In this document: positions 1 to 64,000 of the stretch, piece by piece
How positions within the stretch are numbered: the stretch's first letter is position 1
How the letters are laid out: every line of letters starts with the position of its first letter
Assembly: GCA_949297765.1 (NCBI GenBank)
Contig: CASFTV010000016.1
Span: 1 to 64,000, forward strand
Source: an uncultured bacterium
GTDB taxonomy: Bacteria; Verrucomicrobiota; Lentisphaeria; Victivallales; UBA1829
Direction of reading: 5' to 3'
Length of the DNA: 64,000 bases
The notes under the pieces: generated by a model
Databases searched by the model: none
Told to the model about the DNA's origin: nothing
Seen by the model: only the letters and a program-made list of their open reading frames with translations
Program-made: the position numbers and the translations under genes

Positions 1-102
1 AGAATTTACCGGGAGAGGGTCTGAAACACACCTTCATAAGAGAAAAGTGGAGATTCTCCGCTTTCGGGCAAAACACGAGTTGAGCTCAAAATTACCCCCA
101 AA

Positions 103-132
103 ACGAAAAAACCGACCAGAAGACCGATCGGT
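103..132 (-). terminator. Rho-independent terminator after tRNA-Pro
   Basis: Read on the minus strand, the arms ACCGATC and GGTCGGT (126-132 and 111-117, one T-G wobble) enclose an 8-nt loop and are followed by a run of T. It lies just beyond the CCA end of the tRNA. Nothing recognisable is seen in bases 1-102. Confidence 0.6.
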
Positions 133-147
133 GGAGAATCAGGAAAA

Positions 148-225
148 TGGTCGGAGTGACAAGATTCGAACTTGCGACCTCTACGTCCCGAACGTAGCGC
201 TCCAACCAGGCTGAGCTACACTCCG
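148..225 (-). tRNA. tRNA-Pro (anticodon CGG)
   Basis: The minus strand folds as a complete cloverleaf. The acceptor CGGAGTG pairs with CACTCCG, followed by discriminator A and an encoded CCA. The D-arm is GCTCAGCC..GGAGC, the anticodon stem CTACG/CGTAG carries loop TTCGGGA with anticodon CGG, and the T-loop is GTTCGAATC. It decodes CCG proline codons, which are frequent in this window. It appears to be a single-gene transcript, with a promoter at 267-294 and its own terminator. Confidence 0.95.
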
Positions 226-266
226 ACTCCTTAAATCCGTATCCAGCTTCCGCTGATACCGCCTTT

Positions 267-294
267 AATATACAGCTCCCATCCTCTTTTGCAA
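267..294 (-). promoter_or_regulatory. Promoter of tRNA-Pro
   Basis: Minus strand -35 TTGCAA (289-294), 16-bp spacer, -10 TATATT (267-272), about 40 bases before the tRNA. Confidence 0.6.
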
Positions 295-301
295 GCGAAA
301 A

Positions 302-1318
302 TCAGAAGATTTTCCCGATATTTTTCACAGGACCCGTCGATGAACGAATCACAAGGGCCGTCGGAAGAACCTCCCGCTTTAATTCCGCTTTCCCATTGGA
401 AGCAAGATAACAGTCGATGGATTCCGCCGCTCGCATCCCCGCCTCCCGGCTCGGATGAAACACCGTCGTCAGCGACGGTATGAGATACGCACTCATCGGA
501 TAATTATCAAAACCAATCACAGAAAAATCCTCCGGAACCCGAAGCCCAAGCTCATTTGCCGCTTTCAAAACAAGCTGCGCCTGAGCGTCATCGGTCGTCA
601 TCATCGCGGTCAGCTCCGGATGCGACCGAAGATATTCCTTGAGTTCCCGGAGCATCGTTTCCAGATCCGCCGAGCTCCGGAACTCCGGCGGACGGATACA
701 CCCCGATTCCTTCAGAGTCTCCTCATACGCCCGGAATCGCTGAAGATGATTCAGTGTAGGATGCACCGTACTGAAATAGGCAATGTGTCGATGCCCAAGA
801 GAAAGAAGATGGCAGACCGCAGCGCGCGAACCCGAATAAGAATCGTTGTCGATGAACCCGATATTCGGAAAATCCGTCGATTCGTCCACCAGCATCACCG
901 GAAGGCCGGAGGCGGAAAGTTCCGGCAGCTCCTCCCGGAAATTCGCCGGAATAATCAGAATGACTCCCGAACACTGCTGGTCCCGGAGAAGCTGCAGAAG
1001 AGTCTCTTTGCTCCGGGGATGATAGATAATGGTACACGGCGTCAGATCATGGTCCTGCAGATAGGTGAAAATCCCCGCAAGAACCTCCGTGTGATAGTGG
1101 GAAAATTTCGGCGATGCACTCACAATCGCAATGCGCGGCTTCCGCTGGGATGGATAGTTCACCTTGAAGTCGTATTCCCGAAGTTTGCTCCGTACAAGAC
1201 GGCGTTTCTCTTCGCTGACTCCGGCTCGGTTGTTGATTACCCGGGAAACCGTCGCCGGTGAGAGCCCCAGTTCCTCCGCAATACTGGTGATGCTCAAAAC
1301 TCCACGCTTGCGTCCCAT
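302..1318 (-). CDS. LacI-family transcriptional regulator
   Basis: This 338-aa protein has the usual LacI length. The N-terminal helix-turn-helix (about residues 9-29, with SPATVSRVIN) is followed by the hinge region and a periplasmic-binding-protein-like effector domain (residues ~60-330, including GFIDNDSYSGSRAAV and VIGFDNYP). The start is the ATG with GGAGAAAGG seven bases upstream. The gene is divergent from a beta-mannosidase/ROK kinase operon, and two inverted copies of a 16-bp site lie in the shared promoter region. It is therefore inferred to be the local repressor of mannoside use; the inducer sugar is not evident. Confidence 0.93.
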   Translation of the reverse strand: MGRKRGVLSITSIAEELGLSPATVSRVINNRAGVSEEKRRLVRSKLREYDFKVNYPSQRKPRIAIVSASPKFSHYHTEVLAGIFTYLQDHDLTPCTIIYHPRSKETLLQLLRDQQCSGVILIIPANFREELPELSASGLPVMLVDESTDFPNIGFIDNDSYSGSRAAVCHLLSLGHRHIAYFSTVHPTLNHLQRFRAYEETLKESGCIRPPEFRSSADLETMLRELKEYLRSHPELTAMMTTDDAQAQLVLKAANELGLRVPEDFSVIGFDNYPMSAYLIPSLTTVFHPSREAGMRAAESIDCYLASNGKAELKREVLPTALVIRSSTGPVKNIGKIF

Positions 1319-1363
1319 AACCGGCCTTTCTCCTGATCAAAACGTTTTCCTGTTCTCTTTTTC

Positions 1364-1391
1364 AATGTACAGGAAAGAAAAAAAAAGTCAA
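1364..1391 (-). promoter_or_regulatory. Promoter of the LacI-family regulator
   Basis: Minus strand -35 TTGACT (1386-1391), 16-bp spacer, -10 TACATT (1364-1369). The -35 box directly abuts the putative operator at 1392-1407, which would allow autoregulation. Confidence 0.6.
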
Positions 1392-1407
1392 ATTATTTTG
1401 CGAAAAA
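1392..1407. promoter_or_regulatory. Putative LacI-type operator copy 1
   Basis: Sixteen bases, ATTATTTTGCGAAAAA, with an exact reverse-complement copy at 1465-1480. The core TTTTGCGAAAA has a central CG and is near-palindromic, as expected for LacI-family operators. It lies at the regulator's own -35 box. Confidence 0.65.
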
Positions 1408-1420
1408 AAATTTTCATGGC

Positions 1421-1449
1421 TTGTTTTTGTTCGACAGCAGCTTTATAGT
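1421..1449 (+). promoter_or_regulatory. Promoter of the beta-mannosidase operon
   Basis: -35 TTGTTT (1421-1426), 17-bp spacer, -10 TATAGT (1444-1449). The predicted start (~1456) is just upstream of operator copy 2. Confidence 0.7.
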
Positions 1450-1464
1450 AGTCCCGGAAAATAA

Positions 1465-1480
1465 TTTTTCGCAAAATAAT
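1465..1480. promoter_or_regulatory. Putative LacI-type operator copy 2
   Basis: Exact inverted copy of 1392-1407, placed at about +9 to +24 of the beta-mannosidase promoter, a classical repression position. The centre-to-centre distance to copy 1 is 73 bp, close to seven helical turns, so a DNA loop is geometrically possible. Confidence 0.65.
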
Positions 1481-1511
1481 AAAGCAAACAGTCATTCAAA
1501 GGAGTTTGAAG

Positions 1512-3791
1512 ATGTCTGAGATTCAACTGAACGGATCATGGTTTCTTTCCTTCCGGGATCCGGAAAACGGTGCCGAACACACGATTCCCGCACAGGTGCC
1601 GGGCAATGTCCTCGGCGATCTCCATCGGGCGGAGCGGATCCCCGATCCGTTTTTCGGATGCAATTCCGAAACGCTGCGCCCCTATGAATTCATCGACTGG
1701 GAATACCGGACCACGTTTCCCGCTCCGGTTCTGCAGCCGCGCGAACGTCTGGAGCTGGTCTTTGAAGGAATCGACACGTTCGCGGAAATTCTGATCAACG
1801 GAGTCCGGATCGGGGAGGCCGGCAATATGGTCATCGCCCACCGTTTCCCGGTGGATCCCGGAATCCTGAAAGAAGATGGAAATGAACTTCTTGTCCGCAT
1901 TGCAAGTACACTGAACCGGGCCCGTTCGTTCCCGCTCCCCGCCTACACGCACGCGGGAAGGTGCTGCTATGAGGGGCTTTATCTGCGCCGTCCGATGCAT
2001 ACCTATGGATGGGACATCGCTCCGCGGCTGGTCGGCGCCGGAATCTGGAGAAAGGTTTATTTCGATGTCATCAAACCCGAACGCTGGACGGATCTCTATC
2101 TCGCGACAACGGAACTGAAGCCGAAATCAGCGGTTCTTTCCCTCCACTGGAATTTTGAATCGGATGCGCCCTCGCTGATCGGGTTCGAGGCCCGCATGAC
2201 TCTCTCCTGCCGCGATCACCGCTTCGAAAAACGTTTCCCGCTGTTCTTCACCGGCGGAACGGAGAATTTCGATGTGGAAAATCCCCTTCTCTGGTTCCCG
2301 CTCGGTTCCGGTGAACAGAATCTCTATACCGTGAAGCTGGAACTGATCCGGAACGGATCCGTAGTGGATGAAAAATGCTGGAAAACGGGAATCCGGACCA
2401 TCAAACTGAATCGGACGGAAATGCTCGACGGCGAAGGAAAGGGGGAGTTCGTTTTCCTGGTCAACGGACGGAAAATCTTCATCAAGGGATCCAACTGGGT
2501 CCCCTCCAACGCAATTCACGGAGAGAAGCCGGAACGGGTGGAGCAGGCCCTTGAACTGTTCGTCGATCTCGGATGCAACATGGTGCGCTGCTGGGGCGGA
2601 AACATCTATGAGGACGAGGATTTCTTCCGATTCTGCGACGAACACGGCCTCCTCGTCTGGCAGGATTTCATGTTCGCATGCGAGACCGCTCCGCAGGACG
2701 AGGCGTTTCTGGAATCTGTCCGGAAAGAGGCCGAATCGGTGGTCCGCGCCCTCCGGAATCATCCGTCGCTGGCGCTCTGGTGCGGAGACAATGAGTGCGA
2801 CGAGCTGTTTTTCTATTCCCCTCTCCTGAAACGTCTCCGTCCCTCCATGAACCGGATCACGCGGGAGATCCTGCCGCGCGCCGTGGCGATGTTCGATCCG
2901 GTCCGCGACTACCTCCCGAGTTCTCCGTTCCTTTCCGACACCATCAAACAGCTCAATGCCCGTTATCGTTCTCCGGAACAGCATCTCTGGGGGCCGCGCG
3001 ATACATGGAAGGGGCGCTTCTACAAGAACAACACCGCGGTTTTCGCCAGCGAAATCGGATATCACGGCATGACCGATGTCGGCAGCATCCGCAAGTTCAT
3101 TCCGGAAGCGGAACTGAACGACCGGCATGGCCCCGCGTGGACCTGCCACTCGTCGCAGGCGTTCGGCCTTCCCTGCTACCGGAACGGACTGATGGAAAAT
3201 CAGTCGAAAGGCTTCTGGGGCTATCTCGCAGAGGATCTGACGGAGTTCATGAAGTGTTCGCAGATCGTTCAGGCCGAGGCGTTCAAATACCTGATCGAAC
3301 TGTTCCGCGCAAAAAAATGGGAGAAGACCGGACTGATCTGGTGGAATGTGATCGACTGCTGGCCGCAGTTTTCGGACGCCGTCGTGGACTATTACCATGT
3401 CCGCAAGCTCGCGTACTACTACATCAAGAATGCGCAGAAGCCGCTGAGTCTGATCGTGAGCGATCCGGAGGCGTGGAACTGCCGTCTTACGGCTGTCAAC
3501 GATCAGCCCGTTCCCGCCGCCGGGCATTACAGGGTGTCGGATCTCGTTTCCGGCGAGCTGTTCGCGGAAGGGGAGTTCTCGGTCGCCGCGGAATCCGCCT
3601 GTGAAGCGGCGGCCTTCCCGGTCTGTCTCGGGGAACAGCGCATGCTCCTGATCGAATGGGTCTGCAACGGAAACACCGAATACAACCACTATCTGCTCGG
3701 TTCGGCTCCCTTCTGCTTCAAAACCTATCTTGAATGGCTGAAGATTCTGGATGAGAAGATCTATACGGCGCTCGGGAGACGGGAATGGTGA
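1512..3791 (+). CDS. GH2 beta-mannosidase
   Basis: This 759-aa GH2 enzyme hydrolyses terminal beta-mannosyl residues of manno-oligosaccharides or N-glycan cores. The N-terminal sugar-binding/jelly-roll part (with YEFIDWEYRTTF) precedes an immunoglobulin-like domain and the TIM barrel. The acid/base Glu is in WCGDNECDE (E428) and the likely nucleophile in ASEIGYHG (E514). NWVPSNAIHGEKPER and MVRCWGGNIYEDEDF match beta-mannosidase barrels. The ATG at 1512, seven bases after GGAG, is preferred to an upstream TTG. There is no signal peptide, so it is probably cytoplasmic and acts on imported oligosaccharides. It overlaps the ROK kinase gene by 7 bases. Confidence 0.93.
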   Translation: MSEIQLNGSWFLSFRDPENGAEHTIPAQVPGNVLGDLHRAERIPDPFFGCNSETLRPYEFIDWEYRTTFPAPVLQPRERLELVFEGIDTFAEILINGVRIGEAGNMVIAHRFPVDPGILKEDGNELLVRIASTLNRARSFPLPAYTHAGRCCYEGLYLRRPMHTYGWDIAPRLVGAGIWRKVYFDVIKPERWTDLYLATTELKPKSAVLSLHWNFESDAPSLIGFEARMTLSCRDHRFEKRFPLFFTGGTENFDVENPLLWFPLGSGEQNLYTVKLELIRNGSVVDEKCWKTGIRTIKLNRTEMLDGEGKGEFVFLVNGRKIFIKGSNWVPSNAIHGEKPERVEQALELFVDLGCNMVRCWGGNIYEDEDFFRFCDEHGLLVWQDFMFACETAPQDEAFLESVRKEAESVVRALRNHPSLALWCGDNECDELFFYSPLLKRLRPSMNRITREILPRAVAMFDPVRDYLPSSPFLSDTIKQLNARYRSPEQHLWGPRDTWKGRFYKNNTAVFASEIGYHGMTDVGSIRKFIPEAELNDRHGPAWTCHSSQAFGLPCYRNGLMENQSKGFWGYLAEDLTEFMKCSQIVQAEAFKYLIELFRAKKWEKTGLIWWNVIDCWPQFSDAVVDYYHVRKLAYYYIKNAQKPLSLIVSDPEAWNCRLTAVNDQPVPAAGHYRVSDLVSGELFAEGEFSVAAESACEAAAFPVCLGEQRMLLIEWVCNGNTEYNHYLLGSAPFCFKTYLEWLKILDEKIYTALGRREW

Positions 3792-4786
3792 AAAAACGTT
3801 TCGCCGCCGGATTCGACATCGGGGGAACAAAATGTGCGGTCCTTCTCGGAGAACTTGACGGAGAGAAGATCCGCGTCATCGGGAAAAAACGGTTCGCGAC
3901 GGCGGATTTCCGCGATCCCGTCCGCTGTCTCTCGGAGATGTGCCGCCTTCTGAACGGACTTCTGCAGGAACTCCGTCTGAAAAAGCGCGACGTGATCGGA
4001 ATCGGGATCAGCTGCGGAGGGCCGCTGGATTCGGAGAGCGGAATCGTCCTCTCTCCGCCGAATCTGCCCGGCTGGGACGCCGTCCCGGCCGTCGCGATCG
4101 CGGAACGCGAAACCGGACTGCGGGCAAAACTGGAAAACGATGCCAACGCCTGCGCACTCGCTGAATGGAAGTTCGGCGCCGGAAAAGGATGTGCAAACAT
4201 GGTGTTCCTGACTTTCGGAACCGGACTCGGCGCGGGAATCATCGCCAACGGCCGTCTGCTTTCCGGACATTCGGGAATGGCGGGGGAATGCGGTCATCTC
4301 CGTCTGGCCCGTTCCGGTCCGATCGGATACGGGAAAGCCGGATCGTTTGAGGGTTTCTGCTCCGGAGAGGGAATCGCTCAGCTCGGACGTGCAAGAGCCG
4401 CAAAAGCATTGAAAAAAGGCTCTCCTCCCGCATGGTGTCCGACGGAGGCGGATCTGCCGAAGGTCACAGCAAAACTGCTCGGCGATGCCGCCGAACATGG
4501 TGACACCGAAGCCCTCGCGGTCTACCGGGAAAGCGGACGCCGTCTCGGAGAGGGTCTTGCGTTTCTGATTGACATTCTCAATCCGGAGTGCATCGTGATC
4601 GGCAGCGTCTTCGCCCGTTCCGAAAACCTGCTGCGGCCGGAAATGGAACGGCGGATTGCCGGAGAGGCTCTCCCCGCTTCTGCGCGCGTCTGCCGGATCG
4701 TTCCCGCAGCACTCGGGGAAAGCGTCGGAGACATCGCTTCCCTTTCGATCGCCGTCGAAGCCTTCGCCCGTCCGCCGGAGGCATAG
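3785..4786 (+). CDS. ROK-family sugar kinase
   Basis: This 333-aa protein starts with the ROK ATP-binding signature GFDIGGTK (residues 9-16) and has ENDANACALAEW and FGTGLGAGIIANG. The usual GE-GH motif is present as GECGH. The CxCGxxGC zinc-binding element of classical ROK proteins is not evident after it (the sequence continues LRLARSGPIGYGKAGSFEGF), so its zinc site is altered. There is no HTH, so it is a kinase rather than a NagC-like repressor. It is translationally coupled to the beta-mannosidase and probably phosphorylates the released hexose; the exact sugar cannot be told from sequence. Confidence 0.88.
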   Translation: MVKKRFAAGFDIGGTKCAVLLGELDGEKIRVIGKKRFATADFRDPVRCLSEMCRLLNGLLQELRLKKRDVIGIGISCGGPLDSESGIVLSPPNLPGWDAVPAVAIAERETGLRAKLENDANACALAEWKFGAGKGCANMVFLTFGTGLGAGIIANGRLLSGHSGMAGECGHLRLARSGPIGYGKAGSFEGFCSGEGIAQLGRARAAKALKKGSPPAWCPTEADLPKVTAKLLGDAAEHGDTEALAVYRESGRRLGEGLAFLIDILNPECIVIGSVFARSENLLRPEMERRIAGEALPASARVCRIVPAALGESVGDIASLSIAVEAFARPPEA

Positions 4787-4791
4787 AGCGG

Positions 4792-5256
4792 TCAAAGTTC
4801 CTTTGTCATTTCATCCGCGCGGATGCCGTTGCTCAGCGTGATCTCTTTTTCGAGCCGGTATCCGCATTTCCGGTAGAAGCCGGTCGCATTCCGGCCGGAG
4901 TGGATCCGCATGATCCGGATTCCGTGTTTTCGCGCAGCCTCTTCCCAGGCCCGCAGGAGGGAGCGTCCGATCCCCCGGCCGGCCGCCTCCGGTGCGACAT
5001 AAAGCGCCGCCCGGATGATTTGAAAATCGGAACAGGTGCAGAATCCGAGAATGCCGCTTTCCGACTCCGCCACGATGAAAAATGCGGAATGGAGGATGAG
5101 CTCCCGGACCATTTCCGGCGTTTTCCCCGAACACCGGGCGGCCAGTTCCTCCGCCGTGTAGTGCACCGCGCAGAGAGTCCGGATGCTCTCCACCCAGATC
5201 TTTGCGATTGCGGGCGCGTCGTTTTCTCTTGCGTTCCGCAGAGTCCATGAGTCCAT
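4792..5256 (-). CDS. GNAT-family N-acetyltransferase
   Basis: A 154-aa single-domain GNAT protein. The acetyl-CoA-binding motif A appears as ALYVAPEAAGRGIGRSLL, and the C-terminal YRKCGYRLEKEI is the usual beta4-beta5 segment. The substrate is unknown. The ATG at 5256 has AAAGGAG eight bases upstream; a longer reading frame from 5310 would start upstream of that site and inside the promoter. It is convergent with the ROK kinase gene, 5 bp apart, and divergent from the esterase at 5451. Confidence 0.88.
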   Translation of the reverse strand: MDSWTLRNARENDAPAIAKIWVESIRTLCAVHYTAEELAARCSGKTPEMVRELILHSAFFIVAESESGILGFCTCSDFQIIRAALYVAPEAAGRGIGRSLLRAWEEAARKHGIRIMRIHSGRNATGFYRKCGYRLEKEITLSNGIRADEMTKEL

Positions 5257-5300
5257 GATTTCCGCTCCTTTGCCGCAGATTTCCCGTGGGCGTGCGGAGT

Positions 5301-5329
5301 AAGATACCATGAAACATCTCGTTTCGCAA
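5301..5329 (-). promoter_or_regulatory. Promoter of the GNAT gene
   Basis: Minus strand -35 TTGCGA (5324-5329), 17-bp spacer, -10 TATCTT (5301-5306). Confidence 0.55.
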
Positions 5330-5375
5330 ATGCTGCGGCGGTTTTGAAAAACGTTTTTCCGCGGAAGTTCCGGGC

Positions 5376-5403
5376 TTGCATTTTCCAGAAGAACCCGTAC
5401 AGT
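5376..5403 (+). promoter_or_regulatory. Promoter of the esterase at 5451
   Basis: -35 TTGCAT (5376-5381), 16-bp spacer, -10 TACAGT (5398-5403). Confidence 0.55.
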
Positions 5404-5450
5404 ATCCGGAAAAGGCGGATTCTTCCGGATGCGGAAGAGAAAGGAATCTT

Positions 5451-6284
5451 ATGAAGGAGACATCAAAACTCATGCTCTGGAGCACGGAACGGCCCGCGCT
5501 GGATCCGGAGAAGAATTTTCAGCCGTACATGAACACATATCTTCTGGATGACGGCGCGGTGCATGGTGCCGTTGTCATTTTCCCCGGCGGAGGATATCAG
5601 GTCAAGATGATGACCTACGAGGGGGAGGATGTCGCACTCCGGTTCAATGAACTCGGATTTCATGCGTTTGTGGTGGACTACCGCTGCGGAATGGGGGCGT
5701 ATCCGTTTCCCGCTCCCGTGGAGGACGCACTCCGGGCGGTCAAGCTGGTCCGAGGCCATGCGCAGGAGTGGAAGATCCGTCCCGACCGGATTGCGACGCT
5801 CGGGTTCTCCGCGGGCGGACATCTCTGCTGCTCGACCGCGGTCTGGTTCGACAAAATCGCCGCGGACAATGGAGACGAATACGATTCCGTCTCCGCCCGT
5901 CCCGATGCGGTGATTCCATGTTATTCCGTTGTTTCCGCGTTTGCGGCTCCATGCCCGCATGTGGGGTCGTTCAGGAATCTGCTGAATACGGAAGAGCCGT
6001 CCGAAGCGGATCTGCACCGGCTTTCCTGCGATGAATCCGTCAATGCGGATACCCCTCCGGCGTTTCTCTGGCACACGGTCGAGGATGCGGTGGTCCCTTA
6101 TGAGAACGCGCTCCGTTTTGCGGAGGCGTACCGGCGGAACGGCATTCCGTTCGAGCTGCATCTCTATCCGTATGGTCCGCACGGACTCGGACTCGGGACA
6201 CAGGATGCTTTTGCCGAGGTTCGTTCGTGGCCTGCGCTCTGCGCCGAATTCCTGAACAAAATTCCTGCTGTTCCGGGATGCTGA
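5451..6284 (+). CDS. Alpha/beta hydrolase, acetylesterase-like (BD-FAE type)
   Basis: A 277-aa alpha/beta hydrolase of the acetyl-xylan/carbohydrate esterase type. The oxyanion strand VIFPGGGYQ, the nucleophile elbow GFSAGGHL, the acid region TVEDAVVP and the catalytic His in LYPYGPHGLGLG are all visible. No signal peptide is seen. The start is ATG 5451 after AAAGGA. Family members remove acetyl groups from plant oligosaccharides, which fits the nearby mannosidase, but substrate specificity is inferred. It converges on the CNNM gene. Confidence 0.87.
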   Translation: MKETSKLMLWSTERPALDPEKNFQPYMNTYLLDDGAVHGAVVIFPGGGYQVKMMTYEGEDVALRFNELGFHAFVVDYRCGMGAYPFPAPVEDALRAVKLVRGHAQEWKIRPDRIATLGFSAGGHLCCSTAVWFDKIAADNGDEYDSVSARPDAVIPCYSVVSAFAAPCPHVGSFRNLLNTEEPSEADLHRLSCDESVNADTPPAFLWHTVEDAVVPYENALRFAEAYRRNGIPFELHLYPYGPHGLGLGTQDAFAEVRSWPALCAEFLNKIPAVPGC

Positions 6285-6291
6285 TTCCCGG

Positions 6292-7287
6292 TCAGGCGGC
6301 GGAGGTTTCCGCCGCCGGGGATGCGTTCTGCGGTTCGGCGATTTCCTGACCGATCAGCTCCATCAGGATGTCGTGCAGGGTCAGCATGCCGACGAGACGT
6401 CCCTTCTCATCCTTGACCATCAGGAGTTTGGAATCGAAACTGACGATGTTTTCGATGAGCTCCAGCTGGGGAATGTTTTCGGAGATCGTGTTGATCGGGC
6501 GGATCGCCTTGTGCCAGTCCTCCGTGCAGTGCAGGAGGTCCTTGGCGTTGACGCAGCCCATGATTTCCATCGGATTTTCCGCGCGGCAGACCGGATAGCG
6601 GGTGTGCTTGTATTCCGCAATCTTCTGGAGCACCTTTTCATGACTCCAGGTTTCGGAGAAGACCTTGACCTGCGACATCGGGAGCATCAGTTCTTCGATC
6701 GTCCGCTTCCCGAGCGTCGGCGCGTTGCGGATGATCTGCTCCTGCACGTCGGAAATATGATCCTCTTCCCGAGCAATGGTCGCCAGGGCCGAGATCTCTT
6801 CGACGGCGGTCTCTCCCGCGTCCTCCGGATCCTGTTTGTATTCAAACGGCCGGTTGATGAAATGGATCAGCCAGATCAGCGGTGCCAGTGCCCAGATCAG
6901 AAAATTGAGCGTCGGTGCCGCCGCACGGACAACAAAGGAATTGAAACGGACTCCCAGCGTCTTGGGAAGAATTTCCGTATATTGAACCATGACCAGGGTG
7001 AAGAGCAGGGAAAACAGCCAGATATAGCCGGTCCCGAACAATTTGTCGAATTGTGCGCCGGCGATGGCGGCTCCGCAGGTATGGGCTGTTGTGTTCAGAA
7101 TCAGAATCACTGCAATCGGACGTTCGATATCGTCCTTGAACTTCTGGCAGAGAGAACCGATGAAGGGATTTTTCCGGGAAATTACCGCCAGCTTGCTCGG
7201 TGTGAGACTGAGCAGCGCGGCTTCCATGACAGAACATAAAAATGAGATTGAGAGGGCGACGGCGATACTTGCGATAAAGAGTATCAT
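6292..7287 (-). CDS. CNNM/DUF21 membrane protein with CBS pair (hemolysin/CorC-like)
   Basis: This 331-aa inner-membrane protein has an N-terminal DUF21/CNNM transmembrane domain (residues ~1-180, several hydrophobic helices such as VAVILILNTTAHTCGAAIAG and LFSLLFTLVMVQYTEILPKTLG). A two-CBS-domain cytoplasmic module follows (~205-315). The C-terminal CorC/HlyC transporter-associated domain is absent; the protein ends in a short Ala-rich tail. Family members are linked to Mg2+/Co2+ efflux. It starts at an ATG after AAAGGA and has its own promoter about 90 bp upstream. Confidence 0.87.
   Translation of the reverse strand: MILFIASIAVALSISFLCSVMEAALLSLTPSKLAVISRKNPFIGSLCQKFKDDIERPIAVILILNTTAHTCGAAIAGAQFDKLFGTGYIWLFSLLFTLVMVQYTEILPKTLGVRFNSFVVRAAAPTLNFLIWALAPLIWLIHFINRPFEYKQDPEDAGETAVEEISALATIAREEDHISDVQEQIIRNAPTLGKRTIEELMLPMSQVKVFSETWSHEKVLQKIAEYKHTRYPVCRAENPMEIMGCVNAKDLLHCTEDWHKAIRPINTISENIPQLELIENIVSFDSKLLMVKDEKGRLVGMLTLHDILMELIGQEIAEPQNASPAAETSAA
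6295..6316. terminator. GC-rich hairpin between convergent genes
   Basis: A perfect 9-bp stem GGCGGCGGA/TCCGCCGCC with loop GGTT, lying in the last codons of the CNNM gene and 10 bases after the esterase stop. It has no clear T-tract. It may act as a weak bidirectional terminator, or reflect Ala-codon repetition. Confidence 0.35.
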
Positions 7288-7377
7288 ACAGTTCCTTTTG
7301 TTATGGACGGCCGATTCTTTCCGCCGGACGCCGTTGGTTGATAAAATGACACGGGGCGGATTCCCGACAAATAAACA

Positions 7378-7405
7378 ACTATAACGCCTCTTTTCCTGAA
7401 ATCAA
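7378..7405 (-). promoter_or_regulatory. Promoter of the CNNM gene
   Basis: Minus strand -35 TTGATT (7400-7405), 16-bp spacer, -10 TATAGT (7378-7383). The remaining intergenic sequence 7288-7586 holds no other recognisable gene. Confidence 0.6.
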
Positions 7406-7508
7406 GCATTGTTTTACGATATTTTTCTCTTCGGTGGATTTTTTCTGTTCTTCCGGCCGGCGGTGCCGGGGAAGGGGGGCTGGAATCTCTCTTTCCTCGT
7501 CCCCCGGT

Positions 7509-7536
7509 TTGCTTTTTAATGGGACGGAGGTATAGT
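7509..7536 (+). promoter_or_regulatory. Promoter of the SGNH hydrolase-ung operon
   Basis: -35 TTGCTT (7509-7514), 16-bp spacer, -10 TATAGT (7531-7536), about 45 bases before the start codon. Confidence 0.65.
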
Positions 7537-7586
7537 ATCCCGTCACATACGACGGAATTTTACACAATCAGCACAGGGGAACAAGG

Positions 7587-8951
7587 ATGAACAGAAAAAT
7601 TGCTCTCATTCTCGGAATGGCGGTCGGCTTCGGCGGACTGCCGGCGGATCTTCCGGCGGGTGCTCCGGCCCGGGACCTCAAAACGGTGGAAATCCGGAAT
7701 GCCGAAGAGTTGAACATTCGCGGCGGAGTTCCCAACTTCTGGAAAAAACTCCGTTCAGGGGAGATGGTCCGGATTGCCTATTTCGGCGGGAGCATCACCG
7801 CGCAGAACGGATGGCGTCCGCAGAGCCTGGAGTACTTCCGCTCCCTTTCGCCAACCGGAAAAGCCGAGCAGATTCATGCCGCGATCGGCGGAACCGGATC
7901 CGAACTCGGAGCCTTCCGTCTGGAACAGGATGTCCTGCGCCACAAGCCGGACCTTGTGTTCGTGGAGTTCGCGGTGAATGACGGCGCCACAGCTCCGTAC
8001 CGGATTCGCCAGGCCATGGAGGGAATTGTCCGTCACATCTGGAAAACCCTGCCCGAAACCGACATCTGTTTCGTTTACACTCTGACGGAAAAGCATATCC
8101 CGGATCTGCTGAAGGGAAAAACCAAACGCTCCACCAGCACGATGGAGGAGATCGCCGATTATTACGGAATTCCCTCCGTCAGTTTCGAAGTGGAAATCGC
8201 CCGTCTCGTCAAAGAGGGAAAACTGACGATGAAAAGCAGCGATCAGGGACTTGTGAGAGTCTCCGGGGACGCGTTGAACCTGACCTCCGACATCTCCGTC
8301 GGACCGGATGGAAAAATCCCCTTTTCCCGCGACGGCGTTCACCCGTATCCGAACACCGGGCATGTGATCTATACAGAGATTCTCAAACGTTCGTTTGAAA
8401 AGATTTCCAAAGCGGGAAAACCCGGTCCGCACACTCCGCTTCCGGCGCCGATGGTCAAGGACAACTTTGAACATGCCGGCATGGTGCCTCCGGATCACCC
8501 GGGAATCCGTTTCTCTGGCCCGACCGGGAAACTTCCGCTGGAAAAGGCTCCCGCAAATCTGTTCCGGAACCGCGCCCCCGGATGCGTCAAACTTTCGCCC
8601 GGCGCTGAATTTGAATTCAAGTTCAGGGGATCGAAAGCGTGTTTGTATATCCTGCTCGGTCCCGGATGCGGCGTCCTCGAAGTTTCGGTCGACGGAAAGA
8701 AGCCTTTTAAGCGGAAACTCTTTGATCCGTACTGCACCTATTACCGTCTGAGTTCCTCCTCCATTGCGGATTTCCTGAATCCGAAGGCGGTGCACACGGT
8801 GAAGGTCCGTCTGCTGAACGAGACCCCGGACAAGCGCTCCATCCTCTTTGAGCGCAACCGGCCAAACTACGACAAAAATCCGGAACGGTACAAGCCGATC
8901 GACGCGTATCTCGGCGCCATTCTGCTGGTCGGGGAGATCGTCAGCGAATGA
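7587..8951 (+). CDS. Secreted SGNH/GDSL hydrolase with C-terminal beta domain
   Basis: This 454-aa protein begins with a signal peptide (residues ~1-26). The SGNH blocks are IAYFGGSITAQNGW (block I Ser), the Gly-containing IGGTGSELG, the Asn block FVEFAVNDGAT, and the Asp-His pair in DGVHPYPNTGH. Residues ~290-450 form a second, probably beta-rich region found after SGNH domains in carbohydrate esterases. It is probably a secreted deacetylase or esterase of polysaccharides. It starts at ATG 7587 after a GGGGAACAAGG-like site, and its stop overlaps the ung start by 4 bases. Confidence 0.85.
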   Translation: MNRKIALILGMAVGFGGLPADLPAGAPARDLKTVEIRNAEELNIRGGVPNFWKKLRSGEMVRIAYFGGSITAQNGWRPQSLEYFRSLSPTGKAEQIHAAIGGTGSELGAFRLEQDVLRHKPDLVFVEFAVNDGATAPYRIRQAMEGIVRHIWKTLPETDICFVYTLTEKHIPDLLKGKTKRSTSTMEEIADYYGIPSVSFEVEIARLVKEGKLTMKSSDQGLVRVSGDALNLTSDISVGPDGKIPFSRDGVHPYPNTGHVIYTEILKRSFEKISKAGKPGPHTPLPAPMVKDNFEHAGMVPPDHPGIRFSGPTGKLPLEKAPANLFRNRAPGCVKLSPGAEFEFKFRGSKACLYILLGPGCGVLEVSVDGKKPFKRKLFDPYCTYYRLSSSSIADFLNPKAVHTVKVRLLNETPDKRSILFERNRPNYDKNPERYKPIDAYLGAILLVGEIVSE

Positions 8952-9634
8952 GAAATCTGGAGGAGATGCTGCCCCCCGACTGGCGGGAGCTTCTGCTGCC
9001 CGCACTCCGGACCGACTCCTTCCGCCGGCTTTCCGGATTCCTCGCAAAGGAGTATGCGGAACAGCAGGTTTTCCCGCCGGAGGAGGATCTGTTCCGGGCG
9101 TTCCGTCTGACGCCGGTCCAATCGGTCCGGGTCCTGATCCTCGGCCAGGACCCGTATCATGACGAGGGACAGGCAAACGGTCTGGCCTTCTCCGTCCGGG
9201 ACGGGGTGCCTTTTCCGCCATCTCTCCGCAATATTTTCAAGGAGATGAATGCGGATCTGCAGATCCCCGTTCCCGACAGCGGTTCGCTCGATCACTGGGC
9301 GGAGCAGGGCGTGCTGCTTCTGAACACGGTCCTGACCGTTCGGGCACACGCTCCCGCGTCCCATCAGAAGCAGGGCTGGGAGGCGTTTACCGATGCGGTC
9401 ATCCGTGCGGTCAGCGCGCTTCCCCGGCCGGTGGTCTTTGTCCTCTGGGGCGCGCCGGCTCAGAAAAAACTGCCGCTGATCGATTCCTCCCGGCATACGG
9501 TCCTTTTGTCGGCGCATCCTTCGCCGCTTTCCGCGTATCGCGGCTTTTTCGGGAGCCGTCCCTTTTCCGCAATCAACCGCGCGCTGGAGAAGACGGGTAC
9601 TCCGCCGATCGTTTTCTCCTCCCGCCTCCTTTAA
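8948..9634 (+). CDS. ung: Uracil-DNA glycosylase
   Basis: A 228-aa family-1 UDG that removes uracil from DNA in base-excision repair. The catalytic water-activating loop GQDPYHDEGQANGLAFSV, the LLNTVLTVR segment and the DNA-intercalation loop HPSPLSAYRGFFG are all intact. Its length matches the family. The start overlaps the SGNH esterase stop (ATGA), so the two are co-translated although functionally unrelated. Confidence 0.96.
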   Translation: MRNLEEMLPPDWRELLLPALRTDSFRRLSGFLAKEYAEQQVFPPEEDLFRAFRLTPVQSVRVLILGQDPYHDEGQANGLAFSVRDGVPFPPSLRNIFKEMNADLQIPVPDSGSLDHWAEQGVLLLNTVLTVRAHAPASHQKQGWEAFTDAVIRAVSALPRPVVFVLWGAPAQKKLPLIDSSRHTVLLSAHPSPLSAYRGFFGSRPFSAINRALEKTGTPPIVFSSRLL

Positions 9635-9641
9635 AACAGAA

Positions 9642-9666
9642 CACCCGGCTCAGAAAAAGCCGGGTG
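9642..9666 (-). terminator. Terminator of the rpmH-apgM operon
   Basis: A perfect 9-bp stem CACCCGGCT/AGCCGGGTG with a 7-nt loop. On the minus strand it is followed by TTCTGTTTT, so it best serves apgM. It may also stop ung transcripts. Confidence 0.65.
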
Positions 9667-9692
9667 CAGAGTCAGACCATTTCCGCTGCGCG

Positions 9693-10931
9693 TCAGGCGC
9701 GGTGTCCGCCCGGAGTGTTCAGATTCAGAACCTTGCGGACAAATTCTTCCCCGTGCAGAAAACCGAGAGAGCCTTTGAGCGCCTCCCGTTCGGAGTAGAA
9801 CTGAACGGAATCCGGAACGATGTGCGGCCCCCGGATTGCGATGGGAACGGGTGTGCGGGTATGCGCACGCAGCCGGAGCGGAACCGGATGATCCGGAAGA
9901 ATCGCAAAGGTGACATCCCGTCCCTCCAGCGCCGTCATGACCGGGCGGACAACCTTGTTTTCAAAGTCGGAGATCGCCCGCATTTTCAGCGCAAGATCCC
10001 CCTGATGGGAGCATTCGTCGATCGCTTCCAGGTGGACATAGACAAAGTCGTGATCCTCGACAGCCCGGATCGCGGCTTCGGCTTTTCCCGTATAGTTTGT
10101 ATCAAGATAGCCGGTCGCGCCGGGAACCGGAATGACATCCATGCCGGCGCACCGGGCAATTCCGGAAATCACATCGACCGCCGTGATGACCGCCGCCGTC
10201 CGTCCTTCGTATTTCCCGGAGAATCCGGGGAACGAGGGCTTTCTGCCCGGACTCCACGGCCAGATCCAGTTGGCAGGTGTCTCATGTCCCTTGTTCAGGG
10301 GATGATCCGCAAGAAATTCCGCAGCTTCCGTCATCAGCTTTTCCACAAATTCAACCGTGGGAAGAGCTTCCGGAGACCGGGCTTTCAGACGGAGATCCGC
10401 AACCGGAAGATCCTGCGAGGAGTCCGGCTTGAAATAGTCGACATCCGCGGAAAATTCCGCTCCGTGCAGCACCATCAGATTCCGGTAGCTGACTCCGCTG
10501 TGAAACGTGACCTTGTCGCTGTTGAAGCGTTCGGCAAGAGCGTTCATGAGCGCTTCGGCACGTTCCGCGGAGATGTGTCCGGCGGAATAATCCTTCAGGA
10601 TGCCGTTCTCCACAAAGACGAGATTGCAGCGCCAGGCCACATCGTCCGGAGCAAGCTGGATTCCCCGGCTGACCGCCTCAATGGGACCGCGTCCCGGATA
10701 GAAGCTCGCCAGATCGTATCCGAGCACCGACATGTTGGCGGCGTCGGAGGATGTCGGAAATCCTTCGGGAAGAGTCAGAAATGTTCCGGATGCACCCTCC
10801 CGTGCGATGGAATCCATGCAGGGGGTGTCCACCGCCTCCAGAGGCGTTTTCCCGCCGAGTGCTTCGATCGGTTCATCCGCCATGCCGTCCGCGAGGAACA
10901 CAATGGCTTTCCCTTTCAGACTCCTGCTCAT
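9693..10931 (-). CDS. apgM: Cofactor-independent phosphoglycerate mutase, archaeal (ApgM) type
   Basis: This 412-aa enzyme interconverts 2- and 3-phosphoglycerate in glycolysis/gluconeogenesis. It belongs to the alkaline phosphatase superfamily: VFLADGMADEP near the N terminus supplies a metal ligand, TSSDAANMSVLGYD carries the phosphorylated serine, and YVHLEAIDECSHQGD and ILPDHPVP hold the remaining metal ligands. The GxGPIEA segment and length identify the ApgM branch. It is the last gene of the rpmH operon, 14 bases after khpB. Confidence 0.93.
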   Translation of the reverse strand: MSRSLKGKAIVFLADGMADEPIEALGGKTPLEAVDTPCMDSIAREGASGTFLTLPEGFPTSSDAANMSVLGYDLASFYPGRGPIEAVSRGIQLAPDDVAWRCNLVFVENGILKDYSAGHISAERAEALMNALAERFNSDKVTFHSGVSYRNLMVLHGAEFSADVDYFKPDSSQDLPVADLRLKARSPEALPTVEFVEKLMTEAAEFLADHPLNKGHETPANWIWPWSPGRKPSFPGFSGKYEGRTAAVITAVDVISGIARCAGMDVIPVPGATGYLDTNYTGKAEAAIRAVEDHDFVYVHLEAIDECSHQGDLALKMRAISDFENKVVRPVMTALEGRDVTFAILPDHPVPLRLRAHTRTPVPIAIRGPHIVPDSVQFYSEREALKGSLGFLHGEEFVRKVLNLNTPGGHRA

Positions 10932-10945
10932 GACGATACCCCGTT

Positions 10946-11629
10946 TTACTTCTTCAGCGAAACGACGACGCTCTTCATATTGCCTTCGCCGACGCTTTCG
11001 GTCTGAAGATCCGTTTCGTTTTCCAGCGTGATGTGAATGATCCGGCGGTCATGGGAGTTCATGGCGGGCAGGGTGACGGCCTCTCCCCAGCGGCGGACCT
11101 CTTTTGCTGCGTCGATCGCCTGCTGCTGAAGGATGTCATCCTTGTCGGTGGCTTCGGAACGGTGTCCGCCGTTTCTGCGTTCTCCGCCGGAGCGGTGTTC
11201 CCGTTCTCCGCCGCGGAACGGACGGCGCTCGCCGCTGCCGCTGCTTTTGGAGGAGGAGTAGCCGTCGATGTCGATATAGATCTTCGGGAAGTCCTCGGCG
11301 CCCTTCTGCATCATGCGGTTCAGAAGGAGCTGAAGGCTTTCCAGCGACTGGCCTTTCCGTCCGATGATCCGGCCCGCATCCTCGCTTGAGATCACCAGAT
11401 TGATCTTCGAGGGACGCTTCTCCGCTTTCACAATCCCGTCAAGTCCGAGAAAATCCAGCATTGTGGAAAGGGTCTTGGATGATTTCTCCACCATCTCTTC
11501 GGTCACTTCAACCTGGGGACGTTCTTTCTTTTCGGGCGCGGCGGCCGTTTCCGGGCTGGAATGGTTTTCCTTCTGTTCCTCCGCTCCGGCTGCGGCATCC
11601 GCGGTCTGCATTGCTTCTTCGTTTTCCAT
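10946..11629 (-). CDS. khpB: KhpB/Jag-like RNA-binding protein (KH + R3H)
   Basis: This 227-aa protein has an acidic/Ala-rich N terminus, a type-II KH domain (about 75-145, with VISSEDAGRIIGRKGQSLESLQ) and a C-terminal R3H domain (about 165-225, with LPAMNSHDRRIIHITLE). Between them lies a Ser/Gly/Arg-rich linker with several RGG-like triplets. The classical Jag N-terminal domain is replaced by the short acidic region. Position after yidC is the conserved rpmH-rnpA-yidC-jag order. It is expected to bind RNA and act on envelope/cell-division genes; the direct targets are unknown. Confidence 0.88.
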   Translation of the reverse strand: MENEEAMQTADAAAGAEEQKENHSSPETAAAPEKKERPQVEVTEEMVEKSSKTLSTMLDFLGLDGIVKAEKRPSKINLVISSEDAGRIIGRKGQSLESLQLLLNRMMQKGAEDFPKIYIDIDGYSSSKSSGSGERRPFRGGEREHRSGGERRNGGHRSEATDKDDILQQQAIDAAKEVRRWGEAVTLPAMNSHDRRIIHITLENETDLQTESVGEGNMKSVVVSLKK

Positions 11630-11664
11630 TTTTCTGTTTCTCCTGAGAGGTTTCGCGGCGTGTT

Positions 11665-13377
11665 TCAGGCTGATTTGGCGTTCAGCGCAAGTTCCTCTTT
11701 TTTCGCCGCATATTGACTGTATTTCATTTGCAGAATGCTTAGAATATTGTTCACGGTCCAGTACAGCGCAAGTCCCGACGGGAAACTGTAAAAGAACACC
11801 AGCATAATCACCGGCATCAGCATCATCATCTTATGCTGCATCGGATCGGCCATCGGCGGCGCCAGCTTCTGCTGAAGAACCATCAGCCCCGTCGAAATCA
11901 GAATAAACGGATGCAGTCCGATTCCCATGATCGTCGGCCCCACCAGGTCCGGACGCGACAGGTCCTGCGCCCACAGAAACGAGACATGCCGAAGTTCCAC
12001 CGACGAATCCAACGTCGAGTACAGCGCAATGAAAACCGGAAGCTGGAGCAGCATCGGAAAACATCCTCCGAACGGACTCACGTTCTCCTTCCTGTACAGC
12101 TCCATCATCTGACGGCTGAATTCCTGCTGGTTGTCCTTGTACTTTTCCTTCAGCTCCTTCACCAGCGGCTGGATTCTCTGCATCCGCCGCATCGACTTGT
12201 TCCCCTTGTGGATCAGCGGCCACAGCACCAGTTTCACCAGAACGGTCAGAAGAATAATCGCAAGTCCGTACGATCCCGTCAGATCCTTCAGCAGATTCAG
12301 AAGATAAAGCATCGGCCGGCAGAGCGGTTCCACCCATCCCCAGTAGGCAAGGCGCACCGCATTTCCCGCGCTGGCGGGCAGATCCTTCATCTCCTTCAGA
12401 TCCTTCGGTCCCAGATAGAACTGATATTCCGCCGTAAACGGTTTCCCCGGGTAAATCGTGACATTCCCGTACACTCCCGCGATCCCGGGAAGCCGGTAGC
12501 TCCCTTTCCCTTCTCCGACAGACGGATTCACCATCCGGCACCCCGCATTGAACACCGGACGCGACACCAGCAGCGAAATAAAATATTTATTGGAGAGCGC
12601 CACCCATTCCAGCGGATCGGATGTGGCGGCCTTCCGGAACTTCTCCTCCTTCGCCGACGGATCCACCGTTGTCACCTTGCTTCCGGCGGCGCGGCAGTAC
12701 TCCAGCAGATGCACATCGCGCAGATTGTCGTTCGCCAGCTGCTTCAGCGGCGCCAGCGTTCCTCCCCAGACGATCACCTGCGGAAACTGGACTCCCGTTT
12801 CCGCCGTTGTGGAAAGTTCCATCCGGCATTGGAGAACCGTACTTCCCTCCGCCGCCGTAAATGTCTGGCGGAGACGTACCGGAAACGCTCCGGGGAAGGT
12901 CCGTACAACGGTAAGTTCCCGTGCGGACCGGCGTTCCACGGCAACATCCCGCGGCACCATTCCCGGAATGGCAACGGAAAACGGCTCGAATCCGGCGGCT
13001 TCCCGGATGCAGATCGGTTCCTGCGGCGCATCGCCGTCTGCGGTCCGGAAATGGTTCTTCAGAAGAATTTCATCCAGCACCCCGGCGGAATTGAAGAAAT
13101 ATTCGGTGTTCCCGGAGGAAATCACATAGCTGCGGGGAAGGACGGCTTTCCCGGTCGCTGGAAGGGGTTCCTGTGCAGGTTCCCCGACTGCGGGTGCCGG
13201 CGATGGCTGCGGCGCTGAGATCTTCGCCGCTTCAACAGCCGCCTGCGCCGCCGCGCTCTGCTCTTTCTGCTGCGCCTGGACTTTCTGCGCCTGCCATTTG
13301 GGGTAAAAAACAGACCAGCCGATTAAAACGACGACACAAAACAGTATAACAATCAAAGTTTCTTTGTCAAATTTCAC
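11665..13377 (-). CDS. yidC: Membrane protein insertase YidC
   Basis: A 570-aa long-form (Gram-negative type) YidC. It has an N-terminal anchor helix ([19 protein letters not shown]), a large periplasmic beta-sandwich domain (~60-345), and the conserved five-helix insertase core (~360-550). The core includes [39 protein letters not shown] and [18 protein letters not shown]. It inserts membrane proteins with or without SecYEG. The start ATG overlaps the yidD stop by 4 bases. Confidence 0.96.
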
Positions 13378-13628
13378 TTGCAGAACCTTTCACCGGGACC
13401 GGATCGCAGCTTCTCCCGGGAGTTGATTTTTTTCGGCGGAACGGGATCGTATCCGGAACGGCAGAACGGATTGCAGCGGAGGATTCTCCACGCCGTCAGC
13501 AGCGCTCCTTTGAATGCTCCATGGACCCGCAGCGCTTCCAGCCCGTATTCGGAACACGTCGGAGTGAAGCGGCAGCACGGCGGCAGCAGCGGCGCAATGC
13601 ACAACCGGTATAAACGGATTGGAATCAT
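13374..13628 (-). CDS. yidD: Membrane protein insertion efficiency factor YidD
   Basis: An 84-aa protein with the diagnostic YidD core [19 protein letters not shown] and [17 protein letters not shown]. It is membrane associated through an amphipathic N-terminal helix. The ATG at 13628 is the first good start that leaves the family's N terminus intact. No strong ribosome-binding site precedes it, so translation may be re-initiated from the rnpA stop 30 bases upstream. The reading frame stays open further upstream over rnpA without an obvious earlier start. Confidence 0.9.
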
Positions 13629-13657
13629 CAGCAGCCGCGCGGGAAGGGTTGCTTCCG

Positions 13658-14065
13658 TCAGGTCCGGTTCATGGTTCCGGTTTTTATCAGCGCCTTTGCA
13701 AGCTCCGCCTTCACATCCTGCATCTTCACCCGGAGGATTTCCCGTTTCGGAATGATGATGATTCCGCAGGGATCCAGTTCCTCCCGCAGCAGGCGGAACG
13801 ACTCTTTCACAAGGCGTCTGGCCCGGTTGCGCCGCACCGCTCTCTTGTCGAATTTCCGGCTGCATATGACGCCGCATTTCCGTGAAATGCCGAATTCTCC
13901 GTTGGACACCAGTGCGATAAAATACCGCGCTACAACCCGTTTCCCGTTTTTTTTGACCGCGTCGAATTCGCTTTTGAGTTTCAGTCCGCTGTCCGCGTCC
14001 GGAGGGTTTCCGGAGTTCCCGGGCGCTTCACCGGGAAGCGTGTTGTCCGTTCTGGCAGGAGTCAT
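13658..14065 (-). CDS. rnpA: Ribonuclease P protein component
   Basis: A 135-aa RnpA. The RNR signature appears as [20 protein letters not shown], preceded by [11 protein letters not shown] and followed by [10 protein letters not shown]. It assists the RNase P RNA in tRNA 5' processing. The assigned ATG lies 5 bases after the rpmH stop and leaves a ~25-residue poorly conserved N terminus. The same reading frame is open through all of rpmH, up to ATGs at 14224 and 14266, so a longer, rpmH-overlapping product cannot be excluded. Confidence 0.92.
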
Positions 14066-14070
14066 TCCGG

Positions 14071-14205
14071 TCAGAGAGCGAGTCTCTTGCGGCCTTTCTG
14101 ACGGCGGCGGGAGAGAACCTGGCGTCCGCCGCGGGTCGCCATTCTGGCGCGGAATCCGCATTTGCGCACGCGTTTGATCTTCGAAGGCTGATACGTTCTT
14201 TTCAT
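14071..14205 (-). CDS. rpmH: Ribosomal protein bL34
   Basis: Translation of the minus strand gives a complete 44-aa L34 beginning [20 protein letters not shown] and ending with an Arg/Lys-rich tail. The length is typical. It is preceded by AAAGGAAAAGAG as ribosome-binding site and heads the rpmH-rnpA-yidD-yidC-khpB-apgM operon. No dnaA is found next to it, so this is not visibly an origin region. Confidence 0.97.
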
Positions 14206-14277
14206 TTCTCTTTTCCTTTCTCATCTCTGGAAGTTGAACACAGATCATGCGTCCATGTATAAACACATGGAGTTTGA

Positions 14278-14305
14278 ACTATACTCCATATTCCGGAAAT
14301 TTCAA
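14278..14305 (-). promoter_or_regulatory. Promoter of the rpmH operon
   Basis: Minus strand -35 TTGAAA (14300-14305), 16-bp spacer, -10 TATAGT (14278-14283). The leader immediately contains a perfect 6-bp hairpin CCATGT/ACATGG (14253-14270). Confidence 0.7.
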
Positions 14306-14357
14306 GTCTTTCTCCGGAAAAAGGGGTGATTTCGTCATTTTCTCCGGAGGCGGCGGA

Positions 14358-15836
14358 TCAGGTTCCCGCCGCGAGCCGGGCTTCCTCCTCTTCGTCGAGC
14401 GGCGGGGGAAGGTCAATGACGCGGATCTTTTTCCATGCTCCGCTTTTTCTTCTCCAGAGCATGAAGAAGGCATCGGTTGCAATGTAGAATGTGATGAACG
14501 CCCAGACCGTTCCCACGGAGGCATGCGCCGCATAAACCAGATACACGGTCCCGGGAATCTGGATCAGCCAGGAGGTCCCGAGTCCGATCAGCAGCGGCAC
14601 AAAGGTGTCGCCCGCTCCGCGCAGACTGCCCATCGTGATGAACCGGGTCGCGTCCAGAAGATTGAACACCACCGCAAGACGCAGAATCATGATGATATAT
14701 TCTGTGATCCGGACATTGTCCATATTGGTGGTCCCCTGGTTCCGCGAGTCGAAGATGTGAATCAGAATCTGCGGATACACCAGATAAAGAATGGAAATCG
14801 AAATCATCCACAGAAACAGAATGCGGAGCGACCGTCCCGCAATCCGGTCCGCAACCAGAAGGCGCCGTTTGCCGATATATTGTCCCGTGATAATGCTGGT
14901 CGCATCCATCAGGCCGATCATCGGCATGTTGCCGATCATGTTGATGGAAAGGGCGATGCTCGTCGCGGCAAGTTCCTCGTTGCCGAGCCGTCCGATCATG
15001 ATGATGACGCAGGCGAACGCCGCATTGCGCAGAAAAGTCTGGAATCCGGCCGGCGTTCCGAAACAGAGCAGTTTCCGGATGTATTCCACATGAAACCGTT
15101 TGTGGCGGCGCGTTTCATACTCCTTCTGATCCACAAGCAGAAAACAGCTCACCGAAATGCAGAGGGAGCAGAGACTTGCAATCGTGCTGGCAAATCCGGC
15201 TCCGAGAATTCCCATCGGCGGGAGTCCCAGTTTCCCGAACACAAAAATGTAGTTCAGCGGCACCGAAATCAGACAGCCCAGAATTTTGATGCCCGCCACG
15301 ATCCGTGTTTTGCCCCGTCCTGTGAAAAACGAAAGAAACGGCGTCTCCATGCAGATCAGGCCAGCGCATGGAGAGATCGCGACAAAGTATTCCGCCTCAT
15401 ACGCCGCAATCTGCGGATGGTGTCCGTTGTGCATCAGGATCCACGCTCCTCCCGCCGGAAGAAGATAGGCAAGAATCGCCGCCACAATCGCGCCGAAATA
15501 AAATCCGTTCCACGCCGCCCGGACGCATCCTTCCCGGTTGTCCGATCCATGGTGCTGCGCCACAATCGTTGCCGTAAACGACGTCGTAATCAGGAAAAAC
15601 GCCATCAGCGTGAAAAACATCTGCGACGCCGGCATGGACGCCGCAACCTCATCCTTCGAATCCCACGCAAGAAACACCCGGTTGGTGATCATCATGATCG
15701 TGTTGCTCGCATTGAGGATGATCAGCGGCCATGCAATGTTCCAGATCTCCACATAACCGCCCGGTTCGTAAAACTGCCGTTTGCTGAAGTAGCCGGCAAA
15801 CACTCTCCACACAGGAAGAATCCATTTGGTAAACAT
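14358..15836 (-). CDS. MATE-family efflux transporter
   Basis: A 492-aa, about 12-helix membrane protein with two MATE repeats. IWNIAWPLIILNASNTIMMITNR opens the first, and LGNEELAATSIALSINMIGNMP and GMMDATSI-like MIGLMDATSII mark the second half. MATE proteins export drugs or metabolites against Na+ or H+. The ATG at 15836 has GGGAG upstream; a reading frame open to 15938 would add 34 residues of non-membrane sequence overlapping the promoter. The C-terminal end is Glu-rich and cytoplasmic. Confidence 0.9.
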   Translation of the reverse strand: MFTKWILPVWRVFAGYFSKRQFYEPGGYVEIWNIAWPLIILNASNTIMMITNRVFLAWDSKDEVAASMPASQMFFTLMAFFLITTSFTATIVAQHHGSDNREGCVRAAWNGFYFGAIVAAILAYLLPAGGAWILMHNGHHPQIAAYEAEYFVAISPCAGLICMETPFLSFFTGRGKTRIVAGIKILGCLISVPLNYIFVFGKLGLPPMGILGAGFASTIASLCSLCISVSCFLLVDQKEYETRRHKRFHVEYIRKLLCFGTPAGFQTFLRNAAFACVIIMIGRLGNEELAATSIALSINMIGNMPMIGLMDATSIITGQYIGKRRLLVADRIAGRSLRILFLWMISISILYLVYPQILIHIFDSRNQGTTNMDNVRITEYIIMILRLAVVFNLLDATRFITMGSLRGAGDTFVPLLIGLGTSWLIQIPGTVYLVYAAHASVGTVWAFITFYIATDAFFMLWRRKSGAWKKIRVIDLPPPLDEEEEARLAAGT

Positions 15837-15925
15837 ACGTTCTCCCGTTTCGTTCACAGACCGGACCAGCGTTCCGTCCGCACCCGCGGAAATCCCTGCT
15901 TCCGGATAAAATCTGAAAGCCTTAC

Positions 15926-15953
15926 AATATAACCTCAAAACGGAAGATTTCCA
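15926..15953 (-). promoter_or_regulatory. Weak candidate promoter of the MATE gene
   Basis: Minus strand -35-like TGGAAA (15948-15953), 16-bp spacer, -10 TATATT (15926-15931). The rest of the 15837-16138 gap is AT-rich and holds no gene apart from the divergent promoter at 16075. Confidence 0.35.
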
Positions 15954-16074
15954 GTTTCTAAAATAAAAAAAAATTGATTTTCAATATTTCCGAACAATTG
16001 AATGAATGTAATTTTCTTTCCGGAGATCCGGTCTGTTCGGAAGAGGAAAAACATGCGAAGGAACATTTTCCCGG

Positions 16075-16103
16075 TTGACTTGTCTGTAACAGCGCGTTAC
16101 ATT
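16075..16103 (+). promoter_or_regulatory. Promoter of the zinc protease with an internal palindrome
   Basis: -35 TTGACT (16075-16080), 17-bp spacer, -10 TACATT (16098-16103). The spacer and -10 carry the inverted repeat TGTAAC-N5-GTTACA (16085-16101), an arrangement typical of a repressor operator that blocks RNA polymerase. Confidence 0.65.
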
Positions 16104-16138
16104 ACGGAAATGCCAACAACTCAGGAGAGGAGCTGACG

Positions 16139-16834
16139 ATGTTTTTTGATCCCGTATATCTGTTGTTCATGATTCCCGGTCTTGTGATTGCCGGAATTGC
16201 TTCGCTGCTTACCAGAAGCACATTTGAAAAATATTCGCATGTGGAATCCGAATCCGGAATGACCGGAGCGCAGGCGGCGGCCCGTCTTCTCGGGAGCGCC
16301 GGAATCCGGGATGTCAAAATTGAACGGGTTGACGGATTCCTGTCGGACCACTACGATCCGACCAGCCGCACCCTGCGCCTTTCGGATTCCGTATACAGCA
16401 GTTCGAGTCTTTCCGCGATCGGCGTCGCCTGCCACGAAGCCGGACACGCCATTCAGGACGCCGCAGCATACAAGCCGATGTATCTGCGCAGCGCGCTGGT
16501 GCCGATCACGAATTTTTCTTCGACGTTTTCCTACATCATTCTGATCGCCGGATTCCTTTTCCAGTCGCAGGCGCTGATTCTGGTCGGAGCGATTCTGTTC
16601 AGTGCGGCGGTGGTGTTTGCGATTGTCACACTTCCGGTGGAGTGGGATGCCTCCGCCCGGGCGAAAAAGCTGATGGTTCGCTGCGGCATCGTTTCCCCGT
16701 CCGAACAGAAGCAGGCCGGCGATGTGCTGAATGCGGCATTCCTGACCTATCTTGCGGCGGCGATCAGCGCACTTCTGACGCTGCTCTATTATCTGTTCCG
16801 CGCCGGGCTCCTCGGCGGACGTTCGGACGAATAA
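16139..16834 (+). CDS. YugP-like membrane zinc metallopeptidase
   Basis: A 231-aa integral-membrane metallopeptidase of the YugP family. The N-terminal helix is FFDPVYLLFMIPGLVIAG. The metal-binding motif HEAGH (in IGVACHEAGHAIQDA) follows about residue 100, and then come two to three hydrophobic helices including LILVGAILFSAAVVFAIVTLPVEWDASARA, which precedes the acidic third ligand region. Length and order fit the family; the substrate is unknown. Its promoter carries a palindrome, suggesting a dedicated repressor. It stands alone, convergent with an AraC gene. Confidence 0.9.
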   Translation: MFFDPVYLLFMIPGLVIAGIASLLTRSTFEKYSHVESESGMTGAQAAARLLGSAGIRDVKIERVDGFLSDHYDPTSRTLRLSDSVYSSSSLSAIGVACHEAGHAIQDAAAYKPMYLRSALVPITNFSSTFSYIILIAGFLFQSQALILVGAILFSAAVVFAIVTLPVEWDASARAKKLMVRCGIVSPSEQKQAGDVLNAAFLTYLAAAISALLTLLYYLFRAGLLGGRSDE

Positions 16835-16846
16835 CAGGGAGAACTC

Positions 16847-16876
16847 TTTGCCGATTGACCGGCGCGGTTCGGCAAA
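16847..16876. terminator. Bidirectional hairpin between convergent genes
   Basis: TTTGCCGA (16847-16854) pairs with TCGGCAAA (16869-16876), and an inner ACCG/CGGT pair extends the stem past a 3-nt bulge. It sits between the convergent protease and AraC genes. No strong T-tract on either strand. Confidence 0.5.
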
Positions 16877-16881
16877 TCGGT

Positions 16882-17817
16882 TCAGATCAGTTTTTTTGTT
16901 TTTCTCGCCTCGGTCGGAGTGTAGCCGGTGATGCGGCGGAATTCACTGGAAAAGTAGAACTGGTCACAATAGCCGAGCTGGAAGGCGATTTCCTTGATGG
17001 TCTGATTGGTTGAGACCAGGAGCTGTTTGGCTAGTTCCATTTTCTTTTCAATCCGGTACTGTATCGGTGTGACACCGAGTTTCCGCTTGAATATTTTGTT
17101 GATGCGCTCCTTTTTGCAGTTCAGTTTTTCTGCAAGGCGGGCGAGGGTCATCCGGGTGTCGAAGTTGCTTTCCAGAATCATCCGTGCGTGGAGGAGCAGA
17201 TTGTCCGCCCCTTTTTTCTCGGGCAGAAGAAGAGAAAGCTCCGTGAGGAAGCCGTACGTTCTTCCGAGAAGTTCGGGGATGACCGTCTCCGAATGTGAAT
17301 GGAGAAGATCGCCGATTTTTCGCACCTGTTCCGCCAGCTCTTCGCACCGTTCCGTCCGGATGACAAGAAGACGGTTCAGCCCTAAGGTCTCCAGATCGGA
17401 AAGCTGATTTTTTCCGATCACCTCCAGAACCACCTTCCGTGAACGTTCGGAATCCCCGTTTTCAAACGAGTAGGAGGTGTTTTTCGGAACGATCAGAATC
17501 TCATTCCGGGAGACCCGAAGGTTTTTCCTGTTGAAGCGGAAGAGAATATCTCCTTCCAGCACCACCACGATCAGCGTGAAGCGGGTGAAGTTTTCCGCGT
17601 ACCAGTACTGATGAATCCGGATCTCCTCCTCCATGCAGAAAGGATAGATGGGAAACATGGCATGGTTCTGAATCTTCCATATCTCGCGCCGTCTGCTGAT
17701 GAACTGATCGTTCGGGGTCCAGGTCATCACATGTTTTCCCGAGATGATGCGGTTGTGTTTCCCCTCATGGATTTTGTCGTTTTTCCTCATGCTTTTGTAT
17801 TCGAAAGCTGTTGACAT
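16882..17817 (-). CDS. AraC-family transcriptional regulator
   Basis: A 311-aa AraC/XylS regulator. An N-terminal cupin-like sensor (~40-160) is followed by the C-terminal double helix-turn-helix (~210-308), with MTLARLAEKLNCKKERINKIF as first HTH and IKEIAFQLGYCDQFYFSSEF plus YTPTEARK as second. Start ATG 17817 follows AAAGGAAGAG. It is divergent from the pseudopilin-glycosidase pair, and the two promoters overlap face to face. It is therefore the likely activator/repressor of that cassette; the signal is unknown. Confidence 0.93.
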   Translation of the reverse strand: MSTAFEYKSMRKNDKIHEGKHNRIISGKHVMTWTPNDQFISRRREIWKIQNHAMFPIYPFCMEEEIRIHQYWYAENFTRFTLIVVVLEGDILFRFNRKNLRVSRNEILIVPKNTSYSFENGDSERSRKVVLEVIGKNQLSDLETLGLNRLLVIRTERCEELAEQVRKIGDLLHSHSETVIPELLGRTYGFLTELSLLLPEKKGADNLLLHARMILESNFDTRMTLARLAEKLNCKKERINKIFKRKLGVTPIQYRIEKKMELAKQLLVSTNQTIKEIAFQLGYCDQFYFSSEFRRITGYTPTEARKTKKLI

Positions 17818-17839
17818 TTCTCTTCCTTTCGCCTATAAT
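17811..17839 (+). promoter_or_regulatory. Perfect-consensus promoter of the pseudopilin-glycosidase operon
   Basis: -35 TTGACA (17811-17816), 17-bp spacer, -10 TATAAT (17834-17839): an exact sigma70 consensus. The -35 overlaps the start codon of the divergent AraC gene. Confidence 0.8.
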
Positions 17840-17840
17840 T

Positions 17841-17868
17841 AATGTAGCATGGACGTTCAGTTTTACAA
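17841..17868 (-). promoter_or_regulatory. Promoter of the AraC-family gene
   Basis: Minus strand -35 TTGTAA (17863-17868), 16-bp spacer, -10 TACATT (17841-17846). It collides with the +1 region of the opposite consensus promoter. Confidence 0.5.
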
Positions 17869-17896
17869 ATAGAATATAAATAAGGATGAAGGAAAA

Positions 17897-18607
17897 ATGA
17901 AACAGAAACGGAAGCATTTCACCCTTGTAGAGCTCCTTGTAGTCATTGCGGTCATTGCAATTCTGGCAGGACTTCTTCTGCCTGCTCTGCAGAAGGCGCG
18001 GGAAAAGGCCAGGGCAGCGGAGTGCTCTGCAAACCTGAAGAACATCGGAGTCTATCTGGTGCAGTACGGAGATGCGTACGACGGGTATTATCCGGCGGCC
18101 GGAGATCTGAGCAACGGGGTTCGTCCGTGGACGGAGGTGCTTGGAAATTTCTGCGGAATTCCGAACAATCGGAAAAGCACGGTGATTCTGCGCTGTCCCG
18201 TCTATCGGGATCTGGTGGCTTCCGACGGATGGTATATGGATAAGACCTATCTCTGCAACGTCTATCTGGCGACCGGGGGATGGGGGCCCGGAAAGTATCC
18301 GAACATCTCCACGATTCCCAAACTGAAATATGTCGCATACAACGGCTATCTGCCGAAAAGCGCGGGATGCCTCAGCGATATTCTCATCATCAGCGATTCC
18401 CGACGGGCGGAGGCATCGAAAAACTATCCATATTTCCGAGTTTCCGGCGAGGCGTCGATTCATCCTCTTCACGGAGGACGGGCAAACTCACTGTTCTTTG
18501 ACGGGCATGTCGATGCGCGAACACCGATTCTGCTGAACCGGCGTTCCGGAGTCCGTGCCTACTACAATGATCTGATCGCGGGCGTCAGCTCTCTGCCGGA
18601 ACTGTAA
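17897..18607 (+). CDS. DUF1559-type pseudopilin (prepilin-like, H-X9-DG protein)
   Basis: This 236-aa protein has a basic leader and a type-IV prepilin methylation helix ([19 protein letters not shown], residues 8-26), then a globular periplasmic domain. The tail [18 protein letters not shown] is the H-X9-DG motif of the pseudopilins greatly expanded in Lentisphaerota and Planctomycetota. Residue -1 of the cleavage site is His instead of the usual Gly. It is co-transcribed with the large glycosidase 29 bases downstream. A surface role in polysaccharide handling is a guess from context. Confidence 0.88.
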
Positions 18608-18636
18608 GAATTTGAAGGTTGAAGGAGTTTTTGGCA

Positions 18637-21600
18637 ATGATGAAAAAGATTCTGTTGTCCGCTCTTTTTTGCGCGGGCTGGATGGTGTCGGCTGTCGAGG
18701 CGGTCTCGCTGGCCGGGAACGGAAGTCTCCAGCTGAACAATTCCCGGATGGAGTGGTGGCACGCTCCCGCATGGCGCCCGGTCTTCCTGAAGGACGCCAA
18801 AGTGAAAAAGAGCGGATCTGCGGAGACGATTTCCGGAATCAGCCGGATCTCTCCGAATCACAAGGCGGAATTCCAGGCGGAGCTCCGGAAAACCGGAGCG
18901 CGGAAGTGGCGCTATTCCGCCTCGCTGGTGCTGGAGGGGAAAACCGATTCTCTTTCCTTGCAGATCAAATATCCTGTGGCGGTCCCTGTCGATGTCGAGG
19001 TCGGCGGGAAGGTGCTGGAGCTGAAGGGGGAAAAGACGAAGGGGATCGTGTTCAGTACACCGGGCCATCTCCGCGAACGTTCGCTTGTCCTGGTGGCGGG
19101 CAACACCCGCTTCACGATCCGCGGATCGTTCCGGGTCCGGATCAACGATGCGCGAGTCTGGAGCAAAGAACCTCTGTATACGGTGAGCATTCTGCCCGAA
19201 ATCCGGGAGAAGGGGACGCGGACCGGACTCCAGATCGAAATCGAGGAGGAGAAGCTGACCAGTTCCCCGGTCGTTCTCGCTTCCGCGGCAAATATGGGAT
19301 TCCGCGACGAAAAGGCCGACGATGGAACCGGCGGATGGACCGATCAGGGACCGACCAACGATCTTGCCTGCATTCGTCCGGGCGACGCCGTCTTTGCCGG
19401 AATCCGTTTCCATATTGCCGATCCGGAGAAGCAGAACAACCGGAGCTGCATTGTACGTTCCTCTTCCCGGCGTTTTCCGCACTCCGGGGCGATTCCGGTG
19501 AATGCGGATTCTCCGCATCGCTATCTTGCGCTGCTGCATGCGGCGGCGTGGGTTCCGCAGTCGGGAGAGGCGGTCGGAACGGTTGCGGTCACCTATGCGG
19601 ATTCGTCCCGGCAGGAGATCCCTGTCCGTGCGGGCGCCGACTGCGGAAACTGGTGGAATCCGAAGCTCCATTTTCTCAATGGGGTCGTGGCGTGGACCGG
19701 AGAGAACAGGAGTGGAACGGTCGGGCTGTATGTTTCTCTGTTCCGCCTGAAGAACAGAAAAGTGAGATCGCTCGAATTCCTGCCGGGGAAGGGAGTCTGG
19801 ATGGTCGCGGGGGTTTCCTTTGCGAATCTGCGGCCCGGACGGATGGTCGGAGAGGCGCATGTGATCTCTGCGGGGAGTGCATGGAAACCGTACGAGATGC
19901 CGCTCCGTTACCGGAAGGGATCGCCGCTTGATTTCTCCGGCTGGACGGAGGCTCCGGCAGGGAAGTTCGGACGGGTCGTCGTGCATCCGGAAGGATATTT
20001 CACATTTGAACAGGCTCCGGATCGGCGGATCCGCTTTTTCGGGACCAACATCTGCCAGCGTCTTGTCGCGCCGACCCGCGAAGAGGCGGACATCCTTGCG
20101 GAGCGTCTTGCCGCCGAGGGATACAACTCCATCCGATTCCACCAGTTTGAAAAATTCATCATGGACTGGTCCCGCAACGATACTCTCCACTTCAACAAGG
20201 AGAATCTGGACCGCTTCCACTACTTTTACGCCCGTTTGCGAGAGAAGGGCATGTACATCACCACCGACATCTATGCGACCCGTCCGATCAAACCCGGCGA
20301 CCGCATCGCAGAGTGCCGGAGCACCATGAACGACGGCTACCGGAAGGTTCTGCAGTTCTTTTCCGATTCCGCCCTGGAAAACTGGAAGGAATATGCCCGC
20401 CGCGTGCTGACAATGAAAAATTCCTACACCGGAATGAGCATGGCGGAGGATCCCGCATTCTTTTCGCTCAATCTCGACAACGAGGCCGCGCTGTTCGCGA
20501 TCTGGAAAAGCATACCGGATCTTCTTCCCCTGATCGCCTCCCGGTACGAGCAGTGGCTGAAAGAGAAGGGAATCTACACGCCGGAACTCGCGGCGGAACG
20601 ACAGGAAACTTTCTGGAAATTCCTTGCCGAACGTCAGAACTCCCTGATGGAAAAAGAGATCCGGTTCCTTCGGGAGGAGCTGGGGGTGAAGGCGCTGATT
20701 ACCAATCTGAACAATGTCGCGTCGCCCTCGCTTCAGGGATTCCGAGACACGCTTCCGGTTCTGGATCAGCACATCTATCACGACCATCCGTCGTTTCCGA
20801 TGAACAACTGGACGCCGCCGGTCGCGTACAATCAGAATTCGGATCTTTCGAAATATGCCGCCGCGATGCGCTCCTGCATGCCGGTCCGCATTCCCGGAAA
20901 ACCGATGATGATTACCGAGATCAACTACTGCTATCCGAATCAGTACCGCAGCGAGATGGGGGCGCTGGCCGGCGGATATGCTGCGCTTCAGGACTGGGAT
21001 GCTCTCTACCGCTTCTGCTATGAATTCCGGCGGGCGAATATCTTCCAGCCAAAGGCGCCCGGATCCTTCTGTTCCTTCTCGGATCCGATTGCAACGCTGA
21101 CGGAACGGATCATCTACTTTCTGTTCGTCCGCGGAGATGTTTCCGCCGCCTCGAATCCTCCGCTCTGCTGCACTTGGAAATCGGAGAGGTACGGCGAGAA
21201 GTTCCCTGCGGGGTTCTCCCGCCTCGGACTGATCGGGAAAATCGGATCCGTTTCTGCCGCGTCAAAAGCGGAGAATGTTGTGAAGATAGACTGTTCTTCT
21301 CCCGACTGGCGGTCGAAGCTTCCGAAGGCGTTCCGGCGTGCCGATGCTCTTCTGGAGCGCAATGCCGCCGTGACCAGCCTGACCGGAGAGATCACGCTGG
21401 ATCCCGCCGGCTCGGTCCGGGTGGTGACACCCCGTTCCGAAGTCCTGACCTTCCGGGGAAGATCCGCCGAAGGGCGCTTCCTGAAAGTGAAAAATGCCGG
21501 TCCGTTTGCGACGGTGTCTGTTCATTCGCTCGACGGAAAGCCTCTGCGGGAGAGCCGGAGTCTGCTTCTCTTCCATCTGACCGACTCGCTTGCATCGGGG

Positions 21601-21846
21601 AGCCGGTTTCAGACACCGCTTCGCGACCTGATGCTGAAGGACGGGGTTTTCCCGATGCTCGTCGCCCGCGGCAGTGCAGACGTGTCTCTGGGAACATCCG
21701 GTTCCGGATGGCGGATTCAGTCGCTCCGGGCCGACGGGACTGTGCTGGCGTCCATCCCCTTCCGCACGGAGAAGGACAGAATAATCTTTTCCGTTTCCAC
21801 ACATTCGCCTGCGGGATGCTGCATGATCTATCACCTTTCCCGGTGA
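18637..21846 (+). CDS. Large secreted glycoside hydrolase, clan GH-A-like
   Basis: A 1069-aa protein with a signal peptide (residues ~1-20, MMKKILLSALFCAGW..). Residues ~20-450 look beta-rich and may bind carbohydrate. A TIM-barrel-like catalytic region starts near GTNICQRLVAPTREEAD (~470). Likely acid/base and nucleophile glutamates are E616 (NLDNEAALF) and E761 (MMITEINYCY), in the order expected for clan GH-A. A further beta domain ends the protein. No CAZy family can be named confidently from the sequence. The ATG at 18637, nine bases after GGAG, is preferred to TTG 18619. Confidence 0.8.
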   Translation: MMKKILLSALFCAGWMVSAVEAVSLAGNGSLQLNNSRMEWWHAPAWRPVFLKDAKVKKSGSAETISGISRISPNHKAEFQAELRKTGARKWRYSASLVLEGKTDSLSLQIKYPVAVPVDVEVGGKVLELKGEKTKGIVFSTPGHLRERSLVLVAGNTRFTIRGSFRVRINDARVWSKEPLYTVSILPEIREKGTRTGLQIEIEEEKLTSSPVVLASAANMGFRDEKADDGTGGWTDQGPTNDLACIRPGDAVFAGIRFHIADPEKQNNRSCIVRSSSRRFPHSGAIPVNADSPHRYLALLHAAAWVPQSGEAVGTVAVTYADSSRQEIPVRAGADCGNWWNPKLHFLNGVVAWTGENRSGTVGLYVSLFRLKNRKVRSLEFLPGKGVWMVAGVSFANLRPGRMVGEAHVISAGSAWKPYEMPLRYRKGSPLDFSGWTEAPAGKFGRVVVHPEGYFTFEQAPDRRIRFFGTNICQRLVAPTREEADILAERLAAEGYNSIRFHQFEKFIMDWSRNDTLHFNKENLDRFHYFYARLREKGMYITTDIYATRPIKPGDRIAECRSTMNDGYRKVLQFFSDSALENWKEYARRVLTMKNSYTGMSMAEDPAFFSLNLDNEAALFAIWKSIPDLLPLIASRYEQWLKEKGIYTPELAAERQETFWKFLAERQNSLMEKEIRFLREELGVKALITNLNNVASPSLQGFRDTLPVLDQHIYHDHPSFPMNNWTPPVAYNQNSDLSKYAAAMRSCMPVRIPGKPMMITEINYCYPNQYRSEMGALAGGYAALQDWDALYRFCYEFRRANIFQPKAPGSFCSFSDPIATLTERIIYFLFVRGDVSAASNPPLCCTWKSERYGEKFPAGFSRLGLIGKIGSVSAASKAENVVKIDCSSPDWRSKLPKAFRRADALLERNAAVTSLTGEITLDPAGSVRVVTPRSEVLTFRGRSAEGRFLKVKNAGPFATVSVHSLDGKPLRESRSLLLFHLTDSLASGSRFQTPLRDLMLKDGVFPMLVARGSADVSLGTSGSGWRIQSLRADGTVLASIPFRTEKDRIIFSVSTHSPAGCCMIYHLSR

Positions 21847-21857
21847 TGTTTTTCTTT
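21830..21857 (+). terminator. Terminator of the pseudopilin-glycosidase operon
   Basis: Stem ATCACC/GGTGAT with a 6-nt loop, overlapping the glycosidase stop codon and followed by GTTTTTCTTT. Confidence 0.6.
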
Positions 21858-21952
21858 CCCGGTCTGCTTCCGGAACGCGGGAATCTTGCGGCGTCCCGTG
21901 CGGAGGAGCTTCCTTCCTCCGTTCCTTTTCGCCGGGAATTTGCGTTTCCTGC

Positions 21953-21981
21953 TTGGTATTTTGTGAAATGTGTGATATAGT
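21953..21981 (+). promoter_or_regulatory. Promoter of hisG
   Basis: -35 TTGGTA (21953-21958), 17-bp spacer, -10 TATAGT (21976-21981), about 33 bases from the predicted start site to the start codon. Confidence 0.7.
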
Positions 21982-22020
21982 ATCCCTTCAAATGCAGGAA
22001 AATGAAACAGGAGAATCCGA

Positions 22021-22896
22021 ATGGACGACAAACTGATGCTTGGACTGCCGAAAGGCAGTCTCGAACAGGCGACAACCGATATGTTCGCAAAGGCCGGATA
22101 TAAGATCGAAATCAATTCCCGCTCTTATTTCCCCACCATCGACGACAAGGAAATCGAGTGCATGCTGATCCGCGCTCAGGAGATGTCCCGCTATGTGGAG
22201 GAGGGAATCCTCGACTGCGGACTCACCGGCTATGACTGGATTCGCGAAAACGGTTCCGATGTGGTCGAGGTCGCCGAACTGGTCTATGGAAAGGTCGGAC
22301 GCAACCCGCTCCGCTGGGTCCTCGCGGTCCCGGAAAATTCCGAAATCCATTCCGTCAAGGATCTCGAAGGAAAACGCATCGCCACCGAAGCGGTCGGCAT
22401 GACCAAACGCTATCTGGCGGAAAAACATGTGACGGCCAATGTGGAGTTCTCCTGGGGCGCGACGGAAGTGAAGCCGCCCCGGCTGGCGGACGCAATCGTC
22501 GAAATCACCGAAACCGGCTCCTCCCTGCGGGCGAACAAACTGAAAATCATCGACACCCTCTGCACCAGCACCACCCGGTTCATTGCCAACAAAAAGGCGA
22601 TGGAATGTCCGTTCAAAAAACGGAAGATCGAACGCATCGCTCTGCTGCTGAAGGCGGTTCTGCTGGCGGAAGGGAAGGTGGGAATCATGCTGAACATCCG
22701 CAAGAAGGATCTGCCCAACGTACTCGGAAAACTGCCCGCGCTGGAGCGGCCGACCGTTTCCGACCTGGCCGATCCCGAGTGGGCGGCTCTGAATACCATC
22801 GTCACGGAGCATGTGGTCCGGGATCTGATTCCGGAGCTCAAGGAACTTGGCGCGTGCGGAATCGTCGAATATCCGCTGAACAAACTTGTCGAGTAA
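22021..22896 (+). CDS. hisG: ATP phosphoribosyltransferase (long form)
   Basis: This 291-aa enzyme condenses ATP with PRPP in the first step of histidine biosynthesis. The catalytic bilobed core has [24 protein letters not shown], the PRPP-loop region [18 protein letters not shown], and a C-terminal HisG_C regulatory domain (~210-291). It is therefore the hexameric, histidine-inhibited long form that needs no HisZ. It stands alone with its own promoter and terminator; no other his gene is in the window. Confidence 0.95.
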
Positions 22897-22911
22897 GACC
22901 GGCTCCGCCGG

Positions 22912-22954
22912 AATCCGCGGATGCCGTGCTGCGTCCGCGGATTTTCTTTTTTTT
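22912..22954 (+). terminator. Strong rho-independent terminator of hisG
   Basis: Perfect 10-bp stem AATCCGCGGA/TCCGCGGATT (22912-22921, 22934-22943) followed by TTCTTTTTTTT. Confidence 0.9.
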
Positions 22955-23023
22955 GCCAGACCCTTTTCGGGAAAACCGCTGTCTAACAGCTGAAACCTGT
23001 AATTTTTCAGAAAGGGGAAGCCC

Positions 23024-25951
23024 ATGAAACGGATTTTTTTGACCACAGCGCTTGTCGCTCTGATCGGATCGGCGTTGGGAACAGGAGCTGCAGAAATGAA
23101 AACATCCAGAGATCCCGCGGGAAATTCATACGCCTATGTTCCGAACGATCCGTTCGACGCACGGATTTATCAGCTGCCCAACGGGCTGACGGTGTTCCTT
23201 TCGAGGAATCCGTCGAGGCCGCGGGTCTCCGTTCTGACCATTGTCCGGGCGGGGTCCACCGACGAACCGTCCACTTCCACCGGTCTGGCCCATTACTTTG
23301 AACATATGATGTTCAAGGGAACGTCGCGCATGGGAACGCTCGACTGGGAAAAGGAAAAACCGCTTCTTGACCGCATTTCCGCGCTGTTCGAGGAACGGAA
23401 GAAAGAGAAGGATCCGGAACGGAAGAAGGCGCTTTATGCGGAAATCGACCGCCTTTCGAATGAGGCGGCTCGTTACGCGGCGGCGGGGGAGTTTTCCAAA
23501 CTCGCCTCTTCCATCGGGACTTCGGGACTCAACGCGGCAACCGGAAATGATTTCACCGTCTACATGGGCGAGGTCCCGGCCAACGAACTGGGGAAATATC
23601 TGGCTCTGGACGCGGAACGCTTCTCCCGTCCGGTTCTCCGTCTGTTCCATACCGAGCTGGAGACGGTTTACGAGGAGTTCAACCGTGCGCAGGACAAGGA
23701 CGCCATGATCTCCTATGAGGCGCTCAACCGTGCAATTCTGCCGACCCATCCCGCCGGGCGCTCCATCATCGGGATCCCGGACCACCTGAAAAATCCGTCG
23801 ATGAAGGACATCATGACCTTTTTCGACCGCTATTATGTCCCCGGGAACATGGCTGTTGCGATTGTCGGAGATCTGGAGTTCGAGAAGACATACCGGCTGG
23901 TTGCCGACACCTTCGGCCGTCTCAAACCCGGTCCGCTTCCGGTCCGGAAGACGCCGGTGGAAGTGCCGCTTTCCGAAAACCGGATTCTCACGGTGAAGGG
24001 ACCGGAGGCCGCGCATGTGCGCATCGGCTTCCGGATTGAGCGCTCGCCGAGAAATGTCGCGCTTCTGACTCTGATTTCCCGTCTTCTGAAAGATTCCGGA
24101 TACGGACTTCTGGAGCAGAATCTGCTGCGGACTCAGAAGGTTCTCAGCGCAGGCTGCTATCCCCGGACCGGACGGGAGTATCTCCTGCTCCTGCTCGACG
24201 GGATGCCGCGTGCGGGGCAGTCCCTTGACGAGGTCTCCGCTCTGCTCCTTCAGGAGATTGAAAAACTCCGCAGGGGAGAGTATGAGGACTGGCGGATCCG
24301 AGCCGTCGCAGAAAACTGCCGCGTCAGCAATGCGGAGATCCGCGAAGGCGACAATATGAATCTCGCATGGGAGTTCGCCGATCTGTTTGTCAACAACGAA
24401 CCCTACGTCACCCTTCTCAATACGCCCGACCTCATCGCCGGATTCACGAAGCGGGATGTTTCGGAATTCATTGAAACGTACTTCAAACACTCTGTCCGGG
24501 TGGACAAGCTCACCGGCGAGCCATCCGGCCGGGTCAAGGTGGAGAAACCGGCGATCACGCCTGTCGCCTTGAATTCCTCCCGGGAATCCGAGTTCAGCCG
24601 TCGGTTCGGAGCGCTTCCGCCTTCTCCGGCCGTGGAGCCGCATTTCGTGGATCCCGCCCGCGACATCTCCACCGTGGAGCTGCCGAACGGAATCACCGTC
24701 AAGCGCATGAACCTGTTTTCCGGATCCGGACTGTTCCATGCGGAACGGGTGATCGAAATCTCCTCTTACGGGAATCCGGAAATCGAACTGGCGCTCGGCT
24801 ATCTGGACTATCTCGGAACGCCGGAATACTCCGTGGAGGCTCTGCGCCAGGAGTTCTACAAGCTCGGCGTGAAGTTTGAGCTGTCGATCAACAAGTTCGC
24901 ATTGACCGTGGAACTCACGGGGCCGGATGCGAATCTGAAAAAAGCGGTCGCGCTGATGGAGCATTTCCTCCGCGATGCAAAAGCGGATCCCGCCGCCTAC
25001 CGCCGCTATGTGGACGGCATTCTCAAAGACCGTGCCGATGCCAAACTCAGTCCGGGCGCGGTGTTCCAGCGCGCCGCCGCCTATGCGTGGTACGGAAAGA
25101 AGAACCCTTATACCGCTCTGCTGAGCGAGGCGGAACTGCGGGCGATCCGGCCGGAAGATCTTCTCGCCCGGCTCCGGGAGGTGTTCGGGAAGTATAAGAG
25201 CACATTCGTGTATGCCGGACCTTCCCCGATGGAGACCGTTCTTGAAGCGGCAAAACAGATTCAGAGCAGCGGCACCGTCTCTCCCGAGAACCGGGTCCGC
25301 TATGTTCCGCGGACCGTGGAGAAGCCGACGATCTATCTGGTGGATTTCGATACCGTGCAGATGCGGGTCGGCTTTACTTCCGCCGGTCCGGAGTTTTCCC
25401 TTCGAGATCTCCCGTTCGGGGAGGTGTTCAACGAATATTTCTGCGCCGGTCTGGATTCCATCGTGTTCCAGGAGATCCGTGAATCGCGCGCGCTGGCCTA
25501 TTCCGCGGGCGGTTCCTACGAACAGTCGCTGCAGAAAGACCGCCGCAACGTCATCTACATGGTTGCCGGAACGCAGGGCGACAAGCTCTTCGAGGTCATC
25601 AGCACCATGCGCTCCATCCTTGGAAAAATGCCTCTTTACGAAGGGAAATTCCAGAGCGCCCGCGATTCCCTCCTGAAGAAAATCGCCACGGAACGGATCA
25701 TCGGGCTGGAACTGTTCGGCTTCGAACAGAAAATGAAACGCATCGGGACAAACACCGACTGGCGGAAAACGGAGTATGAAACGGTCCGTAAAATGAATCT
25801 TCCGCTTCTGGCGGATTTCTTCAACCGGGTTCTTGCGCCCCTGAAATACGACATCATCATTGTCGGGAAGGCGTCCTCAATCGACCGGGAGAAGCTGGCC
25901 CGCTACGGGACGGTGGTCGATCTCAAGCTCAAGGACCTCTTCGGCTACTGA
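23024..25951 (+). CDS. Secreted M16-family zinc protease (insulinase/pitrilysin type)
   Basis: A 975-aa protein with a signal peptide (~1-23). The inverted zinc motif HYFEH (H90, E93, H94) lies in an active N-terminal M16 unit, and the distal Glu is in LETVYEEFNRAQD. PTHPAGRSIIGIPDHL and MTFFDRYYVPGNMAVAIVGD are typical of M16. A second, inactive M16 repeat occupies ~540-970, including QEIRESRALAYSAGG (the substrate-binding R/Y pair). It probably degrades peptides in the periplasm. It starts with GGGGAAGCCC before ATG 23024; no clear promoter follows the hisG terminator. Confidence 0.93.
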   Translation: MKRIFLTTALVALIGSALGTGAAEMKTSRDPAGNSYAYVPNDPFDARIYQLPNGLTVFLSRNPSRPRVSVLTIVRAGSTDEPSTSTGLAHYFEHMMFKGTSRMGTLDWEKEKPLLDRISALFEERKKEKDPERKKALYAEIDRLSNEAARYAAAGEFSKLASSIGTSGLNAATGNDFTVYMGEVPANELGKYLALDAERFSRPVLRLFHTELETVYEEFNRAQDKDAMISYEALNRAILPTHPAGRSIIGIPDHLKNPSMKDIMTFFDRYYVPGNMAVAIVGDLEFEKTYRLVADTFGRLKPGPLPVRKTPVEVPLSENRILTVKGPEAAHVRIGFRIERSPRNVALLTLISRLLKDSGYGLLEQNLLRTQKVLSAGCYPRTGREYLLLLLDGMPRAGQSLDEVSALLLQEIEKLRRGEYEDWRIRAVAENCRVSNAEIREGDNMNLAWEFADLFVNNEPYVTLLNTPDLIAGFTKRDVSEFIETYFKHSVRVDKLTGEPSGRVKVEKPAITPVALNSSRESEFSRRFGALPPSPAVEPHFVDPARDISTVELPNGITVKRMNLFSGSGLFHAERVIEISSYGNPEIELALGYLDYLGTPEYSVEALRQEFYKLGVKFELSINKFALTVELTGPDANLKKAVALMEHFLRDAKADPAAYRRYVDGILKDRADAKLSPGAVFQRAAAYAWYGKKNPYTALLSEAELRAIRPEDLLARLREVFGKYKSTFVYAGPSPMETVLEAAKQIQSSGTVSPENRVRYVPRTVEKPTIYLVDFDTVQMRVGFTSAGPEFSLRDLPFGEVFNEYFCAGLDSIVFQEIRESRALAYSAGGSYEQSLQKDRRNVIYMVAGTQGDKLFEVISTMRSILGKMPLYEGKFQSARDSLLKKIATERIIGLELFGFEQKMKRIGTNTDWRKTEYETVRKMNLPLLADFFNRVLAPLKYDIIIVGKASSIDREKLARYGTVVDLKLKDLFGY

Positions 25952-25957
25952 TCTCTG

Positions 25958-25983
25958 CGCCGGACGGGACAGCCCGTCCGGCG
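25958..25983. terminator. Bidirectional hairpin between convergent genes
   Basis: Perfect 11-bp stem CGCCGGACGGG/CCCGTCCGGCG with loop ACAG, between the M16 protease and the tandem PilT gene. It lacks a T-tract. Confidence 0.55.
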
Positions 25984-26003
25984 GTGTGTCCGCATAAGGT
26001 GTC

Positions 26004-28202
26004 TCAGTATGCTTCCGGCTGCTGATAGTCGGCGGAGAAGCGCTGCGTTTCTTCCAATGCAACGATTCCGCTTTCGTAGAGGTGTTCCAGAGATTTCTGA
26101 AGTGTAATCATACCGTCTTTGAAGGCGGTTTCGATGGCGGACTGAAGCATGTGGGTCTTGCCTTCGCGGATCAGGCTCTGAACCGGCGGCGTGCCGATCA
26201 TGACTTCGAATGCGGCGGCCCGCCCGTCGCCCGAGAGCTTCGGGATCAGGCGCTGGGAGACGACTCCGAGAAGCGAACCGGAAAGCTGCTGGCGAATCTG
26301 ATTCTGCTGGTTCGGCGGGAAGGAGTCGATGATGCGGTCGATGGTCTGGGGGGCGCTGTTCGTGTGGACCGTCGCCAGAACAAGGTGTCCGGTTTCCGCG
26401 GCGGTGAGCGCGGAGGACATCGTGGCGGTGTCGCGCATTTCGCCGACCATGATGATATCCGGGGATTCCCGCATCGCGGCCTTCAGGGCAATGGCGAAAT
26501 CCAGCGTGTCGGAGTGCAGTTCCCGCTGTTCCACAACGGAACGGATATTGTCGTAGACGTATTCGATCGGGTCCTCGATCGTGATGATGTGGCAGGGTCG
26601 GGTCCGGTTTACCAGATTCAGAAGACTGGCAAGGGTGGTCGATTTTCCGCTTCCGGTCGGACCGGTCACCAGAATCAGTCCCTGTTTCTTGCTGACCAGA
26701 TTGACCAGAACTTCCGGAAGATGGAGCTCTTCCGGCGTCGGAATATGATTGGAGACCACGCGCGCCACCAGTCCGAGACTTCCCCTCTGATAGAAGGCGT
26801 TCAGACGGAAACGGTGCATTTCCGGTTCTTCTCCCTCTTTCAGCGTCAGAGAAACCGAAAGCGCAAAATCAAGTTCCCTCTTCTCTTCCAGCTGTATCCG
26901 CTGCCGCCGCGAAACAACGCTGAGCAGCAGCCGCTCGACATCCTCCGGGGTCAGGACCGGAAGATCCATTGCCCGCAGCGATCCGTTCAGACGGAGCATC
27001 GGCGCGCTGCCTGCGGAGAGCAGCATGTCGCTGGCCTGATTCTTTACCGCGGCACGGAACAGCGCCCGCATGTCGACCACGGTGTCGTCCTCCTCTCCGC
27101 TTCCGTAGCTCTGCAGGAAGACGTCGTTGCCGTTTTCCATTCCCTTCATCATGAGGTCGAGTTCGTTGGCGTTCCCCGATGCGGTCAGCGCGGTGGTCCG
27201 GGTGATGATCCCCTGTTCATACAGCTGGAACAGCGAACGGTTGAAGGAGATCATCCCCTGATGGATTCCGGCCTTCAGAGTGATTTCCAGCGCATTGAAG
27301 TCGCGGTCGCCGATCTGTTTCCTGACGGTTGCGGTTCCGATCAGGATTTCCAGAGCGGGGTGCATGCCGTCTCCGTCGGCGCGGGGAAGAAGGCGCTGCG
27401 AGATGATCGCCTGAAGAGAAAGCCCGAGATCGGCGGCAAGCTGTTCCCGCTGCGATTCGGGAAACAGCATCAGGAGCCGTTCAATCGTCTGGATTGTGTC
27501 GGTCGTGTGGACTGTGGAGATCACAAGATGTCCCGTCATTGCGGCGGCAATCGCCACCTGAATGGTTTCCATGTCGCGCATTTCGCCGATGACGATCACG
27601 TCCGGATTCTCCCGGAGAGCGAATTTCAGCGCCTGGGAAAACCCTCCGATCGAATCGTTGATCTCCCGCTGAGTCACAAACGATTCCTTGTCCGAATGGA
27701 TGTATTCAATAGGATCCTCAATCGTCAGAATGTGGCGGGCACTGTTCGAATTGATGTGATTGACCATTGCGCTGAGCGTGGTCGATTTTCCGCATCCGGT
27801 GGATCCCGTGATCAGAATGAGTCCCCGCTCCAGTGAACAGAGATCCGCAAGGCTTTCCGGAAGGTTCAGATCTCCGAAAAAAACATTGTTCCCGGAAAGA
27901 ATCGGACGGACCGCAAACCCCGGTCCGTTCGTGGATGTGAAAAAATTAAGCCGGTACCGCTCTTCTCCTCCGAGCGTATGGGAGGCGTCGTAGCCTCCTT
28001 TGGCAAGATATTCCTCCTCGCCGGATTTCCCGATCACATGTTTCCGGAATTCGTTGATGTCTCCGGACGAGACCACGGGAAACCGGGAATCGGTCACGAT
28101 CTCCCCCTGAATCCGGAATGCCGGCCTCTTGCCCGCCGCAATGAACAGATCGGAGGCTTTTTTCTCCACCGCATGAATGAGAAATTCGGAAATATTGATC
28201 AT
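26004..28202 (-). CDS. Tandem PilT-PilT type IV pilus ATPase fusion
   Basis: This 732-aa protein contains two complete PilT/PilU-like ATPase units. Unit 1 (~1-365) has Walker A GSTGCGKS (133-140), the Asp box IEDPIEYIHSDKESFV, Walker B VIVIGEMRD (~202-210) and His box TGHLVISTVHT. Unit 2 (~375-732) has Walker A GPTGSGKS (514-521), IEDPIEYVYD, Walker B IIMVGEMRD (~583-591) and TGHLVLATVHT. Each unit has its own N-terminal domain, and neither shows a lost catalytic motif. PilT normally is a ~350-aa homohexamer powering pilus retraction. The start ATG 28202 follows AAGGAG. It is transcribed with the TPR membrane gene 13 bases upstream. Confidence 0.92.
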   Translation of the reverse strand: MINISEFLIHAVEKKASDLFIAAGKRPAFRIQGEIVTDSRFPVVSSGDINEFRKHVIGKSGEEEYLAKGGYDASHTLGGEERYRLNFFTSTNGPGFAVRPILSGNNVFFGDLNLPESLADLCSLERGLILITGSTGCGKSTTLSAMVNHINSNSARHILTIEDPIEYIHSDKESFVTQREINDSIGGFSQALKFALRENPDVIVIGEMRDMETIQVAIAAAMTGHLVISTVHTTDTIQTIERLLMLFPESQREQLAADLGLSLQAIISQRLLPRADGDGMHPALEILIGTATVRKQIGDRDFNALEITLKAGIHQGMISFNRSLFQLYEQGIITRTTALTASGNANELDLMMKGMENGNDVFLQSYGSGEEDDTVVDMRALFRAAVKNQASDMLLSAGSAPMLRLNGSLRAMDLPVLTPEDVERLLLSVVSRRQRIQLEEKRELDFALSVSLTLKEGEEPEMHRFRLNAFYQRGSLGLVARVVSNHIPTPEELHLPEVLVNLVSKKQGLILVTGPTGSGKSTTLASLLNLVNRTRPCHIITIEDPIEYVYDNIRSVVEQRELHSDTLDFAIALKAAMRESPDIIMVGEMRDTATMSSALTAAETGHLVLATVHTNSAPQTIDRIIDSFPPNQQNQIRQQLSGSLLGVVSQRLIPKLSGDGRAAAFEVMIGTPPVQSLIREGKTHMLQSAIETAFKDGMITLQKSLEHLYESGIVALEETQRFSADYQQPEAY

Positions 28203-28215
28203 TCTTCGCTCCTTG

Positions 28216-28866
28216 TCAATGGAACACATTTCCGGCAATTCCGGAAAGCCGTTTCTGAAGCATTTTCCGCTCCGCCTCGGAATAGATCCGGTTTTCCAGC
28301 TCCTTCCGGAGAAGGTCTTCCGCCAGATCCAGTCTTTGCATCTGAGTGAAGCAGTCTGCAGCCCGCAGCACCAGCCGGGCCGCCTCTTTTCCCGGAGAGC
28401 GCGTCTCTCCCTCCAGATACATCTGTGCCGTTTTCAGCGCGGAGAGCGGATCGTTCAGCTTCCGCAGGTAAAGATCCGTCAGCATCAGATAAGCCGCGGC
28501 GTGTCCGGCGTGAGAGGCGATATGCTCCAGAAGGTCCGTCCGGGCTTCTTCCAGGCGTCCTGTCGAGATTTTTCCCCGGATCGGAGAAAGCTCCGGCGCG
28601 GGTGCGTCCAGATAGGCGGACGGATAGACGATTCTTCCGAATCGTTCCCCGATCCAGTTCAGCAGCCAGACATAGGAAAACAGCATGAGTCCGCCTCCAA
28701 TGCAGAGGATCGCTCCGAGAAACAGGAGAACCGCCTGAACGGCATTCGATTCGCTTTTCAGACAGAGGAAAATCCGGATTCCGCATCCGATCATTCCCCC
28801 GCCCGTCAGCCACACCGCCAGTGTGACGACCATCCGGAAAATGTTCTGTTTCAATAGAGGAATCAT
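28216..28866 (-). CDS. Membrane-anchored TPR-like protein of unknown function
   Basis: A 216-aa protein not recognised as a named family. It has two hydrophobic segments (VVTLAVWLTGGGMIGCGIRIF at ~12-32 and VLLFLGAILCIGGGLMLFSYV at ~45-65). A helical, TPR-like region follows (~95-205, with GHAAAYLMLTDLYLRKLNDPLSA and QRLDLAEDLLRKELENR). It sits 13 bases before the tandem PilT gene in the same transcript, so it may help dock or regulate the pilus machinery; that is inference from position only. Confidence 0.75.
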   Translation of the reverse strand: MIPLLKQNIFRMVVTLAVWLTGGGMIGCGIRIFLCLKSESNAVQAVLLFLGAILCIGGGLMLFSYVWLLNWIGERFGRIVYPSAYLDAPAPELSPIRGKISTGRLEEARTDLLEHIASHAGHAAAYLMLTDLYLRKLNDPLSALKTAQMYLEGETRSPGKEAARLVLRAADCFTQMQRLDLAEDLLRKELENRIYSEAERKMLQKRLSGIAGNVFH

Positions 28867-28884
28867 CGCATTTTTTTGAGGGAA

Positions 28885-28912
28885 AGATAACTCCTTCCAT
28901 TTCCTTTTTCAA
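28885..28912 (-). promoter_or_regulatory. Promoter of the TPR-tandem PilT operon
   Basis: Minus strand -35 TTGAAA (28907-28912), 16-bp spacer, -10 TTATCT (28885-28890). Confidence 0.55.
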
Positions 28913-29074
28913 GTTCTCCGGAACGAAAAAAGGAACTCTCATGAATTTTTTTCAATTTTTTTCCGGGAAATCCGTAACTTTTTCCGTTTCCCTGCATATC
29001 AAGGGTAAACGGAAGGCCGGGGAATCCGCGGACGGCGGAAATCCGGAACCGTTTGAATCCGACTCCTTAATTGT

Positions 29075-29155
29075 GGTCCGGAAGGTTTGGTGTGAGGGGG
29101 GAAGATGTCCAGCCCGCGAATGTTGTCTCAACCAAACCTTCCGGACCGCTTTTTT
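29075..29155 (+). terminator. Long perfect hairpin with T-tract, no upstream gene
   Basis: A perfect 17-bp inverted repeat GGTCCGGAAGGTTTGGT (29075-29091) / ACCAAACCTTCCGGACC (29131-29147) with a 39-nt loop, extended by GAG/CTC. On the plus strand it is followed by GCTTTTTT. It looks like a terminator or the 3' half of a small RNA, but no plus-strand gene precedes it in 28867-29074. That gap also has the imperfect hairpin CCGTTTCCCT..AGGGTAAACGG. It lies 8-16 bases beyond the stop of the minus-strand permease gene. Confidence 0.6.
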
Positions 29156-29162
29156 CCCCGGG

Positions 29163-29921
29163 TCAGAAAATCAGAAGTTTGAGTCCGGCAAGGAGGGAGA
29201 AGATCAGTACAAGTCCGTTGAACCACTCCTGGGAGATGCGCTTCAGAAGCGCGATCCCCGCAACGGCTCCCAGAAGAAGAAACGGGATCATTGCCAGATC
29301 CGCCCGGAACGACTGGAGCGTGATCCGCTCCTGAAGAACGAAAATCGGCAGCTTGACCCAGTTCATAATCAGAAAGAACCATGCTCCTGTTCCGACATAT
29401 TCCTTCTTGTCGAGCTTCAGAGCAAGGAAGTAAAGCGCGGAGACCGGTCCCGCCGCATTGGCGACAAGCGTGGTGAATCCCGCAAGCAGTCCGGCCGCCG
29501 CGCCGAACGTCCAGTGAGTCGGAATCCTGCCGTTCCCTTTCAGCACAAAATCCCGTACAATGGTGACCGCACACAGGAAGAGAACGATTCCTCCGATCAT
29601 CTTCGCCATGGCAAAATCGTCGAGCCGGTTGACGACAAGTGTTCCGAGCGCAAGCCCGGCTGCCGTCGCCGGAATGAGGCGCAGAATCAGCTTCCAGTTC
29701 GCGTTGCGCCGGTAGTAGCTCACTGCCGCGACATCCGCCATGCAGAGCATCACCAGCTGAAGCCCCGTGGAAAGACGGGTCGGGAACACCATCGTCAGCA
29801 GCAGAACCGGGACAAGTCCGAGTCCCGGAATCCCGGTCTTGTTGATCCCGATCAGAAGCGCCGAGACAATCAGCATCGAAAGCTCAAATGCGGAAAATCC
29901 TTGAAAAAAGAAGTCAAACAT
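29163..29921 (-). CDS. TauE/SafE-family (DUF81) permease
   Basis: A 252-aa protein with about eight transmembrane helices and the two-fold repeat of the TauE/SafE family. It has an N-terminal glycine-rich GINKTGIPGLGLVPVLLL segment and the second-repeat FGAAAGLLAGFTTLVANAAGPV. Members export or import small sulfonates/sulfite or other organic anions; the substrate here is unknown. It lies just downstream of the terminator of the metK-adoK-ahcY operon, on the same strand, so it needs its own promoter, which is not obvious. Confidence 0.85.
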   Translation of the reverse strand: MFDFFFQGFSAFELSMLIVSALLIGINKTGIPGLGLVPVLLLTMVFPTRLSTGLQLVMLCMADVAAVSYYRRNANWKLILRLIPATAAGLALGTLVVNRLDDFAMAKMIGGIVLFLCAVTIVRDFVLKGNGRIPTHWTFGAAAGLLAGFTTLVANAAGPVSALYFLALKLDKKEYVGTGAWFFLIMNWVKLPIFVLQERITLQSFRADLAMIPFLLLGAVAGIALLKRISQEWFNGLVLIFSLLAGLKLLIF

Positions 29922-29934
29922 GGGAAACTCTCTG

Positions 29935-29991
29935 AGAAAAAAGAAACAGGACGGATCCTTTTTCGCGGACGCCGTCCTGTTGTCCTGTTTC
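29935..29991 (-). terminator. Terminator of the metK-adoK-ahcY operon
   Basis: On the minus strand GAAACAGGAC (29982-29991) pairs perfectly with GTCCTGTTTC (29943-29952) and is followed by TTTTTT. The loop holds a nested GGAC/GTCC hairpin, and a duplicated GGAC-AACAGGAC block allows an alternative register. Confidence 0.8.
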
Positions 29992-30005
29992 GCCGGAACC
30001 GCGGA

Positions 30006-31523
30006 TCAGTACCGGTAATAGTCCGCCTTGTAGGGACCGTCGACCCGGACTCCGATGTAGTCGGCCTGTTCCCTGGTCAGGCGCGTCAGCTTTGCTCCGA
30101 GTTTCTCCAGATGGAGCGCCGCGACCTCCTCGTCGAGTTCCTTCGGAAGACGGTAGACCTTCCGTTCCAGTTTCGTTTTCGCGATTTTGATCTGGGCGAG
30201 CACCTGATTGGCGAACGAACAGCTCATCACAAAGCTCGGATGCCCTGTCGCGCAGCCGAGATTCACAAGACGTCCCTCGGCCAGAAGATAAATGCTGTGT
30301 CCGTCGGGGAAGGTGAACATGTGAACCGGACATTCGTGTCCCTTGATCTCCGTGATTTTGATGCCGGGCCACGCCTTGAGACGGGCAACTTCGATCTCGT
30401 TGTCGAAATGACCGATGTTGCACACGATCGCCTGATCCTTCATTTTCGACATGTGTTCCGCGGTGATGATGTGGCAGTTCCCGGTGGTCGTCACATAAAG
30501 ATCCGCGGTCGGGAGCGCATCTTCCACGCGCGCCACCGTGAATCCCGCCATGCAGGCCTGAAGTGCGCAGATCGGGTCAATTTCCGTGACGATCACCCGG
30601 GCACGCTCGTTTTTCAGCGCTTCGGCACAGCCTTTGCCCACATCGCCGTAGCCGCAGACCACCGCCTGTTTTCCGGAAAGCATCACATCAAGCGCACGTT
30701 TGATTCCGTCGGTCAGTGAGTGACGGCAGCCGTAGATGTTGTCGAATTTGGATTTCGTCACGGAGTCGTTGACGTTGATCGCCGGGAACAGCAGTTCGCC
30801 ATTCTCCTCCCGCTGGATCAGCCGGTGTACTCCTGTGGTGGTCTCTTCCGAAACGCCTTTCACCTTTGCCGCAACCCGGCTCCAGTGCTTCGGATCTTCC
30901 TTGAGGGTCTTCTTCAGAAGATGGAGGATCACCCCTTCCTCCTCCGAAGACGGTTTCGTCTTGAGGAATGACGGATCCTTTTCCGCGCGAACCCCGTAAT
31001 GAATCAGCAGCGTCGCATCGCCGCCGTCATCGACGATCTGGTCCGGTCCGGAACCGTCCGGCCAGGTCATTGCGCGGAGCGTGCAGTCCCAGTATTCCTC
31101 CAGCGTTTCGCCCTTCCATGCGAAGACGGGGACTCCGTCCTTTGCAATGGCGGCGGCCGCCTGATCCTGCGTCGAGAAAATGTTGCAGGAACACCAGCGG
31201 ACATCCGCTCCCAGTTCGACCAGTGTTTCGATCAGGACCGCCGTCTGGACCGTCATGTGCAGGCTGCCCATGATCTTGACCCCTTTGAGCGGTTTCTGTC
31301 TGCCGTATTTTTTTCGGACCGCCATCAGTCCCGGCATCTCCTTTTCGGCAATGTCGAGCTCTTTGCGTCCTGCTTCCGCAAGGCCGATGTCGCGGATTTT
31401 ATAGTCGCAGGCCGGTGTTTTCACCGTGCTCTTCTTCGCTTTTGCCGCCGGAGTTGCGGCGGCTGTCTTTCCGGAAGCTCCGGAGGTTTTCCGGACCGGT
31501 TTTGCTGCTGTCTTTTTTCCCAT
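30006..31523 (-). CDS. ahcY: Adenosylhomocysteinase with Lys/Ala-rich N-terminal tail
   Basis: This 505-aa enzyme reversibly hydrolyses S-adenosylhomocysteine to adenosine and homocysteine. The catalytic core begins near [49 protein letters not shown], the NAD-binding [15 protein letters not shown] and GHFDNEIEV are intact, and the C terminus ends in KADYYRY (NAD-contact Lys/Tyr). Residues 1-38 are an unusual tail made almost only of Lys, Ala, Thr, Ser and Pro. The start ATG 31523 follows AAAGGGA; an open frame to 31802 merely overlaps the adenosine kinase gene. It is last in the SAM-cycle operon. Confidence 0.96.
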
Positions 31524-31555
31524 TTTCCCTTTTGTCCCGTTATGAGTTATCGTTG

Positions 31556-32563
31556 TCAGTAAATCAGTTTTTTGAAGCGGGAGCGGATCGGTTCCCAGCG
31601 ATAGGGCGGAATGGAGGCGCCGATCACCTGGACCACTTCCGCTCCGAGGATCGCTCCCATTTTTCCCGCGGTCTCCAGCGGATACCCGTTCAGCCACGCA
31701 TAGAGAAAGCCGGACTGCCAGAGATCGCCCGCGCCCGTTGTATCGACCGCCGAAACCAGTTCCGATTTCACGAACACGGTTTCCCGGCCCGCCCGCAGGC
31801 ATGCTCCCTGTTTCCCGAGTTTGACCGCTGCGACATCGCAGTACTCCTGAAGCGCTCCCGCCGCTTTCCGCGGATCGAATTCCCCTTTCAGACCGAGAAA
31901 TTCGCGTGTCTCGTCCTCGTTTGCGAACACCACGTCCACATAGCGGCGGAGAATTTCGTCCAGACGGTCCCGGAAGGTCCGCACAATTTCAAAGGACGCA
32001 AGATCAAGACTCACCGTCGCTCCGTGATCCTTTGCCAGCTTCAGCACATGCAGAAACACATCCATATTGAACATCATGTATCCTTCGATGTGCAGATGAG
32101 CCGTATCGCGGAAGTCTTCCGCCGTGATCTCCGTGACCTTGAACGTTGCCGCCGCTCCGAGATCGGTCCGCATGGTCCGTTCCGAATCCGGCGTAATCAG
32201 GCTGATGCACCGGCCTGTCCGCACGTCGGAAGTGGTCTTGAACCGGGAGATATCCCCGCCCATGCGTTCGAATTCTCCGCGGTAATAGACGCCTTCCGCA
32301 TCCGTTCCGACCTTCCCGAGCAGAGCGGTCGGCATTCCGAGTTTCTGAAGTCCGGCAATCGTGTTGGCCGCCGAACCGCCGATCACTTTCTGAAACGGGG
32401 GCAGCGTACCGATCAGCCGGTCGGCCGTTTCCGCGTCGATCATGACCATTCCGCCCTTTTCTCCGCCGACGGTCTTCAGAAAATTGTCGTCCACATTGGC
32501 GAGAATGTCGAGAAGCGCCGAGCCGACCCCGAGAACTTTTTTCTTTCCCGATGCCATTGTCAT
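31556..32563 (-). CDS. PfkB-family adenosine kinase
   Basis: A 335-aa ribokinase/PfkB protein: N-terminal [12 protein letters not shown], substrate loop [15 protein letters not shown], and the catalytic anion-hole motif [13 protein letters not shown] near the C terminus. Position between metK and ahcY strongly suggests it phosphorylates the adenosine released by AhcY to AMP, pulling the reversible reaction forward. Adenosine specificity is inferred from context. Start is ATG 32563 (a second ATG at 32557 is possible), 10 bases after the metK stop. Confidence 0.88.
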
Positions 32564-32573
32564 CCGAACCGGC

Positions 32574-33773
32574 TTATTTCAGATATTCGGCGGCGGCCTG
32601 TTTCAGCGCGTCGACCATGTCGGTCTTTTCCCACGGGAACATGTCCCGGCCGAAATGACCGTACGCCGCGGTCTGGCGGTACGACCAGCCGTTCTTCGCC
32701 GGATGCTTGAGGTCCAGTTTGGCAAGAATCGCCGCGGGACGCAGATCAAAGACCTTTTCCACAACCTTTTCCAGATTCGCATCGTTGGGAATCCGGCCGG
32801 TTCCATAGGTGTCCACGTTGATTGAGAGAGGTTTTGCCACGCCGATCGCGTACGCAACCTGGATTTCGCATTTGTCGGCAAGTCCGGCCGCCACAACGTT
32901 CTTCGCGATGTAACGGCACATGTAGGCTGCGGACCGGTCCACCTTGGAGGGGTCCTTGCCGGAGAATGCGCCGCCGCCGTGGGAGCCGACTCCTCCATAG
33001 GTGTCAACGATGATTTTGCGTCCGGTTACGCCCGTGTCTCCGTTCGGTCCGCCAACTACGAAACGGCCGGTCGGATTCACAAAATATTCAATATCCTCTG
33101 TCAGAAACTTCGCGGGAATCACTTTCTTCACAACGTCTTTGACAACCTGTTCAAATTCCTTGATGTCCATCTCGTCGGAGTGCTGGTGCGAGACCACCAC
33201 CGTGGTGACGGCGACCGGTTTTCCGTCCTTGTACCGCATCGACACCTGGCTCTTCGAATCCGGACGGAGATACTTGTATTTCTCCGGTTCGCTTTTCCGG
33301 AGACGCGCCAGTTCCTCCACGATCCTGTGGGAGTAGAGAATGGTCGCAGGCATCAGCTCTTTTGTTTCGTTGCTGGCGTATCCGAACATCATTCCCTGAT
33401 CGCCCGCTCCCTGTTCCTTGAACAGTCCTTCCCCTTCCGTGACGCCCTGGGAGATGTCCGGAGACTGCGAGTGAATGCACAGAAACACTTTGCAGCTTTC
33501 CGCGGAAAACCCGATGTCCGCCGAGGTGTAGCCGATCTCCGCCACCACCTGCCGGACAATGGATTCCCAGTCGACTTTCGCTTTCGTGGTGATCTCTCCG
33601 GATACCACCACAAGATCGGTGGTACACAGCGTTTCGCATGCGACCCGGCTGTTGGGATCCTGCGCAAGGCAGGCGTCGAGAATCGCATCGGAAATCTGGT
33701 CGGAGACCTTGTCAGGATGCCCTTCGGAAACCGATTCCGAGGTGAAAATGTGATCTGCGCGGATCTTGCTCAT
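32574..33773 (-). CDS. metK: S-adenosylmethionine synthetase
   Basis: A 399-aa enzyme making SAM from methionine and ATP. The signatures are [18 protein letters not shown] near the N terminus, the hexapeptide GAGDQG, and the P-loop-like [19 protein letters not shown]. Length is normal. It follows AAAAGGAG before ATG 33773 and heads the operon metK-adoK-ahcY. No SAM riboswitch motif was recognised in the ~50-base leader. Confidence 0.97.
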
Positions 33774-33821
33774 ATTGAATGCTCCTTTTCATGTTCTTTT
33801 CTGATGAAACGTAATTCCTAT

Positions 33822-33850
33822 AATTTATCATGGATATGGGAAACATTCAA
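33822..33850 (-). promoter_or_regulatory. Promoter of metK-adoK-ahcY
   Basis: Minus strand -35 TTGAAT (33845-33850), 17-bp spacer, -10 TAAATT (33822-33827). A TATAGG lies a few bases further downstream. Confidence 0.55.
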
Positions 33851-33920
33851 ATGAAAATCGAAAACTATTCCCAAAAAGAATTTTTCCGTTTTTCTCCGGA
33901 GGAATTTTTTCCCCGACAAT

Positions 33921-33954
33921 AAAAAAACCCTTCCGCACAGAATGCACGGAAGGG
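33921..33954 (-). terminator. Terminator of the lipoprotein pair
   Basis: On the minus strand CCCTTCCG/CGGAAGGG encloses an 11-nt loop and is followed by seven T. It lies 25 bases past the stop of the lipoprotein at 33979. Confidence 0.85.
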
Positions 33955-33978
33955 AATGATTTTCCGGACGGAAAAAAG

Positions 33979-34359
33979 TTATTTGACCGCGTTGCCGGAA
34001 ATATTGATCTGACGGGTGTAGAAGATCAGACCGCTTTCCTGATACTGGGAGGCGAGGTTCAGAACCTTGGTCGCTCCGAGTTTCTTGCTCTCCTGCGTGA
34101 GGAGCGGCATCAGGGATTCCGCCGTCACGGTGTCCTGGAAAACGGCAATGTTTCCGGGAGCGGCCGTCGATCCGCTCAGCAGCGGGATCGAGAACAGGTA
34201 AATTCCCCAGTTCTGGGCATCAATATGAGCGAGGGTTTTCCCGCTGTTTGCGATCTTCTGACCGCTGAGATTCTGATCTTTGACAACTTCAACGCTGGCG
34301 CATCCGCAGAAAAGCAGGGCAGCGGCGAGGACGGAAGCAGAAAGCAACATCTTTTTCAT
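33979..34359 (-). CDS. Small lipoprotein, paralogue of the next gene
   Basis: A 126-aa lipoprotein with signal peptide and lipobox LFCGC (Cys20). The mature domain has IANSGKTLAHIDAQNWGIYLFSIPLLSGST and ends ISGNAVK. It is clearly homologous to the protein encoded just upstream: shared S/T-G-T-x-AH(I/V), IYLFSIPLL/LYLLSIPLL, GST..PG and SGN(A/S)VK end. It belongs to no family I can name with certainty. Both genes are on one transcript ending at the 33921 terminator. Probably an outer- or inner-membrane periplasmic protein. Confidence 0.8.
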   Translation of the reverse strand: MKKMLLSASVLAAALLFCGCASVEVVKDQNLSGQKIANSGKTLAHIDAQNWGIYLFSIPLLSGSTAAPGNIAVFQDTVTAESLMPLLTQESKKLGATKVLNLASQYQESGLIFYTRQINISGNAVK

Positions 34360-34384
34360 AATATGTTTTCCCCTGGGTTGGACG

Positions 34385-34786
34385 TTATTTCACAGAGTTT
34401 CCGGAAACCGTGGCCGTCTTCCAGTAGAAGAGGAACGGGATCGGGAACGGAATGTTGGCGCTTCCGGTCATGGAGACAAGATCAATGGTCCGGGTTCCGC
34501 CCAGTTCCGCGCTCTTTTTGGTCACCATCTTCGTGACAGCCGTCACATTGACGGAGTCTTCATTCCATTTGATCGTTCCCGGTTCCAGCGTGGAACCCGT
34601 CAGCAGCGGAATCGACAGCAGATACAGGCCGCTGCTGTACCCGCTGACATGTGCAACAGAAGTCCCCGATGTGGTGATACTCTGATTGTTGAAGGTCTTG
34701 ACTCCGGCTGTCTGAATCGTGGAGCATCCGGTGAACAGGGCCGCCGCTCCGAGCAAGGCAAACAGGAGCATGTGGTTTCTCTTCAT
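34385..34786 (-). CDS. Small lipoprotein, paralogue of the previous gene
   Basis: A 133-aa lipoprotein with lipobox LFTGC (Cys21). The mature part has ITTSGTSVAHVSGYSSGLYLLSIPLLTGST and ends in SGNSVK, matching its neighbour along the whole length. The ATG at 34786, eight bases after AAAGGA, is preferred to an upstream in-frame start at 34813. Function unknown; tandem duplication is evident from the shared motifs in the same order. Confidence 0.8.
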   Translation of the reverse strand: MKRNHMLLFALLGAAALFTGCSTIQTAGVKTFNNQSITTSGTSVAHVSGYSSGLYLLSIPLLTGSTLEPGTIKWNEDSVNVTAVTKMVTKKSAELGGTRTIDLVSMTGSANIPFPIPFLFYWKTATVSGNSVK

Positions 34787-34867
34787 TTTTCTTGTCCTTT
34801 CCGTTGTTTGCAAGGCCGCTCCGGTTTCCGGCTCGTTCCGGGATCCGGCGGGACTTTTATATGAGGT

Positions 34868-34895
34868 AGTATAACGGGTCTTTTCAAAAAAGCAA
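34868..34895 (-). promoter_or_regulatory. Promoter of the lipoprotein pair
   Basis: Minus strand -35 TTGCTT (34890-34895), 16-bp spacer, -10 TATACT (34868-34873). Confidence 0.7.
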
Positions 34896-34972
34896 AAGAA
34901 GAAAAAGAAAATTTTCAGAAATTTTCTCTGTAAACAGCCGTTTCTTTTCCCGGACCTTGTTTTCCGGATTTC

Positions 34973-35785
34973 TCAGGAGCCTCTGCATGCAGAGTGTTCC
35001 TGAAGATGTTTCCGGTACTGCGCGGGGGGAACTCCGTACATCCGTTTGAAGGTGCGGGAAAAATGAAACCGGTCATTGACGCCGATCGCGTAGCAGATTT
35101 CGTCGATTGTGCAGTTCCCGAACTGGAGCAGGCGCGCCGCCTGCGTGTACCGCACATGCAGAAGATACTGATAGGGCGTGCTCCCCGTCTGGGATTTGAA
35201 ATCCCGCAGAAACACATTTTCCGAAAGTCCCGCAATCCGGGAGAGCGTCGCCAGATTGATCTCCTTGTTGATGTTGGAGCGGATGTAATCGCACGCATCC
35301 ACGATGCGCCGGTCGCAGTCGATTTCGGAAAACGCCTCCGGCGGCAGCTTGGCGATTGCGGCGGTGACCAGGGAAAGTCCCAGAAGTTTCCGTTTCGCCG
35401 GCGGACACTCCTCTGCGGAAAAACAGTCGTGCAGCTCCTTCAGAATCACCGCCACGCAGCCCGATTCCGAAAGCGGAATCGCATTCAGGAGATGCGCCCG
35501 GCTGCCCGAGATGTTTTCCACTTCAAAGTGAATGTAAAGCTGTTCCGGTGCACCTTCCGACCAGGTCCGCAGATTGCAGTTCGGCGGAAGCAGATAAAGT
35601 TTTTCCGGGCGAAGTTCCATCTTCTGACCTTCCAGAAACACTCCCGCGCCTCCCGCGGTATGATGATAGAGTCTCCAGTAGCAGCCGCCGAGCATCAGAT
35701 GATTCCAGAACGCCGTCAGCCGGGTTTTGGAGACTGCGCCCAGATGGATTTCCGGCGCATTCAGATGGACTCTTGTGGATGCCAT
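34973..35785 (-). CDS. AraC-family transcriptional regulator
   Basis: A 270-aa regulator with an N-terminal AraC-type cupin sensor (~1-150; LRPEKLYLLPPNCNLRTW). The C-terminal tandem HTH (~165-262) includes INLATLSRIAGLSENVFLRDF and IDEICYAIGVNDRFHFSRTF..YGVPPAQYRK. It begins 8 bases after the coaC stop on the same strand, so it may share the gmk-coaC transcript. No target genes are obvious from position. Confidence 0.9.
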   Translation of the reverse strand: MASTRVHLNAPEIHLGAVSKTRLTAFWNHLMLGGCYWRLYHHTAGGAGVFLEGQKMELRPEKLYLLPPNCNLRTWSEGAPEQLYIHFEVENISGSRAHLLNAIPLSESGCVAVILKELHDCFSAEECPPAKRKLLGLSLVTAAIAKLPPEAFSEIDCDRRIVDACDYIRSNINKEINLATLSRIAGLSENVFLRDFKSQTGSTPYQYLLHVRYTQAARLLQFGNCTIDEICYAIGVNDRFHFSRTFKRMYGVPPAQYRKHLQEHSACRGS

Positions 35786-35793
35786 GAACGCCG

Positions 35794-36339
35794 TCAGTCC
35801 TTTTTCCGGATTGCGCGGATGGCCTCCAGGATTTCCGTTACTTCCGCCATTCGCCCTTCGCCGTTGTCACCGCAGGCGAGGCGTCCCCTGCCCGGTCCGA
35901 CAAAGTGTACGCCCCACGAACGGAGAATTTCGCAGTTCCGCCGTACCGCCGGACTCTGCCACATCCGGGTGTTCATCGCGGGTGCCAGCAGGACATCGCC
36001 CCGGTACGCCATTGCCGAAGTCGTCAGCGCATCGTCCGCGATCCCGTTGGCATATTTCCCGAGAAAGTTCGCTGTACACGGCGCGATGACCATCAGGCTT
36101 GCCAGTTCCGAGATTTCGATATGGCCCGGCTTCCAGGTCGGCGTATCCCACAGGTCGAAGATCACCGGGTTGCGCGACAGCGTGAAAAACAGCTTGTCGG
36201 AGATCAGATGGCGTGCGGAATCGGTCATCATCACATGCACATCATATCCGCCGGCGGAGAGCTTTGAGCACAGGTCCGCCGCCTTGTAGATGGCGATCCC
36301 GCCCGTCACTCCCAGAAGAATCGCATTGGGATCAGGCAT
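35794..36339 (-). CDS. coaC: Phosphopantothenoylcysteine decarboxylase (CoaC, monofunctional)
   Basis: A 181-aa flavoprotein of the HFCD family. It has FMN-binding ILLGVTGGIAIYKAADL, the catalytic His region TPTWKPGHIEIS, substrate-binding APAMNTRMWQSPAV (PxMNxxMW), and the substrate-clamp Cys in RLACGDNGEGRM. It decarboxylates 4'-phosphopantothenoylcysteine in CoA synthesis. Unlike the usual bacterial bifunctional CoaBC, the synthetase (CoaB) half is absent and no coaB is in the window. It overlaps gmk by 8 bases. Confidence 0.9.
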   Translation of the reverse strand: MPDPNAILLGVTGGIAIYKAADLCSKLSAGGYDVHVMMTDSARHLISDKLFFTLSRNPVIFDLWDTPTWKPGHIEISELASLMVIAPCTANFLGKYANGIADDALTTSAMAYRGDVLLAPAMNTRMWQSPAVRRNCEILRSWGVHFVGPGRGRLACGDNGEGRMAEVTEILEAIRAIRKKD

Positions 36340-36958
36340 TGATATCCTCTTTCCATCGTTTTGTGGACATTCTGAATGCGAGGAGCAGCGCGTCGAATTT
36401 TTTCACCGCACTCTCAAAGTCATCGTTGATCAGAAGATACGAATACTCCCTCCAGTGCGAAATTTCAAGTCTGGAATTTTCCAAACGCTTCAAAATCACC
36501 TCTTCCGCGTCGGTTCCCCGTCCCCGGAGACGGCGTTCCAGCTCCGCATGCGACGGCGGCGCGACAAATACAAATTCCGCCGAATCCCGGAAAATTTCCG
36601 AATTCCGGCACAATTCATGGACTTTCGCCGCTCCCTGCACATCAATATCCAGAATCACATCAATTCCCCGCGTGACGCGTTCCAGCACTTCCGATTTGAG
36701 CGTCCCGTAGAAATTTCCGTGCACCTCCGCATATTCGATAAATTCATCCGCCTCGATCTTTCTCCGGAATTCCTCCACGCTGAGAAAATGATAATCCACG
36801 CCGTCCCGTTCTTCTCCGCGGGGGGCGCGGGTGGTGCAGGAAATCGAAAACGCCACCTCCGGGTGACGCTTCATCACTTCCCGGCTGATACTCGATTTCC
36901 CGGACCCGCTCGGCCCGGAGACGATCAGGGCAATCCCAAGACGCGCAATCTCTTTCAT
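36332..36958 (-). CDS. gmk: Guanylate kinase
   Basis: A 208-aa enzyme phosphorylating GMP/dGMP. It has P-loop IVSGPSGSGKSSIS, the GMP-binding SCTTRAPRGEERDGVDYHFLS with EFIEYAEVHGNFYGT, and VILDIDVQGAAKV. Its length is typical. It is first in gmk-coaC(-araC), a common arrangement (gmk-rpoZ-coaBC) that here lacks rpoZ. The start is ATG 36958, ten bases after GGAG. Confidence 0.96.
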   Translation of the reverse strand: MKEIARLGIALIVSGPSGSGKSSISREVMKRHPEVAFSISCTTRAPRGEERDGVDYHFLSVEEFRRKIEADEFIEYAEVHGNFYGTLKSEVLERVTRGIDVILDIDVQGAAKVHELCRNSEIFRDSAEFVFVAPPSHAELERRLRGRGTDAEEVILKRLENSRLEISHWREYSYLLINDDFESAVKKFDALLLAFRMSTKRWKEDINA

Positions 36959-37058
36959 GAATACAGACTCCGGAATACGGCTGATGAAAATCCCGCGGAA
37001 AGAAAAACACCCGCAAAAACGAATCTTCGGCCTGGTTGGTTGACAGAGTGGAAATAAA

Positions 37059-37134
37059 TGGTGAGTCGGCCGGGGCTCGAACCCGGGACCACCGCCTTAA
37101 AAGGGCGATGCTCTACCGACTGAGCTACCGACTC
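37059..37134 (-). tRNA. tRNA-Lys (anticodon TTT)
   Basis: Minus strand cloverleaf: acceptor GAGTCGG/CCGACTC, discriminator A and encoded CCA; D-arm GCTC..GAGC; anticodon stem TCGCC/GGCGG with loop CTTTTAA (anticodon TTT); T-arm CCGGG-TTCGAGC-CCCGG. An apparent 63-codon reading frame over it (36955-37146) is an artefact. Confidence 0.95.
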
Positions 37135-37168
37135 ACTCGAATTCATCTTCTTTCGGGCAGATGCAATT

Positions 37169-37196
37169 AAGATACATCGTTCTTTGAAAAAGTCAA
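37169..37196 (-). promoter_or_regulatory. Promoter of tRNA-Lys
   Basis: Minus strand -35 TTGACT (37191-37196), 16-bp spacer, -10 TATCTT (37169-37174). Confidence 0.65.
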
Positions 37197-37240
37197 ACGG
37201 TTTTCTGAAAAAAAAACGGATTTTTCAGCTCTCCGTCCGC

Positions 37241-37459
37241 TCATTTTTGCCGGAATACGATTCTTCCCTTGGTCAGATCATACGGAGACATCTCAAGTGT
37301 CACGGAGTCGCCGGGAAGAATTCGGATGAAGTTCAGGCGCATCTTCCCGCTGATGTGGGCCAACACGCAGTGACCGTTCTGAAGTTCCACTTTGAACATC
37401 GTGTTGGGAAGCAGCTCCTTCACTACTCCGTCGACTTTTATGACGTCATCTTTAGGCAC
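37241..37459 (-). CDS. infA: Translation initiation factor IF-1
   Basis: A 72-aa single OB-fold protein: [44 protein letters not shown] and [14 protein letters not shown] are the standard IF-1 blocks, at normal length. It binds the 30S A site during initiation. It overlaps the map gene by 8 bases and ends the adk-map-infA run, which corresponds to the tail of the spc ribosomal operon detached from secY and rpmJ. Confidence 0.97.
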
Positions 37460-38216
37460 GGGTTAAAACCTCCGGTTGTTCAGTTGTAATAAGAACCATA
37501 TGCTCGAAATGAGCCGAATTTCTGCCGTCGCGAGTCCGTACCGTCCAGCGGTTCGGCTCCACATACACCTTGTAGGTCCCCAGATTGAACATCGGTTCGA
37601 TCGCAAGGACCATTCCCGGCTGGAGACGCGGTCCCCGCAGCGGGGTCACATAATTGGGAACCTCCGGCGGTTCGTGCAGTTTGACGCCGCAGCCGTGGCC
37701 GACAAAATCCCGTACAACCGCGATCCCGTTTTTCTTCGCAACCTTCTGCACGGCCGCAGAGATGTCCCGGATGTAGTTGCCGCAGACCGCCGCCGCAATT
37801 CCCGCCTCCAGGGCCTCCCGCGTGACGTCCATCAGTTTCTGATCTTCCGCCGGAACCGGTTCGTCGCCCACATAATCGGTCCGGGCCGTGTCGCCGATTC
37901 CTCCTTCGTATTCCACGCCGACGTCGATGCTGACAAGATCCCCTTTCAGAATGAACCGTTCCGGAGAGCCGATCCCGTGAACCACTTCGTCGTTGACCGA
38001 GATGCAGATGTTGCCGGGATAGCCGTGATATCCGAGAAACGCGCATTTCCCTCCCATCGAGGTGATGACCTCTCCCGCGATCAGATCCAGTTCTTTTGTG
38101 CTCATCCCCGGACGGATGAACTCCGCGATCCGGTCGCGTGCTCTGCCCGCCATTGCGGCGGCAACGCGGATGCGCGCAATCTCTTCCGGCGTGTGAATGA
38201 TGTAGTCCCTGCTCAT
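37452..38216 (-). CDS. map: Methionine aminopeptidase, type I
   Basis: A 254-aa dinuclear metallo-aminopeptidase removing initiator methionine. Metal ligands are visible in [22 protein letters not shown] (two Asp), [20 protein letters not shown] (His) and [10 protein letters not shown] (Glu), and near the end a Glu-equivalent in FEHMVLIT. His79-type substrate contact is in [12 protein letters not shown]. It lies 4 bases after adk and overlaps infA. Confidence 0.97.
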
Positions 38217-38220
38217 TTCA

Positions 38221-38874
38221 TCAGCTCAGAATCGCCCGCAGTGCGGCGTATCCCTCCGCTTTCGGCAGCGAAGAGTCGATTTTGGACAGCAGGTTCTTTT
38301 CCGTATAATACCCGATCAGCGGGAAGGTCTGTTCCTTGTAAACCGAAAGACGGTTCTGCGCCGTTTCGAGAGAATCGTCCGTCCGCTGATAGAGTTCTCC
38401 TCCGCAGGAGTCGCAGATCCCTTCCTGTTTCGGCTTGGAGAAGATTTTATTATAGCTTGCTCCGCATTTCCGGCAGGTCAGACGGGCGGTCAGCCGCTGA
38501 AGAAGGAGTTCTTCCGGTGCGTCGAACAGCACCACCGCGTCGAGTTTCTTTCCTGCCTTTGCAAGCGCCGTTTCCAGAAGTTCCGCCTGGCGGATTGTGC
38601 GGGGGAAGCCGTCCAGAAGAAAACCGCCTGCGCACTCCGCGGAGAGCAGTTTGCCCGCGACCATGTCCGCGACCACCTCGTCGGGAACGAGTTTGCCCGA
38701 ATCCATGTAGCTTTTCGCCAGTTTCCCCAGGTCGCTTCCCTTCCCGATTTCGGACCGGAAAATGTCGCCTGTCGAGACATGTGCAAGGTTTTCCTCTCTC
38801 AGAAGAATTTCGGAGAGTGTGCCCTTTCCCGCTCCCGGGGGGCCGAGAAGGACGATGTTGCGTTTCGTAATCAT
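38221..38874 (-). CDS. adk: Adenylate kinase, zinc-lid type
   Basis: A 217-aa enzyme interconverting ATP+AMP and 2 ADP. It has P-loop LLGPPGAGKGTLSE, AMP-binding FLLDGFPRTIRQAE, and a LID domain with four cysteines (CRKCGASYN..CDSCGG), indicating a structural zinc site. It is first gene of adk-map-infA, with a TTGACA promoter upstream. Confidence 0.97.
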   Translation of the reverse strand: MITKRNIVLLGPPGAGKGTLSEILLREENLAHVSTGDIFRSEIGKGSDLGKLAKSYMDSGKLVPDEVVADMVAGKLLSAECAGGFLLDGFPRTIRQAELLETALAKAGKKLDAVVLFDAPEELLLQRLTARLTCRKCGASYNKIFSKPKQEGICDSCGGELYQRTDDSLETAQNRLSVYKEQTFPLIGYYTEKNLLSKIDSSLPKAEGYAALRAILS

Positions 38875-38921
38875 TTCTGATGACTTCCCCTGACTGATTT
38901 TGTAAAATCGTTCAATTCTGT

Positions 38922-38950
38922 AATTTACAACCGTTTTTTCATTCTGTCAA
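38922..38950 (-). promoter_or_regulatory. Promoter of adk-map-infA
   Basis: Minus strand -35 TTGACA (38945-38950), 17-bp spacer, -10 TAAATT (38922-38927). Confidence 0.7.
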
Positions 38951-39048
38951 CACGGGAAGCGCGCCGTCGCGAAAGAAAAACTCAAAATTCGCCGGCGCGT
39001 TTTCTGTTCCGGTCCGTTGTCCGGAGGATTCAAGCCGTGCGCGGGGTG

Positions 39049-39549
39049 TTACAGAATCTCCGCTGTCTCGATGACGACCGGTTCCAGCGGAACATCGTCG
39101 TGATAGCCGTACGGCCCGGTTTCCACCTTCGCGATTTTGTCGACCACGTCCATTCCTTTTGTCACCTTTCCGAACACGCAGTACCCGTATCCGGCCGGCG
39201 TTTTGGAGCGGTGATCGAGAAAATCGTTGTCCACCAGATTGATAAAGAACTGTGCGGTGGCGCTGTCGACTTCACTGGTGCGGGCCATGGCGATTGTTCC
39301 GCGTTTGTTGGAGGGGGCGGCATGGGCTTCGTTCCGGATCGGCGGTTCGGTATCAAGTTCGTTCATTTCCGCGTCCATTCCGCCGCCCTGGATCATGAAT
39401 CCGTCGATGACGCGGTGGAAGATTGTTCCGTTGTAGTGCCCTTCCTTCACATAATCGAGAAAATTGCGGACCGTGACCGGAGTTTCCCCGTCGAAAAGTT
39501 CCAGCTCGATAGCACCCATTCCCGTTGTCAGCTTCACTCTGCTTCCCAT
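39049..39549 (-). CDS. Cyclophilin-type peptidyl-prolyl cis-trans isomerase
   Basis: A 166-aa cytoplasmic cyclophilin (no signal peptide). The active-site blocks [41 protein letters not shown] and [15 protein letters not shown] are all present. It accelerates prolyl isomerisation during folding. It is third in ptsH-ptsI-ppi, 16 bases after ptsI. Confidence 0.95.
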
Positions 39550-39565
39550 CTTCCGCTCCCTGCTG

Positions 39566-41407
39566 TTAGACGCCTTTCATCGCGAGACTGACCACATCCG
39601 GCGCAATCCGGTGCAGCAGTTCGTCCGACATTTCCAGAACCTGACGGTGATCGCTGCACTTCAGCGCATTCGCCGCAAACTGTTCCGCTTCATACATCCG
39701 GAGACTGCGGATCACCCTCCGGGCGACTCCGAGCGATCCGGTACTCATGCTCAACTCCTGAATTCCAAGTCCGATCAGCAGCGGGATGAACCGGGGATCG
39801 GCCGCCATCTCTCCGCAGACTCCGACCCAGATCCCGGCGGCATTCGCCGCCTTGACAATCCGGTCGATCAGCATCAGAATCACCGGATGCGCCGGACGGT
39901 ACAGCGATGCCACCCGTTCATTGCCCCGGTCCACCGCCATCGTGTATTGAACCAGATCGTTTGTCCCGATGCTGAAAAAATCCACCTTTTCCGCCATATG
40001 TTCCGCAAACAGCGCGGCCGCGGGCGTTTCCACCATGATGCCCACTTCCATGTGTTCGTCGAATTTCTTCTTTTCCGCGCACAGATCCTCCCGGACCCGG
40101 TTCAGAATTTCCAGAAGGCGGTCCACTTCGTCTTCGCAGGTCACCATCGGGAACATCATCCGGGTTGGTCCGAACGCGCTCGCGCGGAGAATCGCCCGGA
40201 GCTGCGGAATCAGAAGCTCCGGAAACGCCAGACACAGCCGGATCGAACGCTGTCCGAGAAACGGATTCGGATCATGTGTCACATTGATAACCGAGGAGAG
40301 TTTGTCGCCTCCGAGGTCCAGGGTCCGGATGATGGTCGCCTCTCCGTTCATTCCCTCAATGATTTTCCGATAGACCGCAAACTGTTCCTCCTCGCTCGGA
40401 ATATGGTTCGTAAGGAACAGATATTCCGTCCGGAACAGCCCGATTCCGGAGGCTCCCGATTTATGTACCTCTTCGATGTCCCCGGCGTCGTCCAGATTCG
40501 CCGCAAGATGGATGCGGTAGCCGTCAATGGTTTCCGGAAGAAGTGTGCTTTCCTGCTGCAGCTCGTTGAACAGCTGTTCCTTGGAGACCTCTTTCTGTGC
40601 ATACAGCTCCAGCGTCTCCTGCTTCGGATTGGTGATGACCGCACCGATGTAGCCGTCGATGATGAGCATGTCGCCGTTGTGAAGATTGCTCATCAGGTTC
40701 GGAATGCCGACCACTGCCGGAATGCGCATGGAACGCGCCAGAATCGCTGTATGAGAGGTCCGGCTTCCGGTTTCCGTTGCGAATGCCTGCACGTTCTCCC
40801 GGTCGAGCATGGCTGTGTCCGAGGGCGTCAGATCTCTGGAAATCAGGATCCTCTGTCCCGGAAGGTGGTCCAGAAGCTGGCGTTCCTCTCCGCTGAGATT
40901 ATCCAGAATCCGGCAGGCGACATCGGCAACATCGGATGCCCGTTCCTTCAGATATTGATCGTTCACCGCCGAAATCGCGGAAATGTACCGCTGAATGGAC
41001 CGGGCAAACACCACGTCCGCCGTCTGCATCTCCTTCCGGATTCCTTCAATCACTTCATGGATCAGGGTCCGGTCGTCCACGATCAGCATGTGTGCGTCGA
41101 AGATGCTGGCATCGCCGGATTCGAGGGAATCCCTGAGGCGCGCCTGAAGTTCGGCAATCTGCTTCCGGGTTTTATCCAGCGCATTGGTGAAACGGGTGAT
41201 CTCGCCGGGGACCTCCGATTCCGTAATCGGCTTCGGCTCCACCTCCAGAGAGGTCCGTCCCGCATTTCCGACAATCAGGGCGATTCCGATCGCGATCCCC
41301 GACGATGCCGGAATCCCGTGATACATCACTTCTTTCCGGTTCTCCGGGGGTGTTTGGAGGGGGGTGGTGCCGGCTGTTCCGTCATTCTTCATCAAATCGT
41401 CTGTCAA
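39566..41407 (-). CDS. ptsI: Phosphoenolpyruvate-protein phosphotransferase (Enzyme I)
   Basis: A 613-aa PTS Enzyme I transferring phosphate from PEP to HPr. The N-terminal HPr-interaction/His domain has [21 protein letters not shown] with the phosphorylated His. The linker and C-terminal TIM barrel include [33 protein letters not shown] and [20 protein letters not shown], with the catalytic Cys in [11 protein letters not shown]. The first ~27 residues before [14 protein letters not shown] are an extra stretch; starts at 41392 or 41326 are alternatives. It overlaps ptsH by 26 bases. No EII genes are in the window. Confidence 0.96.
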
Positions 41408-41657
41408 CCAAATCGTTGAGGGCTTTCACAGCGTCTTCGGCGTCGGGGCCGGAGGCGGTGATCTTGAGTTTCGATCCGCACACCGCGGAAAGCACCAGCA
41501 TGCTCATGAGGCTTTTCCCGTTGGCGGTTTCCGCATCTTTGGAAACGACGATATCGCTGTCGAATTTCGAGGCTGTCTGCACAAAAAGGGAGGCCGGCCG
41601 CGCATGCAGACCCAGCTTGTTCCGTATCGTGCATTCTGTCGTTTTTACAGCGGCCAT
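41382..41657 (-). CDS. ptsH: Phosphocarrier protein HPr
   Basis: A 91-aa HPr with the phosphorylatable histidine in GLHARPA (His18) and the serine-46 region GKSLMSMLVL, so regulation by an HPr kinase is possible. It starts at ATG 41657, six bases after AAAGGA, and is first in ptsH-ptsI-ppi. With no sugar EII visible nearby, the system may feed distant EIIs or serve regulation. Confidence 0.95.
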   Translation of the reverse strand: MAAVKTTECTIRNKLGLHARPASLFVQTASKFDSDIVVSKDAETANGKSLMSMLVLSAVCGSKLKITASGPDAEDAVKALNDLVDRRFDEE

Positions 41658-41701
41658 CCGGCATCCTTTCCCGATTGAGTCAATAGAAGCAATAGAGCGG
41701 T

Positions 41702-41729
41702 ACTATAGCATTGTTTTTTCAAAATTCAA
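41702..41729 (-). promoter_or_regulatory. Promoter of ptsH-ptsI-ppi
   Basis: Minus strand -35 TTGAAT (41724-41729), 16-bp spacer, -10 TATAGT (41702-41707). Confidence 0.7.
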
Positions 41730-41816
41730 CAACGCCCGCTTTTTTCTTCCGTCGGAAGGACGGGTTTTTCCGGATTTTATCTGGTCCGCAGTTCTTTTGT
41801 TTTCCGGATTTCCCGA

Positions 41817-42773
41817 TCAGGAGGACGCGGACCTGCGTTCCAGCAATCCTTTCAGGTATCCGACGGCGAAGATGTTGCCGAGCATCGCATAGCCGAAATT
41901 TTCATTGCTTTCCCCCGCCATGGTCGGCGTGTGGTCCGGACGGATCAGACAATCGGGCGCGTGACGGGAGATCTGGTCCAGGAGCGCCGCCATGTCGGTT
42001 GGTCCGTTGTCGTGGAAGGTTTCCCGGAAGCATGTCGCGGTCCCGGTGATGTCGCGGAAATGGAGAAAGAAGATTTTGGAGCCGAACTCCTCAATCAGCC
42101 GGAACACGTCCTCGCCCATTGCGCGGAAGGTCGCCTGACAGAAGGTGATCCCGTGCGACGGACTGTCCGAAAGCGACAGCACCCGGCGGTACGCGTCGGC
42201 ACTGGTCAGAATCCGTGAATACCCGAGAAGCGGAGAGATCGGCGGATCGTCCGGATGCAGCCCGAGCCGGACTCCCGACTCCTCCGCAACCGGAAGAACC
42301 GATTCCAGAAAATAGGAATAATTCCTCCACATCTCCTCTTCCGTCACCTTCAGCGGAACGTTGTTGTCGATGTCCGACAGATCAAAACCGCTCGTCAGGG
42401 CGCCTCCCCGTTCCGGAAGATCGCTCCGCGTCCGGAACCAGCCGATTCCCGCCATGAAGTTGTAGCAGAGCAGTTCGATTCCGAGCCGGCCCATATTCCG
42501 CAGCATCTGACGGTAACGTTCAATATCCTCGTCGCGACCCGGGAACCCGAGCTTGATCCGGCTCATGTCAAACTCGTCCCCTTCCAGCGCGTACAGATGA
42601 AACCCCCGTTCCCGGAACCGGTCCGATACCGTTTTCAGCGACGCATAGTCAGACGGATCTTTCAATCCGCTCAGCTCCGGCGCCGCTTTCGTCACAGCAT
42701 ACCGGACTCCAAGCTGCGCCGCTATATCCCACTGAAGATTCGGAACCGCCGGAAGCATCAGCCCAAGTTTCAT
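41817..42773 (-). CDS. uxuA: Mannonate dehydratase
   Basis: A 318-aa TIM-barrel enzyme of the UxuA family, which dehydrates D-mannonate to 2-keto-3-deoxygluconate in glucuronate breakdown. Conserved blocks are GVRLGLHPDDPP, GITFCQATFRAMGED, FFLHFRDITGT with CFRETFHDNGPTDM, and IRPDHTPTM. It is somewhat shorter than the E. coli enzyme. Start ATG 42773 follows GGAGGAG. It has a proximal promoter (42819) and a distal one separated from it by a terminator. No other glucuronate genes adjoin. Confidence 0.92.
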   Translation of the reverse strand: MKLGLMLPAVPNLQWDIAAQLGVRYAVTKAAPELSGLKDPSDYASLKTVSDRFRERGFHLYALEGDEFDMSRIKLGFPGRDEDIERYRQMLRNMGRLGIELLCYNFMAGIGWFRTRSDLPERGGALTSGFDLSDIDNNVPLKVTEEEMWRNYSYFLESVLPVAEESGVRLGLHPDDPPISPLLGYSRILTSADAYRRVLSLSDSPSHGITFCQATFRAMGEDVFRLIEEFGSKIFFLHFRDITGTATCFRETFHDNGPTDMAALLDQISRHAPDCLIRPDHTPTMAGESNENFGYAMLGNIFAVGYLKGLLERRSASS

Positions 42774-42818
42774 CCTTCTTCTCCTCCATAATATTCTGTA
42801 TTGAATAATCTCTATTCT

Positions 42819-42846
42819 AAAATACTCCCTCTTCGGAAAAAATCAA
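42819..42846 (-). promoter_or_regulatory. Proximal promoter of uxuA
   Basis: Minus strand -35 TTGATT (42841-42846), 16-bp spacer, -10 TATTTT (42819-42824). Confidence 0.5.
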
Positions 42847-42862
42847 GCGGGATCAGCCCATC

Positions 42863-42934
42863 AAAAAAAAGCGGAGAACCGGGCCCCCGAATTGACCCGA
42901 TTCCCCGCCAGGAGGAAACATCTTTTGCTTTCCA
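42863..42934 (-). ncRNA. Candidate ~70-nt small RNA upstream of uxuA
   Basis: A strong minus-strand promoter at 42941-42968 predicts a start near 42934. Transcription would run into a 13-bp GC-rich stem (42896-42908 with 42871-42883, two wobbles) followed by eight T (42863-42870), a textbook intrinsic terminator. The unstructured 5' part contains a CCTCC stretch (just after the ATG-like 42921), complementary to a Shine-Dalgarno core, as in base-pairing small RNAs. Alternatively this is a terminated leader of uxuA. No protein-coding capacity is convincing. Confidence 0.5.
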
Positions 42935-42940
42935 GAGCAT

Positions 42941-42968
42941 AGTATACTCCAGAAAAAGGAAAAGTCAA
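42941..42968 (-). promoter_or_regulatory. Distal promoter upstream of uxuA (small-RNA promoter)
   Basis: Minus strand -35 TTGACT (42963-42968), 16-bp spacer, -10 TATACT (42941-42946). Confidence 0.65.
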
Positions 42969-43082
42969 CCCCAAAACTTAGCCAAATCTAATTTTTTTTA
43001 AAAAAATTTCTTTCCCTCCCTCAAATAAAAACGAAAGCCCTCCGCATCCGGATCCGGTTTTACCGGAAATCCGAACCGTTTT

Positions 43083-43110
43083 TTGACGAACCGCAAAAAA
43101 GCAGTATAGT
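43083..43110 (+). promoter_or_regulatory. Promoter of the yjbQ leader
   Basis: -35 TTGACG (43083-43088), 16-bp spacer, -10 TATAGT (43105-43110). The start of transcription is predicted near 43117, 220 bases before the first start codon. Confidence 0.75.
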
Positions 43111-43116
43111 ACAGCA

Positions 43117-43336
43117 GAAAAACAGGAGATCCCCGCCGGGATCTGCGGAAAACCGGTTCCGCCATTGTTTCCGGCGAAGCCAATGCAGAAAGGTTTGGAA
43201 AAGGAAGAGCGCGAGAAGGAAAGAACCTTTCCTCAAAAGGTTTTTCCTTCTCGCTCGCACAAACCGCAATAACAAACAACAACAACCCAACCGGTCCGCC
43301 GAAATCCGGATCGCGGACTGAAACCGGAGGAAGGAA
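43117..43336 (+). promoter_or_regulatory. Long structured 5' leader of the UPF0047 gene
   Basis: Consecutive hairpins are visible: GATCCC/GGGATC (43128-43143), GCGGAA/TTCCGC (43145-43162), CATTG/CAATG with inner GGC-GAA-GCC (43163-43185), and a ~19-bp arm with one bulged G (43211-43230 with 43236-43254). After an A/C-rich single-stranded stretch, GTCCGC/GCGGAC lies just before the GGAGG ribosome-binding site. No known riboswitch consensus (TPP included) was recognised. It could be a cis-regulatory RNA or an independent structured RNA. Confidence 0.55.
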
Positions 43337-43756
43337 ATGAAATCATACCGCAAGGAACTCGTCTTCAACGTAACATCCCGCCGTGCGTACCTTGACATTA
43401 CGGAGGAGGTGGAATCGGCGCTTCGCGAATCGGGCATCCGCGAAGGACTTCTTCTCTGCAACGCGATGCACATAACGGCATCGGTCTACATCAACGATCA
43501 CGAGTCCGGACTGCTCCGGGATTACGACGACTGGCTGGAACGCCTTGCCCCGCACGAACCCCTTTCACAGTACCGGCACAACCGGACCGGCGAGGATAAC
43601 GGCGACGCCCACTTGAAGCGACAGGTCATGGGCCGGGAGGTCGTTGTCGCCGTGACCGATGGAAAGCTGGATTTCGGCCCGTGGGAACGCATCTATTACG
43701 GAGAGTTCGACGGCATGCGCCGGAAACGCGTTCTTATAAAGATCATCGGAGAATAA
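43337..43756 (+). CDS. YjbQ/UPF0047 family protein
   Basis: A 139-aa protein of the widespread YjbQ family. The conserved core [30 protein letters not shown], the [13 protein letters not shown] metal/anion site and [13 protein letters not shown] are complete. Some homologues show weak thiamine-phosphate-synthase activity, and the physiological role is unsettled. It starts after GGAGGAAGG. The end overlaps the convergent epimerase gene by 14 bases. It is the only plus-strand gene between 26 and 48.9 kb. Confidence 0.93.
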
Positions 43757-44738
43757 GCCTGTTTTCCCAGTACCACTCCGCGGCGGCCCGCAGCCCTTCC
43801 CGGACCGGGAAACGGGGCGTGTAGCCGAGGAGCCGGACCGCTTTGGAAATATCCGCCAGGGAATGAAGCACATCGCCTTTCCGGGCGGGTCCGTGCTCCG
43901 GGCGGACCGCGGCGATTGCCGGATCGAACGCGGAGAGCGCCGCCTGCAGATGCTCCGCCAGTTCATTCAGGGTTGTCCGTTCTCCGCAGGCGATGTTGTA
44001 GACGGTGTTCAGCGCTTCCGGGTTTTCCGTCAGCAGGGCCAGCTGATTGGCCTGCACCACGTCGTCGACGAAGGTGAAGTCCCTGGAGTTTGTTCCGTCG
44101 CCATTGATCCGGGGCGGTTCGTGCCGGATCAGGGCGGCGGCAAATTTCGGAATCACGGCTGCGTATGCTCCCGCCGGATCCTGCCTCCTGCCATAGACAT
44201 TGAAATAGCGGAGTCCGATCGTCTCCATGCCGTAAAGCGCGGAAAAATTGGCCGCATAAAGTTCATTCACATATTTGGTGATCGCATAGGGGGAGAGCGG
44301 TTTTCCGATCCGTTCCTCGACTTTCGGCAGCTCCGGACTGTCCCCGTAGACCGACGAACTGGCGGCATAGACAAACCGTTTCACTCCCGCATCTTTCGCC
44401 GCGCAGAGCATGTTGACAAATCCGGAAATATTAATATCGGTACTGGTCATCGGGTCCGCAATGGAGCGCGGAACCGAGCCGAGCGCGGCTTCATGAAGGA
44501 CATACTCCACCCCGTCCACTGCGCGGCGGCAGTCTGCAACGGAGCGGATGTCCCCGACTTCCAGACGGAAGGCGGGATTCTTCAGAAACGGCGCAATGTT
44601 CTCCCGCTTCCCCGTCAGAAAATTATCCAGGCAGACCACCTCGTTTTCCTGCTGAAGAAGCCTTTCCACAAGATTCGAACCGATGAAACCCGCTCCGCCG
44701 GTCACCAGAATGCGCGCATGAGTTACAAGACCGTTCAT
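43743..44738 (-). CDS. NAD-dependent UDP-HexNAc 4-epimerase (TviC/WbpP-like)
   Basis: A 331-aa extended short-chain dehydrogenase. Rossmann motif [16 protein letters not shown], the NAD-contacting [12 protein letters not shown], catalytic [13 protein letters not shown] and YAITK (Tyr-x3-Lys) are present, and [23 protein letters not shown] is typical of the WbpP/TviC branch acting on UDP-N-acetylhexosamines or their uronic acids. It overlaps the dehydrogenase stop by 4 bases; together they make UDP-N-acetyl-hexosaminuronic acid for surface polysaccharide. Confidence 0.9.
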
Positions 44739-46036
44739 AAGCGTCCATCCGTCAGTTCGCGCGGGAGCACGGATTTCACGTCGTAGATGACACAGTCCGC
44801 TTTCCGGAAGAGGGTAAAGTCGATCTCCTGAAACTGCCGGTGGGCGACCGCGAGAACAACGGCGTCATAATCGGCCGGATGAATTTCATCGAAGCGGTTC
44901 CGTACTGAGTCGAATCCGTATTCGCGTTTGACCTCGTCCGCTCCGGCGAAAGGATCCAGAATATCCACCCGGCAGCCGAACTCCATCAGATTCCGGGCAA
45001 TGTCCGAAGCGCGCGAGTTGCGGATGTCGGGACAGTTCTCCTTGAAGGTGATTCCGAGCTGGAGGACCCGCGCTCCGAAAATCTTCTTTTCCCGGCGGAT
45101 CATCAGTTTGACCGTTTCCTCCGCCACATATTTTCCCATGCTGTCGTTGATGCGGCGTCCCGCGAGGATGATCTCCGGCGAGTAGCCGAGCGACTGCGCC
45201 TTGTACGTCAGATAGAACGGATCAACCCCGATGCAGTGTCCCCCCACCAGTCCCGGCCGGAATTTCAGGAAATTCCATTTTGTTCCCGCCGCTTCCAGCA
45301 CTTCGGTCGTATCAATTCCCATCCGGTGGAAGATCTTGGAAAGCTCGTTGACAAACGCGATGTTGATGTCCCGCTGGGAATTTTCAATCACCTTCGCCGC
45401 CTCCGCCACCTTGATGCTGCTGGCCCGGTGAGTCCCGGAATGGAGAATGCTGTTGTAGAGCGCATCCACCGCGTCCGCCGCTTCAGGGGTGGAACCGGAG
45501 GTGATCTTGAGAATCTTTGTCAGCGTATGTTCACGGTCGCCCGGATTGATCCGTTCAGGACTGTATCCGCAGAAGAAATCGCGGTTGAATTTCAGTCCGC
45601 TGAACTGTTCCAGCAGCGGAACGCACTCCTCTTCGGTGCAGCCGGGGAAAACGGTGCTTTCATAAATCACGATCGCTCCCGGACGCATCGTCTTTCCGAC
45701 GGTTTCGCTTGCGCGCCGCAGCGGAAGCAGGTCCGGCGTGTTGGATTTATCCACAGGGGTCGGCACGGTCACAATGAACACATCGCGGTCTCTGAGCTCT
45801 TCCGGGTTGTCGGTGCAGCGGAGCCTTGCTGCCGCGCGGAACGCCTCCGCCGGGATTTCCAGCGTGGAGTCAACCCCGTTGCGAAGTTCCGCCAGACGGC
45901 TTTTCTTCACGTCGAATCCGACAGTATCATAATATTTCCCGAATTCCGCCGCGAGGGGAAGCCCGACGTAGCCGAGTCCGATCAATGCGACTTTCAGTTC
46001 CCTGTTTCTGATTTTTTCCTGTATTTCATCCAGCAT
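44735..46036 (-). CDS. UDP-N-acetyl-hexosamine dehydrogenase (TviB/WbpA family)
   Basis: A 433-aa nucleotide-sugar dehydrogenase performing a two-step NAD-dependent oxidation at C6. It has N-terminal VALIGLGYVGLPLAAEFGKYYDTVGFD, VPTPVDKSNTPDLLPL, STVFPGCTEEECVP, the catalytic-Cys loop LVGGHCIGVDPFYLTYKA, and C-terminal LGITFKENCPDIRNSR. ATG 46036 has GAGG at good distance. An ATG at 46048 lies only about 8 bases from the predicted transcript start and lacks a ribosome-binding site. Forms a two-gene operon with the epimerase. Confidence 0.92.
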   Translation of the reverse strand: MLDEIQEKIRNRELKVALIGLGYVGLPLAAEFGKYYDTVGFDVKKSRLAELRNGVDSTLEIPAEAFRAAARLRCTDNPEELRDRDVFIVTVPTPVDKSNTPDLLPLRRASETVGKTMRPGAIVIYESTVFPGCTEEECVPLLEQFSGLKFNRDFFCGYSPERINPGDREHTLTKILKITSGSTPEAADAVDALYNSILHSGTHRASSIKVAEAAKVIENSQRDINIAFVNELSKIFHRMGIDTTEVLEAAGTKWNFLKFRPGLVGGHCIGVDPFYLTYKAQSLGYSPEIILAGRRINDSMGKYVAEETVKLMIRREKKIFGARVLQLGITFKENCPDIRNSRASDIARNLMEFGCRVDILDPFAGADEVKREYGFDSVRNRFDEIHPADYDAVVLAVAHRQFQEIDFTLFRKADCVIYDVKSVLPRELTDGRL

Positions 46037-46062
46037 GGGCGGCCTCATTTCGTAATCGGATG

Positions 46063-46091
46063 AATATATCTCCAGCCGCCGTTCTTGTCAA
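46063..46091 (-). promoter_or_regulatory. Promoter of the UDP-sugar operon
   Basis: Minus strand -35 TTGACA (46086-46091), 17-bp spacer, -10 TATATT (46063-46068). Confidence 0.75.
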
Positions 46092-46193
46092 GGGGAATCG
46101 GAAAAATAGAACACCGGAAACTCCGTTCTCCCGGGAAATCCGGTTCCGGAGAGACCCTTTTCCCGTTGCCGCTTTCCGGCTGAAATTTCCAGT

Positions 46194-48464
46194 TTACTTC
46201 TCTTTGAGTTTTTGCTCCAGTGTCCGGAGTTTTGTCTGCTGGGCGGACGAGAGAGAGGAGCCCTGTCTGCAGAGAGACAGCTGTTTTTTGGCATCCCCGA
46301 ATTTCTGCTTCCCGATCAGCTGTTCCGCGTATTTCAGCCGGATGTCGGTTTTCCGCGAAACGCTGACGCCGGGATCCGCAAGAATTTCCCGGTAGAGCCC
46401 CTCGGGATCTTTTCCGGCGGCACGGCAGACCTCAAGAAAGGTTCCCCATCCCCAGAATCGGACCGCGGGAGAAAGCCCCGGCAGCTCCAGCGCTTTCCGG
46501 ATGGATTCCTCCGCTTCGGCATACTTCTTCTCTCCCAGCAGACAGTGCGTCAGTTCCAGACGGCCCCGGAATTGATCCATGACAGGCAGCTCTTCAAGGG
46601 CGAGGAGCTGTTCCGCCGCATCCCTGGCCTTTTCGATATCGCGCAGGTCGGAGCGGTAACTCTGCACCATTTGAAGAAGGGCGGCGCCCCGGATCCGTTC
46701 CGGATAGCTTTCCGAGGAAAACGGCTTCACCAGTTCAATGATCTCACCGGCTTTTTTCTCTTTGGCAAGAATGGTTCGAAGATCGTTGAAGATCCCCGGG
46801 AGATGGGGATATGCGGCCGGCTCCGTCTTTGCCGCACTCAGGATTTTGCGGAAGATCCGTTCCGCCCGCTCCGGATTGCCGAGCCGGAAATAGCAGAGCG
46901 CCTGCTTTTTGGCAATGTCGATCTGCCGTTCCGCGGGGAGGTCTCCGATGGAGCCGATTCGGGAGAAGTCATTGAGAGCCGCCTGATATTCCCGCCGATC
47001 CATCTGTTTTTGCGCGCAGAAGAGAAGGGCGGTCCGGCGTTTTGCCTGGTCGGAGGTGATCTCGACCGCTTTTTCTCCGAGTCCGAGGGCCTGGGCGTGA
47101 TTGCCGGCCGCCGAGGCGGCGTATGCTCTCTGAAGCATTTGTTCAAACGGATCCGCCCGCTGGATGGTTTCCGCCAGTTTCTGCATGCATCTCCGGTATT
47201 TCGCCTCATTTTTCATCTGGCTGTGAAGACTGGCGGCCATGCGCAGGATATTTTCCTTTTGCGATGCGGAACATCCGGATGTATTCCAGGCTTCCCGCAG
47301 AAGAGCAAGCGTTTTGTCCGGTTTGTTCCGGTCCCGCTGATAGGAGGCGTAAAGAAGAATTCCGGAGACCCGGCTGTCTGCGGTATGAGCCTCCTTCAGA
47401 AGACGTTCATACGCGGCGTGGATCTTTGCTTCATCCTTGCTCCGGAGAGCGGCCTTGAAAAGTTCCGACCGGAGAAAGTTGTTCAGACTTTCGTCATAAT
47501 TATCCTGGAGGAATTCCTCGCAGGCGCGTTTGATCTGAACATCGTCTTTCAGTCCGATATATGCGGTGATCAGTCCCCGCTTTGCTGACCGGATTTCCCA
47601 GTTGTTCGACCCGGCTTCCTCCTTTGCGTATGCAACCGGCCGGAACGTGCGGACGGCGTCCTGATACCGCTTCAGCTGCAGACACGCGTTGCCGATTTGG
47701 ACCCGGATTCCGTTTTTCTGCTTGATGGATCCCGTTGATTCCCGGAGAAAAATTTCTCCTGCGCGGATGGCGTTCGGATAATCCTTCAGCCCGATATAGC
47801 CGTAAACGAGGAGGGCGGCCGCGCTTTCCCGGAGAGTCCTTGAACTTCCGTTTTCCAGAAGATAGGAGGCTGCTTCAACGGTCATCTGATGATTGCCGGA
47901 GAGATTGGCGCAGTTCATTTTCGTGCTCAGGGCCTCGTCCCGGAGTTTGAGCGGAAGATCCGGAAGAGTCGCCGCTTCACTTGCAAGACGTGCGCGTTTC
48001 TGGGAAATTTCCCTCCAGCGTTTGTAGTCTCCTTTCAGCCGGGCGGTATCGCCGTCGCGGGAGAGCATTCCGCTGTATCTCCGGTATGCCTGGAATTTCA
48101 GGGAGACCGGAAAGGAATCATCCCGGAAAAGCTCGTAATAGCAGCGGTCGACAATTTCCTCGTCGTCCCGGATGCGTTTCTGGTGTTCCAGTTCCCGGAT
48201 TCTGTTTTCAAATTCATTCTGGAGTGCTCTTGCCCGGCCGCGCATTTCCCGGGCGGAATCCCATGCGCTTTTCCGGTCATTGTTTGTCTTTGAGAGACGG
48301 GCTGCCTCATTGTAGGCTCGTTCCGCATCAATATACCGTTTCTGTGCTTTGAAATCGCCGGCCGCCCGCATGGCTTCCCGCCGGTTCAGATACTGCTCCG
48401 CACCAACTGCGGAACAAACAAAGAAAAAAACAACCGACAGAACTGCAGCACGAACAATCTTCAT
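46194..48464 (-). CDS. Secreted TPR-repeat protein
   Basis: A 756-aa protein with a signal peptide (residues 1-22, ending CSAVGA). It then consists almost entirely of helical TPR-like repeats, e.g. AAGDFKAQKRYIDAERAYNEAARL near the start, YASYQRDRNKPDKTLALLREAW in the middle and QLIGKQKFGDAKKQLSLCRQG at the end. It is probably a periplasmic or outer-membrane scaffold; no enzymatic domain is seen. Start ATG 48464 follows GAGGAGGG. A promoter 190 bases upstream also covers a candidate 44-codon gene. Confidence 0.82.
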   Translation of the reverse strand: MKIVRAAVLSVVFFFVCSAVGAEQYLNRREAMRAAGDFKAQKRYIDAERAYNEAARLSKTNNDRKSAWDSAREMRGRARALQNEFENRIRELEHQKRIRDDEEIVDRCYYELFRDDSFPVSLKFQAYRRYSGMLSRDGDTARLKGDYKRWREISQKRARLASEAATLPDLPLKLRDEALSTKMNCANLSGNHQMTVEAASYLLENGSSRTLRESAAALLVYGYIGLKDYPNAIRAGEIFLRESTGSIKQKNGIRVQIGNACLQLKRYQDAVRTFRPVAYAKEEAGSNNWEIRSAKRGLITAYIGLKDDVQIKRACEEFLQDNYDESLNNFLRSELFKAALRSKDEAKIHAAYERLLKEAHTADSRVSGILLYASYQRDRNKPDKTLALLREAWNTSGCSASQKENILRMAASLHSQMKNEAKYRRCMQKLAETIQRADPFEQMLQRAYAASAAGNHAQALGLGEKAVEITSDQAKRRTALLFCAQKQMDRREYQAALNDFSRIGSIGDLPAERQIDIAKKQALCYFRLGNPERAERIFRKILSAAKTEPAAYPHLPGIFNDLRTILAKEKKAGEIIELVKPFSSESYPERIRGAALLQMVQSYRSDLRDIEKARDAAEQLLALEELPVMDQFRGRLELTHCLLGEKKYAEAEESIRKALELPGLSPAVRFWGWGTFLEVCRAAGKDPEGLYREILADPGVSVSRKTDIRLKYAEQLIGKQKFGDAKKQLSLCRQGSSLSSAQQTKLRTLEQKLKEK

Positions 48465-48503
48465 GGCTTACCCTCCTCAAACAATAATGATAGACAAGAC
48501 AGA

Positions 48504-48638
48504 TCACATGACTCTGAACACAGGCCCCGTCCAGCGGGGATTTTTTCTCCTTTCCCGGAGTTCCCAAGTTGGAAAAATCCGCAAACTACAAATACCATCG
48601 AAATCAAAAACGGCCGGACGTCCCGAATCAAACAACAT
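48504..48638 (-). CDS. Candidate small protein gene (44 aa)
   Basis: Directly behind a strong minus-strand promoter, GGAAGGA is followed six bases later by ATG 48638 and a 44-codon frame (begins MLFDSGRPAVFDFDG, ends TGPVFRVM, TGA at 48504). The product is basic toward its C terminus, with RERRKNPRW. It lies in the leader of the TPR gene, whose start is 40 bases further on. It could be a small gene or a regulatory leader peptide. No family recognised. A CCCCG/CGGGG hairpin with T-run for the opposite strand (48525-48546) falls inside it. The rest of 48465-48941 shows only promoters. Confidence 0.4.
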   Translation of the reverse strand: MLFDSGRPAVFDFDGICSLRIFPTWELRERRKNPRWTGPVFRVM

Positions 48639-48658
48639 GGTCAGTCCTTCCGGATTCC

Positions 48659-48686
48659 ATTATAACACAAAATCCCGCTTTTACAA
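48659..48686 (-). promoter_or_regulatory. Promoter upstream of the small ORF and TPR gene
   Basis: Minus strand -35 TTGTAA (48681-48686), 16-bp spacer, consensus -10 TATAAT (48659-48664). Confidence 0.7.
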
Positions 48687-48829
48687 TATCCTGTTTTGCA
48701 GTTTTTTGAAAAAGAATACAAAAAATGAATGGATTCCGCTTGAGAAAAACCGGAAGAGAATCGTTTCCTCCCGTTTTTTTTTCAGAGAAATGAAAATCCT
48801 CATTTTTTCATGATTTCCTCGAAAAAAAC

Positions 48830-48858
48830 TTGACATTTTCCCGAAAAACATCTACATT
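48830..48858 (+). promoter_or_regulatory. Promoter of the NSS transporter
   Basis: -35 TTGACA (48830-48835), 17-bp spacer, -10 TACATT (48853-48858). A second TATTATACT lies about 10 bases downstream. Confidence 0.65.
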
Positions 48859-48941
48859 TCCATATTATACTGTTTTATTACGATGGAGTTATGCGCGGGA
48901 GCCCGCGCCGTTTGACCGCATAATCTGAGGGAGACCGAACC

Positions 48942-50336
48942 GTGAGCGAACATTCTTCCCGCACCCGGGAAATGCTGGGGTCCAGACTGGGATTCATCCT
49001 GCTGGCGGCCGGCTGCGCCATCGGACTGGGGAATATCTGGCGTTTTCCTTATATCGCCGGACAGTACGGGGGCGCATTCTTTGTCCTGATGTATCTTTTT
49101 TTCCTCCTTCTTCTCGGATTCCCCGTGATGGTGATGGAGCTTTCCATCGGACGGGCCGGACAGCTCGATCTGGTGGGGTGCTATAAGAAGCTGAAAAATC
49201 CGGAGCGCCCTCTTCCGTGGGAAAAACCGGGAATGCTGTTCTTCTGCGGCAATCTGATTCTGCTGATGTTCTACTCCGTGATTACGGGATGGCTCCTGGC
49301 CTATACCTGGTATTTTCTGACCGGCGCGTTCAAATCGGTCGGAGCCAGCGGCGTGCCGGAATTCTTCAGCGGATTTCTGGAAAGTCCGGGGAGACAGGTT
49401 CTGTTCACCTATATTGCCATTGCCGGAACGGTGGCCGTCTGCTTTGCCGGGCTCAAAGCCGGTGTGGAACGGGTGACCAAGTTCATGATGGCGGGGCTGT
49501 TTCTGCTGATGATCGGCCTGGCGGTGCAGGCCTGCCGTCTGCCGAACGGAATGGAGGGGGTGAAATTCTTCCTGAAACCGGATTTCAGCCATCTTTCGCA
49601 GGGAGGAGTCTGGCCCGCGGTCCATGCGGCCATGACACAGGCGTTCTTCACGCTGAGTCTTGGAATCGGCAGCATTGCGATCTGCGGGAGTTATGTGTCG
49701 AAGGAGCAGTCGCTGCCGCAGGAGGCGGCGATCATTATCGGGCTGGACACCTTTGTGGCGATCTGTTCGGGACTGATTATTTTCCCGAGCTGTTTTGCGT
49801 ACGGGGTGTCGCCGGATCAGGGGCCGTCGCTGATTTTCGTCACGCTGCCCAGAATCTTCATCGACATGGAGTTCGGAATGATCCGGGGAACAGTGTTTTT
49901 CCTGTTCCTCTGCATCGCGGCGCTCACGACGCTGATCGCCGTTTCGGAAAACGTGATCGCATTCGGAATCGACGAGCTGCACTGCTCCCGGAGAAAATCG
50001 ACGGTGCTGACCGGCATCCTTCTGTTTGTTCTGTCGCTGCCGTGCATTTTCGGATTCAATCTCTGGAAATCGTTTCAGCCGCTGGGAAAGGGCAGTTCGG
50101 TTCTGGATCTGGAGGATTTCATTGTCAGCGACAATTTCCTGCCGCTCGGCGCGCTTCTGATCGTGCTGTTCTGCACCCGTTCCCGCGGATGGGGCTACCG
50201 GAATTTCCTCAAGGAGGCGAACGAGGGATCCGGATTCAATTTTCCCCGGATTCTCGGATTCTATATCACCTGGATTCTTCCGGCAGTGATCCTGTTCCTC
50301 TGGGTGATCGGAATTGTTCGGCGATTCTGGATATAA
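48942..50336 (+). CDS. Neurotransmitter:sodium symporter (NSS/SNF) family transporter
   Basis: A 464-aa protein with about 11-12 membrane helices. The first helix carries the family signature SRLGFILLAAGCAIGLGNIWRFPYIAGQYGGAFF, which contributes Na+ and substrate contacts in LeuT-like proteins. FYSVITGWLLAYTWYF and the helix 6 region TLSLGIGSIAICGSYV are also typical. It takes up amino acids with Na+; substrate unknown. Likely co-transcribed with the CstA-like gene 49 bases downstream. Confidence 0.92.
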   Translation: MSEHSSRTREMLGSRLGFILLAAGCAIGLGNIWRFPYIAGQYGGAFFVLMYLFFLLLLGFPVMVMELSIGRAGQLDLVGCYKKLKNPERPLPWEKPGMLFFCGNLILLMFYSVITGWLLAYTWYFLTGAFKSVGASGVPEFFSGFLESPGRQVLFTYIAIAGTVAVCFAGLKAGVERVTKFMMAGLFLLMIGLAVQACRLPNGMEGVKFFLKPDFSHLSQGGVWPAVHAAMTQAFFTLSLGIGSIAICGSYVSKEQSLPQEAAIIIGLDTFVAICSGLIIFPSCFAYGVSPDQGPSLIFVTLPRIFIDMEFGMIRGTVFFLFLCIAALTTLIAVSENVIAFGIDELHCSRRKSTVLTGILLFVLSLPCIFGFNLWKSFQPLGKGSSVLDLEDFIVSDNFLPLGALLIVLFCTRSRGWGYRNFLKEANEGSGFNFPRILGFYITWILPAVILFLWVIGIVRRFWI

Positions 50337-50385
50337 AGTGAAGATGCGGAATTTTTCATAACACAGTTTCTGTAAGGAGGAGACA

Positions 50386-51855
50386 ATGCTGATATTCCTG
50401 ATCGGTATCGTGATGCTTGTGCTGGGATACAATTACTACGGGCGGTTCGTGGAACGGATTCTCGGGCCGGATGACCGTCCGACTCCGGCCGTCACCAGCT
50501 GCGACGGCGTGGATTATCTGATTCTGCCGCACTGGAAGAATATGCTGATCCAGCTTCTGAACATTGCCGGAGTCGGGCCGGTGATCGGCGTGATTCTCGG
50601 AATCAAGTTCGGAGCGGTGGTGTTCCTGATTATCCCGATCGGAAACATCCTCGGCGGAGCGGTGCATGATTTTGTCGCCGGGATGATGTCGCTGCGGCAC
50701 AACGGCGCCAATCTTCCTGCGCTGGTGCGGATGACGATGGGAAAAACATTCTTCGGCATTTTCTCCGTTTTCATGTGTTTCCTGCTGCTGCTGGTGGTGG
50801 CGGTGTTCATCAACATTCCGGCGGGGCTGATCGACCGCCTTTTCCCGTCGGTTCCGGTGTTCTGGTACGCGGTGGTGGCGATCTTCATCTACTACATTGT
50901 GGCGACGATTTTTCCGGTGGACAAGATCATCGGGGCGGTGTATCCGCTGTTCGGCGTGATGCTGCTGGTCGGGACATTCGCGATCTTTCTGTCCATTCTG
51001 TGGCAGTATTCGTTCTCGACGCCGACAATGCTGCTGGAGACGCCGGAACTGAAACAGCTCATTCTCGGATTCCGGGAGGAGAATCCGATTCTGCCGGTGC
51101 TGTTCGTGACGATCGCATGCGGAATTCTCTCCGGATTTCACGCGACGCAGTCGCCGATCATCGCGCGGACGATGGCTTCGGAACGCCAGGCGCGCTCCTC
51201 GTTCTACGGAATGATGGTGGTGGAAGGAATCATCGCCATGATCTGGGCGGCCGCCGGATTCGCAATCTACAATCTGTTCCCCGCGATGTTCAAGAACAAT
51301 CCGACTCAGGTGCTGGTGGAGATCACGAAATATTTCCTCGGCGGATGGATGGGCGTTCTGACGATTCTTGCGGTGGTGATTCTCGCGGTCACATCCGGAG
51401 ATACGGCGATGCGGAGTTTGCGGCTGAGTCTCGCGGAGATCCTCGGAATCGGACAGACAAAGATCCGCAACCGGATTCTGCTCTGTCTGCCGCTGATCGT
51501 GATTATTTCCGCTCTGCTGTGGTGGTCGAACATGGATGCGCAGTCGTTCAATCATCTGTGGAATTATTTCGCCTGGGGCAATCAGGTGCTGGCGTCCTGC
51601 ACGCTGATCGCGGTATCGGTGTGGCTGTTCGGACAGAAAAAACAGGGATTCGTCACGCTGCTGCCCGGAATGTTCATGACGTTCATCGTGGTGACGTACA
51701 TTCTGTGGACTTCGCCCGCGCACAAGGGGCCGTACGGATGCGGACTGGATCTGACACTCTCCTACGGACTTGGATGTGCGGTTGCCGTCCTCGCCGGGAT
51801 CTGGGCGTATTTTGCGGGCCGCCGCCGTGCCGCGCTCTCCCTGCCGGAAACGTGA
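50386..51855 (+). CDS. CstA-family carbon starvation/peptide transporter (short form)
   Basis: A 489-aa polytopic membrane protein (about 13 helices). CstA marks are GYNYYGRFVERILGPDDRPTPA with CDGVDYLILP near the N terminus, NIAGVGPVIGVILG, GNILGGAVHDFVAGMMSLRHNGANLP, and FHATQSPIIARTMASERQAR. The family imports peptides or pyruvate. It is much shorter than E. coli CstA (~700 aa), as is common in anaerobes. Start ATG follows AAGGAGGAG. Paired with the NSS transporter, suggesting amino-acid/peptide scavenging. Confidence 0.92.
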   Translation: MLIFLIGIVMLVLGYNYYGRFVERILGPDDRPTPAVTSCDGVDYLILPHWKNMLIQLLNIAGVGPVIGVILGIKFGAVVFLIIPIGNILGGAVHDFVAGMMSLRHNGANLPALVRMTMGKTFFGIFSVFMCFLLLLVVAVFINIPAGLIDRLFPSVPVFWYAVVAIFIYYIVATIFPVDKIIGAVYPLFGVMLLVGTFAIFLSILWQYSFSTPTMLLETPELKQLILGFREENPILPVLFVTIACGILSGFHATQSPIIARTMASERQARSSFYGMMVVEGIIAMIWAAAGFAIYNLFPAMFKNNPTQVLVEITKYFLGGWMGVLTILAVVILAVTSGDTAMRSLRLSLAEILGIGQTKIRNRILLCLPLIVIISALLWWSNMDAQSFNHLWNYFAWGNQVLASCTLIAVSVWLFGQKKQGFVTLLPGMFMTFIVVTYILWTSPAHKGPYGCGLDLTLSYGLGCAVAVLAGIWAYFAGRRRAALSLPET

Positions 51856-51888
51856 GCGCGGAATCGGAGGGGATCGGCGTTTCCCCGT

Positions 51889-51917
51889 TTGACTTTTTCC
51901 GTCTTCCGTGATATTAT
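51889..51917 (+). promoter_or_regulatory. Promoter of the GspG-like gene
   Basis: -35 TTGACT (51889-51894), 17-bp spacer, -10 TATTAT (51912-51917). Confidence 0.7.
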
Positions 51918-51953
51918 ACCCGTGGGAAAGAACCACTTTCAAGGAGAAGAACG

Positions 51954-52535
51954 ATGCGCAAAGCGTACACCCTGCTGGAAATTCTAATTGTTGTTTCGAT
52001 TGTCGCCATTCTTGCCGCGACCGGACTGGGGATTACCGCGTATGTCCGCGGAAAGATCGCGGAGACACAGACAAAAACTACGCTCAAACTGGTGGAAATG
52101 GCATTTCAGAAATTCCAGCAGAAGAACGGGACGTATCCCGTGTCGGCAGATTCTCCGTACCTTGCCGTGGATCTGAGTTCCTGCGGCAGTGTCGACGCAT
52201 TTCAGCAGCTCTGGATCGGCTATTTCAACGATGTCACACTGCCGTCGGATTTCCCGACGACAAAGACCGGATTGAAAATCCGCGGAATCCGTCTGGAGTA
52301 CACCGGAGGGAAATATTATATTCTCGACGGATGGAACCGGCGGATCTTCTACCTGAATCCCGGAGTGTTCAACTCCGAATCCTATGACCTGATCTCGTTC
52401 GGCGCGGATGCTCTGGCGGGAGACGGATCCGGCTCCACCACGGATGTCAATTCGTTTTCTGCGAATGATTTCAAATCCTCCAGCAAATATCCGCAGGAGA
52501 CCGGAGACGATATTACCAATTTCACCCGGAACTGA
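51954..52535 (+). CDS. GspG-like type II secretion pseudopilin
   Basis: A 193-aa protein with the prepilin N-terminal helix YTLLEILIVVSIVAILAATG (Glu at +5). The globular part has FQKFQQKNGTYP, DGWNRRIFYLNPG and YDLISFGADALAG, the Ca2+-loop region typical of the major pseudopilin GspG. The -1 residue is Ala rather than Gly. It has its own promoter and terminator and no adjacent secretion genes, so it may act with a system encoded elsewhere. Confidence 0.85.
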   Translation: MRKAYTLLEILIVVSIVAILAATGLGITAYVRGKIAETQTKTTLKLVEMAFQKFQQKNGTYPVSADSPYLAVDLSSCGSVDAFQQLWIGYFNDVTLPSDFPTTKTGLKIRGIRLEYTGGKYYILDGWNRRIFYLNPGVFNSESYDLISFGADALAGDGSGSTTDVNSFSANDFKSSSKYPQETGDDITNFTRN

Positions 52536-52539
52536 TTGT

Positions 52540-52590
52540 GTGCGGAGTGCCGGCCGCGCCGGAGCTGGAGAGATCCGCACGGCCTTTTCC
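52540..52590 (+). terminator. Terminator of the GspG-like gene
   Basis: GTGCGGA (52540-52546) pairs with TCCGCAC (52574-52580), with an inner CCGGC..GCCGG helix, followed by GGCCTTTTCC. Confidence 0.5.
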
Positions 52591-52615
52591 ACCGCCCCGC
52601 AGTTCCCCGGCAGAT

Positions 52616-52644
52616 TTGAAAAACGATGAGATTGAGTGTATAGT
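52616..52644 (+). promoter_or_regulatory. Promoter of nrdR-ClC-ATP-cone operon
   Basis: -35 TTGAAA (52616-52621), 17-bp spacer, -10 TATAGT (52639-52644). Confidence 0.75.
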
Positions 52645-52688
52645 ATAAAAATTGTTGAAAAATCTGAAAGAAAGAGAACTTTCGTAAA

Positions 52689-53171
52689 ATGAGATGTCCC
52701 AGATGTGCATGCCAGGATGACAAAGTCATAGATTCTCGAGCCATCAAGGAGGGTGCCGGAGTCCGGAGACGCCGGGAATGCCTGAAATGCGGATATCGGT
52801 TCACAACCTGCGAAGAGATTGTTCCGAATGAACTCAAGGTGGTGAAACGCGACGGATCGCGGGAAAACTTCGACCGGAACAAACTGCGCGCCGGAATTGA
52901 AAAAGCCTGCTGGAAACGGGAAATCACCGAGGAACAGGTGGATTTGCTGGTCAACCGCCTGATTGCGTCGATTGAGAACGATTACGACCGGGAGGTGACA
53001 ACCGTCGAAATCGGCGCCCGCGCGATTGAGGCGCTCCGCGAACTGGACGAGGTCGCCTGCATCAGCTTCGCTTCCGTCTACAAGGACTTCAAGAATCTGG
53101 ATGAGTTCCTGAAGGAAATCCGGACGATGAACCGGGATAAGAAAAAGAATCCCGCCGCAGGCGCAAAATAA
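52689..53171 (+). CDS. nrdR: Transcriptional repressor NrdR
   Basis: A 160-aa NrdR. The zinc ribbon (Cys3, Cys6, Cys31, Cys34) includes RCPRCACQDDKVIDSRAIKEG, and the ATP-cone domain spans ~48-138 (VVKRDGSRENFDRNKLRAGIEKAC). It represses ribonucleotide reductase genes in response to (d)ATP. The stop overlaps the next start by one base (TAATG). No nrd structural gene is in the window, but a second ATP-cone protein lies two genes downstream. Confidence 0.96.
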   Translation: MRCPRCACQDDKVIDSRAIKEGAGVRRRRECLKCGYRFTTCEEIVPNELKVVKRDGSRENFDRNKLRAGIEKACWKREITEEQVDLLVNRLIASIENDYDREVTTVEIGARAIEALRELDEVACISFASVYKDFKNLDEFLKEIRTMNRDKKKNPAAGAK

Positions 53172-54973
53172 TGAAATTCCGACACCGCCTGCTGCTGAAA
53201 TACGCCGATCTGAGCGTTTCCCGTTTCACGGAGGTCCTGCGCCAGTGGATGGGGCATCAGGGGTATATTCTGCTGCTGAGCATCTTCGTCGGACTTCTTT
53301 CCGGACTCGCGGCGGTGACACTGAAAAACATCACCGATTATTTCCATGAACTTGCCCGGCATGCGGAAGGCCCGTGGGTGATGTGGCTGGCGCCCGCGAT
53401 GCCGGTGGTCGGGATCATCCTGTGCGTGATTTTTGTGAAACTGTTCGTGAAGGGCCGCTACGACAAGAGTCTTGCGAATGTGATCGTTTCGACAACCAAC
53501 GGGACCAGCGACATTCCGAAACAGCATACCTATTCCCATCTCATCACCAGCGGAATCTGCGTGGGTCTCGGCGGAGCCGCCGGACTCGAAGCGCCGATCG
53601 CCCTGACCGGCTCCGCGATCGGTTCCAACGTGGCGAAATTCCTGCACACCGGACTGGAAACCCGGACTCTGTTGCTGGCGTGCGGAGGAGGGGCGGGAAT
53701 TTCCGCCATCTTCAACAGTCCGGTGGCGGGGGCTCTGTTCGCCTGCGAGATTCTGCTGCCGGCGTTTTCGGTTCCGGCGCTTGTTCCGCTGCTGATGGCG
53801 TCGGCGACCGCGGCGGTGGTTTCGGAGACCCTTTGCGACAATCAGCCGTTTGTTCAGCTGAGCAGCGGATGGAGTACCGTGAATCTGCCGTTTTATGTAG
53901 TTCTCGGCGTATGTGCGGGATTTGTTTCCGCCTATACGATCCGGATGTCGGTGCATCTGAACCGGAAGTGGGAGCTGTTTCAGAATCCGTGGCTGAAGGC
54001 TCTGACCGGCGGTGCGATTCTGTATCTGATGTTCCTGACGCTTCCCGCGCTCAAGGGAGAGGGATACAATTTCATTTCGGCCATCGTTGATGGGAAGGAC
54101 GGCGCAATCATGAAGGATTGTCCGTTCGGAGAGCTGATCGGGACGGGATGGCTGTTTCTCGGGATCTGTCTTCTCCTGGTTCTTCTGAAGGTGTTTGCGA
54201 CGTCCGCCACGCTGGATTCCGGAGGAGACGGCGGAATTTTTGCACCGTCGATGTTCATCGGCGCGTTCACGGGCTTCTGCGTGGCGCGGTTTGTGAACAT
54301 GGTGGCGGCGGAAAATTATCATTTGAGCGAGGTGAATTTTATCGCGGTCGGCATGGGAGGTGTCATCGCGGGTGTGATGCACGCGCCCATGACGGGCATG
54401 TTCCTGATCGCGGAGATCACCGGGGGATACCGGTTGTTCATTCCGCTGATGATTGTGGCGTCGCTCTCCTGCTTCATCTGCAAGAAGATCACAAAGTACA
54501 ATGTCTACAAGACCCAGATCCAGGAACACGGGGGATCGCCCGAGCCGAATCAGACGACGCTGATGCTGGAAAAAGTCACGATCGGAGAACTGGTGGAGAA
54601 CGATTTTATTCCGGTTTCCGTGTCGGACAATCTGCGGGTGCTGCTGAAGAACGTCATGAGTTCGCCGCGCAACGTGTTTCCGGTGCTGGATGACAAAGGA
54701 GGGATCGTCGGCATTGTCACGCTGGACGATGTCCGTCCCTTCCTGCTTGATTCGAATCTGTATGACGTGGCGCTGGTCTACGATGTGATGTCGGATGCGC
54801 CGCCGGTGCTTTCGGTGAACGACACGCTCGGCGCGGCGACCCGTCTGTTCGAAAGTCTGCATACCTGGCTGCTGCCCGTCACGGACAATGGGAAGTACAT
54901 CGGATTCGTTTCCAAAGCCGGAGTCTTCGACAAATACCGCGAGATCCTGAGAAACAAGAAAGAACTTTTCTAA
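53171..54973 (+). CDS. ClC-family chloride channel/antiporter with CBS domains
   Basis: A 600-aa protein. The ClC membrane domain (~35-440) has the gating-glutamate motif in GGAAGLEAPIALTGSAIGSNVA and AGISAIFNSPVAGALFACE, and the GGDGGIFAPSMFIGAFTG selectivity loop. The first anion-binding motif is the variant NGTSDIP rather than GSGIP, as in several ClC subfamilies. A cytoplasmic CBS pair (~470-595) follows, with VSVSDNLRVLLKNV and LYDVALVYDVMSDAPPVLSVNDTL. Transport of Cl- or F- is inferred from the family. Located between nrdR and the orphan ATP-cone gene. Confidence 0.92.
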   Translation: MKFRHRLLLKYADLSVSRFTEVLRQWMGHQGYILLLSIFVGLLSGLAAVTLKNITDYFHELARHAEGPWVMWLAPAMPVVGIILCVIFVKLFVKGRYDKSLANVIVSTTNGTSDIPKQHTYSHLITSGICVGLGGAAGLEAPIALTGSAIGSNVAKFLHTGLETRTLLLACGGGAGISAIFNSPVAGALFACEILLPAFSVPALVPLLMASATAAVVSETLCDNQPFVQLSSGWSTVNLPFYVVLGVCAGFVSAYTIRMSVHLNRKWELFQNPWLKALTGGAILYLMFLTLPALKGEGYNFISAIVDGKDGAIMKDCPFGELIGTGWLFLGICLLLVLLKVFATSATLDSGGDGGIFAPSMFIGAFTGFCVARFVNMVAAENYHLSEVNFIAVGMGGVIAGVMHAPMTGMFLIAEITGGYRLFIPLMIVASLSCFICKKITKYNVYKTQIQEHGGSPEPNQTTLMLEKVTIGELVENDFIPVSVSDNLRVLLKNVMSSPRNVFPVLDDKGGIVGIVTLDDVRPFLLDSNLYDVALVYDVMSDAPPVLSVNDTLGAATRLFESLHTWLLPVTDNGKYIGFVSKAGVFDKYREILRNKKELF

Positions 54974-54987
54974 AGGATTTTTGAAAC

Positions 54988-55953
54988 ATGATTCAGCTGA
55001 GCAATACATCCATCATGATTTTCCGGGCGGACGGCACAACGGTTCCGTTCGATGTGGAGGAGATCCAGACCCGGATCATCCGGGCCTGCATCGCCGCCGG
55101 AGAAACGGAGTCGTGGATCGCGGGCGATCTTTCCCTCTCCGTTGAATTTGCTCTGCTCTCGACCCGGAGCCGCACCATCAAAGAGAGCGATCTGGACAGC
55201 ATGATCGTGCGGGCGCTGGAGGATTCCGGTTATCCGCATGTGGCCGCCGACTTCAAGCGCAGTGCCTCGACCGGCGCGCTTTCCGATATCCCGGTCAACG
55301 AGAAAACCGTCCGCGCCGCTCTTGCTCCTGTTCTCTCCCTTCCCGAGGAGAAACTGGAGCAGATCGCCTCCAAAGTCATGCAGGCTCTGCTGGGAATCGG
55401 ATTTGAGGCCTGTTCTCCCCGGCTGATGGTTGAACTGGCCCGCCATTACCGTGACACGGATCCGGAATCGACACCGGTCCTGCATCTCCGTCCGCGTCCG
55501 CTGAAGCCCGGGGACGATGTCATGCTGCTGCGGCCCTCCGATTTTCATACGCTCGCTTCGGTGAACCTGAAGGATCTTCTGACAGGAGAAAGCCTCCGCG
55601 TACACGGCGTCAGCCGCCTGTTCGCCGCTCTGAAGATCGACATTTCCCTGACCCGCTTCGCCGATGCGATGGAACTTTCCAAACCGGTTTCGGAGCTTGC
55701 GCTGCAGTCCACCTGGGGACGGCTCGTGCTGGCGGTGGACGAGATCTGCGAGAAGGCGGAACGCTTCTGCCGCGGGGAAAAAGATCCTCCCGCTCTGCCC
55801 CTTCCGCTCTGTCTCACCTTCCGCGATGCGGAAAAATTCGCAGTCGCCTATATGGATTGTCCGAAAGCCGTCACGGAAGGCTGCATTCACGGCTTCGTGA
55901 CCGATTTCACCGCCTGCCTGAAACAGAAGCCGTTCAAAATCAACGTCGATTGA
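54988..55953 (+). CDS. Orphan ATP-cone domain protein
   Basis: A 321-aa protein whose residues ~8-95 resemble an ATP cone (IMIFRADGTTVPFDVEEIQTRIIRAC, then ESDLDSMIVRALEDSGYPHVAADF), the nucleotide-sensing domain of NrdR and ribonucleotide reductases. No zinc ribbon and no reductase domain follow. Residues ~110-200 may be a degenerate second cone-like or helical region (NEKTVRAALAPVLSLPEEKLEQIASKVMQALL), and the remainder is unrecognised. It is 14 bases after the ClC gene in the nrdR operon. A nucleotide-responsive role is inferred only. Confidence 0.7.
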   Translation: MIQLSNTSIMIFRADGTTVPFDVEEIQTRIIRACIAAGETESWIAGDLSLSVEFALLSTRSRTIKESDLDSMIVRALEDSGYPHVAADFKRSASTGALSDIPVNEKTVRAALAPVLSLPEEKLEQIASKVMQALLGIGFEACSPRLMVELARHYRDTDPESTPVLHLRPRPLKPGDDVMLLRPSDFHTLASVNLKDLLTGESLRVHGVSRLFAALKIDISLTRFADAMELSKPVSELALQSTWGRLVLAVDEICEKAERFCRGEKDPPALPLPLCLTFRDAEKFAVAYMDCPKAVTEGCIHGFVTDFTACLKQKPFKINVD

Positions 55954-55979
55954 AGAAGAACGCCGCGCGGGAGAAAGAC

Positions 55980-56064
55980 TGGTGCCCGGAGCGGGACTCG
56001 AACCCGCACATCCATAGGATAACAGATTTTAAGTCTGTTGCGTCTGCCATTTCGCCATCCGGGC
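55980..56064 (-). tRNA. tRNA-Leu (anticodon TAA)
   Basis: An 85-nt class II tRNA on the minus strand: acceptor GCCCGGA/TCCGGGC, discriminator A and encoded CCA, anticodon stem ACAGA/TCTGT with loop CTTAAAA (anticodon TAA), an extended variable arm, and T-arm GCGGG-TTCGAGT-CCCGC. It decodes TTA. A reading frame over 55857-56210 is a typical tRNA artefact. Confidence 0.95.
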
Positions 56065-56086
56065 GGCCGTCTGTTGAGGGCCTTCT

Positions 56087-56114
56087 ACTATATCCCCGAA
56101 ATCCGATCTTTCAA
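56087..56114 (-). promoter_or_regulatory. Promoter of tRNA-Leu
   Basis: Minus strand -35 TTGAAA (56109-56114), 16-bp spacer, -10 TATAGT (56087-56092). Confidence 0.7.
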
Positions 56115-56139
56115 GAATTCCGGAGAAAATTTCCGGGTC

Positions 56140-57858
56140 TCAATGATCTCCGGAAGGACGTGCATCCACAATCTGGAGCTGTCTGCGCCGTTCCCCGTAG
56201 TACTCGTTGATCTGGGGAATCGCCACCACGTCCCATGTCGTATGCGGTTCCAGGAGCATGTTGAATGCGATGAAATCCGTCGAATCGCCGTTGCGGTCCC
56301 GGAGGATTCCCTTCGTGTGTCCCGCCTTGATCGGAAAGGTCCGCGCGATTTCCACGCTGTTCAGCCGGAAACAGGGCTGCGGATTTCCGTGTCCGAAAGG
56401 TCCGAGACGGTCATAGTAGGAGAAAAATTCATCGCCGAGATCCGCCAGAGTCGCGGTTCCGTCGTAGGAGACACTGTCGATCAGGTCCTCCGGCGTGATC
56501 TCCGAGCGGACCGTCTCTTCAAAGATCCGGCGGAATTCCGGAATGTTCTCCTTGCGCAGCCCGAGTCCGACCGCCATCGGATGTCCCCCGTACCGGGTCA
56601 GCAGATGCGAACACTTCGAAAGCACCTTGATCAGATTCAGTCCGCCGATGCTCCGTCCGGATCCGTGCGCCTCGTCTCCCTGAATGGTCAGAACGATCGC
56701 CGGACGGTTGTAATCTCTCGCAAAGCGCGACGCCACAATTCCGATCACTCCCTGGTGCCAGTTGTCCCCCGCCGCAATGATCGAAAAACTGCTCGAGAAA
56801 TCCGGCGCGGATTCCACATAGTGCTTGGCTTCGTTGAAAATCTCCTGTTCCTTTGTCTGGCGCTTCTGGTTGAACAGCTCCAGCATGTCCGCATAGTGGT
56901 AGGCGTCGACAATCTTCGACGCGGTCAGCAGCTGGAGCGCTGAAATCGCATTTCCGAGCCGCCCCGCGGCATTGATCCGCGGCGCCATCTTGAACGTGAT
57001 GTCCGACGGTTTGATCGACGATCCCGAAATCCGCGCCACTTCGATCAGCGCCCGCACCCCCGGACGGAGCTGCCGTTTCAGCATCTCCATTCCGTGCTTG
57101 ACCAGAATCCGGTTTTCGGAGAGCAGCGGCACAATATCCGCAACGGTTCCGAGCGCCACATAATCCAGCACCTCTTTGAGTTCCGTCATATAGCCGCCCA
57201 GATTGTGTTCGCGCCCGTACTTCAGAAACGCGTGTCCCAGTTTGAACGCGACTCCCACTCCGGAAAGATTGTGCATATCCGCCAGTTCCGCGTGGATTTT
57301 CGGATTGATGTTCGCCAGTGCCTGCGGAAGCGCCTCCCCCGGTTCGTGATGATCCGTGATGATGACATCAATTCCGCGCCGGGCCGCATCCTCCACGGCT
57401 TCACAGCTGTTGATTCCGCAGTCCACGGTGACCAGAACTCCGCAGTCGCCGCCCGCGGCTTCCAGCGCTTTTGCCAGAGAGTCCGGAGTGAATCCGTATC
57501 CGTCGTCGAAGCGGTGCGGAAGAAAATTCGTCACAATTGCGCCGTTGCGTTCCAGAATCCACGAGAGCAGCGCCGTGGCGGTAATACCATCGGTGTCATA
57601 ATCTCCGTGAATGAGGATGTGTTCCCGGTCGACAATCGCCTGCCAGAGGCGTTTAACGGCTGTTTCCATGCCGGGGAAACGGAACGGATCGCTCAAATCG
57701 GAAAAGGACGCATTGAAATACATATCCACATGTCGGACATCAATGCCCCGCGCCGCAAGATACATCGCAATCGCTCTCGGCAGCGCTTTTTCCCGGATCA
57801 GTTCCCCCGTGACTGTTTCTTTGCCATCAGACGCACAAGTCCATAATTTTGTACCCAT
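56140..57858 (-). CDS. recJ: Single-stranded-DNA-specific exonuclease RecJ
   Basis: A 572-aa DHH-family 5'-3' ssDNA exonuclease used in recombination and repair. The DHH motifs are HILIHGDYDTDGITATALL, VLVTVDCGINSCEA, VIITDHHEPGEALP and HNLSGVGVAFKLGHA. DHHA1-domain blocks GVIGIVASRFARDYNRPAIVL and HGSGRSIGGLNLIKVL, with GGHPMAVGL, follow, and the OB-fold is C-terminal. The ATG at 57858 follows GAAAGG; an upstream GTG at 57891 coincides with the predicted transcript start and is less likely. Confidence 0.96.
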   Translation of the reverse strand: MGTKLWTCASDGKETVTGELIREKALPRAIAMYLAARGIDVRHVDMYFNASFSDLSDPFRFPGMETAVKRLWQAIVDREHILIHGDYDTDGITATALLSWILERNGAIVTNFLPHRFDDGYGFTPDSLAKALEAAGGDCGVLVTVDCGINSCEAVEDAARRGIDVIITDHHEPGEALPQALANINPKIHAELADMHNLSGVGVAFKLGHAFLKYGREHNLGGYMTELKEVLDYVALGTVADIVPLLSENRILVKHGMEMLKRQLRPGVRALIEVARISGSSIKPSDITFKMAPRINAAGRLGNAISALQLLTASKIVDAYHYADMLELFNQKRQTKEQEIFNEAKHYVESAPDFSSSFSIIAAGDNWHQGVIGIVASRFARDYNRPAIVLTIQGDEAHGSGRSIGGLNLIKVLSKCSHLLTRYGGHPMAVGLGLRKENIPEFRRIFEETVRSEITPEDLIDSVSYDGTATLADLGDEFFSYYDRLGPFGHGNPQPCFRLNSVEIARTFPIKAGHTKGILRDRNGDSTDFIAFNMLLEPHTTWDVVAIPQINEYYGERRRQLQIVDARPSGDH

Positions 57859-57896
57859 TTTGCCTTTCTTGCTTTTTTCTTTCTGCAGCACTCTGC

Positions 57897-57925
57897 AATA
57901 TACAATGAAAACCGGAAAACATCAA
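57897..57925 (-). promoter_or_regulatory. Promoter of recJ
   Basis: Minus strand -35 TTGATG (57920-57925), 17-bp spacer, -10 TATATT (57897-57902). Confidence 0.6.
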
Positions 57926-57989
57926 ATCTATTCTTGAAATTTACGGAAAATCTTTTGTTTTTTTCATCGTTTCCCGCTGTTTTTCTCCC

Positions 57990-58070
57990 TTTTGAAAGAA
58001 AATATTTCATAAAAATAAAATAATAAAAAATATTTATAATTAATACAATAAAATTATTTTGGCGTCGTTT
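57990..58070 (+). promoter_or_regulatory. Very AT-rich promoter region of the first small secreted protein
   Basis: An unusually AT-rich tract (mostly A/T from about 58000 to 58062) lies upstream of the gene at 58137. It contains several overlapping -10-like TATAAT/TAAAAT boxes and a TTGAAA near 57993. The exact promoter cannot be fixed; the tract could act as an UP element or a nucleoid-protein site. Confidence 0.4.
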
Positions 58071-58136
58071 TATGATTGAATCGCCAAGGAAGAGAGAGCA
58101 ATTCAAATCAGATTCAGAAAAGAAAGGAACTGGAAT

Positions 58137-58418
58137 ATGAATACCAGAAAATTTTTCACAGTTGCCGCCGCAGCCGCCGCGCTGTTCGTGTCCGGAAGCG
58201 TTTTCGCCGGAGGACATCACCACGGGGAGGATCACAACAATGGGATCCGGCTGGCCGCCGATATTGTCCATCTTGTCAAGAGCGTGGTGACGCCGACCGT
58301 GGTTGTCCAGCAGCCGCCCCCGCCGGTGGTTGTGGTGCCCGCTCCGGTTCAGGAGATCCGTTTCTGCAATCCTCCGCCGCGCCCCTGTCCGCCTCGCCAT
58401 TTCCGCGGAAGATGGTGA
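58137..58418 (+). CDS. Small secreted His/Pro-rich protein
   Basis: A 93-aa protein not assigned to a family. Signal peptide (~1-24, ending VFA) is followed by a histidine-rich start GGHHHGEDHNNG, a short amphipathic block IRLAADIVHLVKSVVTPTVVV, then a Pro-rich tail with PPPPVVVVPAP and two Cys (CNPPPRPC). The same order is seen in the next gene, so the two are paralogues. The His cluster suggests metal binding, which is only a guess. The start follows AAAGGAAC. Confidence 0.7.
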   Translation: MNTRKFFTVAAAAAALFVSGSVFAGGHHHGEDHNNGIRLAADIVHLVKSVVTPTVVVQQPPPPVVVVPAPVQEIRFCNPPPRPCPPRHFRGRW

Positions 58419-58449
58419 TCCGAGAGGAAGCGGTTGCTGAAAAGTAATT

Positions 58450-58478
58450 TGCAATTTACCCGAAATCATGATAAACTA
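58450..58478 (+). promoter_or_regulatory. Promoter of the second small secreted protein
   Basis: -35 TTGCAA (58450-58455), 17-bp spacer, -10 TAAACT (58473-58478). A 9-bp hairpin ATCCCGGAG/CTCCGGGAT (58479-58504) begins at the predicted transcript start and may protect the 5' end. Confidence 0.6.
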
Positions 58479-58522
58479 TCCCGGAGGAGTTTTTCTCCGG
58501 GATTTACTGAAAGGAGTCGATC

Positions 58523-59257
58523 ATGAAAGCCAGAGTTCTTCTTCCGGTCTGCGCCGTTCTGACGGTGTTCTGCTGTTCCGTCTCCGCGGGGCCGCATCAT
58601 CCGCACCGCAGCGACGGACTGCTTCTGGCCGCTCAGATTACCGGTCTTGTAAGAAGTGTGCTGTTTCCGCCGCTGGTGGTTCTCCCTCCGGTTGCCGCAG
58701 TGGTCTATACGCAGCCGCAGGCATCAACTGTGATCGTCCAGCCGGACGAGAACGGAATATACGGTTCAACGATCGTGGATCATCCGGTGATCCAGACCAC
58801 GGTTCCGACCGTGATCTATCAGGAACGGTCCCCCGTGTTCTATTATGATTCCTCCTGTCTGCTTCTTCCGCCGGTGTTTTTCCGTCCGCCTCCGCCGCCT
58901 CCTCCGAGACCGCGTCCTCCGAGGCCGCGTCCTCCGGTCATCATCGAACGTCCGCGTCCGCCGCGTCCACAGCCTCCGCCGAAGCCGCGCCCGAAACCGA
59001 ACCGTCCGCGTCCGCAGGAGCGTCCGGACCGTCCGCCGCTGAAGTATCCGGTGACGACGCCTCCGGGCCAGTATCGTCCCGATCCGAATCCGGGCCGCTA
59101 TCAGCGCCTGCCCGCTCCGGCGCAGAAGTACAAGGTGGAGGTGCCGACCTATGCGCCCGCTCCGCCGAAGGGACAGTGGCAGCCGCTTCCCTCTCCGTCG
59201 CGGAATTATCAGTCTGCGCCGCGCCCGGCCCGTCCGGACGGCGGTCCGCGCCGCTGA
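58523..59257 (+). CDS. Secreted proline/arginine-rich protein, paralogue of the previous gene
   Basis: A 244-aa protein. Signal peptide (~1-22) is followed by GPHHPHRSDGLLLAAQITGLVRSVLFPPLVVLPP, which matches the previous protein's His-rich start and LAA-x-I-x2-LV-x-SV block. A ~60-residue Val/Ile/Tyr-rich part follows. Residues ~120-190 are a highly biased Pro/Arg repeat (PPPPPPP then PRPPRPRPP-type units), and the tail is Pro/Gln/Tyr-rich. It is probably an extended, cell-wall- or envelope-spanning protein. The Pro/Arg repeat is codon-repetitive and could slip. Confidence 0.75.
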   Translation: MKARVLLPVCAVLTVFCCSVSAGPHHPHRSDGLLLAAQITGLVRSVLFPPLVVLPPVAAVVYTQPQASTVIVQPDENGIYGSTIVDHPVIQTTVPTVIYQERSPVFYYDSSCLLLPPVFFRPPPPPPPRPRPPRPRPPVIIERPRPPRPQPPPKPRPKPNRPRPQERPDRPPLKYPVTTPPGQYRPDPNPGRYQRLPAPAQKYKVEVPTYAPAPPKGQWQPLPSPSRNYQSAPRPARPDGGPRR

Positions 59258-59332
59258 CGGTTCTCCGCTCCATCGGGAAACGCATCGTTCCCGTTTCGGG
59301 AAAGGAATGTTCCGGGGAATCGCATTCCGCGC

Positions 59333-59361
59333 TTGTATTCCCCGGTCCGGCATGATACATT
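59333..59361 (+). promoter_or_regulatory. Promoter of the LCAT-like/fusion operon
   Basis: -35 TTGTAT (59333-59338), 17-bp spacer, -10 TACATT (59356-59361), about 80 bases before the start codon. Confidence 0.6.
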
Positions 59362-59446
59362 ACTGCCGCCGGGGAGGGCGCGGAACCGGACTTTTCCACG
59401 CATCTTTTCCGAACCATGTCACAACGAACCGAAACGCGGAGGATGT

Positions 59447-60985
59447 ATGACAACAGATGAATTGAAACACAAAGCGCTTGCGTATACCCTGCCTCTGGTG
59501 CCGGCGCTCCTGCTCCTGAACGCCTGTGCGTCGACGGAGAGCGGTTCCTATCAGGATCCGAAGCCTCACGGGAAAACCGTTTACACCGAAGTGATGAAGA
59601 AGGCCTTCCAGTATGAGGGGCCTGCGCGCAATCCGGTGATCGTGATCCACGGTCTGCTCGGATCCCAGCTTGTCGATTCCCGGGACGGATCGAATATCTG
59701 GGGTCAGTTTTCTCTGACGGAGATGCTGGCGGGCAACAAGTTTCCGCGTCTGGCGCATCCGATGAAGGAGAAGCAGCCGCTTTCCAAACTTGTTTCCGAG
59801 GTCCGTCCGTCGGGTCTGCTCAGCAAATCCCATATCCGGGTCCTCGGGTTCTCGTTCGATTACGAGGGCTACGAGATTCTTGTGGATGCTCTTTCCAAGG
59901 GGGGATATGTGCCGGATACCGCTCCGCTTCCGGAAGGAAAACACTTCTATTCCCAGTTCGTTTTTTATTATGACTGGCGCCGCGACATTTCGGAGAACGC
60001 CGTCCGCCTGAAGGAGTTTCTCCTGGAGAAGAAGGCCTACCTTGAGGGACGGTACAAGGAGCTGTACGGAGAGAATGACTACAATGTTCATTTTGACCTT
60101 GTCGCGCACAGTATGGGAGGCCTTCTGGCCCGGTACTTCATGCGCTATGGAGGAACGCCGCTTCCGGAGCGCGAACTGGAACTGCCCCGGCTGACCTGGG
60201 AGGGCGCAAAGTATGTGGATCGCCTTGTGATTATCGCGACGCCGAATGCGGGATATCCCGACACGCTCGTGGAGCTGACGGAAGGCCTGCGCCTCGCTCC
60301 CGCGGCGCCCGTGTATCCGAAGGCGGTGATCGGCACATTCCCCTCCTACTATCAGATGCTCCCGAACGAGGAGACCGGCAGCGTGGTGGAAGCGGGGACG
60401 GGAAAACCGGTCAACTGTTTCAGTCTGGAAACGTGGGTGAAGTATCGCTGGGGACTCGCGGATCCCGACGGGGATGAATGGTTCCGGCTCCTGCTTCCCG
60501 AAGTGAAAACACCGGCGGAGCGGCAGAAGATTGTGCGGGAACATCTGGACAAATGTCTCTCCCGGGCAAGACAGTTCAAGCGGGCGATGCAGATTTCCGC
60601 GGTCACGCCGGAAAATGTATCGGTCTATCTGTTTGCCGGCGACTCCATCCTGACGAACTCTGTTCTTTCGGTCAATCCGAAGACCGGCGCGGTGACGGTT
60701 TCAAAACGGGATGCCGGAGATGGAAAGATTCCCGTGATGAGCGCCCGTCTGGATCTGCGGACCGCCGCAGATGTTCTCCCGTTCCTGAAATCCCCGGTTT
60801 CGTGGACCGGAATTTATCATCTTCCCGGCGGACACATGGGCATTATGAACAGCGGCGTGTTTGAGAGCAATCTGCTGTTCCTTCTTCTTTCGGAGCCGAC
60901 TTCCACACAGAAGGCCAATATGAAGCTGTATGAGGAGCTCCTCCAGAAAGACGCGTCCGCGAATGCCGATGGAACGAAGCGCTGA
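59447..60985 (+). CDS. LCAT-like lipase/acyltransferase lipoprotein
   Basis: A 512-aa protein with a lipoprotein signal (lipobox LLNAC, Cys27) and an LCAT/PDAT-type alpha/beta hydrolase fold. It has oxyanion block VIVIHGLLGSQLVD with SNIWGQ, YDWRRDISENA, nucleophile elbow VAHSMGGLLARY (Ser222), and the Asp/His region near the end (GDGKIPVMSARL and HLPGGHMGIM). The family transfers or releases fatty acyl groups of phospholipids or sterols. ATG 59447 follows GGAGG. It overlaps the start of the fusion gene, so they are co-translated. Likely envelope-lipid remodelling. Confidence 0.85.
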   Translation: MTTDELKHKALAYTLPLVPALLLLNACASTESGSYQDPKPHGKTVYTEVMKKAFQYEGPARNPVIVIHGLLGSQLVDSRDGSNIWGQFSLTEMLAGNKFPRLAHPMKEKQPLSKLVSEVRPSGLLSKSHIRVLGFSFDYEGYEILVDALSKGGYVPDTAPLPEGKHFYSQFVFYYDWRRDISENAVRLKEFLLEKKAYLEGRYKELYGENDYNVHFDLVAHSMGGLLARYFMRYGGTPLPERELELPRLTWEGAKYVDRLVIIATPNAGYPDTLVELTEGLRLAPAAPVYPKAVIGTFPSYYQMLPNEETGSVVEAGTGKPVNCFSLETWVKYRWGLADPDGDEWFRLLLPEVKTPAERQKIVREHLDKCLSRARQFKRAMQISAVTPENVSVYLFAGDSILTNSVLSVNPKTGAVTVSKRDAGDGKIPVMSARLDLRTAADVLPFLKSPVSWTGIYHLPGGHMGIMNSGVFESNLLFLLLSEPTSTQKANMKLYEELLQKDASANADGTKR

Positions 60986-63470
60986 TCCGCATCCCGAATA
61001 CAACCATTTTCGACAGGGGGAGGAGTTCCTCGCCTACCGGGATTCCGGCGGGACGGGGAATGTCCTTCTGTTCCTGCACGGATTCGCCTCGTTTTCCTGG
61101 AGCTGGGAGGAGCTGATCCGTTTTCTGCCGGAGGGGTTCCGCTTCGTGCGGGTCGATCTTTCCGGATTCGGATTTTCGCTCGGCAATTCGGAGCATCCGC
61201 TTTCCATTTACGATCAGGCGGCGCTGGTTGAACGGCTGATCGTGCATCTGGACCTGAGGCGCATTACGCTGATCGGACACGGATTCGGCGGCGAGGTCTG
61301 CATTCTGCTGACCCGCATGCCGGAGATCCTGTCGCGCCTGGACCGTTTATGTCTTGCAGCCTGCCGGGCGCCCGGCGAGGAAATTCCCGATTATATTTCC
61401 AAGATCGCCTCTCTTTCGCTGACGGGCGGCGGACGTGTTCTGGAGTTTGCCCGTTCCCGTTTTCTCGCCCGCGTGCTGCTGGAATATGTGCATGGGAGAA
61501 AGGCCGCTCTCCGGGAGGAGACTCTGGAGGCGTATTCCGCAATGCTGCGGCATCCCGGCCGTCTGGATTCCATCATCCGCGCCGCGGGGGAGTATCTGCG
61601 GAATCCCGGGGATGACCTGCTGTACGAATCGCTTTCCCGTTTCGAACTGCCGACTCTGCTGCTGTTCGGGGAGAAGGATCCGGTCATCACCCGGGAAGGA
61701 CGGAAACATCTTTCCTCTCTCCTGCGCAATTCGCATGAGATCCTGCTGCCCGGATGCGGGCACCTCCTCCAGGAGGAAGCGCCGGAGACTGTGGGGGAAC
61801 TGCTGAGTGCATTTATCCGCCGTCAGGTTCCCGAATTGCGGATTCCTTCGCCCCCGGAGGGCGGAAAGGAGATGGAGGAGACCGGCGGGGCGATTCCGCG
61901 CCTTTCCCGTCTGTTCGACCGCTGGAGTCCCGGAGCGCTTCTGGTGATTCTGATTTTGAAACTGCTTCAGTTCTGCCGTCTTCTCGGTGTCCGGGCGGAG
62001 GCGCACGGCTGGCGGAAACTGACCTCCGTGTTTCTCCGCGGGGAGTATTCCAAATTCATGCTTGCCAGTTTCCGGCTGGACTACTGCGGGGGATCTGTTC
62101 CGGCATCGTATCCGGAGGCACGCCGGACTCTGCTGCAGAGACTTTACGGATTTCAGCTGCTGCATCCGGATCTGCACTGGTCGGTGGAGCCGGGGCTTTT
62201 TTCGTTCGGCCGGCGCAGAATCCCGTTCTGTGATATTGTGGAGGCGCATGTGGATGCCGGCGGTGCGCTGCTCGGTCTGCGTCCGCTGTTTGACAGGCGC
62301 CAGCCGCCTCCGGGAGTTTCGGAGGAGCAGGCGTCGGAAGCGCTGGAGGCGATTCTCCGGATCTGCAACCAGTACCGCGAAGCGGATTCCCGCACCCGTC
62401 CCGGACTGATCGCGGGTGCGCTCCGTCGCTGGGTGTCGCGGAAACGGAGATTTCATCTTCTGACCCGGCGGAACATTCAGCGGTATGTGGAGCGGGTCAT
62501 GACCGCGTCGTTTATTTTTCTGGAAGTTCTTCCGGAAGGGGAGGAGGGGGGCGCGATGCGCTACCGGACGCCGGATCTGCGGATTTTCCGCCATCCGGGA
62601 TGGGGAATGACCTGCGTGACCGCGCGGCTCACCGCGGACTTCCGGGAGGCCGACCTCTGGTTCCAGTTTCATCACATCACCGCGGACGGAGCGCCGATGC
62701 AGGAGCTTCTGGCGGATCTGAAACGGCTCTGGGGATCGGCGGGGCCGGTGGTCTATCCGGCGTTTCCGGGGCTGGTGTCCCGTCCCGAAACCATGGACTG
62801 CGGAGACGGCGTTTACCGGGCCAGAGTCTATATTGATTTCACGTCTCTTCTTCGCCTGCGGCGGTATTTGAACGATCATTATTCGGCCGCGATGAACGGA
62901 GCCGCCTCGCTTGCGGGGCTGCTGATGTGGGGGCTGGCGGATCATCCGTTCTTCCGGGAAAAGAAGATGCTTCTGCCGATCGACGCGGGGATCTCTCCGC
63001 AGGGGGAACGCGAACTCGGACTGCTGTTCATCCGTCCCGGAAGATTCCTCTCCGGCACGGAACCCCTGCGCGGATATCTCCGCTTCCAGAAAGAGATGAA
63101 CCGGCGCATGAGAAGCGCCCGGAACGGTTCGGGGGAGAGTCATGAATTTCTCTCCCTCTGCACAATGCTCCATCCGTTTTTCTACCATGCGGCGCGGTTT
63201 CTTGCGCCTTCCTCGCTCGACGAGATCGTCGGGACGATGGGGATTTCCATCATCCGGGACGCGGAAATGTTTATCAGCCCGCTGACGGATTTTCAGAAGA
63301 ACGGTTTTCTCACGCTCGGTTCTGTCAAGATCCCGACCGGAGACGGGAAATGCGCCGGATCTCTCTGCATCTGCGGTTCCCGGACACAGATCCGGATCTA
63401 TCTTCAGGCAATCAAGCATCTGGTGCGCCATTTTCCGGAAACCCTCGGATTGAAAGAGGACTGCTTCTGA
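60963..63470 (+). CDS. Fusion of inactive alpha/beta hydrolase domain and HHxxxDG acyltransferase-like domain
   Basis: An 835-aa protein. Residues ~1-275 are an alpha/beta hydrolase (LFLHGFASFSWSWEELI, VDLSGFGFS, GEKDPVIT, GCGHLLQEE), but the nucleophile elbow reads GHGFGG: Gly107 (GGA, 61281) replaces the catalytic Ser. A hydrophobic helix follows (~322-342, GALLVILILKLLQFCRLLGV). Residues ~400-835 resemble CAT/condensation-type acyltransferases, with FHHITADG (H570, H571, D575) as active-site motif. There is no signal peptide. The start could also be 60930 or 60969. It overlaps the LCAT-like gene by 23 bases. A role in acyl transfer to an envelope lipid is inferred. Confidence 0.75.
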   Translation: MPMERSADPHPEYNHFRQGEEFLAYRDSGGTGNVLLFLHGFASFSWSWEELIRFLPEGFRFVRVDLSGFGFSLGNSEHPLSIYDQAALVERLIVHLDLRRITLIGHGFGGEVCILLTRMPEILSRLDRLCLAACRAPGEEIPDYISKIASLSLTGGGRVLEFARSRFLARVLLEYVHGRKAALREETLEAYSAMLRHPGRLDSIIRAAGEYLRNPGDDLLYESLSRFELPTLLLFGEKDPVITREGRKHLSSLLRNSHEILLPGCGHLLQEEAPETVGELLSAFIRRQVPELRIPSPPEGGKEMEETGGAIPRLSRLFDRWSPGALLVILILKLLQFCRLLGVRAEAHGWRKLTSVFLRGEYSKFMLASFRLDYCGGSVPASYPEARRTLLQRLYGFQLLHPDLHWSVEPGLFSFGRRRIPFCDIVEAHVDAGGALLGLRPLFDRRQPPPGVSEEQASEALEAILRICNQYREADSRTRPGLIAGALRRWVSRKRRFHLLTRRNIQRYVERVMTASFIFLEVLPEGEEGGAMRYRTPDLRIFRHPGWGMTCVTARLTADFREADLWFQFHHITADGAPMQELLADLKRLWGSAGPVVYPAFPGLVSRPETMDCGDGVYRARVYIDFTSLLRLRRYLNDHYSAAMNGAASLAGLLMWGLADHPFFREKKMLLPIDAGISPQGERELGLLFIRPGRFLSGTEPLRGYLRFQKEMNRRMRSARNGSGESHEFLSLCTMLHPFFYHAARFLAPSSLDEIVGTMGISIIRDAEMFISPLTDFQKNGFLTLGSVKIPTGDGKCAGSLCICGSRTQIRIYLQAIKHLVRHFPETLGLKEDCF

Positions 63471-63531
63471 ACCGGCCGCCGGATGGAAAACGGATTCCCG
63501 GAATTTTTCCGAAAGGAAGAGCGTTTGCCTC

Positions 63532-63559
63532 TTTCATTTCCATGAAACGGAAGTATAGT
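63532..63559 (+). promoter_or_regulatory. Promoter of the flavodoxin-fold gene
   Basis: -35 TTTCAT (63532-63537), 16-bp spacer, -10 TATAGT (63554-63559). Confidence 0.55.
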
Positions 63560-63605
63560 AGCCTGTCGGATTGTCCGACAGTTCAGCAGCAGGAGGAGAG
63601 ATACT

Positions 63606-64000
63606 ATGGCGGATTATGCGGTTTATTTCAGTCCGACGCACGGAACCCGGGCGTGCGTGAGAATGGTTGCCGGAGAACTGGGGTCTCCGGTTCGGGAAAT
63701 GGATCTGACCCTTCCCGCGGCGCGCCGGGAGGAACACCGGTTCTCTGCGGACGACCGGGTGATTCTCGGAGTTCCCGTCTACTGCGGCCGGATTCCGCAG
63801 CTGCCGGGGCTGCTGGATTCCCTGCGGGGCGGCGGAACACCGGTTCTGCTGATCGCCGCCTACGGAAACCGCGCGTATGAGGATGCGCTTCTGGAACTTT
63901 CTGCGAAGTGCTCGGAACGCGGATTCCGGGTGCGGGGAGCGATTGCGATGCCGGCACCGCACTGCTATGTCCCGGAGGAGGTCTGCCCGGACCGGCCCGA
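63606..64000 (+). CDS. Flavodoxin-fold protein, EFR1-like (partial)
   Basis: The gene runs off the window; 131 residues are visible. It begins MADYAVYFSPTHGTRACVRM, a flavodoxin-type FMN phosphate-binding loop with an unusual PTHGT. VILGVPVYCGRIPQLPG and TPVLLIAAYGNRAYEDALLEL (the Y-G-N-R/A loop) follow, with the beginning of an HCYVPEE-like segment. This is the N-terminal half of EFR1-family proteins, which continue into a two [4Fe-4S] ferredoxin domain; that half is not visible here. The start follows AGGAGGAGAG. It probably carries electrons for an anaerobic redox enzyme. Confidence 0.75.
   Translation, partial: MADYAVYFSPTHGTRACVRMVAGELGSPVREMDLTLPAARREEHRFSADDRVILGVPVYCGRIPQLPGLLDSLRGGGTPVLLIAAYGNRAYEDALLELSAKCSERGFRVRGAIAMPAPHCYVPEEVCPDRP

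Follow-up and report, generated by a model that had tools for sequence, protein, structure and literature searches.

What does an alpha/beta hydrolase domain give to the acyltransferase-like domain attached to it once the nucleophile of the hydrolase is gone? This question is raised by a single gene in the window (the whole stretch of 64,000 nucleotides analysed here, from an uncultured bacterium of the order Victivallales), and we addressed it by comparing the gene with its relatives in the order and in the phylum.

Two domains in one reading frame

The features of the gene that the argument rests on are as follows.

60930-63470, + strand: fusion gene, open reading frame of 846 aa counted from the first ATG
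61032..61823, + strand: alpha/beta hydrolase domain, residues about 35-298
61281..61283, + strand: codon GGA of Gly118 at the nucleophile position, elbow GHGFGG within LIGHGFGGEV
61677-61679, + strand: triad acid Asp250
61761-61763, + strand: triad His278
61902..63467, + strand: putative CAT/condensation-like C-terminal domain, residues 325-846, about 520 residues
61929..61979, + strand: hydrophobic segment at the start of the second domain, residues about 334-350
62670..62690, + strand: HHITADG motif (His581, His582, Asp586, Gly587), residues 581-587, with FHHITADG at 62667-62690

Residue numbers follow the 846-aa reading; subtracting 11 gives those of an earlier first-pass annotation, whose Gly107 is our Gly118. 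Two in-frame ATGs, at 60963 (835 aa) and 60969 (833 aa), are more likely starts than the one at 60930, and a start at either would overlap the upstream gene, whose stop is at 60985.

The Pfam Abhydrolase_1 model (PF00561) matches residues 44-285 with an E-value of 9e-21 (75.1 bits against a cut-off of 25.8), a range also matched by further hydrolase models, and the other half of the same open reading frame bears HHITADG. The same architecture occurs in relatives, so that the first-pass description of the gene as a two-domain fusion stands. It had also been remarked that no named family is known to have such an architecture; we likewise found none, nor did a limited search of the open-licence literature turn up any description of the fusion family. 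No signal peptide was recognised in the fusion protein. The hydrophobic segment is possibly a membrane anchor or an in-plane helix, and a 19-residue hydropathy window above 1.6 is present in 62% of 58 relatives, at a median position of 11 in the C-terminal domain.

The nearest solved chain by sequence is 6I8W (PlaF; E-value 4e-16), and ABHD6 monoacylglycerol lipase is also among the nearest. In alignments with solved hydrolases, Gly118 falls on the nucleophile (the Ser of GNSMGG in 6I8W, Asp in the chain of an epoxide hydrolase), and Asp250 and His278 fall on the triad acid and histidine. Gly118/Asp250/His278 correspond in this way to the triad S137/D258/H286 of PlaF (PA2949), a membrane phospholipase A (PMC9132575), which keeps its serine and has no acyltransferase domain. 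The protein possesses the profile match, the acid and the histidine of a serine alpha/beta hydrolase but none of the nucleophiles Ser, Asp or Cys at the elbow, and the earlier claim of a missing nucleophile is borne out.

The serine-less elbow belongs to one clade of the family

A profile search found the C-terminal half in 68 of 137 Victivallales genomes, mostly as the same fusion, and in a protein search of 61 relatives the fusion turned up in many Victivallales families. Among 388 genomes across the phylum, matches to the C-terminal profile were confined to Victivallales (54 genomes), and the plasmid and viral-contig collections contained no relative of this half.

Elbow states were read from one alignment of 60 loci. 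The elbow is Ser in 34 aligned fused members, mostly as GHSMGG, and Gly in 7 genomes of 3 genera (G000-G003 of the genus studied here, G020, G021 and G006). Being conserved over these genera, the Gly elbow is not a chance occurrence, and its presence in 6 related genomes removes the concern, raised in the first-pass annotation, that Gly107 might be confined to this genome. On the other hand, the 34 relatives that combine the same fusion with an elbow Ser contradict the idea that the serine-less state is a property of the family: it is a derived state within one clade and not a defining trait. An apparent additional Gly row (G022) was an alignment artefact, that genome having no hydrolase domain, and the row G003b comes from a fragment of a contig, the Gly elbow being on the other half, G003a. 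In one genome (G070; locus L100, f4g35) the elbow serine was lost independently, giving GHFTGG with Phe at the elbow and with Asp and His kept, and its sister G071 has GHSTGG.

In a tree of the C-terminal domain, the Gly members cluster with the hydrolase-less lineages f1g8 and f4g44 (SH-aLRT 99), and no Ser member falls within this cluster. The gap between the LCAT-like match (see below) and the second domain is 48-81 bp in these two lineages, showing that the hydrolase is truly absent there. Further losses of the hydrolase domain (f1g6, G054 and G130) are located elsewhere on the tree. It is thus the C-terminal domain that stays constant in the family and the hydrolase that varies. The tree is unrooted, and Ser is taken to be the ancestral elbow state from what is seen in the hydrolase superfamily. 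One genome without the fused hydrolase (G054) has a stand-alone hydrolase gene (C62:36557-37336; E-value 1e-23 to the fused domain), which is possibly a split product or a paralogue.

The Gly-type hydrolase domain is still under purifying selection

Between the congeners G001, G002 and G003, the Gly-type hydrolase has a dN/dS of 0.08-0.12, and the value for the second domain is 0.11 (G001/G002); the serine-less domain is still under purifying selection. Neither the Ser nor the Gly set shows any variation at Asp250, His278 or Glu283. Moreover, all Gly members share Glu122, Cys145, Ser176, Tyr186, Arg211 and Tyr222, which are uncommon among Ser members, and position 51, on the oxyanion strand, is Gly in all Ser members and Asp or Glu in 6 of the 7 Gly members, the exception being this genome, which has Gly. 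Together these features speak against simple decay and may reflect a re-used pocket, the Gly set being 7 related sequences, too few to tell function from shared descent.

The same features could also mark a domain that is still enzymatic without the elbow Ser, in which His278 and Asp250 would activate water or an acceptor, or in which Cys145 (located after strand 6), an acidic residue 51 and Glu122/Arg211 would form a new site. Such an enzyme would be in keeping with the persistence of Asp250, His278 and Glu283 after the loss of Ser, and with the clade-specific acidic residue and fixed Cys, Glu, Arg and Tyr residues. However, the genome studied here has Gly at position 51, the candidate residues were placed by sequence and not within the pocket of a structure, and shared descent among 7 sequences yields clade-specific fixations as well, so we regard a still-active hydrolase as unlikely, if worth keeping in mind. 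For a fold that is kept after its activity has gone, neuroligins and NDRG offer precedents, having retained the hydrolase fold after loss of triad residues (PMC7022630); the fusion differs from them in retaining Asp and His and in carrying an acyltransferase-like domain.

The C-terminal domain is probably condensation-like

No family in Pfam, NCBIfam or PHROGs is matched by the C-terminal half. PF03007 (WS/DGAT) matches neither the fusion protein nor 28 aligned relatives, and a profile of the C-terminal alignment retrieved nothing relevant from the PDB sequences. Among 59 genomes no WS/DGAT sequences turned up for a reference profile, and the controls of that search gave no signal either. Within the HHITADG motif, the second His, the Asp and the Gly of H-x-x-x-D-G are present in 59 of 59 aligned rows, implying that the motif did not arise by chance, while the first His varies (H/N/S/Q). 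This variability fits the second His as the catalytic residue usually assigned in condensation domains, which are pseudo-dimeric CAT folds and in which the catalytic role of this His is still debated (PMC11546977).

For comparison by hhalign, a profile of condensation domains was derived from genomes of the phylum; the C-terminal domain aligned with it over 283 co-linear columns with a score of 40.2 (probability 38%). Among the controls, none of 40 column shuffles exceeded 24.1 and none of about 30 unrelated profiles exceeded 23.9, a reversed profile reached 15.6, and condensation against CAT, a pair of known relatives, scored 29.4. Masking HHxxxDG lowered the score to an insignificant 18.3, though the alignment kept the same diagonal, and a CAT profile aligned with the domain solely at the motif (32 columns). 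AlphaFold runs on 833 aa and 522 aa, with 4 sequences, gave pLDDT values of 36.3 and 35.2, too low for the models to be of use.

The likeness to the NRPS condensation/CAT superfamily (PF00668, PF00302; also WS/DGAT and BAHD) consists of HHxxxDG in register and a co-linear profile alignment that continues to the C-terminus. The differences are that none of 29 members has a Pfam match to these families, that the first about 220 residues of the domain are unaligned, and that the fusion partner is a hydrolase. We assign the C-terminal half as CAT/condensation-like with moderate confidence, the fold being supported but not proven; the first-pass assignment to this type holds as far as the profile comparison carries it (40.2 against at most 24.1), and structure forms no part of the support.

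An LCAT-like lipase gene accompanies the fusion gene

Immediately upstream of the fusion gene lies a gene that the earlier analysis had left unused.

59333..60985, + strand: LCAT-like putative lipoprotein gene (PF02450, E-value 4e-7), its stop overlapping the start of the fusion gene

By Pfam, the product is a member of the LCAT/PDAT family (PF02450), which the fusion protein is not. Its HSMGG-type serine and His motifs are intact, and most of its relatives have a lipoprotein-like N-terminus. Members of the LCAT family move acyl chains from phospholipid onto alcohols.

Both genes are present in 64 of the 137 genomes, the fusion family alone in 4, the LCAT-like gene alone in 2 and neither in 67 (68 versus 66 carriers; Fisher p 1.8e-31, uncorrected for phylogeny), and the co-occurrence is also seen inside the variable genera f1g3 and f1g4. 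In 34 genomes the two genes lie next to each other in the same orientation, with the LCAT-like gene upstream in 17 (6 genera) and downstream in 17 (4 genera), and because both orders are seen, the association has evidently survived rearrangement. The LCAT-like gene alone is a widely recurring neighbour of the fusion gene, and the co-occurrence indicates that it is likely to be part of the system.

Several genomes (for example f3g26, f8, f2 and some f4) have two LCAT-like copies, and where one copy adjoins the fusion gene, the other sits elsewhere. Two further genes of the window lie on the same strand. The first, directly 5' of the LCAT-like gene (58523-59257, + strand), encodes a 244-aa putative secreted protein that is proline/arginine-rich and has no Pfam match. 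The second (54988-55953, + strand) encodes a 321-aa protein with an N-terminal ATP-cone (PF03477, E-value 2e-8) and no further Pfam domain; as the ATP-cone is all that was recognised, the product is neither a ribonucleotide reductase nor a known NrdR.

The constant partner bears on the possibility that the C-terminal half, though CAT-like, has an activity other than lipid acyl transfer and makes, for example, amides as condensation domains do, or a small-molecule ester. The best profile match is indeed to amide-forming condensation domains, and a lipid substrate is our own supposition. Yet the recurring neighbours examined included no carrier-protein or NRPS genes, the constant partner is a lipase of the LCAT family, and a hydrophobic segment opens the C-terminal domain, all of which make a non-lipid role improbable in our judgement.

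A proposed role in lipid remodelling

We propose, as a reading whose chances we put slightly below even, that the fusion is a Victivallales-specific lipid acyltransferase, associated with the membrane and working with the LCAT-like lipase. We infer the substrates, the membrane location and what the Gly-type domain does from the features described above. In this scheme, the second His of HHxxxDG (His582) would assist the attack of an alcohol or amine group, carried by a lipid acceptor, on an acyl thioester of CoA or ACP, and the ancestral N-terminal domain would have been a PlaF/ABHD6-like serine lipase that releases or presents this acceptor. The joining of a lipase to an acyltransferase suggests deacylation-reacylation of a membrane lipid, and the ancestral chain may have been a Lands-cycle-like unit of this kind. 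After the change from Ser to Gly in the present clade, no acyl-enzyme would form and the domain may have been retained for binding or positioning of a lipid or acyl chain. An acyl-serine is impossible on the Gly-type protein; the serine enzyme at hand is the LCAT-like partner, and this neighbouring lipoprotein would provide whatever serine lipase or transacylase activity remains. The putative lipoprotein would be located outside the cytoplasm and the fusion lacks a recognised signal peptide, so the two proteins may work one after the other and not jointly.

A more specific form of the proposal, possible but rather doubtful, is a two-gene, order-specific lipid-remodelling system built on a new family of HHxxxDG acyltransferases joined to a lipase, in which the lipase half of one clade would have been rebuilt (Glu122, Arg211, Cys145 and an acidic residue 51) into a lipid-handling domain that forms no acyl-enzyme, the serine chemistry being done by the LCAT-like lipoprotein.

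The hydrolase domain is dispensable in several lineages, because it was lost outright there. That the serine-less domain is a relic heading for deletion, with the C-terminal domain alone being important, would accord with these losses, both in the sister lineages f1g8 and f4g44 of the same clade and independently in f1g6, G054 and G130, but is very improbable given a dN/dS of about 0.1, which indicates constraint as strong as on the second domain, the intact triad Asp and His in all 7 Gly genomes, and a frame kept open across about 260 codons in 3 genera. As a role for the lipid acyltransferase that we favour, acylation of carotenoids or hopanoids was judged unlikely, squalene/phytoene synthase being absent above the curated cut-off from every Victivallales genome.

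The second region of the phytyl ester synthases PES1/PES2 and of the cyanobacterial Slr2103 provides an acyl-acceptor pocket of the LPLAT/DGAT2 type and is not HHxxxDG/CAT-like. In contrast, the second half of the fusion has no acyltransferase Pfam match and no LPLAT/DGAT-type domain. These enzymes likewise carry an alpha/beta hydrolase followed by an acyltransferase-type region in one chain, and their products are phytyl esters and triacylglycerol (PMC12526585).

With the fusion, an order that has received little study gains an undescribed acyltransferase-like family, one that Pfam, NCBIfam and PHROGs do not contain. Its near-perfect pairing with the LCAT-like gene is a genetic handle on lipid remodelling in Victivallales. 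Within this one family there is a natural series consisting of an active-looking lipase domain, a serine-less yet selected domain and a deleted domain, which lets one ask what a "dead" hydrolase gives to the transferase attached to it.

Follow-up and report, generated by a model that had tools for sequence, protein, structure and literature searches.

What could an LCAT-like lipoprotein of the outer envelope and a two-domain acyltransferase-like protein, encoded by overlapping genes in an uncultured bacterium of the Lentisphaeria, be doing together? The window analyzed here, a 64,000-nucleotide stretch of contig CASFTV010000016.1, carries both open reading frames at the coordinates of the original prediction, and its features are listed below, with ACT as our label for the ~520-aa acyltransferase-like domain behind the hydrolase domain in P0002:

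59447–60985, + strand: LCAT/LPLA2-like lipoprotein gene (P0001, 512 aa), lipobox Cys27, proposed triad Ser222/Asp425/His463
59447–59527, + strand: signal peptide through lipobox Cys27 (...ALLLLNAC/ASTE; residue +2 not Asp)
60963–60985, + strand: 23-nt overlap of the two genes, same in loci L102 and L103
60963–63470, + strand: fusion-protein gene (P0002, 835 aa), alpha/beta-hydrolase domain plus HHxxxDG acyltransferase-like domain
60999–61832, + strand: alpha/beta-hydrolase domain, about residues 13–290; nucleophile position Gly107, Asp239 and His267 kept
61896–63467, + strand: ACT domain, residues 312–835, no Pfam family; HHxxxDG at residues 570–576 (62670–62690)
61932–61991, + strand: hydrophobic helix opening the ACT domain, about residues 324–343, a proposed membrane contact

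The lipoprotein frame ends at 60985 and the ATG of the fusion gene lies at 60963 in another frame, which yields the 23-nt overlap originally described; a second possible start, the ATG at 60969, would shorten it to 17 nt. Because the same overlap is repeated in L102 and L103, from two sister genomes, it is no accident of a single sequence, and an overlapping ATG is possible in 20 of the 33 named loci with adjacent genes (23, 23 and 20 nt, and 4 nt in the remaining 17).

The assignment of P0001 as an LCAT-type lipoprotein holds up. It matches PF02450 at 30.1 bits against a Pfam gathering score of 21, with 140 of the 392 model positions matched, and is the sole PF02450 gene of the genome. The lipobox Cys and the Ser, Asp and His are kept in all 33 named relatives, and S222, D425 and H463 also in 23/23 members of a second alignment; D425 and H463, assigned from position and recall, presumably complete the triad, and we take the YDWR and GDG motifs to correspond to those of the LCAT/PDAT/LPLA2 family. 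The predicted structure (pLDDT 88.5) finds four lysosomal PLA2 entries and one LCAT entry as its best five PDB matches (4x97, 4x92, 4x90, 4x95 and 5txf; E 3e-14 to 3e-12, TM by target 0.58–0.63). Pfam score, catalytic residues and modeled fold thus place P0001 with LCAT, PDAT and lysosomal phospholipase A2 (group XV), whose fold, PF02450 domain and invariant Ser/Asp/His it shares, with a putative acyltransferase activity. Unlike these comparators, P0001 is a predicted bacterial lipoprotein, as judged from its lipobox Cys27 following a hydrophobic signal stretch and from the invariance of that Cys (23/23 aligned as well as 33/33 named relatives); Asp at +2 is absent in 23/23 aligned relatives, and LolA is encoded in the same genome.

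Residues 13–290 of P0002 show a clear family and fold match to PF00561 and PF12697 and to ABHD6-, esterase- and dehalogenase-like structures, with a PF00561 score of 75.1 bits (cut-off 25.8) and, in the VIA structure search, a Z of about 30 and an rmsd of 2.1–2.7 over about 270 aligned residues. In contrast to the usual alpha/beta-hydrolases, the nucleophile elbow reads GHGFGG, with Gly107 at the nucleophile position and Asp239 and His267 kept, in agreement with the pseudo-hydrolase proposed for this genome; some relatives are without the whole domain. Across 27 aligned hydrolase domains the position is occupied by Ser in 20, Gly in 6 and Phe in 1. By its residues, then, P0002 lacks the nucleophile of an active serine hydrolase, and the domain is dead here and probably live in most relatives. 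Since Gly is found here, Ser in most relatives and no domain at all in others, the hydrolase is not part of the core: the original view of it as a working half of the protein does not carry over, and its role as a required catalytic part is ruled out by the Gly nucleophile of the six aligned members together with the domain-less relatives. Decay of a dead domain can be dismissed as well: the nucleophile is lost, yet at equal ACT identity conservation of the Gly-type domains is roughly on a par with that of their Ser-type, live counterparts (hydrolase identity 0.39 vs. 0.41 at 45–55% ACT identity and 0.54 vs. 0.54 at 55–70%, the pairs not being independent).

The ACT domain presents a different picture. 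No Pfam family matched it at E 1 or better, its sequence profile retrieved no solved structure from the PDB (one chance-level row per search), and among the matches listed in structure searches with the full P0002 model (PDB, VIA and viral) none covers ACT, the hydrolase domain filling the lists. The acyltransferase assignment is nonetheless backed by the HHxxxDG motif, whose second His, Asp and Gly are found in 71/71 named relatives and whose first His in 53/71. ACT has in common with the condensation/WS-DGAT/PapA superfamily an invariant HxxxDG between strand and helix, and to condensation domains it shows a weak profile similarity across 195 columns: comparison with 20 such domains gave a score of 38.8 (P 6e-4) with HHxxxDG in register, against 12.6–22.4 for 20 column shuffles, but a modest hhalign probability of 29%. 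This likeness falls under the recognition level of all Pfam models; PF00668, the NRPS condensation family, leaves P0002 unmatched and is reached by 1 of 26 ACT members, at E 0.002. Setting ACT apart from that superfamily are an N-terminal part of its own, marked by the motifs GWRK and SKF, fusions to a hydrolase or SDR, and the hydrophobic helix, which is kept in nearly all relatives, including those devoid of the hydrolase. By family, both proteins of the pair belong to acyl-ester chemistry, as had been anticipated.

Are the two genes then functionally connected? Among 197 genomes of the class, 64 carry both, 4 ACT alone, 2 the lipoprotein alone and 127 neither, where the lipoprotein count is the 70 reported minus four weak matches (G046, G273, G281 and G203; E 3e-4 to 8e-4) and the ACT count includes one partial match (G263, E 4e-42). 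In related bacteria one gene is seldom inherited without the other, and the expectation that they belong together is borne out by this co-occurrence and by adjacency in both orders. Class genomes and named loci overlap (L102 and L062 are stretches of a contig of identical length and content) and therefore do not form independent sets. Presence also varies jointly within genera, with one genome carrying both and three neither in one genus (g3), and two both and one neither in another (g4). Whether the pair is separated in most relatives, posed at the outset as a refuting condition, receives a split answer: 34 of the 64 genomes have the genes side by side in the same orientation, 17 LCAT-first and 17 ACT-first and spread over four families (f1, f3, f4 and f6), and the genes are unlinked in the other 30, on different contigs in 26 (mostly drafts) and on one contig, 16 kb to 2 Mb apart, in 4. 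The stoichiometric production once read from the overlap is not supported in view of these unlinked arrangements, and overlap implies coupling at most. ORF clustering of 40 stretches returned no widespread third neighbor, only antisense artefacts and families present in ≤5 stretches, which rules out a larger conserved operon, and DUF3261, an aryl-polyene marker considered as a further partner, is carried by only 12/197 class genomes.

In light of these results, we tentatively propose, with confidence slightly short of even, that ACT represents a family of lipid acyltransferases with the HHxxxDG motif that has so far escaped recognition, in which the front domain is exchanged (live or dead hydrolase, SDR or none). 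This family would have the outer-envelope LCAT lipoprotein as a near-obligate partner in making and maturing an undescribed acyl lipid of Lentisphaerota, and the two genes would move from phylum to phylum as one unit. The analysis thereby names, for a bacterial LCAT-family enzyme, a partner with which it has stayed paired across many lineages, and brings to light an acyltransferase-like family missed by profile libraries; if the proposal is true, Lentisphaerota, the cultured Victivallis vadensis included, should contain a specific lipid of the envelope or of the neutral type. A literature search covering few of the subscription journals returned nothing on the ACT-LCAT lipoprotein pair.

Mechanistically, the pair probably builds and then reworks a lipid, and we give even odds to an acyl-ester pathway of two enzymes that is divided across the envelope. 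ACT would act as an HHxxxDG acyltransferase on the cytoplasmic side of the inner membrane, anchored by its N-terminal hydrophobic helix, and form an acyl-ester lipid by loading a hydroxyl acceptor with the chain of a thioester donor, acyl-CoA or acyl-ACP. The fused hydrolase would be an interchangeable accessory: judged from its residues, it is a working serine hydrolase in the majority of relatives, while in P0002 and its closest relatives it is dead and would serve for binding or as a scaffold. Once the product has passed to the periplasm or outer membrane, Ser222 of the lipoprotein may take up an acyl chain as acyl-enzyme and either hand it to a second acceptor (maturation) or free it (trimming). 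The surroundings of ACT elsewhere also speak for this model, since they belong to acyl chemistry: in Omnitrophica (L165, with the same layout in L167) ACT is fused to an HpnA-like SDR and adjoins a long-chain acyl-ACP-reductase-like gene, and on an Archangium contig it is flanked by a KR-domain gene and a P450.

The PapA family carries HHxxxDG, and PapA3, unlike P0002, is not known to have a fused hydrolase domain. PapA3 and Chp2 of Mycobacterium tuberculosis lead from diacyl- to penta-acyltrehalose (PMC4183827), and by analogy our model is best read as resembling this mycobacterial pair: an inner acyltransferase followed by trans-acylation or trimming in the envelope. Both systems would combine an inner-side acyltransferase, an envelope-side transesterase of alpha/beta-hydrolase fold with a Ser/Asp/His triad and synthesis divided by the membrane; Chp2, however, is anchored by a transmembrane segment and bears a motif like that of cutinases, without the lipobox or LCAT fold of the lipoprotein here, and the pathway employs a PKS, an acyl ligase and MmpL10, whereas no third gene is conserved with our pair.

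A different division of labor would have the lipoprotein act as a lipase or phospholipase on outside lipids and ACT re-esterify the chains inside to triacylglycerol or wax esters, in the manner of WS/DGAT enzymes. LPLA2 is reported to act both as phospholipase and transacylase (PMC6027918), which suits such scavenging and storage, as does the SDR fusion of ACT in Omnitrophica, whose neighboring acyl-ACP-reductase-like gene is of the kind that feeds fatty alcohol or wax ester formation. Moreover, the PF03007 (WS/DGAT) cut-off is reached in 0/145 genomes of the phylum, this one included, so that ACT could take the role of the lacking WS/DGAT genes. We nevertheless consider this reading unlikely: ACT is without sequence match to WS/DGAT (PF03007 being absent from the Pfam matches of 26 ACT members), a general lipase is not expected to vanish with ACT, and the acyl-ACP-reductase family exceeds its cut-off in 0/197 class genomes, with weak partial matches in 13 and none in this genome, where an acyl-ACP reductase feeding wax esters is thus ruled out.

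Alternatively, the ACT helix might span the membrane, leaving the hydrolase cytoplasmic and setting both enzymes in series on one envelope lipid in the periplasm. The hydrophobic stretch of P0002, ALLVILILKLLQFCRLLGV, has a mean hydropathy of 2.24, and no hydrophobic signal precedes the hydrolase domain; an Arg and a conserved Lys, however, fall within the same stretch, many relatives have lower values there (about 1.2–2.1), and it resembles a helix lying in the membrane plane more closely. Thioester donors occur in the cytoplasm, as do, to our knowledge, HHxxxDG enzymes, and taken together these points make a periplasmic ACT quite improbable.

Joint inheritance by mere ancestry with chance neighborhood could draw on the non-independence of kin genomes, on counts made without a species tree and on the many unlinked gene pairs, but is highly improbable given the two gene orders, the several families, the joint differences inside genera, a phi of 0.93 for ACT and the lipoprotein vs. 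0.22 for ACT and the patchy control gene NifH (E < 1e-70 among matches listed; the same 197 genomes, kin not independent) and the occurrence of the pair in another phylum. The latter is seen on an Omnitrophota contig (L157), where the pair has a GAPDH gene upstream and a radical-SAM gene and PGK downstream.

The LCAT-like lipoprotein P0001 and the fusion protein P0002 form a real gene pair and are very probably functionally linked; we found no description of such a pair in the literature searched. As the original prediction stated, the two genes overlap by 23 nt, a length that is identical in sister loci L102 and L103:

59447-60985, + strand: P0001, LCAT-family lipoprotein of 512 aa, matching PF02450
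60963-63470, + strand: P0002, fusion protein of 835 aa, an alpha/beta-hydrolase domain (residues 13-290) followed by the acyltransferase-like domain ACT (residues 312-835)

In a Pfam search of the source genome, P0001 is the only PF02450 gene. Upstream lie two proline-rich, apparently secreted proteins that have no Pfam match (58137-58418 and 58523-59257, +), and 135 nt past the pair begins a reading frame that looks flavodoxin-like by eye (63606-64000, +), a kind of neighbour that ORF clustering of the fetched stretches did not show to be conserved in relatives.

The suggested check of whether the two genes always co-occur gives a near-constant association: among 197 genomes of the class, 64 encode both ACT and LCAT, 4 ACT only, 2 LCAT only and 127 neither (phi 0.93, compared with 0.22 for ACT and the patchy control gene NifH), with a Fisher value of 3e-44 that ignores relatedness and is not to be taken as a probability. 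The 100 nearest genomes divide similarly into 49, 3, 1 and 47. Incomplete genomes may lie behind some absences, but ACT without detected LCAT also occurs in G038 and G073, which are 99% and 94% complete. Presence of the two genes differs jointly within genera g3 and g4 and between genera of families f1, f3 and f4, which argues against a single ancestral event. NifH itself gives strong matches in most g6, g8 and g108 genomes, often as two about 2.5 kb apart, and none in the source genus.

ACT and LCAT are same-strand neighbours in 34 of the 64 genomes having both, lie on separate contigs in 26, and share a contig at distances of 16 kb, 1.0, 1.5 and 2.0 Mb in the remaining 4. The adjacent genes are LCAT-first in 17 genomes (g1, g3, g4, g8, g26, g108) and ACT-first in 17 (g5, g6, g15, g109); that the genes are closely coupled in either of these opposite orders suggests that the operon arose more than once. 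An overlapping ATG is possible in 20/33 adjacent named loci (23 nt in two, 20 nt in one, 4 nt in 17). No widely conserved third neighbour was found, and on the Omnitrophota contig L157 the pair sits between a GAPDH gene and radical-SAM and PGK genes, as expected for a transferable two-gene unit.

P0001 is a new member of the known LCAT family: its predicted structure (pLDDT 88.5) best matches lysosomal phospholipase A2 and LCAT, and Cys27, Ser222, Asp425 and His463 are invariant in the alignment (n=23) and kept in 33/33 LCAT genes adjoining named ACT loci. Outer-membrane sorting is likely, since Asp follows the lipobox Cys in 0/23 aligned relatives and the source genome encodes LolA; sequence alone does not decide between transfer and hydrolysis. 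Besides the pair, several genomes (G051, G056, G059, G065, G095, G256 and others) encode an additional LCAT-family gene that is not linked to ACT.

P0002 represents a new variant of a known enzyme kind, perhaps its own family. Its ACT half is recognised by no Pfam model, and in single-sequence searches a condensation model matches just 1/26 members (E 0.002). The HHxxxDG motif (residues 570-576) retains its second His, Asp and Gly in 71/71 named relatives and its first His in 53/71. Because a 36-member ACT profile scores 38.8 (P 6e-4) against 20 condensation domains with motifs in register, compared with at most 22.4 for reversed and 20 column-shuffled controls, ACT is likely, if not proven, to be a distant member of the condensation-type HHxxxDG superfamily.

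Residues 13-290 are a clear alpha/beta hydrolase by Pfam and structure searches. Across 27 fused members the nucleophile position holds Ser in 20, Gly in 6 (the source genome and five from its family) and Phe in 1, with Asp and His kept. The fused domain occurs in 41/71 named ACT loci and is absent from 30, partly owing to contig ends; in two Omnitrophica proteins a nucleotide-sugar-epimerase/SDR domain, HpnA-like in L165, replaces it. Given this variability, and since the domain is conserved to a similar degree in its dead and live forms, it is an exchangeable accessory, in the source clade retained for a role other than Ser catalysis.

ACT relatives elsewhere sit in acyl-chain or polyketide-like settings: in Omnitrophica a gene containing an acyl-ACP-reductase-like region precedes the HpnA-like SDR-ACT fusion (L165, 5183-9596; same layout in L167, 5178-9596), and the Archangium copy (L170, 28-5095) is flanked by KR-domain and P450 genes in a tight run. 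The closest working analogue of the pair is the mycobacterial route in which, according to PMC4183827, PapA3 forms diacyltrehalose inside the cell and Chp2, an alpha/beta-hydrolase-fold enzyme at the periplasmic face, produces penta-acyltrehalose via transesterification. P0002 and P0001 are likewise comparable enzymes, predicted to lie on the corresponding sides of the membrane, but they belong to other families and lack a conserved transporter or PKS. The main rival explanation, that the pair serves storage of scavenged acyl chains, is weakened because no acyl-ACP reductase scores above cut-off in the 197 class genomes, 13 of which give weak partial matches.

Separately, the source genome carries an aryl-polyene-like cluster (L201, contig C3:40000-54000) with ketosynthase, acyltransferase, AMP-ligase, radical SAM/SPASM, LolA, MMPL with DUF3261, and ApeI-like dehydratase genes; its marker DUF3261 occurs in just 12/197 class genomes.
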